Of a stretch of DNA of 64,000 nt, positions 1 through 64,000 are shown piece by piece (within the stretch, counting starts at the first letter, position 1; the number at the start of each line of letters is the position of its first letter). The notes under the pieces were generated by a model. It saw only the letters and a list, made by a program, of their open reading frames with translations. It was not told where the DNA came from and ran no database searches. Source of the stretch: Leuctra nigra (taxonomy: Eukaryota > Arthropoda > Insecta > Plecoptera > Leuctridae). The position numbers and the translations under genes are program-made. The stretch spans positions 27,929,060-27,993,059 of the forward strand of contig OW203768.1 in assembly GCA_934045905.1 (NCBI GenBank), in the 5' to 3' direction.

Positions 1-2937
1 ATAACTCATCAACAAATGGCAACATTCTTGAGCAGATATGTCTCGTTCGGCAATAGATTGGATGATGAGTTTTTGGACAGCTAGTTTGGCAGGATCGTGA
101 TCTTTAACGTCGTTCATGAGAATGTTGGACAGAAGGTCTTTGAAGGATTGAGATTGAGGTTCACTCTTGGAGGCATATTTAGCAATGTAATTAACAACGG
201 CGTCTTTTGAAATCACAGCTTGAATGTCAATGTTTGCTCTCCAAGATTGAATGATGAAAGGATTGTAACGGTTAAGAAGAGGGTCGTTCCGTGCGGTCTG
301 AAGGACAGGTTGCATTCGTTCATTTTCAGTCAGAATGGTTTCGTCACACATGGGAAATGGAAAGTTGAAGCGGCAAGTCTTTATTTGGGAATTCTTTTTC
401 TTTCGGAGGCAGTATCCATCTGTACATTTAGTGTGTCTTTGCACTTTGTTTAGGAGTTCAATTAAGTCTGCATTTAAATCTGTGATATCGAAATGACGTT
501 TTTGGCAAGGATGAAGTAAAGCTGGTGGTTCATTTAGTCCGGGATTCATGGTACAAACAATCTCATCGAAGAAGTCTATTAAATCATTTACTAAATCTTG
601 GTCGGTTAACTCCAGATTTTCTACATCTGGAGCATCTTCCAACCAGAGGAGACCATGAAGGTGGGTGCTTCCTCGATGTTGCCATTCGTAGCGGTACCAA
701 AAGTCTTTTACCTTGAACTTTGCCTCCAGTACTTGTTTGACATAGAAATGGGAACGCTCTTGGAAAAACCATGAAACAATAAGTGGATTTTCACAAAGAA
801 GTTTTCTACGTAACGCAATAGCAACAGGAGAAGTCATGTTTTGAAAGTCAACGTCAGGAGCAAGGATGTCATATAGTTCTGGCCAGTGGAGATCTGCAGC
901 ACTTAGGGTAAAAAATACAGTTGGGGTTCCAAGAAAGTCCACCATGTCGGTCAGTTCACCGCAACGCTTAAACCAGTAGGATTTAGTTATTCGTAATGAA
1001 GAAGCAAAGAACATCACTTTATTGGCCAAACCTGGATTAGCCTCGAGCATATCTTTTAATTGACCCGCTGTTTTTCCATTCAATTCTTCTTTGCGAACCA
1101 AAACATTTCCCTGGCTAATGGCGTTCCACCGCATCGTTGAATTTAAAGCAAAGAATCTGAATCTAGTATCTTTAGCGAATCGGCCGTCTTTATATTTCAT
1201 TAAAAATTGAAAGTACTGAGTAGGTTTGATTTGATTTTGTCTTGTAATGTCCCGTAAATCACACTTGCCATTAGGGAAAAGAGTTGGAAAAGCCTGTACA
1301 ATGTATCCGTCGGTGGAGAACTCATTTATGGGAACACTTGAAATTTCTGGCCATGGCACTGGACCGGGTTGAAGGGCGGAGGTAATTCGTTCTGACTGAT
1401 TGGTGGGTAAAACTTGGGGAACATTTCCATGCTCGAGAATGTCGTCAGATTCTGCTTCTTCACCATGAATTTCCATGTATTCCAGTTCACCATAGACGTT
1501 GCCGGATTCAGGAAGATTGTTCAATTCGTCGTCATCGATTGTTATGTCTTTATAGAAAATGTTATTTGTTTTAAGCCATAGAAGTGCACGGCGTAATCGT
1601 AGGGAGCAAACATTGAAATCAGAAATATTGTCGTTGTTGGCAGAAGATCTGCGGACCACGATAACAGAAGTTAATGTTGCTAATGAGTTAGGTAATCGTT
1701 GAGCAAAAGAAGTTACATTTTGAGGGAAGTTGATTACATTGCCGCTGTAGGCATACTGCTGTCCTTTAACTCTATACACAGACACAACGGGATGGATGCG
1801 AGCAATAAGCATGGACTCTATCATCGACAGGCAAGAAAGTTCTTCAGGAACAGAACCTGGATCCATGTTGTTGGCAGCAGTGAAAATAGTGGGATTCTTC
1901 TTGCACGAGTCACAAACTCCGGATTTTACTTTTAAATTAGGGAATCGAATTTGACAGTTAGTGCAGGATGACCAGTTTAAGCCATGAAGAAATTTGTGAA
2001 ATTTATCGGAGAGTTTTTTATCAGAAACTTTCTGAGCTGCACGATCTCGATGTCTCTGCGCATCTCGCTGCAGACGGTATTCACGCTCTTGGGATGATTC
2101 TTGAGTTCTTCTTGCAGTTGTACGCTCGAGACATCGACTTCTCCTCACACTTGCTGCTACTGGAGTCTCTTGAGCAAGTGTTTGAGTGACTCGTTGTAAG
2201 CTGAGGGAACGTCTTGATTGGGTTTGAATAGGTGTTTCATTAGCAAGTGTTTGGGTAATTCTATGGAGACTGGTTGCTCTTCTTTGATGAGTTTGTTGTA
2301 TTGTTTCATTTGCACGTGTTTGAGTGACTCGCTGTGAACTAAGTGCTAGTCTGGCTTGACTCTGTTGAGGTGTTTCATTGGCAAGGGTTTGAGTAACTCT
2401 TTGAACACTGCGCGCTCTTCTTGACTGAGTTTGCTCGATTGTTTCATTTGTAATTGTTTGAGTGATTCTTTGTAGGCTGTTTGCTCTTCTTTGCTGTGTT
2501 TCTTCAATTGATTCATTTTTACGAGATTCAGCTACCCGTTGTCGACTCAAATTTAATCTGGTTTGTCTCTGATATGACGTTTCAATTGCAATAGATTGAG
2601 TGACTCTTTGAAGATTGTATGATCGTCTTTGCTGGGTCTGTGAAGAGGTTTCATTTGCAATAGATTGACTTATTCTGTGTAGACTCTGGGCTCTCCTGGA
2701 TTGAGTTTCCTCCTCGGTTTCACCTGCACGAGAGCGGGTATTGCGTTGATTGTTTGAGTATGTCCTTGCAGCAGTCTGGTCGGGGGTCTCTTTGCTCCTT
2801 GATGCTTTATTATTAACGACATTTTGTTTCAACCTTTTAGATTTAGCTTCGTCAGTTTCTTGATCTTCAATTTCACGCAGACGCTTTTTCGCCTTTATGG
2901 CTTTCATTCTAGCAGAAGTCTTTCCATTTTTCGGCAT
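1..2937 (-). CDS. Helitron Rep/helicase, N-terminal 979 residues (cut by window edge)
   Basis: The frame is open without a stop from an ATG at 2937 to position 1, so the protein continues outside the window; the helicase half is not visible. Residues about 75-260 are a Q/R/T-rich region of imperfect repeats with the core TQTLANET. Two CxxC pairs (C325/C328, C342/C345) form a likely zinc ribbon at the start of a DUF6570-like region. The HUH nuclease motif is H759-L-H761 (THLHGLLWLE). The two-tyrosine motif is Y917-IAK-Y921. HUH plus paired tyrosines is the rolling-circle Rep signature of Helitrons, which nick single-stranded DNA and join through the tyrosines. No disabling mutation is seen in this part, so the element may be young. 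The Helitron identity is clear; whether the full protein is intact is unknown. Confidence 0.9.
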   Translation of the reverse strand, partial: MPKNGKTSARMKAIKAKKRLREIEDQETDEAKSKRLKQNVVNNKASRSKETPDQTAARTYSNNQRNTRSRAGETEEETQSRRAQSLHRISQSIANETSSQTQQRRSYNLQRVTQSIAIETSYQRQTRLNLSRQRVAESRKNESIEETQQRRANSLQRITQTITNETIEQTQSRRARSVQRVTQTLANETPQQSQARLALSSQRVTQTRANETIQQTHQRRATSLHRITQTLANETPIQTQSRRSLSLQRVTQTLAQETPVAASVRRSRCLERTTARRTQESSQEREYRLQRDAQRHRDRAAQKVSDKKLSDKFHKFLHGLNWSSCTNCQIRFPNLKVKSGVCDSCKKNPTIFTAANNMDPGSVPEELSCLSMIESMLIARIHPVVSVYRVKGQQYAYSGNVINFPQNVTSFAQRLPNSLATLTSVIVVRRSSANNDNISDFNVCSLRLRRALLWLKTNNIFYKDITIDDDELNNLPESGNVYGELEYMEIHGEEAESDDILEHGNVPQVLPTNQSERITSALQPGPVPWPEISSVPINEFSTDGYIVQAFPTLFPNGKCDLRDITRQNQIKPTQYFQFLMKYKDGRFAKDTRFRFFALNSTMRWNAISQGNVLVRKEELNGKTAGQLKDMLEANPGLANKVMFFASSLRITKSYWFKRCGELTDMVDFLGTPTVFFTLSAADLHWPELYDILAPDVDFQNMTSPVAIALRRKLLCENPLIVSWFFQERSHFYVKQVLEAKFKVKDFWYRYEWQHRGSTHLHGLLWLEDAPDVENLELTDQDLVNDLIDFFDEIVCTMNPGLNEPPALLHPCQKRHFDITDLNADLIELLNKVQRHTKCTDGYCLRKKKNSQIKTCRFNFPFPMCDETILTENERMQPVLQTARNDPLLNRYNPFIIQSWRANIDIQAVISKDAVVNYIAKYASKSEPQSQSFKDLLSNILMNDVKDHDPAKLAVQKLIIQSIAERDISAQECCHLLMSY

Positions 2938-3839
2938 GTTTAAATAGGGATAAGATAGGTAATGAAAAAGTAAGAAGTAGAGTACCTACCTAATTAAAGT
3001 ACAATAATATTTGTGTGATCAATGTTTGAAATTCACGAAATGTGTGCTCAAAGACGTAATGTATTCAATGTCGTAATGTTACGAAATGAATCTTGAACAA
3101 AACTTCGCAAATATGAAAATAAAGTAAACACCTTTCAACTAATAAGCGAAAGGAATCAAAGTTCCACACAAAAAAACGGATCAGGTAATATAGTAACTAC
3201 CTAGTTTAGAAACGGAATGAATCCAACGTTCCACAATTAAAATAAGACAACGTAATGTTTTGAACTGAATGAATCAAAACTTTCAAAAAAAAATAGCAAC
3301 CTTCAAGGAAATGTCAGGCTAGACAGAAGCTCAGAAACGGAATAAATCCAACGTTTCCAAGAAGAAAATAATTTGAAATAATCAATCCCCTGGACAAAAA
3401 CTGTAGATACCTAATAACTATGCTTTAAAAGCGATTCAATTTTACTAATACCTTCACAAAGTACACCAAATTGCCAAAATTATCAACGAAAAGAAGCAAA
3501 ATGCAGGAGAGATTTGGAATGACGTGTGAACGCTAGAAGAGAACAAACGCCACTCAATGATATTATTGAAATGTGAGCTTATGTTTCTAATCCCTCCTGG
3601 ATGCAAAATCAGCCAAGTAGAAACACGGGAGGCACGGCCATCAGAACTACGAATTGACGAAAAGACAATCAAGGTCCTTAAAAACTCGAAATGATTTGTT
3701 GGAAACTATGATCCAAATTGAATTATTCAAATTTGATCAACTCAATAAACATAAAAATATCTGCTTTTCACTAAAAAAGTGTACATACCATCAAAACACT
3801 CTTGTACCTAAAGCAAATCAGATTCAGTTGCATTGGAAA
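2938..3839. other. Non-coding region 5' of the Helitron Rep gene
   Basis: There is no convincing gene. Between about 3,140 and 3,360 a loose motif of the form GGAATnAATCnAACGTTCCA recurs four times (near 3,150, 3,211, 3,268 and 3,340), spaced 55-75 bp apart. This may be the promoter or 5' subterminal region of the Helitron; I could not fix the element's end. Confidence 0.4.
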
Positions 3840-4965
3840 GACATTCATTTTCAATGTTTCATTTCTGACAGCTATTAAAAATGTCAATAAGTGCATACTT
3901 TCTTGACAGATTCGGCTGAAAATTTGTAAAATAAGTGACATTGTTGGTCTTACTGACCATGCTTAATATGAGTTTGATCACATTTCTCGAAGACCATTTT
4001 CATTTTTTAGGCTATCAGGAGATACTTATTTTAACAATGAACCAATGGATGGATTTCAAAAAAAAATTGGGTCTGCAAACAGAGAAGGTTGTCTTTACAT
4101 GTGTGCAAAATTTCAGGTCGATCGGTGAAACGGTGCGACTTCTATTGCTTCCTTTAGCATACAAAAACAAAAACAAAAAAAAAACAAAAAAAAAAACAGA
4201 GGTCCGTGCTAAAAGAGCCAAATGGAGTCGCTCGCTTCGCTCGCTCAAATCAGATCGATCTGTTAAACGGTCATTATTAGTTTCATTATACGTTTAAAAG
4301 TTTTTGCTCAACTACCTTGGATTAGAACTGAAGAGTCAAAGTAGCCGTGATCAACATTTTCGATAAATTTGACAGCCAACACGCAAAATGTCCGTAAATT
4401 GTCATTTACTTTTGGATTTAAACACTAAATAGTCTGAAAGTAGTCAAAAATACAGATAATGTTGGTCCCAATGACCATGCAAAGTTTTAAGTTGATCGGT
4501 CATTCGGTTCTAGTTTAAATTTCAAAAAACACATACATTTTTTTTAAATTTTAACCAATGGGAGGATTTGGATGAAATTTTGTTTGATTGGGTTAAATGT
4601 TGTTCGTAATGACATCTCAAAATTTCAAATTGAACGGACAAACCAATTGAAAGATATATTTTTTTAAATTTGAACCAATCACAGGATCCCTTTCAAAAAC
4701 GATCCCAGAGACCGCATAGATTACGTTAGTACGTGTGCAAAATTTTATATCGATTGGTTGTGCGGTTTGACTCGGGCAGTAAACACAAAAAAACAAACAA
4801 AAAAACTAAAAACAAAAAAAACACACAGAGAAAGTGCCATAAGAGTACCATGGTGACGCTCGCTACGCTTACTCATTAAGGGGGAAGGGGGGGGGGGGGG
4901 GCAAAATTTGATTCTTAATATTAGAGTAAATATTTCGGAGTAGGTGGTAGAAGCTGAACTCTTCA
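3840..4965 (+). repeat. Dispersed repeat family A, two copies in a row
   Basis: Two diverged copies (about 3,840-4,290 and 4,380-4,965) share phrases such as GACCATGCAAA, TGATCGGT and an end rich in GCTCGCT. Related copies lie at 19,265-19,960, 42,590-42,970 and, inverted, 50,750-51,025. Poly-A-like stretches precede the GCTCGCT end. No coding capacity is evident. The class is unknown. Confidence 0.6.
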
Positions 4966-5880
4966 CAAAATTCTAAGTAAACTCATCTTATAATAATGGG
5001 CCTTTGTGAATGATAATATTTTCAATATTTATTGGAGGAAGAGGGGTCGACGATATTTTTAATCATTTTGGCATAAACATAAGTTGTTTGATAATTGATA
5101 AAACTGTAAAAATTTCACAAAAATTACAACATAACTATTGTATTTGAATTCAATTCAATTTCATTTAAATCCCAGTATTTTTTATCCATGGTTAAAATAG
5201 TATCTCAGATATTTTTAAAAAATTATTCCATTACAGAATTTGACTTAAGCAATATAAAAAACACGTTAGATTGGACTATATGATTATGCATTTTTTAAAT
5301 TGATCGAATAAATCAATCAGACTAAATGTTTTTAAGAACAATATTATGGGTCGGTCGCTAAACAATAAATACTAGAGGGACCCGCTTACAAATTGTAAGA
5401 TGTGTGATTCACATTTATCTGATTAATTCATTACCAACTACCAAAGTTTGGGAAATTTATAAAAAGAGATGTTGAAGTTACTGCAAATTCACACTTAAAG
5501 AATACAACAGAATCGTAGATGATATGGTAAATTCGTATCGTTATCGTTGGAGAGAATGGATAAAAATCAGTTTTTTTTACAACACAAATTACAGTTACAT
5601 TTACAGTTACAAACTACAGATACAATTTCATTTTTTCATACCATTTTGTTTTTCATGTAATATCTCTCAAAATACAGTAAAACGATTTGAAACGGAATTA
5701 ATTCATCAATCAGTTGTGTAGAATTTGATTTCGTATATTTTTTGAACGAATTATTGTTAAAACTTGCTTAAAGATGTAAAGAAGATGTTGACATTTGACG
5801 TTTTGAAAAGCCAGTTGGATCCATTTCAATTTTAAACACACAGACACCCGGACACCCACATGCAGGAAAGAATTCAATAT
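4966..5880. other. AT-rich intergenic DNA
   Basis: No gene is seen. Positions 5,372-5,455 (starting AGAGGGACCCGCTTACAAAT) are repeated in inverse orientation at 34,060-34,138, so this holds part of a dispersed repeat. Confidence 0.4.
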
Positions 5881-6650
5881 ATAAGAGAATTTTTGACCTT
5901 TCTTGATTTTTTTGTAATTCCTTCCGTTTATTTTTTTAATAAATGATTTTTAATTTTTTTAGATTTTTTAAATTTTTATGTTTAATTTTATTTTTTTTTA
6001 TATATTTTGGTTTTGCTGCGTGACTTTTCTATTATTTAATTTTTCTTTGATTTCTTTGTTTTTTTTGAGTGATTGGTATGATTTTTTTGATATTCTTGAT
6101 TTTTTCATTTCTCTTTGAATTTTTTACTTTTCTTTGATTTTTCGGATTCGTTGCGTAATTTTTTGATTTTATATAATTGCCTGTTTCCTTTTATTTCTAT
6201 TTTATTCTTACGATTTTTTTATTTTTAGTTTTTTATGTTTTTTTTTATATTTTTGTAACATTTTAGATTTTTGGTTATTTTTTATCGATTTATTTTTGTT
6301 TCTTTTGTTGATATTTTGGTAACGTTGCGTGATCTTTCTGATTTGATATGAATTTGTATGTTATTTTTTATATATTTTTTGAATTATATGATTTTTTTTA
6401 TATATAATTTTATTTTTATTTTGGGGGTTTTTTGCGTATTTTTTTGATTTTGATATGATTATTTTATTATTTATAATAATATTTTTTTTTGTGTTTTTTC
6501 ATGTTTTTTTTAATTTTACATTTTTTGGAAATTTGGATTTTTTTTACACATATTTTATTTTTAGATTTTTTTTATGATTTTAATGTAGTTTTTGGTTAAT
6601 TAATTTTTTTGTTTTTCTGACACACTGATGTACACTGATTTTTTTTAGTG
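5881..6650. other. T-rich low-complexity tract
   Basis: This is an almost continuous run of T-rich sequence with recurring TTTTTGATTTT-like phrases and only scattered G or C. No open frame is supported. It looks like slippage-expanded low-complexity DNA directly before the truncated retroelement. Confidence 0.7.
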
Positions 6651-6754
6651 TTTACCTCTCGCAAATAGTTTTACACCTATGGCAATGAAAGACACATACG
6701 GACACCCGCGACATGCGCATGCGTGAAAAGTGTACATTATGTATGAAGAGTTGG

Positions 6755-7663
6755 AAAGTTGGAAAGTTGGAGTTGGAAGAGTGGCTCAGGGCAAATAAAC
6801 TTAAGCTTAATACTAGTAAAACCAAATGTATGATACTATCAGGCAAAGGAAGCCGAATGTCGAAAGAAATTAATATTAATGATGATGTATGTTTGGAAAT
6901 CATGAATACGAAGCTGGAGATTGTAAAGGAAATCAAGTATCTTGGAATTATCATTGATCATAACTTGACTCTTTCCAAACATGTTCAATATATATCACGT
7001 AAAATTAGACAAAAGGTTGGTTTTCTTGCAAGAATTGGATCGTTTTTATCACCATGGACTAGATTATTAGTATACAAGACAATTGTGTCTCCACATATTG
7101 ATTATTGCTGTACGATGTTATGGGGAAGAAATGACGGAGATTTAACTAAGCTTCAGGTACTACAGAATAAAAGTATGAGGATAATATTAAGATGGAATAG
7201 ATATAGTAAGATAACGGATATGTTGGACACTTTACAGTTGTTGACTGTAAGGCAGAGAGTAGCTGTAAGTGTATTAGTGTTTATTTATAAAATGATTAAT
7301 GGGTTTATGCCCTCATATTTAAATAATATGATTGAGTTTGTTGGTAATAATCATCAGTACAGTACAAGAAACAGTTCCGTAAATTTATTTGTTGCAAGAA
7401 GAAACAAAACAAGTAACCAAAATACCTTGTTTTATTCTGGTTTTAGGTTGTACAATGAACTTCCGAAAAGTGTTAAAAATGAGAGCAGTCAAGTATTATT
7501 TAGAATTGAATGTATTAAGTTTGTAAAAGAAAATTTTCACTAAGATTATTATTTATTAAGAATGTTGATTTTAAAATGTCTACTGTGTAACGTATCCATT
7601 GTAATCTGACTGAAGTGTACTTAAATAGCAAATTGCTAAATAAAATATATCAATCAATCAATG
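6755..7663 (+). mobile_element. 5'-truncated CR1/jockey-like non-LTR retrotransposon (3' end of reverse transcriptase ORF)
   Basis: The open frame to the stop at 7,543 encodes only the RT thumb and C-terminal region: LKLNTSKTKCMIL, then EIKYLGIIIDHNLTLSKH, then YKTIVSPHIDYC. Similarity starts near 6,770, so the preceding codons are probably flanking DNA. The catalytic F/YADD box is missing, as expected after 5' truncation during target-primed reverse transcription. A 3' UTR with AATAAA near 7,640 ends in a short TCAA repeat tail near 7,650-7,663, a style of tail seen in CR1-like elements. The retained frame is intact but cannot make an active enzyme. Confidence 0.85.
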
Positions 7664-7716
7664 AGGATATTTAAACAACTTCATCGCAATCACTCAGCCA
7701 CTCGGTTTGTACTCAC

Positions 7717-7780
7717 TCTGCAACATAACTGTTGAATTTGGTGAGCTCGTTCTTCCTCCTTACTAAGCAAATACTCCAAT
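7717..7780 (-). CDS. Possible isolated 64-bp exon of an unknown gene
   Basis: On the minus strand a TTTTCAG acceptor is followed by 64 bases and a good donor, GTGAGT. One frame reads LEYLLSKEEERAHQIQQLCCR, an amphipathic, coiled-coil-like stretch, in phase 1-to-0. Its neighbours are retroelements, and I find no companion exon in the window. It could be a chance open stretch. I do not recognise the gene. Confidence 0.25.
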
Positions 7781-8106
7781 CTGAAAACATAAGTAAACAT
7801 AATTAGGGGAAATAATTGTGTTGCATAGTGGGACCTTGGCAAGAGCCGGCAAGAGTGTTTTGTAGCTGTCTTGTCTTGATCTGTGCTCTGTTGCTTTTGA
7901 CATGAATACTGTAAAAGATTTTGAATAAAGAATACAATATTAATATACCACATTTTAAATTATCTAGTTTCATTTTATTTTATTTTATTTTTCATCTTAC
8001 AAATGGGTTTCCCCGGTGGCAAGGAATATTAATTAATATTATAAACAAAACTAAGACTACAACAAATTTAACATTTAAACATTACTACTATACATCAAAT
8101 AACTCA

Positions 8107-11018
8107 TTACTCTACTAATAAATAACTAATTAACTTATTCCTAAATTCTCTTACACTACATTCCTCAATATCTACGGAGTCAAACACACCTTCCAAATTA
8201 TTCCATTCTCTAATTGTTCTTAATAAAAATGCATTTTTTCCAATATCCGTTTTTATGGGCCATTCTATAATTTGATGTTCATGCTTATCTGTTCGTTTCT
8301 TTTTTTTCAATTTCAAAAACTGTCCAAAATGTTTCCACCCGCCAATTTGCTTATATATTCTAAAAAAATTACATAACCGCGTTACCTTTCTCCTTTCCTC
8401 CAACTTCTCCCACTTTAATTCCTTCATCAACTCTGTCGGACTCACCCACTCTCTCACAACCACTCCCGTTTCATTTCTCTTTATCTTCCACTTCCTGGTT
8501 TCATTCGTCACTCTCCTTACAGCCATTCTCTGTGCTTTCTCCAAAAGAGTTATTTCATTAATTTTATATGGGTCCCAAATTGCACTCCCGTAATCTAGTA
8601 TGGGTCTTATGAGTGTTTTATATGCTTGATTTTTACATATTTGTCAGCATGCTTTAGATTTCTCATGACAAAGTTAGTATTTTTAATCGATTTCCCAGTA
8701 ACCCTTTTAACTTGTTCCTGCCAATTTAATTTTTCATCAAACCAAATCCCTAAATATTTATACCCATGAACAACTTTAATTTTTTCACAATTTAACTTAT
8801 ATTCTACTTGCCTTCTAATCTTCCTTCTTGAAAACTGTACCATCTCACATTTACTTGAATTCAATGTCATTTCATTTTTATGCATCCATTCCATTAATTT
8901 ATTTAAATCATCTTGAAGTGCTTTCTCATCTCCTTTATTCTCAATACATCGATATACAACGCAGTCATCTGCAAATAATTTTATACTAGATTGTATGTTT
9001 TCCGAAATGTCATTAATATAAATTATAAATAGTAAAGGGCCTAAAACACTACCTTGCGGAACCCCTGATTCAACCCTAATAAGTGACGAAAATGTATCTC
9101 CCACTTTTACCTTTTGAGTTCTATTTCTCAAAAAGTCTTGGATTATTTCAACAACTAATTTATCACTTATTATCTCATTTAATTTATTGATCAGAGCATG
9201 ATGGGGAACTTTGTCAAATGCTTTCTGAACATCTAAGAACACAGCATCAACTTCTCCTTTATTATCTAATATACTTGACAACTCGTGAGAAAGAATTGTC
9301 AATTGAGTCTCGCAGGACATACCTGATCTGAAACCATGCTGCTCTTCAATAAACCATTTATCCATTTCCAGGACACTCCTCAAGTAATTCGAAATTATTC
9401 TTTCAAAGACCTTACATACTGTAGATGTTAAACTAATTGGCCGATAATTACAGGCTTTACTCCTTTCACCTCCTTTAAACAACGGAATAACTACGGCCTG
9501 CTTCCAATCCACGGGAATTTTTTTATTAGCTAAAATTACATTAAACAAATGATTTAAATACTTCGATATTGAGACTCCTCCAAGCTTAAGGCATTCACCT
9601 GTATATCCATCAAGACCTGGGGCTTTTTTATTTTTAAGTTTTGTGATAATTTTCCATACTATTCCTACGTCACATTTTATTGGTAAATTGCCCCTTACAT
9701 CACCATTAATAATATTTAAATTTGCGTTTGGCGATCTATTAAATACTTTAGAGTAAAAGTCATTTAAACATTCTGCTTTTTCTCTATTTAATCTACATAC
9801 TTTTCCCATACTATCTAAAAGATTAGGGATATCCCTATCTACGCTGCTTTTACTTTTAATGTGCCTATACAAATTTTTCCATCCTCCACCCTCATCTCCC
9901 TCTTTGAACAGTCCTTTCATATATTCATTCATCGCCTTTTTCTTCTCATTGTCTAAATCTTTTCTTAATTCTTTAATTCGATTTTTATTTACACCATTAG
10001 CTATGACATTAGAATTAGTATTTTTATACTTGTTATGATGTTTTCTAACTTTTCGCTTTAGAGCTCTTATTGGTTTGGAATAATATGCTGGATCACCATT
10101 ACTTTTAATTTTAATTTTAACTACATGATTATTCATAGCTGTATCAAGTATGATACAAAAAGCATTCCACAAACTTTCTACGGAATTGCTTCCTTCTACC
10201 CACTTCTCATATTTATTCTCTAACTCAATTATAAATTCTTTTTTCTTTGCTTTCTTATAATCCCAAAATTCATAGTGTGTATCAACTTTTTTTACACTAC
10301 AACATGTATTCTGAATGTCTACGAGGACAATTCCATGATCACTTATTACATCTAACACTTCAGATTTAATAATGTTTCTTTCAGGTTTGATTAGTACAAT
10401 ATCCAATATATTACTTCTACCAAAAGCAATTTTTCTCGTTCCATCCTTGACAGCCATTTCAAATCCTAAATTCATAATTTGATGCACAACACTTTGTTTA
10501 CTATCACCATAATTCAACCCTTGTTCCCATACCAAAAAGGGAAAATTTAGATCTCCTGCAATAATCAATTTTTCATTTTTACCATACATCTTAATTTTGT
10601 CATGAAGTTCTTTCAAAAATTCTATTCCTCCTGACCCACTTCTGTAACATCCTATAACATTAAATATATTTCCATTTTTTACACTCACTTTTACCCCCAT
10701 CATTTCAAAATTATTGCTAACCCACTGAAGATCACATGGCATTTCCTTCTTTGTCGCAATAAGAACTCCCCCTCCATGGCGACTTCTGTCTCTCCTAATC
10801 ATGGAGTAACCATTTATATTTATTTCAATGGAAAGAATATCAGACGACAACCATGTTTCTACTACCACTATCACATCTGGATTATAACATTCTACCATTG
10901 TTGTAAGATTATCTATTTTATTTAATACACTTCTAGCATTTACTAGCATTAATCTAAAACATGTAGATTCTCCCAAATTAGTATTAATAACTTGAAACAA
11001 TCCCCCCACTTCTAACAA
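8107..11018 (-). pseudogene. CR1-like ORF2: AP endonuclease and reverse transcriptase, one frameshift
   Basis: The first 803 codons (from TTG 11,018) carry an apurinic-type endonuclease: N28 in LVNARS, E54 in VETWL, GDLNF at 155-159 and SDHG at 226-229. The reverse transcriptase follows: KAPGLDG near 465, YRPISLTS near 525, HGFRSG near 561, VPQGSVLGP near 653 and FADD at 682-685. The frame breaks near 8,610-8,625, where a one-base change in an A-rich stretch shifts to the last part, which reads QAYKTLIRPILDYGS and ends at 8,107. The frame starts in overlap with the ORF1 stop; the first ATG is codon 24, just before the endonuclease. The enzyme would nick target DNA and copy the element RNA. 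Confidence 0.88.
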
Positions 11019-13030
11019 TTTTTTGAACTTGGATCATCAGAACTCAATACATTATGTATAGTTTCCAGCATTCTATGACCCAACAACTTTCCACCTTGAA
11101 TATTTAGATGAATCCCGTCATATGCTGAATCTTCATTAGTTAGTACATTATTAACATCATCAAAATAAACACCCATGTCATTAGCCAACCATTCAATACC
11201 CTCGTTAAGTTTATCAATTGTGCTCTCAAAACAGTCCCCTCTATACACTAAACCATTCACAATCCATTTTGCTGCTGGAAATGTTTGAAACCCTATCTTA
11301 AGCATTTCCTCCATCTCCACCAACATATGTCGGTCTCTTCTTCCAATATTGTTTGTACCAACATGAATCATTACAAGTTTGGGGTGTATTGAACTTTCAT
11401 CCCTGAGTTTCAATTTATTTCCAATCTCATCAATTCTGATTCCTGGAAATATTTCCACCTCACATCCCGCCTCTCTACAGACTTCACCTGCACGTCTGAT
11501 TATAGAATCGCCCATAATTAAGACATCTCGATATTTCTCATTTTCGCTGCTATGCCCATCTGTACTGCCTTGTCTCCTTAATATACGCGAAAACTTATCT
11601 TTCCTCATATTACTAGCTTCCTCATCACACGATGTGCTCTTGCCCCCCTGGATGTACTTCAACTGATTATGATAACCTTGTTGAAATTGTTGATGGCTCT
11701 GCTCTTGTTGCCGATATTGTTGATAACTTTGACCTGACCGTAACTGTTGAGGATGGCTCTGCCCTTAATGCAACTCTTCAGGTTGGCTCTGACCTTGCTG
11801 CAACTCTTGAGGCTGGCTCTGACCTTGCTGCAACTGTTGAGGCTGGCTCTGTCCTTGCTGCAACTCTTGAGGCTGGCTCTGTCCTTGCTGCAACTGTTGA
11901 GGATGGATCTGCCCTTGCTGCAACTGTTGAGGATGGCTCTGCCCCTGCTGCAACTGTTGATTATGGCTCTGCCCTTGCTGCAACTGTTGAGGACGGATCT
12001 GCCCTTGCTGCAACTGTTGATTATGGATCTGACCTAGCTGCAACTGTTGATAATGGCTCTGCCCAAGCTGCAACTGTTCAGAATGGATCTGCCCTTGCTT
12101 CAACTGTTGATTATGGATCTGACCTTGCTGCAACTGTTGAGGACGGATTTGCCCTTGCTGCAACTGATGATTATGGCTCTGCCCTTGCTGCAACTGTTGA
12201 GGACGGATCTGCCCTTGCTGCAACTGATGATTATGGCTCTGCCCTTGCTGCAACTGTTGAGGACGGATCTGCCCTTGCTGCAACTGATGATTATTGCTCT
12301 GCCCTTGCTGCAACTGTTGAGGATGGCTCTGCACTTTCTGCATCTGTTGAGGATGGATCTGCTCTTGCTGCAACTGTTGAGGATGGATCTGCCCTTGCTT
12401 CAACTGTTGTTCTTTAATAAATCCCACCAACATTTCTCTCACCTCCTTTATTTCTTGAAGTAATAGTTCATTATTTTTTTCATGTATTTTTTCTTGCTTC
12501 ATAATGCATTTGTAGTCAATGCATCTATTTTGCTTTACAATGGATTCACAACTTGGACAACACCAATTTATTTGTGAATTTTCTTCTACGACTTGATAGG
12601 TCTTTTTCGATATGCTAGCACAAGCCAAATGCTACCATGTTGCACAGTACAAGGCACACTTAATAACATCATCGGTACGTATAACATCAATGTTACATGC
12701 TGCGCTACCACATTTACCTATACGCTCATCAAATGTTACAGAACTATTATCTTCAGTTACTGTGTTTTGTGCATCATGCTCTTTTGTATCAAACAAGAAT
12801 GTGGCTGGGTCTTCATTATTTGCCTTCATTGAATCTTGTAGCTTCTCAAGAAGTGCAGATTTATTTACGTTTATGTTAGCAGTTACTCCTCTATTTATCA
12901 ACTCCTTCCGCAACTGATAAAGCTTTAAATCATCAATGCATTTCAAATGACTAAACTCTTGTGAATTTCTTCGCCCAATAGACCTTGACTTAGACGAACT
13001 AGTCATCTTTTTCTTATTTTGATTCGACAT
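11012..13030 (-). pseudogene. CR1-like ORF1: SAP, PHD, Q-rich repeats and SGNH esterase
   Basis: One continuous frame from ATG 13,030 to TAG 11,012 is interrupted only by two nonsense codons: TAG at 12,632-12,634 and TAA at 11,765-11,767. In order: a basic N-terminus; a SAP-like DNA-binding helix pair (residues 34-65, LKLYQLRKELINRG); a PHD-type zinc finger starting at C107 and continuing past the TAG as HLAC and WCCPSC; about 24 ten-residue Q-rich repeats (QQLQQGQSHP type); and an SGNH/GDSL esterase with MGDS, HVGTNN and DGIHLN blocks. The TAG sits where a PHD finger usually has an aromatic residue, so it is probably a point mutation. PHD-plus-esterase ORF1 proteins are known in CR1-like elements; their role in the cycle is unclear. 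Confidence 0.82.
11690..12415 (-). repeat. 30-bp coding minisatellite in the retroelement ORF1
   Basis: About 24 units of 30 bp encode alternating QQLQQGQSHP, QQLQQGQIRP and QLQQGQSHNH type decapeptides on the minus strand. Because 30 is a multiple of three, other frames and the plus strand are also open and give spurious long reading frames. Confidence 0.9.
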
Positions 13031-13100
13031 TGAAGATCCAATTGCAGTGAGTGACAATCTAAATACCTTGAAACTTTACAGTGTTTTGTTCCATATAGAA

Positions 13101-13799
13101 ATGCATTCAATATTTTCCAAATATCAACACTTATCCATTAAAACTCAGATGAAATCATTCTTTGAGGTATATGTCCAATAAAACTCACCACCTCATGCAA
13201 ATCGTCCATGCACTAATGCACAACCGCACCAATGTACAAATGCAATCACCCCCAGCAGATCTACTCCTTCAGGACGATCCCGACTCTCACAAATACAGAT
13301 GTCAGCTTTTCTTCACTGTTACTCGACCGAAAATACTCTCTTATATCTTCAAATCAAGCCCACCTCTTCAAGCAAACCTGCAATGTAATGATGTTTCTCC
13401 AATTCACTTAATTCACCAATTAATCAATTTATTTGTATCAACTCTTCTATTCCCAAGTCTCCGCTTGAAAAGTTGTCTCCGCTTTTCAAAAAATTTCATA
13501 TGGAGTTCCGTGATCCTAATATCTATGCATGTATTGATCCATTGTTGAAAAACACTAAAAGATATGAGGATCTTGGTACGGCATATGAAATGTTTTGAAA
13601 AGCAGAACTAACTAGATAATTTAAAATGTGGTCTATTGATATTCTTATCCGCGCAATTTCGCAATTAATAAATATCGGAGGAAATTGTTAAGAACATAAT
13701 AATTGTATAAAGTAGGTACTACTATTGAATAGTGTATAATATATGGGGTAGTTAATGAAGAATATCATATCAATTTGTTATTCTTAGGAAGAATACAAC
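13101..13799. other. AT-rich spacer
   Basis: I see no supported gene, RNA or repeat here beyond possible 5' UTR remnants of the adjacent retroelement. Confidence 0.3.
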
Positions 13800-14172
13800 C
13801 ATAAAAACACTCCGTGTAAAAATACCAGCCAAGTCTCTTACTCTAAAAAAAAAACAGAAGAAATCTAAAAATTCAACACAAAAGTAGTGATATCAAAAAA
13901 TGGCCAATTCAAAACTTTTCAAAAAATGCTTGGCGAATCATACATATAATTAGTATAGAAGTAGGCCGGAAATCAAATATACTCATATATAATATAAACA
14001 TAAAATATATATATAATCCTCTAAAAAAACGATGCGCCAAGTATTTTTTTAAAAGTTTTGACTTGGCCATATTTTTCATATCACTACTTTTCAGTGCTGA
14101 ATTTTTAGATTTCTTCTGTTTTTTTAAGAGTAAGAGACTTGGCTGGTATTTTTACACGAGTGTTTTTTATGG
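13800..14172. mobile_element. Inverted-repeat module of the composite family (module B)
   Basis: The left arm begins CATAAAAACACTCCGTG and runs through CAGCCAAGTC; the right arm is its inverse and ends in GTGTTTTTTATGGGG. The arms contain GTGATATCA and ACTTGGC motifs. The same module occurs at 15,411, 21,333, 37,502, 39,642 and 54,682, where it is joined to other modules. Here only a short stretch of the following module is left (to about 14,290). Confidence 0.75.
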
Positions 14173-15410
14173 GGATATCACTCCTTTTAACAGTTCATTC
14201 TTACAACTTGTAACATATATTGTGGCACTAACGACTATAATTCCTCCCTTTGAAGGGATGTGGTTTCGCTGGGTAACCACACTCTAAATGGCGACTAATA
14301 GTGCCATCTATTGAGAAAACGTTGAAAAGTTTGAAATTTTTGTTCTGTACTATCGATTATTCAATATTGATCGATTTTTCTCCTTCGACATTATTTGTAT
14401 TCAAGAACTCCGTGAGGAAACATAGTAAATTTTGTTTTGGTATATATTTCTGATCTCTGAATTAGGTTAATATGATCATTATTGTGTATAAAATCAAAAT
14501 ATTTTCTCAATAATATTTTCTTATAATATTCCTGTCATTTATGACCTAATAAGATGGTGGTTTCATAGCGAAACCACTGCCCCTTAGCGACCTGGGTACT
14601 CTAACCTCAATATTTTTTTTCAAATGCAGAAATATAATTTAGGAATGAAGTTTTGCAATAATGTAGATGTCATGACAATACTTCCTTCATCTGGGTTCTA
14701 TAGCTGAACTGTTTGAAGAAATTTCAAGTTATAACGAGTGAAACGAGCGAGAAGCGCGCGGTCTCTCGTCTACGCGTCGCTTCAACCCGAGACAACTCTG
14801 AAGCGGAGAGCAACTATTCTACTGAAAATGAACTTCCCTTGTCCTGATATAAAACCTGTGTCCAAAGATATTCACCCACACTGCCTACTGCGCTACCTGA
14901 TTGGTCGAAGCAGACAATCGCTGTCAACGTTTAGACAATTATCAACGATACGGGATGAAACTTTCGAAATAGTGTAAAATAATAAATTATTTGTTTTATT
15001 GATTTTCCAATGCATTTATATTTTATGACCAACAACATATCAAAACAATGCCATTGAAGCTGGTTTGTCTCACCGTTACCGATGAATTGAATGGAGGACA
15101 GCCGTAGCGGCCACATGCGGTACGCAGTTCTAACCGTCGCGTTCATCGCTCGACCCTTCCAAGCCATATAAGCCATAAGAGACGAGGTATGATCAGAGAA
15201 ATCATCTTCCCACATGACATAAAGCACTTTTCGCAGGTGTGCCATCTGTATCACATGGAAGGAACCTTAATGTCTAAAGTGGATCAATTGACGCTGCCGG
15301 TTTCCGCTCATTACGAAGAATAACATGAACTCTGACAAAGACGATTCAAAGAATTGAGTTCTTCATGTTGATTGACACATCAATTTCATAATATCTTCAT
15401 GTATTCTCAA
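14173..15410. other. Spacer with no recognised gene
   Basis: Short phrases around 14,260 and 14,570 (GGTTTCGCTGGGTAACCAC and an inverse-like GTGGTTTCATAGCGAAACCAC) suggest an old inverted-repeat element of about 310 bp. A 107-codon minus-strand frame ends at 14,931, but it has no recognisable similarity and I do not call it a gene. Confidence 0.3.
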
Positions 15411-18273
15411 CCCATAAAAAACACTCCGTGTAAAAAAACAGCCAAGTCTCTTCAACTAAAAAAAAAATTATGAAATCTAAAAATTCTGCACTGAAACGTA
15501 GTGATATCAAAAAATGAGCCAAGTCAAAACTTTATTTGAAAATTAAAAAATACTTGGCGCATCGTGTATATAAATAGCTTAGAAGTATAGGCTGGATATA
15601 AATACATAAACTTATAGTACCAATACCTACAATGCCCTAAAAAAACGATGCGCCAAGTATTTTTTGATTTTCAAATAAAGTTTTGACTTGGCTCATTTTT
15701 TGATATCACTACGTTTCAGTGCAGAATTTTTAGATTTCATAATTTTTTTTTTAGTTGAAGAGACTTGGCTGTTTTTTTACACGGAGTGTTTTTTATGGGG
15801 ATATCACTTATTTTTTTAGTTTATTTACACAACTTGTAAACTTATTAGGGCAACAATGGCTAATTCCTTTAAAAAAATACGCCATTTCCGAATTAGTTAC
15901 TAAAAAAATATTGTTTAGAGCTAAATATAAACTTCAAGTGATATGCCATGAAGAATTGCGAAAGCATCGTTCCAATAGGTCCAGCCGTTTTCGAGATATG
16001 GCATCACTTCCGGTTTTCAAAATGGCGGCTGAAAGTTCTTACACATTGTATTAATATGTATATAAATACTTATATTTCATTATAAGCCTTCTGAATATGT
16101 AGTTGGTTTTTATATAAAGGGAAGTGAATTTAGGCAGATTTCGCTAAACTATGACGTCATTTCCGGTTTTAGTAATTAGAAAACTTTAATTTAACTATTG
16201 TTATTTCATATAGAGGACCGTCTGAATCGATTGGCGCAAATTTCGTTCCGATCAATTAAGCCGTTTTTGAGATATGACGTCACTTCCGGTTTCAAAATGG
16301 CGGCACAAAAAATTCATAAGGGCAAGGTATCATCAGGCAGACGAGCTGTATTCGCGGTTACCACCTCCGCTAGTAGCGCTGAGATCGCCTGCGAATGGCG
16401 GACCGGGTGCGGATAAGCAGGTGGAGATTTCACGCGCTGTGTGCTATTCTTATACCGGGTTGCGCAAAACATCCCCTTGTTTGAGAGGTCACTACATCAA
16501 CACTATTAAAGATAGGGGTTTGAAACTTGAACATATTTTAGAAAACATACTGACATATAATATGGTAAGTTTCAAACATATTTATTGAATGGGAAAAATG
16601 TAAAAAAATACCGAAGTTGTTTTTGAAATACAGAATAATCCATACAAAATTACGTGTTTGAAGGATTTGTTTGCAGTTACTTTGTAGGAAGTAGGTGATT
16701 TTATGTTTACTTATGAATTCCTAAATGAACATGAAATAACTTTTAATACATCTATGTTAATTTATCCTTGGTTTATTGAGTTATGTGTGAGAATGTATTT
16801 AACTTTCGTCCACTGAAATTAACGGGAGTTTAAATACCTACATTGTCTAAATCTTCGCTGAAAACACATACACAATTATTTTCTTCCCTCTCAATTTCTA
16901 TTCTTGAAACCACAATTATCAATAAGATACTTTATACTAAATGGAGACACCTTTTATGGCAAATTATGACAACAATGGAAACTTCTGTGCAAAACAGAGC
17001 TGATTCTTTATAACAAGCTACCAAATTGTTTAATCTCTAACGTGTGCTTTTCGAACGCTAGGTATAAACTGTTGATCAAAGGCTCAATTCAAATGTATGT
17101 AACTTTTTTCTCATAACTCAAATATTTCTACAAATCGCATGCAATAAATTATCATATGTGTCCTATAACGTGTACAAATTTCAGCTCCTTATCATTTGTA
17201 GTTCTGTCGGAGTGAACTCGCAAACAGCGGGATTTTTTCGGGGAGTTTTGGGGGAGTTTTATTTTATTTACGAATTAATATGGATACCTCGGACATTTAA
17301 TTATATAAAATCATGAAGTACGTGGGAAATTTTCAGCAATCTATTATAGAGTGGCAGCAATTTAAATGCGTAATGATGTATGGATGGAAACCTAGACAGG
17401 AAATGGGGCAAATTCACATAGATTTTGTACCCGAGTAACAAAATCGCTTTGCAATCATAAGTTCTGTTCTCATTTCGATTTTTGTGTCAATTAATTAATT
17501 AATCATAAGCTAAAGAAGAGATTATGAAGGTTTTATATTTCACTATAGAACTACAAAAGTTTTAATCAACCGAACCATCAAGATTGTATGAAATTTCCAC
17601 TGGTTTCGCCCAATTTGCCCGCATTAATGGTTCATTTGGTAATGTATGAAAGAAATTTATTCCCGCTCTATTTTACATTGTGGCACTGAAAAGTATCTAT
17701 TACTAACGGTACTCTTTGTTCCTAACGCATATACGTGCTTTGACACTATTTCCATAATTATATTTAAGAACAATCAAATAGATAGCAGTGGCCAGCGTCA
17801 ATGACTAATAGCGTGCATAGCAGCCATGTTGGGTTCTTCAATCCGCACCTAGCGGGTTCAGCGTTTCGCCGCCAGATGTCACTGAGCTTTGCTGGTAATC
17901 GCCAATATGTGGTGAAAATTTCGGGTCAATCAACCCAGCCGCTTAGGCTGTGGCGGAGACCGCGGAATTTATTGGAAGATGAATAATCATCATTATTATT
18001 ATTATTATCTGAAAGCCGTACAATTTCACGGTTTTCACGGCCCTCTAGTTCGCAAAGGGCGTAACCTATTGCTCCCAAATTTGGTATATGTTGTAGGGTG
18101 GGCCATAGCTCGAAATTAAGATATTTCGCAACAATGTGAGATTTTCCAATTTTGAGATCCAGTAGGCCGAAAATGCCACTTTGATGCTTACAGTAAAAGT
18201 GGGTTGCTCCAGCCTTTTTATATGAGTGTGCGCGCCGTACGACTTGGCTGGCGTGGAGCGACCGCTCCACTAG
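15411..18273 (+). mobile_element. Composite Helentron/DINE-1-like non-autonomous element, interrupted
   Basis: In 5' to 3' order: module B with inverted arms (15,411-15,800), module D with paired CACTTCCGG motifs (15,800-16,350), a 1,553-bp foreign insertion (16,352-17,904), and module C (17,905-18,273). The 5' end carries CCAGCCAAGTC-like sequence (here AGCCAAGTC) and the 3' end carries the inverse GACTTGGCTGG. This is followed by a hairpin TGGAGCGACCGCTCCA and the end CTAG. Subterminal inverted repeats, a 3' hairpin and an internal microsatellite (ATT repeat near 17,990) match the layout known for Helentron-associated elements. The assignment is inference from architecture. Confidence 0.6.
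16352..17904. mobile_element. 1.55-kb TIR element inserted in the composite element
   Basis: Against the uninterrupted copy at 22,270-22,290, this segment is an insertion with a 2-bp overlap (AT) at the junctions. Its ends match as imperfect inverted repeats: TCGCGGTTACCA against the inverse of TGGTAATCGCCA, with weaker similarity for about 60 bp, including GGTGCGGAT on both sides. No transposase frame is present, so it is non-autonomous. An internal stretch from 16,455 (CCGGGTTGCGCAAAA) recurs at about 20,865. Confidence 0.65.
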
Positions 18274-19264
18274 ATAAACTTCAATTATTAAAAATTGTAA
18301 ATTTGCACCCTTATTTATACCCAGGTGGGACAGTGGTCGCTCAGCGAAACCACCATCTAATTACAAAATTTTCACCTAACTACAAAATAAAAAAAAATAA
18401 AAAAACATATTTTTTAGGTCAGAGTAATATAGTTAACATATTTAATGAAAATAAATTTTAATTTAGAAAAATTATTTAATTCGTCCCTCAAAAGGTTAAG
18501 AAATATGCAATTGTGACTTGGTTGCTAAGAAGTTGTGCTTGTTACTGTGTATATGCTATAAATAATATGCTACGAAGTATAGCGAAAGTTTTGTTCCAAT
18601 CGGTCCAGCCGTTCTCGAGTTATGGCATGAATTATGAATGGCATGAATTAAATTCTGAATTTCAATATGTGAATTAACTTGCGATTTCATTTAGTGTTTT
18701 AAGCCGCCATTTCCGGTATTGTTAATAATTAGAATATTTGTTTATCACAATTGTTTATTTTTTCAAATAAATTGCAGAATTAATACACAGAAGCTAGTTC
18801 AGTTGCAATCGGTACAGGCATTTCGATATATGACGTCACTTCCGGTTTCAGGAATGGCGGTCGAGATAACTACATTTTGAAATTAAAACAATATAATACA
18901 AGTCTTACCAGAGTAAAAGAAGTTCTCTGCTTTGAAATGTTCCCCACACACTAACATGCATTTTTGGAAACCATTTTCCCAATCGTCAAAGCAGATTGCA
19001 GATGATTGTTTCTACCGCACAGCTTCCTTCGGGAATAAATGTAAGAAGAGTCCATCTGCAGCTGTTGATTCTTTGTTTAAACATTGAGGAACACTAGTAT
19101 CGATTTGCTGCTTTTGGTTTGCTTTTAATGTGGAAATTCACCGGTTGAACATCCATCGACAGATGATGACAAATGAAAAGTAAATGATTTTTGACTGCAT
19201 AGGCTTGTTGGCGAAGCAGCCTCCAGATGTCGACTCCTTTGATTTTAAACGCGAATTGGCACTG
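18274..19264. other. Spacer with fragments of module D
   Basis: Positions 18,580-18,870 hold diverged copies of the CACTTCCGG/ATGGCGG module seen in the composite elements. The rest shows no gene or RNA that I can support. Confidence 0.45.
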
Positions 19265-19960
19265 AAAAACATTCATTTCGATACTTCATTTCTGAGAGCT
19301 ATTAAAAATGTCAATAAGTTCATACGCACGGAACAGGTTGGGTGAGTGGTTAACGCTCTCAGCTTGTATTCCGGAGGCCCGGGTTCGATTCCCGCGGCCG
19401 TCCTTCCTGACTGGGGTTTTTTCGTGGTTTTCCCTCAGTCTTCAGGCAAATGCTGGGAAGGTACCCTACTAATAGGCCACGACCGCCTCCTTCCCACTTT
19501 CCATCCTTACCTACTCTTCACCATCATCTCCCAATCATCATCATAATCATCCATCCGTCGCCATTAGCCTCGCTGCAGAACAGTGCGACGTTAAGCCCCA
19601 GACAAAAAAAAAAAAGTTCATACGTTCATAACTGATTGATATGAAAATTTGTAAAATAAGAGACAATGATGGCCTTAATGACCATGCAAAATATGAGTTT
19701 GATAACATTTATTGAAGACCATTTTCATTTTTTAACCTACTAGGAGATGTTTATTCAAATTTTAACTAACTAATGGTCTGCAAACAGAAAAAGTTGTTTT
19801 TACATGTGTGCAAAATTTCAGATCGATCGGTGAAACGGTGCAACTTCTATTGCTCCAAGTAGAAGCAAAAAAAAATAAAAAACACAGAGGTCCGTGTCAA
19901 AAGAGTCAAAACGAGGCGCTCGTTTCGCTCGCTGAATCACTTTATACTTTCAAATAGATA
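19265..19960 (+). repeat. Dispersed repeat family A, split by a SINE
   Basis: Sequence before 19,326 and after 19,614 is continuous with the copy at 3,840-4,290 (ATTAAAAATGTCAATAAG, then GACCATGCAAAATATGAG) and ends with GCTCGTTTCGCTCGCT. The SINE lies within it. Confidence 0.65.
19327..19613 (+). mobile_element. Full-length tRNA-derived SINE with target site duplication
   Basis: The head has an RNA polymerase III A box (TGGGTGAGTGG) and a B box (GGTTCGATTCC). A non-tRNA body and a 12-A tail follow. The element is bracketed by an 11-bp target duplication, AAGTTCATACG, at 19,316-19,326 and 19,614-19,624. The perfect duplication and clean boxes point to fairly recent insertion by a LINE machinery. 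A truncated relative lies at 31,262-31,421. Confidence 0.9.
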
Positions 19961-21332
19961 TTTAGTAAACATACATTGTAAATACATATAAGTTCATGGT
20001 TGCACTTTTCACGGCCGCCATTTCAAACACACACCGTGAAAAAAGGCAGCCAAGTCTATTTGCTTAAAAAAAAATCATCACCGAAAAGAAGTGATTTCAT
20101 AAAAGTAGCCAAAGATACCTTCTGCTTGCCATTAGCTTAGACTAAATAATATTTAGTCTAAGCCATTAGCACGGCAGTAGCCTTCTAACCTAACTCCTAG
20201 CTTCCTAACAGAGCGGTGTGGTTAGGAATATATGCCATAACAAAATCGTTAAGTGTTATAAAATTAAGTTGAGATGTTTCTAAGATCACAAGAATTTTAC
20301 ATGAGATAATGATATGAAATATAATTCTAGATTTAAATCAACAATGGATACTTGATTAATTATACCCTATTCACATTAGAAACTTAAATTCAATTTACTC
20401 GATTGCCTTTATATATGTAACGGAGTAATAACAACTTGGTTATCACTACCCCTTAATTTTTTACAGAAGTTACATCATTTTCATTAAAATGATATCAGGT
20501 TAAAATATTTTACCTCTCGTTTGAAAAAACTTGCATTTACAACTTACTCTGATTGTCAAGTACCTACCATTAAGTTGGTCAACTACTTCAGTTCCTCTTC
20601 AAACTCCAGGATTATACAAACTGTGAGCTCATGGCATGTGCAAATACCTCCTAGCTTAATTACCAGAAGGTCACAGCATTGTGTCGCAACGTGACTTGGG
20701 ATATACGTTGGGAAATATCCTTCATATTTTCTGTTGTTTATTAGTTATTCATACCACACAACAATATACGATTCCCAGGTATCCACAATAATGTATAATA
20801 TGACACTGTAATAAATCTATGATTTCTTGAGAAAAATATAAATTTTGGTACTTTTGTGTAATTACCGGGTGGCGCAAAAAAATCCCCGTGATTGAGAGGT
20901 CACTATATCGAAACACTATATCGTAATTTTAACACATATTAGAAAACATACCAATATTTAATTTGTGCAAGAAACAAAAACATTATTGTAGGAAAAATAG
21001 TTACAGCTGTTCAAATTGGGTTGTCAAAAAATGAATATTCGGAGCTCAAATAGCGCGCGTCCAGATACATTTTAATGGCCGGGACGCTGTTACTTCAAAA
21101 CTTCGAACGATATCAAGCTCAAAATTTAAAAATTATATTTGAAATATATTAAGATTGATTGTGTAAACATTTCAATCAATTTGAATAAATGGAACGAAAG
21201 TTATGGAATCTTGAAGTTGAGCGTAAAATCAGAAAATTTAGATAATTTCTAAACTTTCAGTACACACGTTATAAAAGTGATTTTTCCCCCACTATTCTGT
21301 TTTTTACTATTGTTACTTGCTGAAATCTATTA
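19961..21332. other. AT-rich spacer with small repeat fragments
   Basis: Positions 20,030-20,110 are a diverged half of module B. Positions 20,141-20,167 form a near-perfect palindrome (CTTAGACTAAATA, one base, inverse). Positions from 20,865 (CCGGGTGGCGCAAAA) resemble the inside of the insertion at 16,455. No gene is seen. Confidence 0.4.
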
Positions 21333-22666
21333 CCCATAAAAAAACACTCCGTGTAAAAATACCAGCCAAGTCTTTTCAACTATAAAAAAATAGAAGAAAT
21401 CTAAAAATTCTGCACTGAAAAGTAGTGATATCAAAAAATGGGCCAAGTCAAAACTTAATTTTAAATACCAAAATATACTTGGCGCATCGTGCATACCTAG
21501 ACAGTTTAGACGTATAGGCCAGATGTGAAATATACATAAAATCTACCTACATTTATTCATATATTATTATAGGTAACTATAGTGCCCTAAAAAACGATGC
21601 GCCAAGTATATTTTGGTTTTTAAAATTAAGTTTTGACTTAGCCAATTTTTTGATATCACTACTTTTCAGTGCAGAATTTTTAGATTTATTATATTTTTTA
21701 TAGTTGAAAAGACTTGGCTGGTATTTTTACACGTAGTGTTTTTTTATGAGGATATCACTCCTTTTTTTAGATTATTCTCACACTCATATATCGTAGCAAC
21801 AATGACTAATTCCTTTAAAAAAACAAGCCATTTCCGAATGGTTACTAATAAAAGGCGTTTGGTACTAAATAATGCTAAAAATTATACTACATGAAGAAAA
21901 GCAAAAGCTTTGTTCCAATTGGTCAAGCCGTTTCCGAGATATGGCATCACTTCCGGTTAACAAAATGGCGGCTGAAATCACTGCCACCTAGAATGTATTT
22001 ATATAAATGTTATGTATCATTATAAGCTTCTGAATATATAGTTATATTGTAGTAAGAGGTGATTAAAGTCTGATTTTTCATTTTTATTTCGTCATTTCCG
22101 GTTTCGGTAATAGTAAATATATATTTCGACTAATGATATATCATATAGATGACCGTCTGAATCGATTGGCGCAAATTTTGTTCCGATCGGTGTAGACGTT
22201 TGTCGAGATATGACGTCACTTCCGGTTTAAAAATGGCGGCACAAAAAATTCATAAGAGCACGGTATCATCAGGCAGACAAGATGTATATGTGGTTAAAAT
22301 TTCGGGTCAATCGACCTAGCCGCTTAGGCTGTGGCGGTGACCGCGGAATTTATTGTAAGATGAATAATATAAATCATTATAAAAAAAAGCCGTACAATTT
22401 CACGATTTTCACGGTCCATCAGGTCGCAATAACGTATCCTATTGTTCGCAAATTTGGTATATATGGAAGGGTGGGCCATAGCTCCAAATTAAAATATTTC
22501 GCAACAATGTGACATTTTCCATTTTTAAGATCCAGTTGGCCGACAATGCCACTTGGATGCTTAAACAGTAAAAGTGGGTTGCTCCAGCCTTTAGGTTTGA
22601 ACGTTATGTTGTGTGAGAGTGTGCGCGCCGAACGACTTGGCTGGCGTGGAGCGACCGCTCCACTAG
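21333..22666 (+). mobile_element. Composite Helentron/DINE-1-like element, uninterrupted copy
   Basis: This is the best reference copy (1.33 kb). Module B (21,333-21,750) begins CCCATAAAAAAACACTCCGTG and has CCAGCCAAGTC at 21,360. Module D (21,750-22,270) has two CACTTCCGG...AAAATGGCGG units. Module C (22,270-22,666) ends GACTTGGCTGG, hairpin TGGAGCGACCGCTCCA, CTAG. It has no coding capacity. A Helitron Rep gene is present at the left edge of the window, but a functional link is not shown. Confidence 0.65.
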
Positions 22667-23491
22667 ATCGTAGTAATGACATAATCAATCGTAAACTACA
22701 TATTCAGAAGGCTTATAATGATACATAACAGTTATAGAAGTAAATTCAAGGTGACAGTAATTTCACTCGCCATTTTAAAAACAGGTAATGACGCCATATT
22801 TCGAAAACGGCTGGACCGATTGGAACGATGCTTTCGCAATTCTTCATGGAATATCACTTTTAGCTTATATTTAGCACCAAACACAATTTTTCTAAGTAAA
22901 CAATTAGGAAATTGCGTATTAATTTAAGGACTTAGGCATTGTTGCTCCGATGGGTATGTGTTACTAGATGCGTAATTAACTAAAAAATATTGTGATTTAT
23001 TCCTATCATAAAACATTCTGTGAAAAAATACCAGCCAAGTCTATTCAACTATAAAATATAAGAAATCTAATCATGTACCTTTTCTCAAAAGTGGGCAGAG
23101 CAAATATTCTGAAAATACTTAGGGTTGATATTTGGGCTTATATATGCAGTTAAGTAGATCAACATTTTTCCTTTCTTTTTTTTATAATTAATTTTTAAAA
23201 AATATATTATTATTTTCTGTCATTTTAACTGATTATTATTTTTTATAATTTTATTTTAAAACATATTAACAAATGCTTCTACTTAAATTTGTCAACACAC
23301 TAGTTGAGTGCACAAAAAAAATCAACAAATTATATTCAGCTAATGCTGAGAAAAAGGTATACTCGACAATTCATAAAACGGTATTGGAACGAAACGGATT
23401 GGCTGCTGGTCAGGTTCATTGAGAATCAATCCTTGTTATTATGAATGTAATCAGAGCTCACCTACTAGAGGTAGATGACGAGTAAGTATAT
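22667..23491. other. Spacer with composite-element fragments
   Basis: Positions 22,700-22,900 resemble an inverse module D remnant, and 23,000-23,060 resembles the outer part of module B (GTGAAAAAATACCAGCCAAG). The rest is AT-rich with no gene. Confidence 0.4.
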
Positions 23492-23765
23492 CTAGTGGAG
23501 CGGTCGCTCCACGCCAGCCAAGTCGTACGGCGCGCACACTCTCATATAAAGGCTGGAGCAAACCCACTTTTACTGTAAGCATCAAAGTGGCATTTTCGGC
23601 CTACTGGATCTTAAAATTGGGAAATCTCACATTGTTGCGATATATCTTAATTTCGAGCTATGGCCCACCCTACAACATATACCAAATAAGGGAACAATAG
23701 GTTACGCCATTTGCGAGCTAGAGGGCCGTGAAATCCGTGTTTAAGGGCGGTTTTCATAATAATCA

Positions 23766-23829
<64 letters not shown>

Positions 23830-24480
23830 CTCCTGGAATTCAAATCCGGTAACAAGGCCACAGCATAAACGGCTGAACCGATTGATCTCACTTTTTTACT
23901 ACGTGTGCACTTTTGGCGTCTGATTTAACCTTCACCCCATTGGTTTTTTTTGCCGCCATTTTGAAACCGGAAGTGACGTCATATCTCAACAACGGCTGGA
24001 CCGATTGGAACGAAAATAGCGCCAAACGATTCGGACGGTCATCTTTATGGATTATCAATAGCAACAGACTAAAATTTATGTTAACGAAACCGGAAATGAC
24101 GTCATGAAATTTAATTCATCGATTGACATTTCGGCAACAAATTTGATCCAATTATTTTGATATTTATGTAAAGTATGTTCTTTTGTGATTTTATTTGACT
24201 TGATATAAAACCAACCGGAAGCCGCCATTTTGAAACCAGAAATGACATCATATCTTAATAACGTCTTAATAGATTTAAACGAAACCAACGCTAAACAATT
24301 TAGACGGTCAACTTTATGTATTATCATCATTAATATTTGCAGTTTCCCATACTGAAATGGGAAATGCTGAAGTGGTGAAGTGGTGAAATACTGAAATGCT
24401 GAAGTGGGTTCAACTTTGCCTGTCACCGGCTCTAGAGACAGATGACGAGTTAGCATAAACTTCATCGGATGAGGCCATCG
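23492..24480 (-). mobile_element. Composite Helentron/DINE-1-like element, 5'-truncated
   Basis: Read on the minus strand, the 3' end is at 23,492 with CTAG, the GGAGCG/CGCTCC hairpin and the subterminal repeat. Module C runs to about 23,760, then the AGT microsatellite, then module D with GCCGCCATTTTG and CCGGAAGTGACGTCA at 23,952-23,980. Module B is missing. Confidence 0.55.
23767..23829. repeat. (AGT)21 microsatellite
   Basis: A perfect run of 21 AGT triplets lies between modules C and D of the composite element. Other copies of the element have short ATT or GATGAT runs at the same place, so the expansion is local. Confidence 0.95.
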
Positions 24481-25264
24481 CATTTTTTCATCTAATCAAT
24501 TTTTTTCAAATACCGTTTTATCATTTGCTGAGTAATAATTTGACATAAATATCAAAATATTCAGACAAGATTTTGATGCCCAAAAATGCCAACTGATTTA
24601 TTCCAAATTTCATGACGTATTTTCTTTGGATTGTTTTAATGATTTTTACTGATAATCCATGCAATTGAATATCTAAATCATTTGGCGCTAGTTTACTCCA
24701 ATCGATTAAGCCGTTGTCGAGATATGACGTCACTTCTGGTTTCAATACTGCGGCACAAAAACGTCTTGTGGGTGAGGGACCATCAGACAACAAATCTGCA
24801 CACTTAGTAAAATAAAATCGTAGTGGCCTGTTTACCGGATTATAATTATAGCCTTCAATGAGATTATTAAAGGCCCTGTTAACCTGGTCACCATATTTTT
24901 TTCTAATCGTACCTGACTCTAATTACTACCGTTATTGGTAATTAATATTTGATTTGTGATTAGCAGAAAATTTAAAAAAAATTATAAACTTAATATTTGT
25001 GATTGGAAAGAATAACTTTGTGTGCCATTTTTCGATTCAGAGTGTACATCTAAAATATAAATGATGTGTCACTGACGTTAATAAAATGTGTTGAAATACC
25101 TTCAATAATGATTCTCATTTCGATCGTAAATTCATCTGTGTTGACTTTTATGCTCAGAAATTCTTCGAATTTGGATTGCGGAGAGGGATGGCGTAACTAA
25201 TTCCCAGGCTCAGCCGGGGTCAAGAGGTTGCGAGTATGCAGAATTCATAACTAAACGCGGTATT
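24481..25264. other. Spacer with one module D remnant
   Basis: Positions 24,660-24,790 hold a diverged GATATGACGTCACTTCTGG unit. Nothing else is supported. Confidence 0.4.
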
Positions 25265-25910
25265 TACCAAGGAGGTTATATACATGGAGTGGCCATTCGC
25301 CGCGCGGATTGAAGCCGACTTTCTGCTGGCATATTTCACCTCACGCGCCAAAAACTCCAGGCAAGCAACGAGTCACGTCGCACGCAGTAATACGTGCGCA
25401 GGTCCAAGAGTTCCAGGAATGTTTTAATTGCGCGCCAATGGATACACTGAGGGAGATGCGGTTTGTAACATTGTTTTACTAAGACTCTAAGAAATCGCCT
25501 TAAATTTTTCGATTCTTGATACTTCAAATAGTTGCGACGTTACAGCAAGTTGAATAGAACACTTTTTGTGCATTCTGAGTTCATTTCAAAACGTTCCAAT
25601 ATATATTTTAATTGTGTGCCACCCAAAGTGTAAAAAGTGAATCGAAAAATGGGAGGTGATTCCTTGGAGTCTCAGTTAAACAAGGTTACAAACCGCATCT
25701 CTCTAAGTGTATTCATTGGTGCGCAATTAAAATATTCCTGGAACTCTTGGAACGGCGCTCGTAAGCGCGCGTGCGAATGCAATCGTTTTCTGCCTGGAGT
25801 TTTTCCGCCTGGGAGGAGTGGCGGCTAGCCGGGAGTGGCCGCAAGCCCGTAGCGTAGGCCGGTATACCGGTTGTCCCCTCCAGAAGAATATAACTACAAC
25901 CTCCTTGGTA
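25265..25910. mobile_element. Foldback element with about 260-bp inverted arms
   Basis: The ends are TACCAAGGAGGTT and its inverse. The arms stay similar for roughly 260 bp, sharing AAAAACTCCAGGC, AAGAGTTCCAGGAAT and GAGATGCGGTTTGTAAC in inverse order. The flanking GGTATTTA occurs on both sides (25,259-25,266 and 25,907-25,914), possibly an 8-bp target duplication that overlaps the termini. No transposase frame is present. Confidence 0.7.
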
Positions 25911-26352
25911 TTTACTCTCTAAATTACCAGCTGGTAAAATATAAAGTGGAGCTTAATAAGAGATTTTATTAATTGTAGGTAAATGATAAGCGCTACAATT
26001 TTGAATCAAATATGGTTATAGGAAGAGGAATATTTGTTTGTCATTTCATCATAAGCTTAATTCTGGGTTGCACTTAGTTTGCCCACACCGAATATTAGAA
26101 GATGAAGATCCATGTAACACTCGCCGACTCGCCAAGTGTCACAAGGTAATTCGTTTATATATCATTTCAAGACCATACGCGTTAGGCTAGATGTTCCAAC
26201 ACTGCGTCAATGTGCTTAAATCCCCGAACATTGATGATAATAAAATTTTGATTTTTGGGGTTCCCTGGTCCTTTAATAATAATTATTAAAATCGTCGAAA
26301 AACACGGGTTTCAAGACTTTTTGTCTCACAAACGGGGTAACATATTGGTATG
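25911..26352. other. Spacer
   Basis: I see no gene or recognisable repeat. Confidence 0.3.
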
Positions 26353-26360
26353 CATATACG

Positions 26361-26963
26361 CAGAGCCAGATGTTTGTGGTGATAAAAAAAGCAAAAATTC
26401 GTTTTCAACATTCCCAAAGTGGTGAATTGGTGGTGATAATTATGCAAATTTTCGCGATTAGCGGTGAAATGGAAAAAAATTGATTTTTGTGATTTTTGAC
26501 GCGCGAGCGAGCGGCAATACTACCAACCTCCCTCTCACAATAGCGAGACTCGGCGCGTGCGCATGCGCACCCCTGTTCAAGGTCATGTAGATGCGTCATT
26601 CCATGCTCAGCAGCCAACCAGCTGGCACCCCATACACTCTTTGGCCTGCATTGACAGTTGGCTTACTAAGAAAACAGTGTGGTTCTTTTTATTTCGTAGT
26701 CCTTTAGACACAGATCGAGGAAATTTTCGTAAATTATATACTCGGAATCGGGAAATGTTGCAAAACATGTAGGTTTGGGACAAAATCGCGTGAAATCGCG
26801 TGAATTCGTCAATATCGCGTCAAAACACAAATTTTGCGAAAATTCGCGAGAAAAAGATACACATTTTTGGAATCAGGAGTCTATGAAACGTAAAGATATG
26901 ACAGAAAATTCATGTTTCTAAACATTTCGCGTTTATCGTGGAAACCATAAACAACTGGCCCTG
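26361..26963. mobile_element. hAT-type non-autonomous transposon, copy 1
   Basis: The 603-bp element begins CAGAGCCAGATGTTTGTGG and ends with the inverse CCATAAACAACTGGCCCTG. It is flanked by a perfect 8-bp duplication, CATATACG (26,353-26,360 and 26,964-26,971). An 8-bp duplication with CAG-type ends is the hAT hallmark. The inside is CpG-rich (GCGTGCGCATGCGC) and ends in repeated TCGCGTGAAATCGCG phrases. The second copy is at 52,281. Confidence 0.88.
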
Positions 26964-26971
26964 CATATACG

Positions 26972-27314
26972 GCATGGTAGAGAGCCTAGATGGGTAAGAG
27001 AGTGGCCAATGGGGTGATAATGTTTTCAGCCGCGGCGGCCATTAGTTTTCAACAGCTGATCCAGTTATGCATGGCAGGCATAGGGAATTGCTTGTGTTTT
27101 CACTGTTTATGTATCATTCTTGTGTCCCTGTGCATTGTTTTCAGTATATTAATGCATTTATATACTATTAACATCAATTGACGTATTAATTATATTTGTT
27201 TGGTATTGTTTGGATTTAAAAACTTGATAAAACTGTGATTACGGCAAACATAACCTTACAGTTTTGACCCAAGTGCATACAATATATGCCAAATATGAGT
27301 TGTGCAAAACTTTG
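26972..27314. other. Spacer before the minisatellite
   Basis: No gene is supported. Positions 26,973-27,000 (ATGGTAGAGAGCCTAGATGG) recur in inverse near 28,430-28,450, so the minisatellite is bracketed by a short inverted repeat. Confidence 0.4.
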
Positions 27315-28125
27315 CAAAGGAGATTAGCTAATGATATAATGATTTGGGTGATGCGAGGGTGATCAGCTAATGAATGGATTATTTGGGTGATGCTGGGGTG
27401 ATTAGCTGATAATATGACGATTTGGATGATGCAGGGGTGATTAGCTGATGATATGATGATTTGGATGATACAGGGGTGATTATCTCATGATATGACGATT
27501 TGGATGATGCAGGGGTGATTAGCTGATGATACGATGATTTGGGTGTTGCTGGGTTGATTAGCTGATGATATGACGATTTGGATGATTGCTGGGGTGATTA
27601 GCTGATGATATGACGATTTGGATTATGCTGGGGTGATTAGCTGATGATATGATGATTTGGATGATGCAGGGGTGATTAGCTCATGATATGACGATTTGGA
27701 TGATGCAGGGGTGATTAGCTGATGATACGATGATTTGGGTGATGCTGGGTTGATTAGCTGATGATATGACGATTTGGATGATTGCTGGGGTGATTAGCTG
27801 ATGATATGACGATTTGGATTATGCTGGGGTGATTAGCTGATGATATGATGATTTGGATGATGCAGGGGTGATTAGCTCATGATATGACGATTTGGATGAT
27901 GCAGGGGTGATTAGCTGATGATATGATGATTTGGGTGATGCGAGGGTGATTAGCAAATGAATGGATGATTTGGGTGATGCTGGGTTGATTAGCTGATGAT
28001 ATGACGATTTGGATGATGCAGGGGTGATTAGCTGATGATATGACGATTTGGATGATGCAGGGGTGATTAGCTGATGATATGATGATTTGGGTGATGCGAG
28101 GGTGATTAGCTGATGGTTGAAGATC
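27315..28125. repeat. 39-bp minisatellite
   Basis: About 20 units of 39 bp, of the form GATGATATGACGATTTGGAT followed by GATGCAGGGGTGATTAGCT. A block of five units with shared private changes (a GATTGCTGGGG variant near 27,582 and 27,778) repeats with a period near 196 bp, so there is a higher-order layer. Reading frames through it are artefacts of the period being a multiple of three. Confidence 0.92.
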
Positions 28126-29176
28126 AATCATAATTTTGTAATTCAATTGTATTCCTGTTTTTATGTAATAAATGCATCAAATTCCATTCTTCTTAATACC
28201 CATATTAATGAGATATTTGAGCTAATTAGCAATCCCAGACTCAATTAATTCTTCTTCTAATGTTGTCAAGAACATCACATCAATGTGTACTTTCAATTTG
28301 TACAAAATGAATAATATTAATTCACGAAAGAATGAGTTATTTATGACAGCAACATACAGGGTTTGCATTCAACCATCACGGTCTTGGAAAAAAAATGGCG
28401 GCGAAAACTCCATTGGCCACTCTCTTACCCATCTAGGCTCTCTACGGCATGGTATATGTTTTAGGGTGGGCTATTGCTCCAAATAAAAATATTTCGCATT
28501 GATGTGAGATTTTCCACTTGTAAGATCCACTATCCAGTTGGCAGAAAATGACATTTGGATCTCTCAATGACATACAAAACTTCGTACTAGTATTTTTATA
28601 TGACATTGGTATGGCCAGAAGCCCGTCAGTTCCACTAGATTCACAATTTATTTCTAGACGCACTGTGGATACTTATAGTAGATAACTCTGATCGCAGGTG
28701 GCTGATCAAAGATAAAATGTCTGGTTGACAAATGTTAATCATTTGGTATCTACAGCCATATTTTGGATCTTGAATAGATGCTAGTGGAAGCAGCTTGTCA
28801 ATGAAAGTACTTCAATAGTGTCTTGACTATTACTGTAGGCGCTTAGGCACTCATAAGAAAGCAGCCACGTTCCAGATAATCGTACACATTGTTTACCTTA
28901 TAGGTGCCTAATATGAATCCACGATTGATAAACCGTGGACATACATTATGAAGCTGCTATGATATACCGTTGTTGCTCAAACTTTCATCTATTAGACAGC
29001 TCTTTTGATACTTTTAATTCCAAACATTATCATGGAAATGGATAGACAAAGCAAATTATTTAAGGTGAAACGGATTATTAAAAACTCATATTGAAGACAA
29101 ACGACAAAGAAAACATATACATATGATCAAGTGCTACATATATAAACCATAACAATAGGTTATTATACTATTAATA
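28126..29176. other. Region 3' of the FAR gene with an old module C fragment
   Basis: Positions 28,440-28,640 are a diverged module C ending TTCCACTAGAT. The remainder is AT-rich. The FAR 3' UTR must start at 29,176 and run leftward on the minus strand; I could not identify a clear poly-A signal close to the stop. Confidence 0.4.
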
Positions 29177-29342
29177 TTATATCAGAGTGTCTTCCGTCGG
29201 AATGAATCTGCTTAGTCCTGGCAACACTTTCAGAAGATCGATGAACGTGTCGAGAGCATAGCTGGCAGTCTCAGAGCGGGAGATGAAGTATACGAGACCA
29301 CCGTAGAAGATCGCTGTACAGATCTTGTCCACGGCCCACAAG
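29177..29342 (-). CDS. Fatty acyl-CoA reductase, last exon
   Basis: The acceptor TTGTTGCAG at 29,343 is followed by 166 bases ending in TAA (29,179-29,177). It completes the codon AT|C from the previous exon and encodes 54 residues, including LWAVDKICTAIFYGGLVYFI, a hydrophobic C-terminal segment, and SYALDTFIDLLKVLPGLSRF. This is the end of the FAR C-terminal (sterile-like) domain. Arthropod FARs often end in a membrane-anchoring segment like this. The enzymes reduce fatty acyl-CoA to fatty alcohol with NADPH at the ER or peroxisome, for waxes, hydrocarbons or pheromones; the substrate here cannot be read from the sequence. Confidence 0.93.
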
Positions 29343-29865
29343 CTGCAACAATATCACAGTCAATATAATGCCACATAGCAGGAGAGTTGGAGTGGATGAC
29401 GCTCAAGAAACAAAAATAATTAAAAGTCGAAGATCACTGTACAGATTTTGTCCATCGGCCCACAAGCCAAGATTCATAGATCATAGCTTAGTTCACACTA
29501 GTAAGACACGGTTTGCTCACTTGACCAATGAAAGTGAAGCCTTTCCAGGAACCCAGCAATTTTCGTCACGCGGATGGACTAGCGCTTATATCAGCTACTG
29601 GTGGTAAAAATATGAACTTACACTGCATATGCATGTACACTGCAAGTAGTTCACTATGGAGATAATAGATGGAGCTGCGCCATCTGAGAAACGAATTTAG
29701 TAGAAAATCAGGTCTGTTTAGGCTTCACTTCAGCCAATGTTAATGGAATAGGAGTAAACTAATTTTGCCTTACTAGTATGAATGTAGAAATGACGTCCAT
29801 GAATCTTGCACAAGCTGCAACAATATCACAGTCAATATAATGCCACATAGCAGGAGAGTTGGAGT
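29336..29865. repeat. Duplicated exon-intron junction inside the last FAR intron
   Basis: About 57 bp spanning the acceptor of the last exon (CACAAGCTGCAACAATATCA and onward to GGAGAGTTGGAGT) occurs at 29,336-29,392 and again at 29,808-29,865. A diverged copy of the start of the exon itself lies at 29,424-29,467 (CACTGTACAGATTTTGTCCA), with an extra base that breaks the frame. The last intron thus contains partial, dead copies of the final exon's 5' end. Confidence 0.8.
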
Positions 29866-29930
29866 AGAAGGATGATGATGATGACTTTTGATCGGTCAAA
29901 CAGTCTCGTGTATCTTTGCTTAATACTCAC

Positions 29931-30188
29931 ATCTTCATATTCCTTCTGCACCTCGGCAGTGAAGACAAATCCTCCTTGAGAAAATACTGTCTCGCTCCAA
30001 GCAGACACTTCTTACAGTATTCCTCGTCACTGGTTGTTTTGAAATCTATCTTGAAGTTCTCCTGGTCTTCTGCGCTCCTCATCTTGCGCAACTCCAAGAA
30101 TTTCTCGCTGCGGAACCGCCACTGGCGCGTAGTGAAGTATTGCAGCACGTTCATACCCTCCTGGATACGCCACTGGAGGCGCACCATA
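29931..30188 (-). CDS. Fatty acyl-CoA reductase, exon 5 of 6 visible
   Basis: Acceptor GCGCAG, 258 bases, donor GTGAGT. It joins TT|T from the previous exon and leaves AT| for the next. It encodes the middle of the FAR C-terminal domain: MVRLQWRIQEGMNVLQYF, WRFRSEKFLELR and DFKTTSDEEYCKKCLLGARQ, ending KEDLSSLPRCRRNMK. The tract reading LQYFTTRQWRFRSEK matches the family's usual F-x-x-x-x-W-x-F pattern. No break is seen. Confidence 0.95.
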
Positions 30189-30299
30189 CTGCGCACAAGA
30201 ACAAAAATAAATTAAAGCTGCCGTCAGTGATAGAGAATTGAGTATACTTTTTGAATCATTTATGTCGCTGATAAGTACAATCCACACAAAAACAAAAGC

Positions 30300-31100
30300 T
30301 TGTAAAAAGTCGCCAAGCAGATTGTCACCTAAAAGGATTGAGAACCTTAGAGAAGAGCCAAGCAAATTTTGATCAAACTCTTTCTCACCTAAACTCCGTG
30401 AAATCATTTTGCCCAGTTACTGCCGCCAAGCACAATTTTATAGGGTCAATTAAACCTTTTTTCACTTAAAATCTCTGTAATCATTTCGCCCATTTACTGC
30501 CGCCAAGCACAACCTTAATATAAGGCCAAGCAAATTTTATGAAACACTTTCTTACTTAAAGTGCGTGAAATCATTTAACACAGTAGCTGACGCCAAGCAC
30601 AACATTATGAAATTGACGCTGTGCCCAAATTGTACATGAAAATTAATTTAAAACAACGTTAAAAATTATAATTTAAAATCAACCCTAAAAATAATAAAAA
30701 TAATGCTTGGCGCATTGGGTCAAGTGGAGAGCAAATTTAATGCGCCAATCTTTATTTTTATTTTTTTAGAGTTGATTTTAAATTATTATTTTTTAATGTT
30801 GTTTTTAAATTAATTTTCATATTCAATTTGGGCACAACGTCAATTTTATAATGTTGTGCTTGGCGCCAGTTACTGTGCGAAATGATTTCACGCAATTTAA
30901 GTGAGAAAGTGTTTCATCAAAATTTGCTTGGCCCTATATTAAGGTTGTGCTTTGCGGCAGTAAATGGGCGAAATGATTTCAGAGATTTTAAGTGATAAAA
31001 GGTTTAATCAATAATTGCTTGACTCGATAAGATTGTGCTTGGCGGCAGTAACTGGGCAAAATGATTTCACGGATTTTAGGAAAAGAGTTTTTCACTTTTC
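30300..31100. mobile_element. Large foldback element in the FAR intron
   Basis: Two inverted arms (about 30,310-30,712 and 30,748-31,095) surround a short centre near 30,730. Each arm has three tandem units with TTACTGCCGCCAAGCACAA and GTGAAATCATTT, followed by GACGTTGTGCCCAAAT-like and TTTTAAAATCAACCC-like sequence and GCTTGGCGCA at the centre. It is non-coding and is a candidate source of a long RNA hairpin in the FAR pre-mRNA. Confidence 0.8.
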
Positions 31101-31261
31101 ATTACTTGTGTATTCATTGGGCCGTAATTTTTTTAAGTCGCGTATTTGTTTCAGTATAATTCACTCACTTATGATTTCAGATTTGTAACTTGGATTCGTT
31201 TAGAACTTTTAATCTGTTGTAGATTTTTAATATTCCAAGTAGGTATTTGTTTTAGCAGTGT

Positions 31262-31421
31262 CTAACGTCACACTGTTCTGCATCTAAACTAATGGCAACG
31301 GACTAATGATTATGATGATGGAAGATGATGGTGAATAGTAGGTAAAGATGGAAGGTGGGAAGGAGGTGGTCGTGTCCTATTAGTTGGGTATACCTTCCCA
31401 GCATTTACCAGTCGACTGAGG
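31262..31421 (-). mobile_element. SINE fragment split by a later insertion
   Basis: Inverse orientation relative to the SINE at 19,327: ACGTCACACTGTTCTGCA, GAAGGAGGTGGTCGTG and ATACCTTCCCAGCATTT are recognisable. The copy resumes at 34,020-34,050 (ACCACGAACAAAACCGTCAG, GGAAGGAC) on the far side of a 2.6-kb element. This reveals the nested order: SINE first, then the larger element. Confidence 0.75.
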
Positions 31422-31423
31422 TA

Positions 31424-34017
31424 GGGTAACCGTGTGGAAAAAGTCCCCCCATTTTTGTTTATTTGCAATATCTTTTGACAAAATGTGAAAAAAAATCAAA
31501 ATTTCGTCAATCTTATCCCTATCTATCCTTTTGGATAATTCATTACGACATTCATAAAAAAATTTGCCCAACAACAATTATAAAGAAAAAACCAAAACAA
31601 CTGAAAATTTGCCATATTGCAAACTATGCATAACAATAAGGCCACCTATGCTAGATCAATTGGATTTGTGCTGGTAGGAGGCAAAATATTAAGATTATTT
31701 ATTATCATAATTAAACAACAATATGTACCTACATTCGGCTGAAAAACGACACATCTCATTATAAATCATTAATTTAATGTAATTACTGACAAAAAAATCA
31801 AACATAACCTAGAGCTTATACCCAGACGAAGTGCCACTAATGGTCACGCCTGGCACTATTGCATACAAAGGCATGACGAAAATAAAATGAAGTTTTTAAA
31901 TATTATACTACTGATGACAACATGGTAATAACTTATCGAATTAATTGAGTAAATGGTTATAGTTACGTAGGATAAAAAAATCACTCTATGTGAATTATCT
32001 TATGAAAAACAGAATCCTTTACTATTAATGCACAGATTTGACCTTGAGCTCGGAAGTTGCGTTATACCCCGTTCCCACTACAAGTTTCAACCGCAGTTGA
32101 GAATCTCAATCGCAGTTGAACATCAGTGTGAACACAACGCAATCGAGTTCAACCGCGATCGAAAACTCGATCGTGTTTCTAGAACTCAGTTGAGATCTGA
32201 ACTGCAGTTGGCCAAGGCAGTTCACAGGAAATATGCGCGCACCACTATAAAATCTTTGGACATTTGACAGCTAACCTAGTCCTACCTGACATTTTCGTCA
32301 TTGCCGACATTCCCGCAGGTATTGTAAGTTTACTCCTGTGTTTACTTAGTAATTTGTTGATTATATTGGCGTTGATAATTTGCTTCAAAGCAAATAAATA
32401 AATACTTTCACTTTCGGTGAGCGCCATGTTGTTTATTGTTCAAAAACAGCTGGTTGTCAGGCGGGTTGCGTAGATTACAGGGTTCAATTGCAGTTGAGCT
32501 TGATTCTGTGTGTGAACGCATGTGTCAGATTTGGTAGATCAACACAGATCAACGCCATTTTTATTTGAACTGCAGTTGAAGTCAACCGCGGTTGAGACTG
32601 TAGTGAGAACGGGGTATTACGATAGACCTCTATAGAAATCGTCATTTTAGCTCAATTTTAATCAAACCAGGACTTTTCCTGTAGATAATTTCGAGCCAAA
32701 TAAAGTGCACACAATTTCAATCGAATCCGTTGAGTATTTCGAGAGTTATTACATGGAATGCACGATATCATGGAAAAACATACTTTTTTCGAAACTTTGA
32801 AACTTCAGGAAGCCGTGAATCCATTGGCAGTGAAGAAAATACCATTTAACTCTGTGGACCTTGACTCAATAGAACCACATGAAAAGCAACATTTAAATGT
32901 AATTATATGTTATTTTGGGGGTTAAGAATGTTGTGTGGGTTGGGGGGAGGGGGGCGCAAGAGAATTTTCTGATATTGGACATTTTTCTCGAGTGTACCTC
33001 CTTACGTCACATCGCATTTTGAAAATGATTTGAGTATATTGAAAACTGAAAGTTCTATTTAGGAATCAAAATTGTATTGTTGTTAATTGTTGTGATTTCT
33101 GCAGAGATGCGTACACTTATATAATCAGGTTGAATCTTATTACATGGAGACCTGAATAAAATCGCATTAAATTCTACTACTCAGTCTTGACCATGGGCTT
33201 CAAGTATACTTTATGCTTTTTCGATCGTGACCAAATAGCAGTGAGGAAAGTAAGGTCACGTGAGAGCAGTCAGCCAATGACAGAAATGCTCTTCTCTCTG
33301 CTATAATCTGAACTTGATAGTGTGACTCGTGTTTCTTAGCTCATATTTTTAAGCGTTGGAAATCTTTGATTGTGCTGTAATTTTTTACGTTGTGTATTTG
33401 TTTCGTATAATTAACTCATTTAGGAATGCTTTCGGATTCAGAATTTGGATTCGTTTAGATTCATTCATACCTTTTTCAGTTGTTATTTTCAATATTCTAA
33501 GTAGGTATATTAATGTGGAAACTGATCCACTTTGGGTTAATTCTTCACTGAACAGATCCATTCATATTTAATTATTGTTTCGGTTTGTTTTGAAAAATAT
33601 CAAGATTAAGAATTGAGTTGCCATTGAGATCGGTAGTTTCGTGAGGGTCAATTCAATTGTCACGATCAGTCAATTCGTCAGCAAGAGTTGTTCAAAAGTT
33701 GAGCCATCAATTATACCTTGATCAGAAAAGATTGTGTTAAGGTCATGTGTTACATGGCGGGGCTCTCTAGTTATAGTGAATGCGTAAGAAAACATTACCT
33801 TTGTTTTTGCGCTGCAAATGATGTGACGTTCTTAATTTATTTTACGTCGAAATTAATATTACAGCCTTCTTCATAAAAACATCCAAAGTCGACCTACTTT
33901 ACCGACACAAAACACATCGCGTTCTGATTGTCACCAAAAGTAGGAAGTTCTGTAGATATGAGCGATTATTTAAAATTGGCCTTTTTGCATGCTTGGCCTT
34001 ATTCCACACGGTTACCC
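31424..34017. mobile_element. 2.6-kb TIR element inserted in a SINE, TA duplication
   Basis: The ends are perfect 16-bp inverted repeats, GGGTAACCGTGTGGAA, flanked by TA on both sides (31,422-31,423 and 34,018-34,019). It separates two halves of a SINE, so the limits are certain. It lacks a transposase frame and contains a Harbinger-type MITE at 32,065. TA duplication fits a Tc1/mariner-like transposase, though the ends are not those of a family I recognise. Positions 33,385-33,515 resemble 31,137-31,245 outside the element. Confidence 0.78.
32065..32616. mobile_element. Harbinger-type MITE with TTA target duplication
   Basis: The 552-bp element starts TACCCCGTTCCCACTACA and ends with the near-exact inverse, TGTAGTGAGAACGGGGTA. 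TTA flanks both sides (32,062-32,064 and 32,617-32,619). Inside both ends are repeated CAACCGCAGTTGA-type palindromes (at least six), which look like transposase-binding subterminal motifs. Confidence 0.85.
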
Positions 34018-34050
34018 TAATACCACGAACAAAACCGTCAGGAAGGACTT

Positions 34051-35060
34051 TTTATAATTTCCCAAAATTTGGTGGTTGGTGATAAATTAATCATAAATGC
34101 GAATCACATGACTTACATTTGTAAGCGGGTCCCTCTAGTCTTCAATATCATCCAATCAGTTGATTTGATCTTTTGAGTGGTTTACAACACTAAAATTATT
34201 ACTTGCAATGGGCACGTACGACATGCCAATAAAATGTCATATTATATAACCTGATTGTGATGAGTAGTGCTAAAGCATCATATTTTACGTCATAACTCTC
34301 CAAAGCTTGATGTTTGGAAAAGTAAAATATTAAAAAATTTCTTTGGATTAACAAAAAATATTGCGTTCATTTACTTTATATGTTCCAAATTACTGGACCC
34401 GAACTGGTCCAAAATAGGCAACCTCGATTTTTTTTATCAATCTGTCCTGCCGTTCCGAAGATAGTTTACTAAATTGATATTATGTTGTATCAGAAGATAT
34501 ATAATTAACACTCTTAAAATAATTATATCACGTTGTAAAGTAAAACTTAAAATATTTGACAGAATTCCTTACGACTGTGCGTGCGCAATGACATCAAAGA
34601 CGTGTCAAAACAAGATTTCGCCATTGCTCAGTATGTACTCTATAGATCGACATGAAACTCGAACTACACATCGACCAACATAATAGTTTTGAGATTTAAA
34701 CACCAGATTGTGCACTAGTGCAGTATGTCTACGAAATTTTACGGTGGTTCAAATTAGTCGGCGGTCCAAATTTGCCGACTCTACCTTATGTATATGTTCT
34801 TCATACTCCAACACCCTTTGACCGATCTCAACCAAATGGGGTATGAAGATGTTTACACTTATCCTGAGCACATCGTAGGGTACTTACCCCATACCCCAAA
34901 CCACCCCTAATTGAAAATACCACCCCAATTGAAACAAAAAAATATAAACTTTCTTCCATAGTCATTCGACCGAAGTCATATGAAGTGCGCGATGTGTTCC
35001 TTCCAAAATTATCCCACTCTTGGGCGGCATCTGCTATCTGTCACAAGAATGTATACTTAC
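34051..35060. other. FAR intron DNA, no gene
   Basis: Positions 34,060-34,138 are the inverse of 5,372-5,455, a dispersed repeat. Nothing else is supported. Confidence 0.35.
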
Positions 35061-35300
35061 AATCTCCTACGCCCGGAGATGAGCATCAGTAAGTCGATGA
35101 AGTATGCGGGCAGGAAGTGCAGGAAGATGACGCACAAGTTGTGCATCAGCTTGCTCGTGCGCGGGTGGCCGTCGGGATACCAGATCGTCTTCTCGAACGG
35201 GAAGTCGTCGATCATCTGGCGTCCCATTTCAAGGATCCGATCCCAAGTAACATCCCTGACGGCGGAGGCGGTGAGGTTGTAGACGGGAACCTCAGCAGGT
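35061..35300 (-). CDS. Fatty acyl-CoA reductase, exon 4 of 6 visible
   Basis: Acceptor GTCTGCAG, 240 bases, donor GTAAGT. It completes AG|A and leaves TT|. Translation: PAEVPVYNLTASAVRDVTW (end of the Rossmann part, the usual x-VYN-x-T/S element), then WDRILEMGRQMIDDFPFEK and TIWYPDGHPRTSKLMHNLCV, then the hydrophobic run IFLHFLPAYFIDLLMLISG. The W-YP-x(5-7) tract followed by a hydrophobic HxLPAYxxD segment is a standard FAR signature. Codon use is GC-rich compared with the surrounding AT-rich intron. Confidence 0.96.
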
Positions 35301-36189
35301 CTGCAGACAATCGATAGTTCAGCAAGTTAATTTCAACTTTTTTTCGCCTGAGCAAAAAATATTTATTACAAGAGTGCACAATACAAATTGTCTACATTTT
35401 CTTCTGGTTTTTTGTATTCTCACCGTTCTCACCGTTCAACCAATCTATCTAAAATGTTACAAAGATTTTGTCATTGGTTGAAAATTAATAATGGAACTTT
35501 TCCAGCGATCAACTTCAAATATTGCATTATGAATGTTACCAATATTATTGGGGTTTTGAAAATTTGACGCCAAATATGTAATGATCGTTTAAGATTAATT
35601 AACATTTTACGGAAATTTCAATCTTGATTTGAATATGAAGAGCACAGCAGAAGAACAATACAAGTCACTTTTAATGATTTCGAGTAAAAGTAAAGTAAAA
35701 GTCCCGATGATATTCATTGACATGCTTTGGAGATTCTGGTCCCCGGAACAATTATATGCATACGTCATGACCTGAATAGTCGGCATACTGACGGGAAGCG
35801 CCATTTACTTTACAGGAAAAAGAAGGGTTACAAAATGACAACAACTTAATTTCCGGTAAAACATTTCCGGATTTTATTTCCGAGGTTTGCATGCCGATAT
35901 AGACTCTATGTGTCGGTAAAATTTCAAATTTATAGATCCAACCGTGCTATTTGTACAGATAGGCAATCAAACCGTGGCAAGCCAGCCAGAGAACATTAAA
36001 GTGTTTTTGAGCATGTTTCATGCCAATTTTTCACCCTGAAGAGATGATCGCAGCACTTTAAAATTTGTTATTTGTTGTGAGGTTTCTAAATTAACCATAT
36101 AAACTTGATATAAACATGGTTATCAACTTTATTTTCAAATTGGTGTACACAAGCAGACACTCCAAAAACGGTACCTAACGGATGACAGT
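35301..36189. other. FAR intron DNA, no gene
   Basis: I see no gene or clear repeat. Confidence 0.3.
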
Positions 36190-36365
36190 ATAGCCAGGGA
36201 CGACCGACCCATGCCCTCCCTCGATCTCGCGGTCCCCTCGGGCCGGCCTCCTCACTCCAGACGGACTATCCCCCGAATCAAGTCCCACCGGTCCGAACCC
36301 TCCCGCACACCGGTCCGTCAGGCTTCCCCACAAGTGTCGGACTCCCCCGGACTGGGCCCCTTTAA
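36190..36365 (+). repeat. GC-rich fragment of the small RTE-like element
   Basis: It parallels 51,424-51,605 in order: CACCGGTCCGAACCCTCCCG, then GTCCGTCAGGCTTCCC, then GACTCCCCCGGACTGGGCCC. The 5' ribozyme-like part is absent, so it is 5'-truncated. Confidence 0.65.
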
Positions 36366-36529
36366 GAAAATTCTTTCCTTTATATCAAATAGTGAGGTTT
36401 ACTTACCAGTGTATTTTATGGTGGCATGTTCTCTCTTATACGATATCTCCTCGATTTTTTAAATTGTGCCCTAATTATCCACCTACTTTGAAAACATTCC
36501 GAAAAAAGGGTGCTTCAGTTCTTAAATAT

Positions 36530-38103
36530 CAAGTGGGGCGGTCGCGCCATCGAGCCAAGTCGTACTGTACACTCACAGTCTGCCAATGCCAATAAACTGA
36601 GGAGAAGACCAAACACTTTTACTCTAACAATGAAAAATCTCAAATCGTTGTGAAATGTTTTAATTTTGAGATGTGGCCCACCCCAACCCATATACCAAAT
36701 TTGGGAAAAATATGGTATGCTGTTTGCGAGTTAGAGGGCTGTGCAAACAGTGAAGTTACACCCTATCTGCTTCTTCTTCCTCAGATGTTATCAGGAATCC
36801 CAATTTACAGGTCCACAGCCCAAATGGCTGAACCGATCGATCTGTAATGATTTCCACATGTGCACTTTTGGCGTCTGAGGTGCCTTTATTTATGACTGTT
36901 TATATGCCGCCATTTTGAAACCGAAAGTGACGTCATATCTCCAAAACGGCTGGACTGATCGTTAAGACGGTCATCAATATGAAAATGAAATAGTCATTTT
37001 ACTTTTATCAAAACCGGAAATGACGTAATACATTTGCCAAATCTGACTAAAACCACCTCTTATTACAATAGCTACATAATCAGAAGGCTTATTATGATAC
37101 AAAACATTTATATAATTTTTTTTCTAGATAGCAGTGATTTCAGCTGTCATTTTGACAACCGGAATTAATGCCATGTGTCGAAGTAGGCTGGACCGATTGG
37201 AATAAAGCTTCCGCTTTTCTTCATGGAAAATCATTTTAAGCATTATTAAATACCAAACGCAACTCTTCTCTAATCCGGGTAGGACCAACTTTGGATTAGC
37301 TAACTATCGATAGTTAGTGGCTAGTTAACCAATAAATTAAAATAGCGCGAATTCCACAGCCAATAAGATTTACTTATTTCCACTAACCATCGATAATTAG
37401 CTCAATCCGAAGTTGGTACTACCCGGCTTCAGTAACAAAATTGGAAATTACTTGTTTTGTGTTTTAATTGTTGTGAGATTAAACTTAAAAAAAAGTGATT
37501 TCCCCACAAAAACACTCCGTGTATAAATAGCAGTCAAGGCTCTTCAACTATAAAAAATAAAATCAATCTAAAAATTCAGCACTGAAAAGTAGTGATATCA
37601 AATAATGGGTCATGTCAATCATTATTGTAAAAACCTCAATATACTTGGCGCAACATCTTTTAGGTAATTATAATAGGCATATTATTTATAATAAGGTACG
37701 TTTAATTTTTGGCATTTATTTCTATACATCATAATATAATCATTTTTCGACTAATGAATTCATGAATTATGTATTCTAACCTTTTTACACAAGCTAAAAT
37801 GTTACGTTTTAACGTTTTTGTGGTGTATTACTAATTTAGATACATTTTAACCTGTTCTTTATTTTATTGACTACATGTATACATTAAATTCTAAATATAG
37901 ATGTAACCAAATGGCTGATAAATAAATAAATAAATACTATTCTTAAAAACGATGTGCCAAGTATTTTTTAGTTTTTAAAATAAAGTTTGACTTGATCCAT
38001 TTTTTAATATAGTACTACTTATAAATGTTGAATTTTTAGATTTCTTCAATTTTTTTTAGTTGAAGAGCCTTGGATGGTATTTTTACACGGAGTTTTTTAT
38101 GGG
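36530..38103 (-). mobile_element. Composite Helentron/DINE-1-like element
   Basis: Inverse orientation. The 3' end lies at 36,530 (CTTG in place of CTAG, hairpin degraded), followed by module C, module D with CCGCCATTTTG and GAAAGTGACGTCATATCTCC near 36,908-36,940, and module B (37,502-38,103) with an extra AAATAAATAAATA-tailed insert near 37,690-37,937. A 152-bp MITE is nested at 37,275. Confidence 0.6.
37275..37426. mobile_element. 152-bp MITE nested in the composite element
   Basis: The ends CCGGGTAGGACCAACTT and inverse AAGTTGGTACTACCCGG extend through GGATTAGCTAACTATCGAT-type sequence, so about 45 bp of each end is inverted. Small internal spacer. No clear target duplication. Confidence 0.75.
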
Positions 38104-38106
38104 AAT

Positions 38107-38368
38107 CAAGTGGAGCGGTCGTTCCACGCCAGCAAAGTCGTACGGCGCGCACACTCTCATTTAAAGAGGCTGGAGAACCCACTTTTACTGTAAGCATCAA
38201 AGTGGCATTTTCGGCCTACTGGATCTTAAAATTGGAAAATCTCACATTGTTGCGAAATATCTTAATTTGTAGCTATGCCCCACCCTACAACATATCCCAA
38301 ATTTGGGAACTATGGGTTACGCCCTTTGTGAGCTAGAAGGCCTTGAAAACCGTGTTATAGGGCGGTTT
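38107..38368 (-). repeat. Module C fragment of the composite element
   Basis: It directly abuts the previous element at 38,103 and begins with the CTTG end and the GGAGCGGTCG hairpin. It ends before module D. Confidence 0.55.
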
Positions 38369-38371
38369 TAA

Positions 38372-39947
38372 TCTAGTAGAGCGGTCGCTCCAACCCAGCC
38401 AAGTCGTACAGTACACTCACACCCACTCAAAATACCGTTACTGCCTAATAAACTAAGGAGCAGACCAAACACTTTTACTGTAAGCAACAACATAGCATTT
38501 TCGGCCTACTGGATCTTAAAATCTTAAAATATCACATTGTTGCAAAAAATCTTAATTTCGAGCTATGGACCACCCCACCCCATATACCAAATTAGGTAAC
38601 AACAGATTATGCCATTTGCGAGCTAGAAGGCCGTGAAAACAGTGAACTTTTAAAAGGTATCTGATTATAATTCAGATACAGATATCAGGAAACACTGTTG
38701 ACAGGGCCACAGCCTAAACGGCTAAACCTATCGATCTGAAATTTGTACCACATGTGCACTTTTGGCGTCTGATGATACCTTGCTGTTACAAATTTTTGTG
38801 CCGCCATTTTGAAACCGGAAGTGACGTCATATCTAAAAAACGGATGGACCTATCGGGACGAAACTAGCGTCAAACGATTCGAACGGGCATCTATATAAAA
38901 TATCAATAGTCTAAATAGAAATGTACTATTACCGAAACCGGAAATGATGTCATAAAAATGAAAAATCAGACTAAAATCATCTTTTATAACTATATATTCA
39001 GAAGGCTTTTTATGTTGCATAACATTTATAAATACATATTTTAAGTGGCACTGACGCCAGCCGCCATTTTTAAAACCGAAAGTGATGTGCACTTTGTCCA
39101 CATGTGCACTTTTGGCGTCTGATGATACCTTGCCCTTACAAATTTTTTGTGCCGCCATTTTGAAACCGGAAGTGACGTCATATCTAAAAAACGGATGGAC
39201 CTATCGGGACGAAACTAGCGTCAAACGATTCGAACGGGCATCTATATAAAATATCAATAGTCTAAATAGAAATGTACTATTACCGAAACCGGAAATGATG
39301 TCATAAAAATGAAAAATCAGACTAAAATCATCTTTTATAACTATATATTCAGAAGGCTTTTTATGTTGCATAACATTTATAAATACATATTTTAAGTGGC
39401 ACTGACGCCAGCCGCCATTTTTAAAACCGAAAGTGATGCCATAACTCAAGAACGGCTGGACCGATTGGAACCAAAATTTCGCTATACTTCATAGCATATT
39501 ATTTATAGCATTTATATAGCAACAAGCACAACTTTTCTGAGCAACCAAATCACAAAGGCGTATTTTTTAAAGGAATAATAATCTTTGGTGCCACAATATA
39601 ATGTTACAAGCTGTAAGAATACACTGAATAAAGAGTGATATCCCCATAAAAAACACTCCGTTTAAAAATACCAGCTAAGTCTCTTCAACTAAAAAATAAA
39701 ATAAAAAAATTAATCTAAAAATTCAGCACTGAAAAACTCAAGCACTGAAGCACAGCACTGGCCAAGTCAAAACTTTTCAAAAAATAATTGGCGCATCGTT
39801 TTTTTAGGACATGTATAGATGAGAAAAGTTTTGACTTGTCTATTTTTTGATATCACTACTTTTCAGAGCTGAATTTTTAGATTTCTTCTGTTTTTTTTAG
39901 AGTAAGAGACTTGGCTGGTTTTCTTACACGGAGTGTTTTTAATGGGG
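38372..39947 (-). mobile_element. Composite Helentron/DINE-1-like element with duplicated D module
   Basis: Inverse orientation: CTAG and hairpin at about 38,372, module C to 38,660, module D (part of it doubled in tandem) to 39,640, and module B 39,642-39,947. It sits head-to-tail with two relatives, so 36,530-39,947 is a cluster of three. Confidence 0.6.
38750..39450. repeat. 351-bp tandem duplication in module D
   Basis: GACGTCATATCTAAAAAACG starts at 38,823 and again at 39,174, and the units are nearly identical across their length. This is a recent duplication inside one mobile element. Confidence 0.9.
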
Positions 39948-41145
39948 GTCGTATTATTGCAAAGAAAATTGTATTGTGTCGTTTAGTGTATAATGTTTGG
40001 AGGGTATGCTGTACGTGCTCGCTCATTAACGCGTTACACTGAGCGTTTTCATTAAAACATTTTTTTTTCAAATGAATAAATGCGTTTGTTCAAACATGAA
40101 TTGTCAAACAATGAGGAGCCTCATTGTGACCAGGACTGCTGCAAGGATAGAAGATATGAACAGTAATTCGAGCCAAGCGAATACAAATGAAATAATCACT
40201 TCACTCAATCGACAACAAAATGCTTGTTAAGCTATTCCAGTGGTACCACGTGACTAAACTTATAAAACACGAAATTGGCCAAACTATTGCACATAAGAGT
40301 AAGATAATGTATTTTCCTCATTCTATTAGTGATTCTACAACCCACTTGACCTTTTTCGACACCAATATTTTGGTCCCGAATTTTTTTTTACGAAATATTG
40401 CTGTTTCATTAAAAAAATCGCACAGACCGCAATTTTCACTCTACAGACTTGCAAGTGGGCTCGTTGTCTTCGTTATGAAAATGCAAAGAGAACGTCGCCG
40501 CTCTTTTTGTTAATAACTTGATATCTTACCTGGCCACAGGCACCAATAAATAGGCGAAATTTCCGGTACATACCGACTTTATTTTAGAAAAATTGCAATT
40601 AAAATACCGAAAAAGGACATCGACATTTCATAGGTATATGTATTATGATTATTCATGCCAAGTTTCAGGTCGCTATGTTCAACGGATCGTCCCGGATATT
40701 TTTTTGACTTTCCAAAATGGGTTGATTTCGCTAAATATCGATCTCAGATGACATCTTCTTACAATATTTGCCCTGAAATTAAAATCTCAAACCCCCCCTA
40801 GAATCCCCTTAACATATGAGGAGCTACATTTCAAAATGCAAATTGTCCATTTTGCGTTTTTTCCTGTTATTGGTGAAAAAAAACATGAGGAGCAAAAATG
40901 TTCACGTAGCTTGATTCTCGAACTTGTAAAAATCACATTAAACTAAAATGTAATTAATTAGGTAACAAAGGATTTCGTATCTCTTCCATGCTAATGTCAA
41001 TAGAAAAACGTGTTTATCTCTGTTCAATGTTTTTGGACAAGCTGCATGTTAAAATGTAGCTCCTCATATATAATATCGGTAGATATATGAACAGTATTGG
41101 AGGCAAGTGTAATCTTGCTCAATATGAGTACGCTGATGATCTTAC
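39948..41145. other. FAR intron DNA
   Basis: No gene is supported. A short phrase at about 40,014-40,050 (GCTCGCTCATTAACGCGTTA, then CACTGAGCGTTTTC) recurs at about 51,169-51,203. Confidence 0.35.
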
Positions 41146-41344
41146 CTGGTCTCCATCGTCCCTATCTTCCAGCCGATTGAGATGAGCGCACTGATGGCGT
41201 GGTCCACAGGGATCAACTCGGCTCGATATTGCGCGTTGCAGTGCATAGATCGGATCACACCTTTAGCGGCCCCAACCAGCAGGCCCACGGGCCCGTTCAG
41301 GTTGTCGACCCAGCCGGGCAGAGGCTCCTCGTTAGCAGGTACCA
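41146..41344 (-). CDS. Fatty acyl-CoA reductase, exon 3 of 6 visible
   Basis: Acceptor ACTTCAG, 199 bases, donor GTAAGATC. It completes G|TG and leaves AG|. It encodes VVPANEEPLPGWVDNLNGP, then VGLLVGAAKGVIRSMHCN, then AELIPVDHAISALISIGWK. P-x-PGW-x-DN-x-NGP and the G-KG-x-x-R tract are typical of the substrate side of FAR Rossmann domains. The VDxxxNALI-like element appears here as VDHAISALI. Confidence 0.96.
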
Positions 41345-42589
41345 CTGAAGTATACATTGTGTTGGTACAAAGTATCATATTCATATTCATCATAATCTAA
41401 ATTTTTCAGCTTGGCTCATAGCTAACCTCGATACGCAAACAATGTTTACTCATTACAAAACAAGTTATAAAATAAGACTCCAATTGAATCTGTGGCTGGC
41501 AGGAATATCGGCTTAAGTACAAAAATGAAACAATAAGATTTTAATATGTAAAATCTTTTAAAAAATCAAGAAATCCAATGGTGAAGTCAGATTTTAAAAA
41601 TTGTTATTAATAACAAATATAGATTGGCATAAGTACAGCGTTTTGTTACTTTTGAACATTTTGTTCCTGGTAAAACTACCTAAATGCAGTTAAGTCATCC
41701 ATGCCGTACAAATTGCTTTTTCAGTGGCTTCACAACACAGCGAACATACAAAGTTAATAAAAAAAACGTGCAATTCTGGGCCTAAAGAACGACCTTAGTA
41801 CACTAATGAGTTAAATAACGGGATTTAATTAATTTAGAAAGTCCTGTATATTGCTAGCATTATTATAATAACTTTTAGACAGTGATATTTCAAAAATATT
41901 TAATAATGTAGTAGCTACAATTTAAAATGTTGTTTTGGTCTGTATTCCTGCCAGCCACAGCTATGTAAAAACTGAAGCACAAGATTTAGCTCAGAGAAAC
42001 GGCAATAAATCAGCTCTCACTCATAAAGTATTGATGGTTCAAAGAAATGGTACGTTACGAAGAAAGGATCTCTATTCTAGCCATAATAGAGTTGGAATCT
42101 ATACGTGTTATTCAGAAATAGAAGTAAGAGTACTAGAGTGACACTCCCACTACCCATATCCGGAGAATTTGGATGTATATCTGTGTCTGTGTCTCTGTGT
42201 CTTTCACAGTGCCTTTCAATAGTAGAAAAAACATATACAAATTTAGAACACATTTCTTGTACTATTTTCATAGTTAGTACGTCAACTCTGCATTTTGAAG
42301 TGCTTATTGTAATGATTTAGAAATAGTGATGATAAAAAAAATCAAAAAATATTCATCGTCTGGATTTTAAGATATTTGTGATATATGGACAAATATTTGA
42401 CCTTGAACATGATAGTATGGGTAAACTACAAAGTTATGTAATGAATACATCAAAAATTCCTTCGTCAAGTTATCATTTTATTTTTTTATATAAACTTCAT
42501 TAACTTCATTAACTTTATTTGTATTAACTTCATTAACTACAAAGAACCCAAAAAGGGCAAATAATCAAAGGTTTTTGGTCGGTCGCCTG
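41345..42589. other. FAR intron DNA with one TIR element
   Basis: Apart from the inverted-repeat element at 41,490-41,960 I see no supported feature. Confidence 0.35.
41490..41960. mobile_element. Putative 471-bp TIR element
   Basis: CTGTGGCTGGCAGGAATA at 41,490-41,507 is a perfect 18-bp inverse of 41,943-41,960. The interior is non-coding. I could not identify a target duplication. Confidence 0.5.
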
Positions 42590-42939
42590 GCGCTGGTTTA
42601 CCCTTAAGTTGATCGCTCAATCGGTTCTTTGTTAAATGTAAAAACATCACAGGAAATATGATTTTAAATTACTTATGGGAGGATTTGGATGATACTTTGT
42701 AAAATGATGCACAATGTTGGTTGCAATGACTTTAAAAAATTTCAAATTGATCGGAACAACTAATTGATTATTTTTTTTTAATTTGAAACAATCACAGAAT
42801 CCCGTTCAAAATCGATCCCTGTGACCGCATAGATTACGTTAGTATGTGCAAAATTTCAGATCGATTGGTTGTGTGGTTTGACCTGGGCAGTGCAGGCAAA
42901 AAAAACCACACACACTTAAAGTAAAGAGTACCGTGGTGA
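42590..42939 (+). repeat. Dispersed repeat family A
   Basis: Parallel to 4,480-4,960: GTTGATCG, GACCGCATAGATTACGTTAG, GATTGGTTGTG, and an end at GTGACGCTCGCT. The very end forms one arm of the palindrome at 42,940. Confidence 0.6.
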
Positions 42940-43006
42940 CGCTCGCTAGGCTCGCTCAATTACCTGTAGAGGCTTTCTACAGGTAATTGAGCGAGCCTAG
43001 CGAGCG
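42940..43006. other. Perfect 31-bp inverted repeat with 5-base loop
   Basis: The left arm 42,940-42,970 begins CGCTCGCTAGGCTCGCTCAA; the loop is GGCTT; the right arm 42,976-43,006 is the exact inverse. It joins the end of a family A repeat to a module C fragment. It may be a real extrudable palindrome or a template-switch product. Confidence 0.9.
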
Positions 43007-43247
43007 TACAATTTCACGCTTTTCACGGTCCTCCAGCTCGCAAACGGCATAACTTATTATTGCCAGTCTTGGAATATGTGGTGGGGTGGGCCATAGCTCT
43101 AAATTAAAATAATATATTACTCAACAATGTAAGATATCCCATTTTTATGATCCAGTAGGCCGAAAATGCCACTTTGATGCATACAGTAAAAGTGGGAGAG
43201 TGTGCGCACCGTACGACTATGCTGGTGTGGACCGACCGCTTCACTAG
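43007..43247 (+). repeat. Module C fragment of the composite element
   Basis: Ends GACCGACCGCTTCACTAG at 43,247, with hairpin bases changed. The usual GCCGAAAATGCCACTTTGAT phrase is present at about 43,161-43,180. The 5' modules are missing. Confidence 0.6.
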
Positions 43248-43634
43248 ATGGATGTTTTGTTTTAATTTTTAATAACTTACAAATTATTTTTTATTAGTGG
43301 AAATTGTTGTATTATTTATTATGTATGTATCTGGCAGCAGGGCACATAGTGTTACAGGGGCTACCCTATTCCTGCTGCCAGCAAATGCACTGTGTTTATT
43401 TGGAAAATAATAAATACACTTAATTGATGAGTCCAATATTACTTCATATTATCAAATAAAGATTAATAAAAGAAACCTGAAACTTGAAAACCTGAAATTA
43501 ATTTATTCGTAATAATGCCGAAAATTAAAAGAAATTATTGTGCTTCAATAACAAACAACAACACTGCCAACAAACAATCGTGAGAACGAGACGGAGGAAA
43601 AGCTCTGACTAAGAGAGCGTTCAGAGTTCAACGT
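43248..43634. other. AT-rich DNA with a strong hairpin
   Basis: CTGGCAGCAGG at 43,331-43,341 pairs with CCTGCTGCCAG at 43,371-43,381 across a 29-base loop. It is followed by A/T-rich sequence with AATAAA-like phrases, which resembles the 3' end of a retroelement, but no coding part is attached. Confidence 0.4.
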
Positions 43635-44023
43635 GTGACTAAATCCGTCAACTATGAGACTTCAAAGAAACAGATGCCTGGAGAAGGCGATGCAATGTTC
43701 ATACATCCAGGAGGATATACGCTCGGCGAACAATTTGGAATTTCAAAATCACATGCGTGTCGACTTTTAAACCAGTTCATAGAGAGCATCGCAGAACAGA
43801 TAAAGGGATTAATTGTGTGGCCAGTGAAAGAAACTGTGAATAGGACGATGTCGCTTTCATTTCAGGCTCGATACAGCAATAGTCAGAGTATTATTGACTG
43901 TTTCGAAATCGAAATCGAGAAACCGTCGAATGCAGTGAGCCAGGCACTCACGTGGTCAGATTACAAAAAGTGCAATACTCTGAAATATCTGGTTTCTTGT
44001 ACTCCCGATGGGATCATCAACTT

Positions 44024-44426
44024 AATAGACCAAAACAGAAATGACTAGCGCTCTCGTTCGGTACTAAAACCGACCTCGCTGGCTCGGTCGGAATCCGTGT
44101 GAAACCGCCCCTCCTCCGTGTTCTTAGTAGCAGATTTAGGCATTTTGTACACTTATTTAATAAATATTAGGAGAAATGTTTTGGTATTACGTTTACACTC
44201 AAATAATCTGCACCTTTTGCAAGACAAATGACCACTATCAGCTTGTATTTCCAATAACCATATCTGTTGTTATTTCAAAACAAAACTTCGTAATTTAACA
44301 AGAGACAGCTGCCGGGAATGGTTCCCGCGTCGAGGTATCACACACTTGACCTTGCGGTAGCGCATGCGCAGACACATCTTACTTAGTTCATGTGGTGGCG
44401 CTGGCAACTTTCCGTTATGGTCTATT
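44024..44426. mobile_element. 0.4-kb MITE inside the transposase relic
   Basis: The ends AATAGACCAAAACAGAAA and the inverse of TTTCCGTTATGGTCTATT match at most positions. It splits the conserved glycine-rich region of the transposase between NLI and the SGGYGGR tract. Non-coding. The target duplication is ambiguous (TA or AT). Confidence 0.65.
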
Positions 44427-44744
44427 CAGGAGGGTACGGTGGTCGGGTGTCGGACATGGTATTGCTGGAAGACTCCGGGTTTCTGGAGAAGTTGGCCCCA
44501 AATATGGATGTGATGGCCGATCGTGGCTTTAAACACGTAGATTCACTTATCAAGTGAAGGTCGTGTACAAGGTTCAAGGTTGTGTTGCCTTGTTCGCCCC
44601 CCAAGTGTAGTGACTGGTTCCAAGTTGAGTGAACAGGAATGCAGGGATACCTTACCTTACCCTATGGCGCTACGGCCCTTGTAGAGCCCTGGCCTCCTCC
44701 ACTACTCCTCTCCACACTTCCCGAACCAGGGCCCGCCTCCTCCA

Positions 44745-47700
44745 TCATCGCACCCCAAGCCTACGCAAATCCTCCTCCACGTCGTCCAGCCACCTCTTGC
44801 GTGGTCGTCCCGGGAGTCTTCTTCCTTCCGGTTTCTGCCTGTAGGCCTTTTGGGCTCCCCTTTCCTCAGGCATACGCTCCATGTGGCCGGCCCAACGTAG
44901 TCTTCCCTTCCTCACCTCTGTCGAGATGGATGGATCTTCGTATATGTCATAAATCTCATCGTTTTTACGAATCCTCCATTCGCCATCGTCCTGTACAGGT
45001 CCGTAGATTCGGCGGAGGATCTTGCGCTCCCAGGTGTTAAGAGCGTCCTCATCCCTCTTCGTCAGCACCCAGGTCTCGCTTCCATATGTAACAACAGGCC
45101 GGATAACTACTCGGTAGATCGTTTTCTTAGTCTTCCTGGAGAGTAAATTTGACTTTAGAAGGTGTTGCATGCTGAAGTAGCATCTGTTCCCAGCGCTAAT
45201 CCTGGCCATGATCTCCAAGTGAGTCTCATTAGTCTTCGTGACGAGGGAGCCGAGGTATTTGAAGTTGTCCACTCTTTCAAACTGATGCTGATTCACAGAC
45301 AATGACTCTCGTTGGTTTCTGTAGTTCCGCTCCATGACCATGTACTTGGTTTTGCTCTCATTGACAACCAGTCCTGCGCGCTCCGACGCCTCCTCCAGCT
45401 GGACGAAGCTCTCCTTCAACGCCCTTTCATTTCTGCTCAAGAAGTCAACATCATCAGCATATGCCAGGTAATGGACTGTCCGGTTCAGTAGTGTCCCGCC
45501 TCCATTGATGTCGATGTTCCGGATAACTCTCTCCAACGTCAAGTTGAACAGCAGACACGACAGCGAATCCCCCTGCCGCAAACCTCTGCTCACTTGGAAC
45601 TCTCGTGATATGTTGTTCTGCACCTTTACCTTGCATGTTGAGTTCGCCAGAGTCATACGTACTAGCTGAGCCAGCTTCTTCGGTACTCCCAGAACGTCCA
45701 GAGTCTCATACAAATAATCGCGATTCACACTGTCGTACGCTTGTTTGTAATCGATGAACAGCTGGTGCACGGTGATATTGTGCTCATAACATTTTTCTAG
45801 AATAGTGCGAATGGTGAAAATCTGGTCCGTTGTGGATCTGTTGTGACGGAACCCGCATTGGTAGTCTCCCAGCACTTGTTCGGCATATGGCTCAATACGT
45901 CTTGCAATTATCTTCGTTAGGATCTTGTATCCAGTGTTGAGCAGTGAAATGCCACGGTAGTTGGCACACTCCAACTTTGATCCCTTCTTGTGTACGGGAC
46001 ATATCAGGGCTACTCTCCACTCGCTTGGCATCTTCTCCTCTTGCCAAATCCTCATGATGATGCCATGTAGTTTATGCTTCAATTCCTCTCCGCCGTACTT
46101 CAGTAGTTCTGCCGTGATCATGTCCTCGCCTGGTGCCTTGTGATTCTTCATTCTGCGAATGGCTTCCTCCGTCTCGCCTAGTGAGGGGTCGGCAACGTCT
46201 GGGCCCGCTTCGACTAGCTCTTGAACATTTTCTGCCTGATCCCCGCTCCCACCGGCGCCGTTCAGCAGTTCCTCAAAATGTTCTGCCCACCGCTCCACAA
46301 CCCTCTTCCCTTCCGCAATCAGGTTTCCCTCCTTGTCGTTGCACATGCTCGTCCGCGCCTGGAACCCATTCTTCTCATCCCTTATTTTGGAGTACATTTT
46401 TCTAGTTTCCTTCCGTCTGGCCAACTCCTCAATTTCCTCTACTTTCTGCTTCTCCCACTTCCTCTTCTCTCTTCTACAAGCTTTCTTAGCCACTGCTCGC
46501 AGTCTTGAGAACTCACTGCAGTTGGTTCTTGTTCCTCTTTGTAGCATTTTCTTCCTGGCCTCATTTCTATTCGCTATGGCCTCCTTGCACTCTGCATTGA
46601 ACCAAGGGTCTCTTCTATCCACTGGCTGAAATCCCACTACTTGCTCTGCTGTGGCTGTCACTGCAGCTTTAAGCATTTTCCAGTCGTTTTCTATGTCTGT
46701 TGCTCCCTGCATTTTGGCCTTTTCTAGCACAAGCTGCGCCTTCAGATGGCATGCAAACTCCTCTTGCACCCTCTTCCCACACTCTCCGTCTCGCACTAGC
46801 TTCTGTCCATCGAACCTCTGGCGTCTGACACCTCTCTCCATCCTTGCCATCGATATCCGCTGACGGCACCTCGCTCGGACTAAGAAGTGATCTGAGTCCA
46901 CATCTGCGCCTCGGTAGCTCCGCACATCCAGGATATCGGAGCCGTGCCTGGTGTCGATGAGTACATGGTCGATCTGGTTCTGGGTATTTCCATCTGGGGA
47001 GCGCCACGTGGATTTGTGCACGTTCTTGTGGGGAAATTTCGTACTGCTGACCGTCATACCCTTACTTATCGCAAACTCCACCAACCGCATCCCGTTGTTA
47101 TTGGAATCACTATGTAGACTCTCTGCCCCTATGGTTGGTCTGAAGATTGTCTCCCTCCCGACCTTGGCGTTCATGTCCCCAAGAATGATCTTGATATCGT
47201 GTCGAGGTGCACCATCATACGCCCTCTCTAGCTCTTCATAGAAATTCTCCTTCGCTTCGTCGTCAGAATCTTCTGTGGGAGCATGCGCATTGATGAATGT
47301 AGTGTTGAAGAAATGTCCTTTCAGCCTCATTGTGCAAAGCCTCTCATTTATTGCCTTGAAGCCAATTACTGCGCTTTCATACTGCTTAGCTACGGCGAAT
47401 CCTGTACCAAGTGTGTTTCTGTTGTGGCCACTGTAGAATATTGTATACAGTTTCTGGCGGAACATGTCCGTCCCTTTCCATCTCATCTCCTGAAGTGCTG
47501 CGATTCTCACCTTGTATCTGTCCAGCTCTACCACCAGGCTTGCAAGAGCCCCCGCTCTGTACAGGCTTAAAACGTTCCACGTTCCTATCCAAAAATCATG
47601 CCCATTTTCTCGCTTGAGTCGTTCCCTTTGATCAGTCCGGCTTCTTTTTCGTAGTGATTGTTTCGTAACCGACCTTTTTTTCCGAAGTGGAGTGGTTAGC

Positions 47701-47774
47701 CCCGCGTCCAACCTGATAGGGGGTTGCCCCTTGCAGCTCCCAGGTAGCTGCCCATTTCTGTTAGGGTGGGACCC
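44745..47774 (-). CDS. RTE endonuclease-reverse transcriptase
   Basis: The frame is open from just after a TAA at 47,775-47,777 to 44,745. Counting from a TTG at 47,711, it has 988 residues. Endonuclease: GTWNV (N46), LQEMRW (E75), GDMNAKVG (D179), QIDHVLI and SDH (273-275). Reverse transcriptase: KAPGED near 525, CPVHKKGS near 571, NYRGISLL near 584, FRHNRSTTDQ near 621, FIDYKQAYDSV near 652, GLRQGDSLS near 710 and YADD at 751-754. A C-terminal WAGHMERM and GRRLPGRPRKRW tail follows. All catalytic residues are present. The first in-frame ATG is codon 76, inside the endonuclease, so initiation must be non-AUG or depend on the leader. Confidence 0.93.
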   Translation of the reverse strand, partial: GSHPNRNGQLPGSCKGQPPIRLDAGLTTPLRKKRSVTKQSLRKRSRTDQRERLKRENGHDFWIGTWNVLSLYRAGALASLVVELDRYKVRIAALQEMRWKGTDMFRQKLYTIFYSGHNRNTLGTGFAVAKQYESAVIGFKAINERLCTMRLKGHFFNTTFINAHAPTEDSDDEAKENFYEELERAYDGAPRHDIKIILGDMNAKVGRETIFRPTIGAESLHSDSNNNGMRLVEFAISKGMTVSSTKFPHKNVHKSTWRSPDGNTQNQIDHVLIDTRHGSDILDVRSYRGADVDSDHFLVRARCRQRISMARMERGVRRQRFDGQKLVRDGECGKRVQEEFACHLKAQLVLEKAKMQGATDIENDWKMLKAAVTATAEQVVGFQPVDRRDPWFNAECKEAIANRNEARKKMLQRGTRTNCSEFSRLRAVAKKACRREKRKWEKQKVEEIEELARRKETRKMYSKIRDEKNGFQARTSMCNDKEGNLIAEGKRVVERWAEHFEELLNGAGGSGDQAENVQELVEAGPDVADPSLGETEEAIRRMKNHKAPGEDMITAELLKYGGEELKHKLHGIIMRIWQEEKMPSEWRVALICPVHKKGSKLECANYRGISLLNTGYKILTKIIARRIEPYAEQVLGDYQCGFRHNRSTTDQIFTIRTILEKCYEHNITVHQLFIDYKQAYDSVNRDYLYETLDVLGVPKKLAQLVRMTLANSTCKVKVQNNISREFQVSRGLRQGDSLSCLLFNLTLERVIRNIDINGGGTLLNRTVHYLAYADDVDFLSRNERALKESFVQLEEASERAGLVVNESKTKYMVMERNYRNQRESLSVNQHQFERVDNFKYLGSLVTKTNETHLEIMARISAGNRCYFSMQHLLKSNLLSRKTKKTIYRVVIRPVVTYGSETWVLTKRDEDALNTWERKILRRIYGPVQDDGEWRIRKNDEIYDIYEDPSISTEVRKGRLRWAGHMERMPEERGAQKAYRQKPEGRRLPGRPRKRWLDDVEEDLRRLGVR

Positions 47775-47909
47775 TTAGCCCTTGAGGATCCCTCCCCTAC
47801 CCACAAGGCAGTGGGTTTCGCCGTTTAGCCCCGACAGGGATGCCCCTTCCGCCAGCTTTGCCGTACCGAACCACACATTCTCCGCCATCGCTACCGTTGA
47901 GGTCTTCGT

Positions 47910-48056
47910 TGGACTACCTTTCGTCTGGCTTCTCCCCTTCGACCTGTCCGGCTTGGGTGGCCCTACCAGAAGTTTATACTTCCGCCGGCATAGCTCTCTG
48001 GATCATAAAAGCACGCAAACCCGTTCACCACGATAAGGTAGTAGTCCAGGAACGGG
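47910..48056 (-). ncRNA. HDV-like self-cleaving ribozyme at the RTE 5' end
   Basis: On the minus strand the element begins exactly with P1, CCCGTTC (48,056-48,050), which pairs with GAACGGG (48,026-48,020). P2 is TGGACTAC (48,048-48,041) with GTAGTCCA (47,917-47,910). P3 is ACC/GGT closing the loop TTATCGT. A large P4 domain lies between, and the strand before the P2 return reads ACGAAAG, where HDV-like ribozymes place their catalytic C. The order P1, P2, P3, P3', P1', P4, P2' is the HDV double-pseudoknot order. HDV-like ribozymes are known at the 5' ends of R2 and RTE elements, where they free the element RNA. Cleavage itself is inferred. Confidence 0.72.
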
Positions 48057-48168
48057 GGAATGCAGGGATACAAAACGAATAGCAAGCTTGAGAATACATG
48101 TGGAGCGGCTCATTCGCAGGATCCGGGAATTTAGACTATTAATTTCCTCATTCTTGTTTAGACAATAA

Positions 48169-48815
48169 TAACCTCTCTATTACAGATAGTTGTGTTGTAA
48201 TAGCTGCCGGATTGGTCAATCTGCAAGGTTCGCTTACGAAACAATAGCATTATCAGAGAGACATGAAAATCAGCCAAGTTATTAAATAAATTAACTACTG
48301 CTCAATGAATCTGCCTGAACAATGTACCTACTGAGTCATTTTCTTATTTTTTATGTTATTATTGTCCTTGAAGTGTTGATAAAGTTATTAAATCATTAGG
48401 TGTAATCCAAAGACAAGTTTTACCTAAACCATTAAGATTTCTATGAAATTAATGTCTAGGATTATGTAAGGTGTATGTAAAGATTTGTAGGTAAATAAAT
48501 CTAGATTGAGCCAAAAAGAAATCAGTTGAATACAAATTTATTGTGACCTAGATAAATAGAAGAAACAATACATTTGAAAAAAAATTGTAAAATAATGATT
48601 TTATAAATGGATATTAATTAGTCATTTGCAAATTTACCTAGCCCTATCCCTCAAGAAGAATACCTATGGGAATAATTTCTCAGTTAAAAAATAATTTGCA
48701 GAAACAATTTTAAAGATAGATACATTTAAAAATTAACCCACTACATAGCTAATCAATATTCATTGTTTACCACATTATTCCAATGGTATACATTACATTA
48801 GGTATTATCATAATT
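48169..48815. other. AT-rich DNA between the transposase relic and the YqaJ relic
   Basis: No feature is supported. Confidence 0.3.
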
Positions 48816-50441
48816 TTAAAGTGTATTTTTGCTCATAAGTATTGGGAATATGGATGACTTCCAAAAGAGCATAGCATTTTCAATGAGGTTGGAAGTATAA
48901 GCAGCATCATAGGTAACGGGATATATGGTCACCTCCGAAGATTGTTCAAATTTGGAAGAAGCGACACAGAACAACCCATTTTTCTTCCCAGTCAGATGCA
49001 TTTGCAACTGGATCTGGGCACAGCACTTCGGTGTCAGCTCTCCATTCCTAACGTAACTAGAAACTGTTGTTTCACTTGATGGACACTTCACTTCCACTAC
49101 AAAATCTTCACAAACTGCATCTGGTGAGGCTCCAATCATGGGGCTTCTGCCATCTAAAACCAAACCAATTTTATGGAATTTTCTACCGACTTTTTGCTCG
49201 GCGACTTTCAGGACATCAGCCTCTAGATCTCTTCCACGTTTCATATATTTAGAATCGGGAATCTTCGACCCGAAAAGTGACTCGACAAGAGACCCAGCAG
49301 TAGTTTTGCAACGAGAGGCCTCAAAAATTTTGATGCGGTAACTCGAGCAAACCTCAGGTTGTGCCAGGACAACGATGATGTCTTCTCCGATGTAGCGTTA
49401 GCAGCAATCTCGCACCGATCAGCCGTCATGTGCACACTACAAAACTTGAGAAAATCTTCAATGCTGTCACGGTTTCCTCCTTCTTGTAAATACCAAAATG
49501 CTAGGTTATTTAGTGACAGGTATTCATGTGGTTTGATGTCAGCAAAGTGTTTGTGAAGTTGGCTTTATACAGATTTTGCTTTCCCCTTCTCCAAGACTGC
49601 AGCAAGGAACGACCCTGGTTCTCTCCGTACAACCGGTTTCTTTCTTGACTTAGCTGTGCGCTTCGTCCTAAGTTGAGACGCTTTGATGAACTTCAGTGCT
49701 GTTTCCACACCAGACAGTTTCGATTTCCGCCAATAGCATTCGATCGAAGTGGGCGATGGATCTTCACTGCGTCGGTTCACCCACATCAGTAGAGCAAGAG
49801 TAGCACTTGTCACTGCACCGCTCGCTTCATTTATAACAAGATCTACGCTGTAGCATTTGCTTCGAACTTTGTGTTCGGGCGTTACTCTGGCTTTAATGCT
49901 GCAGATGTCTCCTCTTCGTTGAAGATGCACGTAGCCCACAGCATCATCTCCATATGATTCTCTGCCAGCCCTAAATTAATAAATCACATACACTCAATTA
50001 CTTGAAGAAGTCAGCAACAGTCAGCTTCATAATATTCTACCCTGGTAGCCCTAGGTATTGCAACTTGTGAGACAGACAGTAACTAGGTAGGTAGGTAGCT
50101 GCACATCAAACAGAAACCATTATGTCGATCTTGTCAAACTGTTCCACAAGATACCTACTTTTAGTCTTATACATCAACCCAAATTCTTAAGGAGAAGTTA
50201 GGTGCCTACTAGAAATTAACATTTAACTGATCTAGGATACAAAATATGAGCAGTGTCTGTCTTTATTTTGATTAGATAACATTACCTAACCTATTAGGAT
50301 AGCTACTTACCGAAAATTCTTCACACCTCTCAGCTCAGCACCTACAAACTTTTCACTTGAATTGATAAAAGACACTACAGACAATATATTAAGATAAGGC
50401 AAATTACCGGAATTAGCTCTTTCATATCTCTTTTCAGCCAT
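48816..50441 (-). pseudogene. YqaJ-type nuclease gene (SWIM/YqaJ family), decayed
   Basis: Exon 1 (50,441-50,311) starts with ATG and reads MAEKRYERANSGNLPYLNIL and onward to the donor GTAAGTAGC; exon 2 starts at 49,970, completing CG|G in phase. Conserved family tracts follow: YVHLQRRGDICSIKARVTPE, WVNRRSEDPSPTSIECYW, LSWHNLRFARVTASKF, MKRGRDLEADVL, GASPDAVCEDFVVEVKCPSS and QIQLQMHLTGKKNGLFCVAS. The last three are the YqaJ exonuclease core (D and E-V-K). Breaks: an in-frame TAA at 49,565-49,567, a one-base loss in an A/T run near 49,325, and absence of the Cys/His SWIM finger that relatives have just before the LMWVNRRSE tract. Many arthropod genomes hold multiple such genes, apparently spread with transposons. 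Confidence 0.78.
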
Positions 50442-50559
50442 AACAAAATATGTAATTAAATGAAAAGCACAATTACAGTGATCTGCCTAGCAGCTAGCTA
50501 GCAGGCTAGCATAACAATCCAAACCCAAGGTATCTATTTTACTACCCTTGATCCAAACC

Positions 50560-50640
50560 AATACACGTTTTTGACGTCACAAAATGGCGGACCAATCAGG
50601 GATCGTTATTTTCCCGCCTTTGTTCTGTCACCTTCAACCA
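50560..50640 (-). promoter_or_regulatory. Possible TATA-less promoter of the YqaJ relic
   Basis: About 130 bp before the ATG lies TGACGTCA (CRE) followed by AAAATGGCGG (YY1-like), in sequence that is less AT-rich than its surroundings. The same motif pair is carried by the composite elements. This is inference from motif content only. Confidence 0.3.
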
Positions 50641-50749
50641 GTTTAGAAAACGCAATAATTAAGCTAAAAAGCTGTATTTATAAGAGTGACACACATCATT
50701 GTGAATGGGTTAATATCATACACCTAAATATTGGTGTTAGGTTGTGATA

Positions 50750-51025
50750 TAAATTTGAAGAGACTTCCCTATTCATTTATTGGTTAAAATTTAAATAAAC
50801 ATCTCCTGATAGGTTGAAAAATGAAAATGGTCTTCGATAAATTTGATTAACTCATATTTTGCATGGTCTGTCAGACCAACATTGTCTCTTATTTTAAAAT
50901 TGTTCATCCTAATCAGTTAAGAACTTATGAACTCATTGAAATTTTAAATGTCTGTCAGATATGAAGTATCGAAATGAATGTTTTCCAGTGCCAATTGAAT
51001 TGAATTGATTTGCTTTACGTAACAG
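50750..51025 (-). repeat. Dispersed repeat family A, inverse copy
   Basis: Contains the inverse of the 19,617-19,740 segment, for example CAAACTCATATTTTGC-like sequence as TTAACTCATATTTTGCATGG and AAATGAAAATGGTCTTC. Confidence 0.6.
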
Positions 51026-51330
51026 GGTGCTTAGATGCTATTTTCAAGTTTCGATGAAAAGCATTATATACTTTAATGTTGAATGGCTCATATTTCAATT
51101 CAATATGGATGTATATGTTTTATGTGCGTTGTGTACGCTTTTCCTGTTGGAGAATTTGCACGTACCCGTGCTCGCTCATCAACGCGTTACACTGAGCGTT
51201 TTCCTAGTTGAAAGACATGTGTCCAGTGTAATATTAGAATCCCTGACCTAAAGCTCTTCCTGCAAGATCCCCAGATATGTTCTCTGAAGATAATAATATG
51301 AATCCTGACCCTGTTCCCGCTGAATTGACC

Positions 51331-51472
51331 CCCCGACGGCTGTCACCTTATCGCGGTGGCGGGGTTTGTGTTGGCCAATGATCCATTGCAGCTACGCCGG
51401 CGAGCATATGCTCATGTGTAAGGGCTACCCATGCCGGACAGGTCAGGGGTGAGTTCCAGACAAAGAGCAGCC
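51331..51472 (+). ncRNA. HDV-like ribozyme of the small element
   Basis: P1 CCCCGAC (51,331-51,337) pairs with GGCGGGG (51,358-51,364) with one mismatch. P2 GGCTGT (51,338-51,343) pairs with GCAGCC (51,467-51,472). P3 ACC/GGT closes TTATCGC (51,348-51,354). The strand before the P2 return reads GACAAAGA. Compared with the RTE ribozyme, P1 and P2 have different sequences yet stay paired, while the P3 loop is nearly constant. That pattern supports selection on structure. Confidence 0.62.
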
Positions 51473-51655
51473 TGGGTCGGCCCCCTGATGGTGATCCCCC
51501 TGAAATCGGGTTCCGCCGGCCCGAATCCTCACACCCCTCGGTCCGTCCCCATTCTGGCCTGGCCTTCCCACCAGTGCTGGACTCCCCCGGATCGGGCCCG
51601 TAAGGTCGACCCCCTCCCCTTGCCCTCCAATTATGATCAATAAAGTTAAATATAA
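51331..51655 (+). mobile_element. Small RTE-like non-autonomous element with 5' ribozyme
   Basis: A GC-rich 320-bp unit whose first 150 bases follow the leader of the RTE at 48,056 (ACCTTATCG, CGGGGTTTG, ATGATCCA, TACGCCGGCG, GCCGGACAGGTC, CCAGACAAAG) but with many base changes. It then diverges and ends with GATCAATAAAGTTAAATATA. It has no protein frame. It resembles a SINE built from an RTE 5' end. A truncated relative is at 36,190. No target duplication was found. Confidence 0.65.
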
Positions 51656-52069
51656 CAATTAATGTGCGCAATATAACCTCGTCGTTGACGCGCCATTAAA
51701 CCAAACTAATCTAATCCAGCTGAACTGACAGGATTGCCCGCTTGGATCCACTTAGTCATGTCTGTTTACGGATTTAAGGGTCAACAGTATGCTTATTATT
51801 TAATTTCAATAAAACGTTTATTCTGATGCTTTAAATTTGCCTCGTTATATTCTATTTTATCATCTGTCATCGTTGTTCGACGCACTTCAGCCACCAACGA
51901 TTTCAATGTGTGAAGCAACCGCCTGAGAAGAGCACTGCTGTTACTGAAGTCCAACAACCATTTTTATAACGACATTACAATTGACCACGAAATTTTAAAC
52001 GCCTGCCCATTTCTGGAAACGTGTACGCAAGCATGGAGTTCTTGGAGTTCATTCAACAATTTTCCAATC

Positions 52070-52146
52070 CATTGCAAGAATTTATCACCGAAGGATATAT
52101 TGTTCAAGCATTTCCTACTCTATTTCTAAATGGGAAGTGTGAATAA
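52070..52146 (+). pseudogene. Small Helitron Rep fragment
   Basis: About 25 codons (EGYIVQAFPTLFLNGKC) match the DGYIVQAFPTLFPNGKC stretch of the Helitron protein at 1-2,937, followed by TAA. It is an isolated relic of a related Helitron, just before the second hAT MITE. Confidence 0.75.
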
Positions 52147-52280
52147 CACGATTCATCTAAACCACTAAATAAAGTCAATATAATATTTCCAGTACCTGAT
52201 GCGATTTCACGAGGCAGATTTTGCAACGTTACTCGATTTCGTTTCATAGCTTTAAACTCGATCTAGTGGAACGCAATAAG

Positions 52281-52891
52281 CAAAGCCGGTTTTTTGTGGT
52301 GATAAAAAAAATACAAAATTCGTTTTCAACATTCTGGAAGTGGTGAATTGGTGGTGATAATTATGTTAATTTTCGCGATTGGTGGTGAAATGGAAAAAAT
52401 AATTTTTATAAGATTATGTGTGAAATATGACGCGCGAGCGAGCCGAAATCTCCCAACCCCCCTCTCACTAGCAAAACTCGGCGCGTGCGCATGCGCACCC
52501 CTGTTCAAGGTCATGTAGATGCGTCATTCCATGCTCAGCAGCCAACCAGCTGGCTCCCCATACACTCTTTGGCCTGCATTGACAGCTGGCTTACGAAGAA
52601 AACAGTGGGATTCTTTCTATTTCGTGGTACTTTTGACACAGATCGAGGAAATTTTCGTAAAATATATACTCGGAATCGGGAAATGTTGCAAAACATGTAG
52701 GTGTGGGACAAAATCGCGTGAAATCGCGAGAATTTGTCAATATCGCGTCAAAACACAAATTTCGCGAAAATTCGCGAAAAAAAGATACATATATTTGGAA
52801 TCAGGAGTGTATGAAACGTAAAGATATGACAGAAAATTTATGTTTCTAAACATTTCGCGTTTATCGTGGAAACCATAAACAACTGGCCCTG
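52281..52891. mobile_element. hAT-type non-autonomous transposon, copy 2
   Basis: 611 bp, collinear with 26,361-26,963 and clearly the same family. Ends CAAAGCC and GGCCCTG, flanked by a perfect 8-bp duplication GCAATAAG (52,273-52,280 and 52,892-52,899). Different target sites prove independent insertion rather than segmental duplication. Confidence 0.88.
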
Positions 52892-53117
52892 GCAATAAGC
52901 CAATGAAGTGTGTTTGTTTGAAAAGAATACCTAAATGGTAAATTGCCCGTCAACTTCAAGAAATGCTAGAGGCTGATCCATAACTGGGCTATCGTGTTAA
53001 GTTTTTCACATCGTCTTTAAGAAAGACTAAATCGTATTGGTTTCTTTACTCAAATGCATGGTTGAATTTCTTGGACCAACCCAAATTGAATTTCGACCTG
53101 AGTGTTCCAGATCTTAA

Positions 53118-53365
53118 GAGGCAAACGGAAGCGAGCGGGAATCGCACGGTTCGTCAGAGCGTTTTTTTGAAATTTTGTCATATCGTATTTAACACTTTGA
53201 GGTCGCACCAGAGGTCATAATGAACTCCAGTTTGCGGCATTAGTTAGTATATTATGCTGTAATGGGTCGTTACTATCTGATTTTTTAACATTATTTAGTG
53301 GGAAGACAAAATTAAAAAAAACGCTCTGACGAACCGTGCGATTCCCGCTTGCTTCCGTTTGCCTC
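53118..53365. mobile_element. 248-bp MITE with TTAA target duplication
   Basis: Inverted ends of about 50 bp (GAGGCAAACGGAAGCGAGCG and on through CACGGTTCGTCAGAGCG) are nearly perfect. TTAA occurs at 53,114-53,117 and 53,366-53,369, which fits piggyBac- or Kolobok-type transposases. It ends 39 bp from a FAR exon's 5' splice site. Confidence 0.85.
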
Positions 53366-53404
53366 TTAACTATAGCCTGAATTTTATAAAAAATTATAGC
53401 TCAC

Positions 53405-53514
53405 CAATGGCAGGACGTGCTATCGCCACGGGCATGTTCTGGAACTCGTCAATGATCAACTTCTCTGCCAGCCGCTTGGTATATGTGTAGCAGTTCGGGT
53501 GCGGAGCTAACATC
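53405..53514 (-). CDS. Fatty acyl-CoA reductase, exon 2 of 6 visible (YxxxK active site)
   Basis: Acceptor TTGTCAG, 110 bases, donor GTGAGC. It completes AA|G and leaves G|. It encodes MLAPHPNCYTYTKRLAEKL then IIDEFQNMPVAIARPAI. YTYTKRLAE is the extended-SDR catalytic tyrosine-lysine pair, and the ARPAI run continues in the next exon as VVPANEEP, the usual R-PS/A-I-V-x-P tract. This fixes both the family and the splicing across the 12-kb intron. Confidence 0.96.
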
Positions 53515-53759
53515 CTGACAACAAAATGCCATGTCGATACTAATGGTTTAAGCATAGTTAAGCAAAATGCGATTCTCTTCGAGGATGTTGATCAAGTCCT
53601 ATGGCATCGTACAATTTACATACACATCCTCCCACCCCCAAAAACAGCCCAATGTTCTAGGGACAGTTTCCCTCCACCCCATCGAGACGAACGGCCTCTT
53701 AGATTCGGGCACACTCGACCCAGAGACTACCTCTCACACGGTCCTTCACTATGCCGGAT

Positions 53760-55868
53760 CTAGTTGAGCGGTCGCTCCACCCAGCCAAGTCGTACTGTAC
53801 GCTCACACTCACTCAACATACCGTAAATGCCTAATAAACTGAGGAGCAGACCAACCACTTTTACTGTAAGCAACAACATGGCATTTTCGGCCTACTGGAT
53901 TACAAAATTGAAAAATCTCACATTGTTGCGAAATATCTTAATTTCGAGCTATGGCCCACCCCACTCCATATACTAAATTTGGGAACAATAGGTTATGCCA
54001 TTTGCGTGCTAGAGGGCCGTGAAAACAGTGAAATTACACCCCTTTTAAAACCTATCTGATGATGATGATAATGATATCAGGAAACACCGCTATCACCGCC
54101 ACAGCCTAAACGGCTTAGCCGATCGATCTGAAATTTTTACCACATGTGCACTTTTGGCGTCTAAGGTGCCTTTTGCTATAACCGGTTTTATGCCGCCATT
54201 TTGAAACCGGAAGTGACGTCATATCTCGAAAACGGCTGAACCGAAACGAAATTTGCGCCAATCGATTCAGACGGTCATCTATATGAAACATCAATAGTCG
54301 AAATAGAAATGCACTATTACTAAAACCAGAAATGACGCCATAACAATGTTAAATCTGACTAAAACCATCTCTTATAACAATAAATACATATTTAGAAGGC
54401 TTATAATGTTACATAACATTTAGGATACAGATATTAGGTGGCAGTGATGTCAGCCGCCATTTTGAAAACTGGAAGTGATGCGATAACTCGAGAACAGTTG
54501 GACCGATTGGAACGATGCTTTCGCAATTCATCATGGAATATAATTTTAAGCTTACATTTAGCACCAAACACAATTCTTCTTAGCAACCAAACCACAAAGG
54601 CGTATTTTTTTTAAAGGAATTATAGTCATTGGTGAAACAATGTTACAAGTTATAAGAATAAACTGAAAAAAGGAGTGATATCCCCATAAAAAACACTCCG
54701 TGTAAAAATACCAGCCAAGTCTCTTTACTTAAAAAAAATTCAACACCGAAAAGGAGTGATATCAAAAAAGGAGCCAAGTCATTGAAATTTCCGAATATTT
54801 AATCGTACCTTGAAATAACAAATGAAAGCCACCAGAGAAATACTTTAAAAAATGACTTGGCGCATCGTTTTTTTAAAGATATTTTCCTATCCTAAAAGTA
54901 GAAACAACGAGAAGAATGCGAGAAGAATATTTTCATCTGTCTACTAGAGTCTATCGATGAATCATGCTACTTTATATGATACCTATACTCAATATTAACG
55001 CTATGCTCTTAATGACTGTTTTGTAATTTTGTCAATGCGATATAGAAGAAATATTTCTTGGTGTAGGTAGTAGATAAGTAATTTCAATTGCGGATTGATT
55101 CAATTACATGGAAGAGGGCTCGTATATTCACATGTTAATGTTCCCATATGGTCATATTAGTCAAGTATATTCTCAGAAGTTGCATCTTGACTGAGTGAAA
55201 TCACGAACCATACACATAGAATATTCTGTGCCCATACAAGAAGGTCGTCAATGGCATCTAACATGGGCATCCAGAGTGCACGTTAAGAGGGTTGTAGACT
55301 GAGCCAACTTGCTCAAATAGTACTTACTATCTATTGGAACCCGTTAATTCACTTTTGAAGTTTCAAGTTTATTTCCAATTACATAACAAATCAACTCATA
55401 AGTAAATACATTTGTTTTGCAGTGACCCTTAAGTACCAAGATATTCTTTCATTGTAGGGTAAAAAATTGATGCATGAAATTTTAAACTTGAGAAGAAACT
55501 CAATATGACTTCACTGTGTAAAAATGAGTATTCTGTATTTATTGCAAACAAAGTTAACAAGTTTCAAGAACATGAAATAGAAAATAGTTTAATAATTGTA
55601 TTGTTGTGTCCTCAAGGCATTTCTATTGAGGTAACTATTGAGTGACATAAGCTTTGGAATAGGAAAATATCTTTAAAAAAACGATGCGCCAAGTCATTTT
55701 TTTAAGTATTTCTCTGGTGGCTTTCATTTGTTATTTCAAGGTACGATTAAATATTTGGAAATTTCAATGACTTGGCTCCTTTTTTGATATCACTCCTTTT
55801 CGGTGTTGAATTTTTTTAAAGTAAAGAGACTTGGCTGGTATTTTTACACGGAGTGTTTTTTATGGGGA
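53760..55868 (-). mobile_element. Composite Helentron/DINE-1-like element, longest copy
   Basis: Inverse orientation: CTAG and GAGCGGTCGCTC hairpin at 53,760, module C to 54,040, GATGATGATGATAATGAT run, module D with GCCGCCATTTTG and CCGGAAGTGACGTCA near 54,191-54,220, and module B arms at 54,682-54,880 and 55,670-55,868. About 790 bp of unrelated AT-rich DNA lies between the arms, longer than in other copies. Confidence 0.62.
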
Positions 55869-56580
55869 TTGACCTTACAATCAGTACCAGTAGGCCTGTT
55901 AGTCCAGTCTTAATTAGGAGTTTGATGATAAAGCTGTAAAAATTTAACCACATACTCAGAAAAACTAGCTTATCAAAATTGGCTACTGTGCATATCAAAT
56001 TTTCACATATTTGGGGGGGTGGGAGCAGGGGAAGTCAAATTTTAATTTCAATATTAGAATAAAAATGGAGGTGTTAATGATGGAAACTTCACAATTTTAC
56101 AAAATACTAGTTTAACTCATAATATAATAATCGGCCCTTGGGCATGAACATTCGTTGAGTGTCAGTTCTTGCAAATATCTCAATTGTACCCTCCACAACA
56201 TTTTTGGAAGATGAGACATTTGATTTAACCCTGAATTTTCGAGATAACGGCCAATGATCAATGCGGCCACTGCAGTTAAAAAATCTCAGTTCCCGTTGAT
56301 CAAATTTTTATTATTTATTTAAAATTAAAGCTAAATAATGTCTTCATCTTTTTTGCAATACATATTGTAATCATATCTCAAACAGTTAAAAAGTTACATT
56401 AAAAATTACTAAGACTTTGGGATTTTCGTTCAAAATGGTTTAAGCCTATTTATATTGTTGTGTGCATGTCTTATATAACCTTGATGTTTTACTGTCATAA
56501 CTTTGGTGGGAACAGCTCATAGAGCAAGATGTACATTTGTGGAAAATTTAAGCACGATAGCAGAAAATATGTGACCTGAA
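55869..56580. other. FAR intron DNA
   Basis: No gene or repeat that I recognise. Confidence 0.3.
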
Positions 56581-56924
56581 AGCCGCGTTAACAACAAAAT
56601 TAACGTTCGAAAATTAAGGAAATTAACGCAATTTAAATTTTTAAGCCCATGTTAACACATGGATTAGTTCACAACGAAATTTTGTAAATTAACGTACGCC
56701 AATTTCACCTCAAAGTAGACCTACTTTATGAACTTTCAAGTCGAACGTTAAGTGGCGCATGCGCACGTACACTTCTCTCACATCTAGCTCACAGCTGATC
56801 GCGCTGGCCGGCGCCATCTTGTTTTACGTGTGTGTTATGTTTTCTTAGTGGTTGTGAACGAAAGTGGAATTGCGTTAATTTTGCATCGTTAATTTTCGAA
56901 CGTTAATTTGTTGTAAACGCGGCT
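56581..56924. mobile_element. 344-bp MITE next to the first visible FAR exon
   Basis: The ends AGCCGCGTTAACAACAAAAT and the inverse of TTTGTTGTAAACGCGGCT match closely, and AACGTTCGAAAATTAA continues the match. It ends 96 bp downstream of the exon's donor site. No clear target duplication. Confidence 0.78.
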
Positions 56925-57020
56925 ATATGGACCATGGTCAGTAACAGAATTACAAAAAATAAAATACTAGCAGAAATGCGTGCAAAAAAAACATCGCTCA
57001 CTTAATTACTGAGATCTTAC

Positions 57021-57172
57021 TTGGCTGTGATCTGCTGAAGTGACTCGTCGTCCATCCACTCGACCAAGCGCATGACATCGTGAGGGTTGTGGTCAGTGGG
57101 GAAGTCGTAGGCCTTCTCCTGCAGCTCCTCTTGATCCACATGACAGAATGCAGTGGACACATGCACGAACAC
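57021..57172 (-). CDS. Fatty acyl-CoA reductase, exon 1 of 6 visible (STA motif)
   Basis: The acceptor ATCAACAG is followed by 152 bases and the donor GTAAGATC. The reading is VFVHVSTAFCHVDQEELQEK, then AYDFPTDHNPHDVMRLVEWM and DDESLQQITAK. VHVSTA-x-C is the FAR version of the SDR serine/threonine active-site tract, and LVEWMDD is the usual continuation. The first 84 bases are also the body of the 102-bp tandem repeat that extends to the right, so this is the innermost member of that array and the only one attached to the rest of the exon and a donor. Residues before this exon (about 130-150 in relatives, including the NADP-binding glycines) are outside the window. Confidence 0.93.
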
Positions 57173-60100
57173 CTGTTGATATTACACATCATGGTCAGTG
57201 GGGAAGTCGTAGCCCTTCTCCTGCAGCTCCTCTTGATCCACATGACAGAATGCAGTGGACACATGCACGAACACCTGTTGATATTACACATCATGGTCAG
57301 TGGGGAAGTCGTAGCCCTTCTCCTGCAGCTCCTCTTGATCCACATGACAGAATGCAGTGGACACATGCACGAACACCTGTTGATATTACACATCATGGTC
57401 AGTGGGGAAGTCGTAGCCCTTCTCCTGCAGCTCCTCTTGATCCACATGACAGAATGCAGTGGACACATGCACGAACACCTGTTGATATTACACATCATGG
57501 TCAGTGGGGAAGTCGTAGCCCTTCTCCTGCAGCTCCTCTTGATCCACATGACAGAATGCAGTGGACACATGCACGAACACCTGTTGATATTACACATCAT
57601 GGTCAGTGGGGAAGTCGTAGCCCTTCTCCTGCAGCTCCTCTTGATCCACATGACAGAATGCAGTGGACACATGCACGAACACCTGTTGATATTACACATC
57701 ATGGTCAGTGGGGAAGTCGTAGCCCTTCTCCTGCAGCTCCTCTTGATCCACATGACAGAATGCAGTGGACACATGCACGAACACCTGTTGATATTACACA
57801 TCATGGTCAGTGGGGAAGTCGTAGCCCTTCTCCTGCAGCTCCTCTTGATCCACATGACAGAATGCAGTGGACACATGCACGAACACCTGTTGATATTACA
57901 CATCATGGTCAGTGGGGAAGTCGTAGCCCTTCTCCTGCAGCTCCTCTTGATCCACATGACAGAATGCAGTGGACACATGCACGAACACCTGTTGATATTA
58001 CACATCATGGTCAGTGGGGAAGTCGTAGGCCTTCTCCTGCAGCTCCTCTTGATCCACATGACAGAATGCAGTGGACACATGCACGAACACCTGTTGATAT
58101 TACACATCATGGTCAGTGGGGAAGTCGTAGCCCTTCTCCTGCAGCTCCTCTTGATCCACATGACAGAATGCAGTGGACACATGCACGAACACCTGTTGAT
58201 ATTACACATCATGGTCAGTGGGGAAGTCGTAGCCCTTCTCCTGCAGCTCCTCTTGATCCACATGACAGAATGCAGTGGACACATGCACGAACACCTGTTG
58301 ATATTACACATCATGGTCAGTGGGGAAGTCGTAGCCCTTCTCCTGCAGCTTCTCTTGATCCACATGACAGAATGCAGTGGACACATGCACGAACACCTGT
58401 TGATATTACACATCATGGTCAGTGGGGAAGTCGTAGCCCTTCTCCTGCAGCTCCTCTTGATCCACATGACAGAATGCAGTGGACACATGCACGAACACCT
58501 GTTGATATTACACATCATGGTCAGTGGGGAAGTCGTAGCCCTTCTCCTGCAGCTTCTCTTGATCCACATGACAGAATGCAGTGGACACATGCACGAACAC
58601 CTGTTGATATTACACATCATGGTCAGTGGGGAAGTCGTAGCCCTTCTCCTGCAGCTCCTCTTGATCCACATGACAGAATGCAGTGGACACATGCACGAAC
58701 ACCTGTTGATATTACACATCATGGTCAGTGGGGAAGTCGTAGCCCTTCTCCTGCAGCTTCTCTTGATCCACATGACAGAATGCAGTGGACACATGCACGA
58801 ACACCTGTTGATATTACACATCATGGTCAGTGGGGAAGTCGTAGCCCTTCTCCTGCAGCTCCTCTTGATCCACATGACAGAATGCAGTGGACACATGCAC
58901 GAACACCTGTTGATATTACACATCATGGTCAGTGGGGAAGTCGTAGCCCTTCTCCTGCAGCTCCTCTTGATCCACATGACAGAATGCAGTGGACACATGC
59001 ACGAACACCTGTTGATATTACACATCATGGTCAGTGGGGAAGTCGTAGCCCTTCTCCTGCAGCTCCTCTTGATCCACATGACAGAATGCAGTGGACACAT
59101 GCACGAACACCTGTTGATATTACACATCATGGTCAGTGGGGTAGTCGTAGCCCTTCTCCTGCAGCTCCTCTTGATCCACATGACAGAATGCAGTGGACAC
59201 ATGCACGAACACCTGTTGATATTACACATCATGGTCAGTGGGGAAGTCGTAGCCCTTCTCCTGCAGCTCCTCTTGATCCACATGACAGAATGCAGTGGAC
59301 ACATGCACGAACACCTGTTGATATTACACATCATGGTCAGTGGGGAAGTCGTAGCCCTTCTCCTGCAGCTCCTCTTGATCCACATGACAGAATGCAGTGG
59401 ACACATGCACGAACACCTGTTGATATTACACATCATGGTCAGTGGGGAAGTCGTAGCCCTTCTCCTGCAGCTCCTCTTGATCCACATGACAGAATGCAGT
59501 GGACACATGCACGAACACCTGTTGATATTACACATCATGGTCAGTGGGGAAGTCGTAGCCCTTCTCCTGCAGCTCCTCTTGATCCACATGACAGAATGCA
59601 GTGGACACATGCACGAACACCTGTTGATATTACACATCATGGTCAGTGGGGAAGTCGTAGCCCTTCTCCTGCAGCTCCTCTTGATCCACATGACAGAATG
59701 CAGTGGACACATGCACGAACACCTGTTGATATTACACATCATGGTCAGTGGGGAAGTCGTAGCCCTTCTCCTGCAGCTCCTCTTGATCCACATGACAGAA
59801 TGCAGTGGACACATGCACGAACACCTGTTGATATTACACATCATGGTCAGTGGGGAAGTCGTAGCCCTTCTCCTGCAGCTCCTCTTGATCCACATGACAG
59901 AATGCAGTGGACACATGCACGAACACCTGTTGATATTACACATCATGGTCAGTGGGGAAGTCGTAGCCCTTCTCCTGCAGCTCCTCTTGATCCACATGAC
60001 AGAATGCAGTGGACACATGCACGAACACCTGTTGATATTACACATCATGGTCAGTGGGGAAGTCGTAGCCCTTCTCCTGCAGCTCCTCTTGATCCACATG

Positions 60101-63100
60101 ACAGAATGCAGTGGACACAAGCACGAACACCTGTTGATATTACACATCATGGTCAGTGGGGAAGTCGTAGCCCTTCTCCTGCAGCTCCTCTTGATCCACA
60201 TGACAGAATGCAGTGGACACATGCACGAACACCTGTTGATATTACACATCATGGTCAGTGGGGAAGTCGTAGCCCTTCTCCTGCAGCTCCTCTTGATCCA
60301 CATGACAGAATGCAGTGGACACATGCACGAACACCTGTTGATATTACACATCATGGTCAGTGGGGAAGTCGTAGCCCTTCTCCTGCAGCTCCTCTTGATC
60401 CACATGACAGAATGCAGTGGACACATGCACGAACACCTGTTGATATTACACATCATGGTCAGTGGGGAAGTCGTAGCCCTTCTCCTGCAGCTCCTCTTGA
60501 TCCACATGACAGAATGCAGTGGACACATGCACGAACACCTGTTGATATTACACATCATGGTCAGTGGGGAAGTCGTAGCCCTTCTCCTGCAGCTCCTCTT
60601 GATCCACATGACAGAATGCAGTGGACACATGCACGAACACCTGTTGATATTACACATCATGGTCAGTGGGGAAGTCGTAGCCCTTCTCCTGCAGCTCCTC
60701 TTGATCCACATGACAGAATGCAGTGGACACATGCACGAACACCTGTTGATATTACACATCATGGTCAGTGGGGAAGTCGTAGCCCTTCTCCTGCAGCTCC
60801 TCTTGATCCACATGACAGAATGCAGTGGACACATGCACGAACACCTGTTGATATTACACATCATGGTCAGTGGGGAAGTCGTAGCCCTTCTCCTGCAGCT
60901 CCTCTTGATCCACATGACAGAATGCAGTGGACACAAGCACGAACACCTGTTGATATTACACATCATGGTCAGTGGGGAAGTCGTAGCCCTTCTCCTGCAG
61001 CTCCTCTTGATCCACATGACAGAATGCAGTGGACACATGCACGAACACCTGTTGATATTACACATCATGGTCAGTGGGGAAGTCGTAGGCCTTCTCCTGC
61101 AGCTCCTCTTGATCCACATGACAGAATGCAGTGGACACATGCACGAACACCTGTTGATATTACACATCATGGTCAGTGGGGAAGTCGTAGCCCTTCTCCT
61201 GCAGCTCCTCTTGATCCACATGACAGAATGCAGTGGACACATGCACGAACACCTGTTGATATTACACATCATGGTCAGTGGGGAAGTCGTAGCCCTTCTC
61301 CTGCAGCTCCTCTTGATCCACATGACAGAATGCAGTGGACACATGCACGAACACCTGTTGATATTACACATCATGGTCAGTGGGGAAGTCGTAGCCCTTC
61401 TCCTGCAGCTCCTCTTGATCCACATGACAGAATGCAGTGGACACAAGCACGAACACCTGTTGATATTACACATCATGGTCAGTGGGGAAGTCGTAGCCCT
61501 TCTCCTGCAGCTCCTCTTGATCCACATGACAGAATGCAGTGGACACAAGCACGAACACCTGTTGATATTACACATCATGGTCAGTGGGGAAGTCGTAGCC
61601 CTTCTCCTGCAGCTCCTCTTGATCCACATGACAGAATGCAGTGGACACATGCACGAACACCTGTTGATATTACACATCATGGTCAGTGGGGAAGTCGTAG
61701 CCCTTCTCCTGCAGCTCCTCTTGATCCACATGACAGAATGCAGTGGACACATGCACGAACACCTGTTGATATTACACATCATGGTCAGTGGGGAAGTCGT
61801 AGCCCTTCTCCTGCAGCTCCTCTTGATCCACATGACAGAATGCAGTGGACACATGCACGAACACCTGTTGATATTACACATCATGGTCAGTGGGGAAGTC
61901 GTAGCCCTTCTCCTGCAGCTCCTCTTGATCCACATGACAGAATGCAGTGGACACATGCACGAACACCTGTTGATATTACACATCATGGTCAGTGGGGAAG
62001 TCGTATCCCTTCTCCTGCAGCTCCTCTTGATCCACATGACAGAATGCAGTGGACACATGCACGAACACCTGTTGATATTACACATCATGGTCAGTGGGGA
62101 AGTCGTAGCCCTTCTCCTGCAGCTCCTCTTGATCCACATGACAGAATGCAGTGGACACATGCACGAACACCTGTTGATATTACACATCATGGTCAGTGGG
62201 GAAGTCGTATCCCTTCTCCTGCAGCTCCTCTTGATCCACATGACAGAATGCAGTGGACACATGCACGAACACCTGTTGATATTACACATCATGGTCAGTG
62301 GGGAAGTCGTAGGCCTTCTCCTGCAGCTCCTCTTGATCCACATGACAGAATGCAGTGGACACAAGCACGAACACCTGTTGATATTACACATCATGGTCAG
62401 TGGGGAAGTCGTAGGCCTTCTCCTGCAGCTCCTCTTGATCCACATGACAGAATGCAGTGGACACAAGCACGAACACCTGTTGATATTACACATCGTGGTC
62501 AGTGGGGAAGTCGTAGCCCTTCTCCTGCAGCTCCTCTTGATCCACATGACAGAATGCAGTGGACACATGCACGAACACCTGTTGATATTACACATCGTGG
62601 TCAGTGGGGAAGTCGTAGCCCTTCTCCTGCAGCTCCTCTTGATCCACATGACAGAATGCAGTGGACACATGCACGAACACCTGTTGATATTACACATCAT
62701 GGTCAGTGGGGAAGTCGTAGCCCTTCTCCTGCAGCTCCTCTTGATCCACATGACAGAATGCAGTGGACACATGCACGAACACCTGTTGATATAACACATC
62801 ATGGTCAGTGGGGAAGTCGTAGCCCTTCTCCTGCAGCTCCTCTTGATCCACATGACAGAATGCAGTGGACACATGCACGAACACCTGTTGATATTACACA
62901 TCATGGTCAGTGGGGAAGTCGTATCCCTTCTCCTGCAGCTCCTCTTGATCCACATGACAGAATGCAGTGGACACATGCACGAACACCTGTTGATATTACA
63001 CATCATGGTCAGTGGGGAAGTCGTAGGCCTTCTCCTGCAGCTCCTCTTGATCCACATGACAGAATGCAGTGGACACAAGCACGAACACCTGTTGATATTA

Positions 63101-64000
63101 CACATCATGGTCAGTGGGGAAGTCGTAGCCCTTCTCCTGCAGCTCCTCTTGATCCACATGACAGAATGCAGTGGACACATGCACGAACACCTGTTGATAT
63201 TACACATCATGGTCAGTGGGGAAGTCGTAGCCCTTCTCCTGCAGCTCCTCTTGATCCACATGACAGAATGCAGTGGACACAAGCACGAACACCTGTTGAT
63301 ATTACACATCATGGTCAGTGGGGAAGTCGTAGCCCTTCTCCTGCAGCTCCTCTTGATCCACATGACAGAATGCAGTGGACACATGCACGAACACCTGTTG
63401 ATATTACACATCGTGGTCAGTGGGGAAGTCGTAGCCCTTCTCCTGCAGCTCCTCTTGATCCACATGACAGAATGCAGTGGACACATGCACGAACACCTGT
63501 TGATATTACACATCATGGTCAGTGGGGAAGTCGTAGGCCTTCTCCTGCAGCTCCTCTTGATCCACATGACAGAATGCAGTGGACACAAGCACGAACACCT
63601 GTTGATATTACACATCATGGTCAGTGGGGAAGTCGTAGCCCTTCTCCTGCAGCTCCTCTTGATCCACATGACAGAATGCAGTGGACACAAGCACGAACAC
63701 CTGTTGATATTACACATCATGGTCAGTGGGGAAGTCGTAGGCCTTCTCCTGCAGCTCCTCTTGATCCACATGACAGAATGCAGTGGACACATGCACGAAC
63801 ACCTGTTGATATTACACATCATGGTCAGTGGGGAAGTCGTAGCCCTTCTCCTGCAGCTCCTCTTGATCCACATGACAGAATGCAGTGGACACATGCACGA
63901 ACACCTGTTGATATTACACATCATGGTCAGTGGGGAAGTCGTAGCCCTTCTCCTGCAGCTCCTCTTGATCCACATGACAGAATGCAGTGGACACATGCAC
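57089..64000 (-). repeat. 102-bp tandem array of FAR exon start plus splice acceptor
   Basis: About 67 complete units, running past the window edge. Each minus-strand unit is an 18-bp intron tail, GATGTGTAATATCAACAG, followed by 84 bp coding for VFVHVSTAFCHVDQEELQEK and onward to PTDH. Units differ at few sites: GGC/GCC/GGA (Gly or Ala) after GAGAAG, CAT/CTT (His or Leu) in VHVS, CAT/CAC in the last His, and rare CTTC for CTCC. The period is a multiple of three, so two other frames stay open and mimic giant proteins of 2,332 and 1,904 residues; neither is real. In the true FAR frame each unit runs into TAA two codons after PTDH. Copy number could be misjudged by the assembly. Confidence 0.95.

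Follow-up and report, generated by a model that had tools for sequence, protein, structure and literature searches.

One of the amphioxus repeats now called mirages, the Adh minisatellite, was reportedly the subject of a paper in Nucl Acids Res in 2002. Mirages are tandem repeats lying across an intron–exon boundary, and the accounts of them place examples in the globin genes BflGb6 and BflGb9, in Adh and in TnC, with similar repeats in PGBD5 (PMC3087553, PMC3902484). RT-PCR of amphioxus Adh3 and globin transcripts, as described in one of these accounts, pointed to normal splicing in spite of the mirages (PMC3087553). In chicken, what has been termed exon stuttering is described from the dot chromosomes, where 236 introns of 115 genes contain 1–44 copies (median 4) in the form of imperfect repeats, and its authors associate it with GC-rich coding sequence (PMC12954441). 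Length polymorphism is reported for known cases of mirages or stuttering. Two further systems are described more distantly along these lines: minisatellites at exon–intron boundaries in human segmental-duplication genes, with units averaging 30 bp, repeated four times, that form novel introns (PMC2812944), and the gain of introns in Drosophila via tandem duplications within coding exons (PMC2891723).

Here we draw attention to an array in a fatty acyl-CoA reductase (FAR) gene of the stonefly Leuctra nigra, which we judge to be an arthropod member of the mirage/exon-stuttering kind, with a copy number above the figures given for BflGb6 and for chicken. It was found in a stretch of 64,000 nucleotides, the whole of which is referred to below as the window. 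The gene runs on the minus strand; its N-terminal exons lie beyond base 64000, outside the window, and the part seen comprises six exons, A to F, the first placed by exon joining and homology and the others by in-frame exon joins:

57021..57172, minus strand: authentic FAR exon A, 152 nt, with acceptor CAACAG/GTGTTC and donor CAA/GTAAGA
53405..53514, minus strand: FAR exon B, 110 nt, encoding YTYTK
41146..41344, minus strand: FAR exon C, 199 nt
35061..35300, minus strand: FAR exon D, 240 nt
29931..30188, minus strand: FAR exon E, 258 nt
29177..29342, minus strand: last FAR exon F, 166 nt including the TAA

Joined in frame, the six give 374 codons and then TAA. The protein encoded by exons A–E matches insect FARs, many of them annotated as CG5065-like, the best match among the 120 listed of 551 being to Periplaneta (61% identity across the full length of the query). 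It carries the two domains by which we recognize the family, NAD_binding_4 (PF07993, positions 132–257 of 258) and Sterile (PF03015, 1–93 of 93), together with 86 of the 89 residues that are invariant in 13 aligned homologues; exon A, searched against Pfam by itself, gave no match. YTYTK in exon B is what we take to be the catalytic YxxxK motif of this class of enzyme. To judge from its reading frame and its residues, the FAR gene is real and is intact downstream of the array.

Several other repeats and insertions lie in and around the gene. A retroelement ORF of 1009 codons occupies 44748–47774, within the intron between exons B and C; among the 120 listed of its 616 matches the closest is at 83%, with Nilaparvata lugens at 52%. 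The intron between exons C and D contains a 351-bp direct repeat (two copies at 98%, 38742–39438), roughly 90-bp repeats, some of them inverted relative to others, lie just upstream of exon E (30343–31090), and a 39-bp minisatellite with a higher period of 196 bp follows the FAR stop codon (27322–28115). Farther away, at 11742–12409, 22 copies of a 30-bp repeat lie in long open frames that adjoin a reverse-transcriptase-like frame, an element identified by eye.

The array overlaps exon A and extends into what should be the intron before it:

57090..64000, minus strand: tandem array with a 102-bp unit, from repeat detection and unit alignment
57173..57191, minus strand: last 19 nt of the intron at the authentic acceptor, within unit 1, containing an in-frame TAA

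Tandem Repeats Finder reported 57090–64000 with a period of 102, 67.8 copies, 99% matches and 0% indels. The 67 full units and a further 77 nt run right up to the end of the window, which makes this copy number a minimum; the unit length and the 67 or more copies proposed in the first-pass annotation stand. Unit 1 (57090–57191) holds the authentic exon start, and beyond it lie 66 full further copies and part of another. Read on the minus strand, the consensus unit consists of 19 nt of intron end, TGATGTGTAATATCAACAG, which includes the AG, followed by 83 nt of exon A that begin GTGTTCGTGCATGTGTCC and code for VFVHVSTAFC; the S-T-A-F-C tract is invariant in all 14 aligned proteins. That annotation had divided the unit into 18 nt of intron and 84 nt of exon, a division that fits only the three of the 67 units with a variant at column 102 and has to be given up for the consensus. 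Its main claim, that an intron–exon junction with the STA tract has been amplified within a FAR gene, is upheld by homology, by the in-frame joining of six exons and by the invariance of the tract. Its placing of the array exactly at the site of the intron, with all the acceptors carried by the primary transcript, is more conjectural, the upstream FAR exon lying outside the window. The sequence CACGATGT, found in exon A immediately beyond the unit (57076–57089), recurs at the junction of the three column-102 variant units. This match is possibly a trace, through microhomology, of how the first duplication arose.

The repeat unit thus spans the intron–exon boundary together with its splice site, as in amphioxus mirages (PMC3902484), and the copies adjoin an intact source exon, itself joined in frame to exon B, so that their origin appears local. 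As in the stuttering described for chicken, an exon edge and the splice site beside it have been duplicated into the flanking intron (PMC12954441). The differences are partly of scale: the BflGb6 mirages are described as having 6 and 3 units of 150–160 bp in two haplotypes, and chicken stuttering as having 1–44 imperfect copies, whereas the FAR array has at least 67 near-identical copies of 102 bp. They are also differences of setting, since the mirages belong to a lancelet host and come with splicing and haplotype data, whereas the FAR array belongs to an arthropod and is known from the sequence of one haplotype. The GC-rich surroundings of chicken stuttering are likewise lacking here (37.2% GC outside the array, 49.2–60.3% in the FAR exons); if the copy number is real, a GC-rich setting like that of birds would not be a requirement. 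Length polymorphism of the FAR array is plausible by analogy with the known cases. The human boundary repeats resemble it as minisatellite expansions at an exon–intron boundary, although no new intron has been demonstrated for the FAR array (PMC2812944), and the Drosophila case shares the tandem duplication, in an arthropod, of sequence bearing splice signals, whereas here it is an existing acceptor that is multiplied (PMC2891723). The array had first been called unusual, and in view of these accounts the word has to be narrowed: arrays of the same kind have been published from amphioxus and chicken, and what our literature searches did not turn up, among the papers that they listed, is a host among the arthropods or an array of more than 44 copies, which does not prove that such an array is unpublished.

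A second duplication of the same type, new relative to the first-pass annotation, is present in the last intron of the same gene (29426–29868), where the acceptor and start of exon F have been copied. The unit is about 124 bp, in two copies, one of which has been split:

29809..29868, minus strand: 60-nt duplicate of the intron end before exon F, including the AG and 6 nt from the start of the exon (98.3% identity)
29468..29808, minus strand: 341-bp insert splitting the copy, with similar inverted ends CAAGATTCATGG and CAAGATTCATAG and a 7-bp flanking repeat, GCTTGTG
29426..29467, minus strand: rest of the second copy, exon F start (90.5% over 42 nt)

With the insert and its flanking repeat removed, the period of the duplication is 124 bp; no further copy of the insert was found within the window. 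A search with six acceptors and five donors, each taken with 60 nt of sequence to either side, found junction copies for the acceptors of exons A and F alone, so that two of the six acceptors in the visible gene are duplicated; the other match was a single 25-nt inverted one near the exon B donor, which falls short of the junction. Lying 472 nt before the real one, the copied acceptor has kept its AG, and exon F is still open to its stop.

What the copies might do to splicing can be considered from the signals that they carry. In every unit the AG is preceded, at a distance of 23 nt, by a branch-like CTGAC that comes from the exon copy before it, and no other AG intervenes. Of the six acceptors, that of the array is the poorest in pyrimidines (7 of 17 positions, against 9–12), and donor-like sites in the units score 6/9 by a crude count that gives the five real donors 6–8 and the exon B donor 6/9. 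A simple branch pattern found no match within 45 nt of exons B and C; because of this, and because the donor-like sites of the units rival real donors, such scores are weak guides. Of the 66 upstream acceptors, 65 lead the FAR frame into a TAA short of the next unit, the sole stop-free case being the acceptor after unit 57, through a change in the intron part of unit 56, and the truncated product would end before exon B and its YTYTK. The exon would be 152 nt long from the authentic acceptor, 254 nt from that of the next unit and 102 nt longer with each further unit.

On balance we think it probable, if well short of certain, that this is a junction-spanning minisatellite of the mirage/exon-stuttering kind in an intact arthropod FAR gene, and that it is largely tolerated through exon definition. 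A local tandem duplication across the 3′ splice site would have come first, followed by growth through slippage or unequal exchange and then by homogenization that passed over the functional exon at the array's edge. The spliceosome would mostly pick the acceptor nearest the real donor, since only that acceptor defines a short exon, and the array would then be removed with the intron, passively and largely without harm; transcripts spliced to an upstream acceptor would instead be truncated and probably prone to nonsense-mediated decay. According to PMC9225289, which cites classical results in favour of the upstream of two competing acceptors, intron definition gives upstream acceptors an advantage, and the preference is reduced in exon definition, a reversal not being shown. 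By its coordinates exon A lies between an intron of 3,506 nt and one of at least 6,828 nt, which is the long-intron setting in which that work finds the preference reduced (PMC9225289).

The array itself looks like the product of such homogenization: 43 of its 67 units equal the consensus, and at the exon edge, the one edge that the window shows, unit 1 retains at column 22 a minority base present in eight of the 67 units, as expected if the edge copy is left out of concerted evolution. In 59 of the 67 units there is a Gly at a codon where the authentic exon has Ala and where none of 13 homologues has Gly, and ten units, all upstream of the real exon, have Leu in place of a His that is invariant in those homologues; by their sequence, the array copies are drifting away from that of the protein. 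No clear higher-order period was found (mean mismatches per unit 0.61–0.83 at lags 1–29), and Rfam at its gathering thresholds gave 0 matches in 57000–58200. Expansion driven by secondary structure was considered and rejected, the fold of two units being less stable than those of 200 out of 200 shuffles (z +2.50 as RNA, +2.68 as DNA). Tolerance is also favoured by the coexistence, in the last intron, of an intact decoy AG with an open exon F. Against it stand the rule of upstream preference, the pyrimidine-poor array acceptor and the donor-like sites in the units, and the intact downstream exons may perhaps mean just that the array is recent.

If the upstream acceptors are used to an appreciable extent, the near-identical copies could divert a share of transcripts, dependent on copy number, into stop-containing messages and so lower or tune FAR output, the decoy-bank function suggested in the first-pass annotation. 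The AG and branch-like site of each unit, the stops that follow 65 of 66 upstream acceptors and the preference for upstream acceptors stated in PMC9225289 would all suit this idea, which we nevertheless consider unlikely, since the amphioxus RT-PCR suggested no interference of mirages with splicing (PMC3087553). Nor are the intact acceptors a sign of selection: the near-identity of the copies follows from homogenization of the array, and intact acceptors in homogenized copies say nothing about selection. A harsher version, in which upstream acceptors win, leaving most of the message cut short ahead of exon B and the gene copy itself weak or non-functional, we regard as quite unlikely; the intron-centric proximity rule (PMC9225289) and the in-frame stops would lead to it, but the five downstream exons are intact with 86 of 89 invariant residues kept, and the gene has already tolerated another, more diverged decoy acceptor, though both observations would be compatible with recent loss.

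It is very unlikely, in our estimation, that a few genomic units have been multiplied by the assembler or polisher, as might be thought from the 43 of 67 units that match the consensus exactly. Against the consensus, the 67 units show 29 substitutions and no indels, and the substitutions are of only seven types, where 29 random errors would be expected to give 27.7 (minimum 21 in 20,000 draws). Recurrence of so few types without indels fits inherited variants rather than random error. With unit 1 excluded, variant units are also unevenly spread (17 of 33 in the exon-distal half against six of 33 in the exon-proximal half, permutation p 0.0045). The variants therefore look inherited and spread by exchange, and the second duplication shows the process at work in the FAR gene, although the lengthening of a small real array would still be compatible with that. 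A coding role for the array, in sense or antisense, such as its open frames of 2,308 (plus strand) and 2,333 (minus strand) codons might suggest, is scarcely credible and we reject it, because a unit whose length is a multiple of 3 keeps any frame open throughout once it is open across 34 codons, and at least three of six frames, as in the array, were open in 244 of 3,000 mononucleotide shuffles of the unit.

The presence of two junction duplications in one FAR gene makes a genome-wide count in this lineage worthwhile. It is conceivable, but quite improbable, that the lineage habitually forms acceptor-spanning arrays and that the array of 67 or more units acts as a length-polymorphic splice rheostat, with allele length setting FAR output; were that true, more units would bring more stop-containing FAR messages from a gene for a lipid enzyme. 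If the copy number is real, junction-spanning arrays would extend to arthropods and to a stretch of genome that is not GC-rich, and this one would be a natural test of splice-site choice, with at least 67 near-identical acceptors before one real exon, in which exon definition would favour the last acceptor and the intron-centric proximity rule the first.
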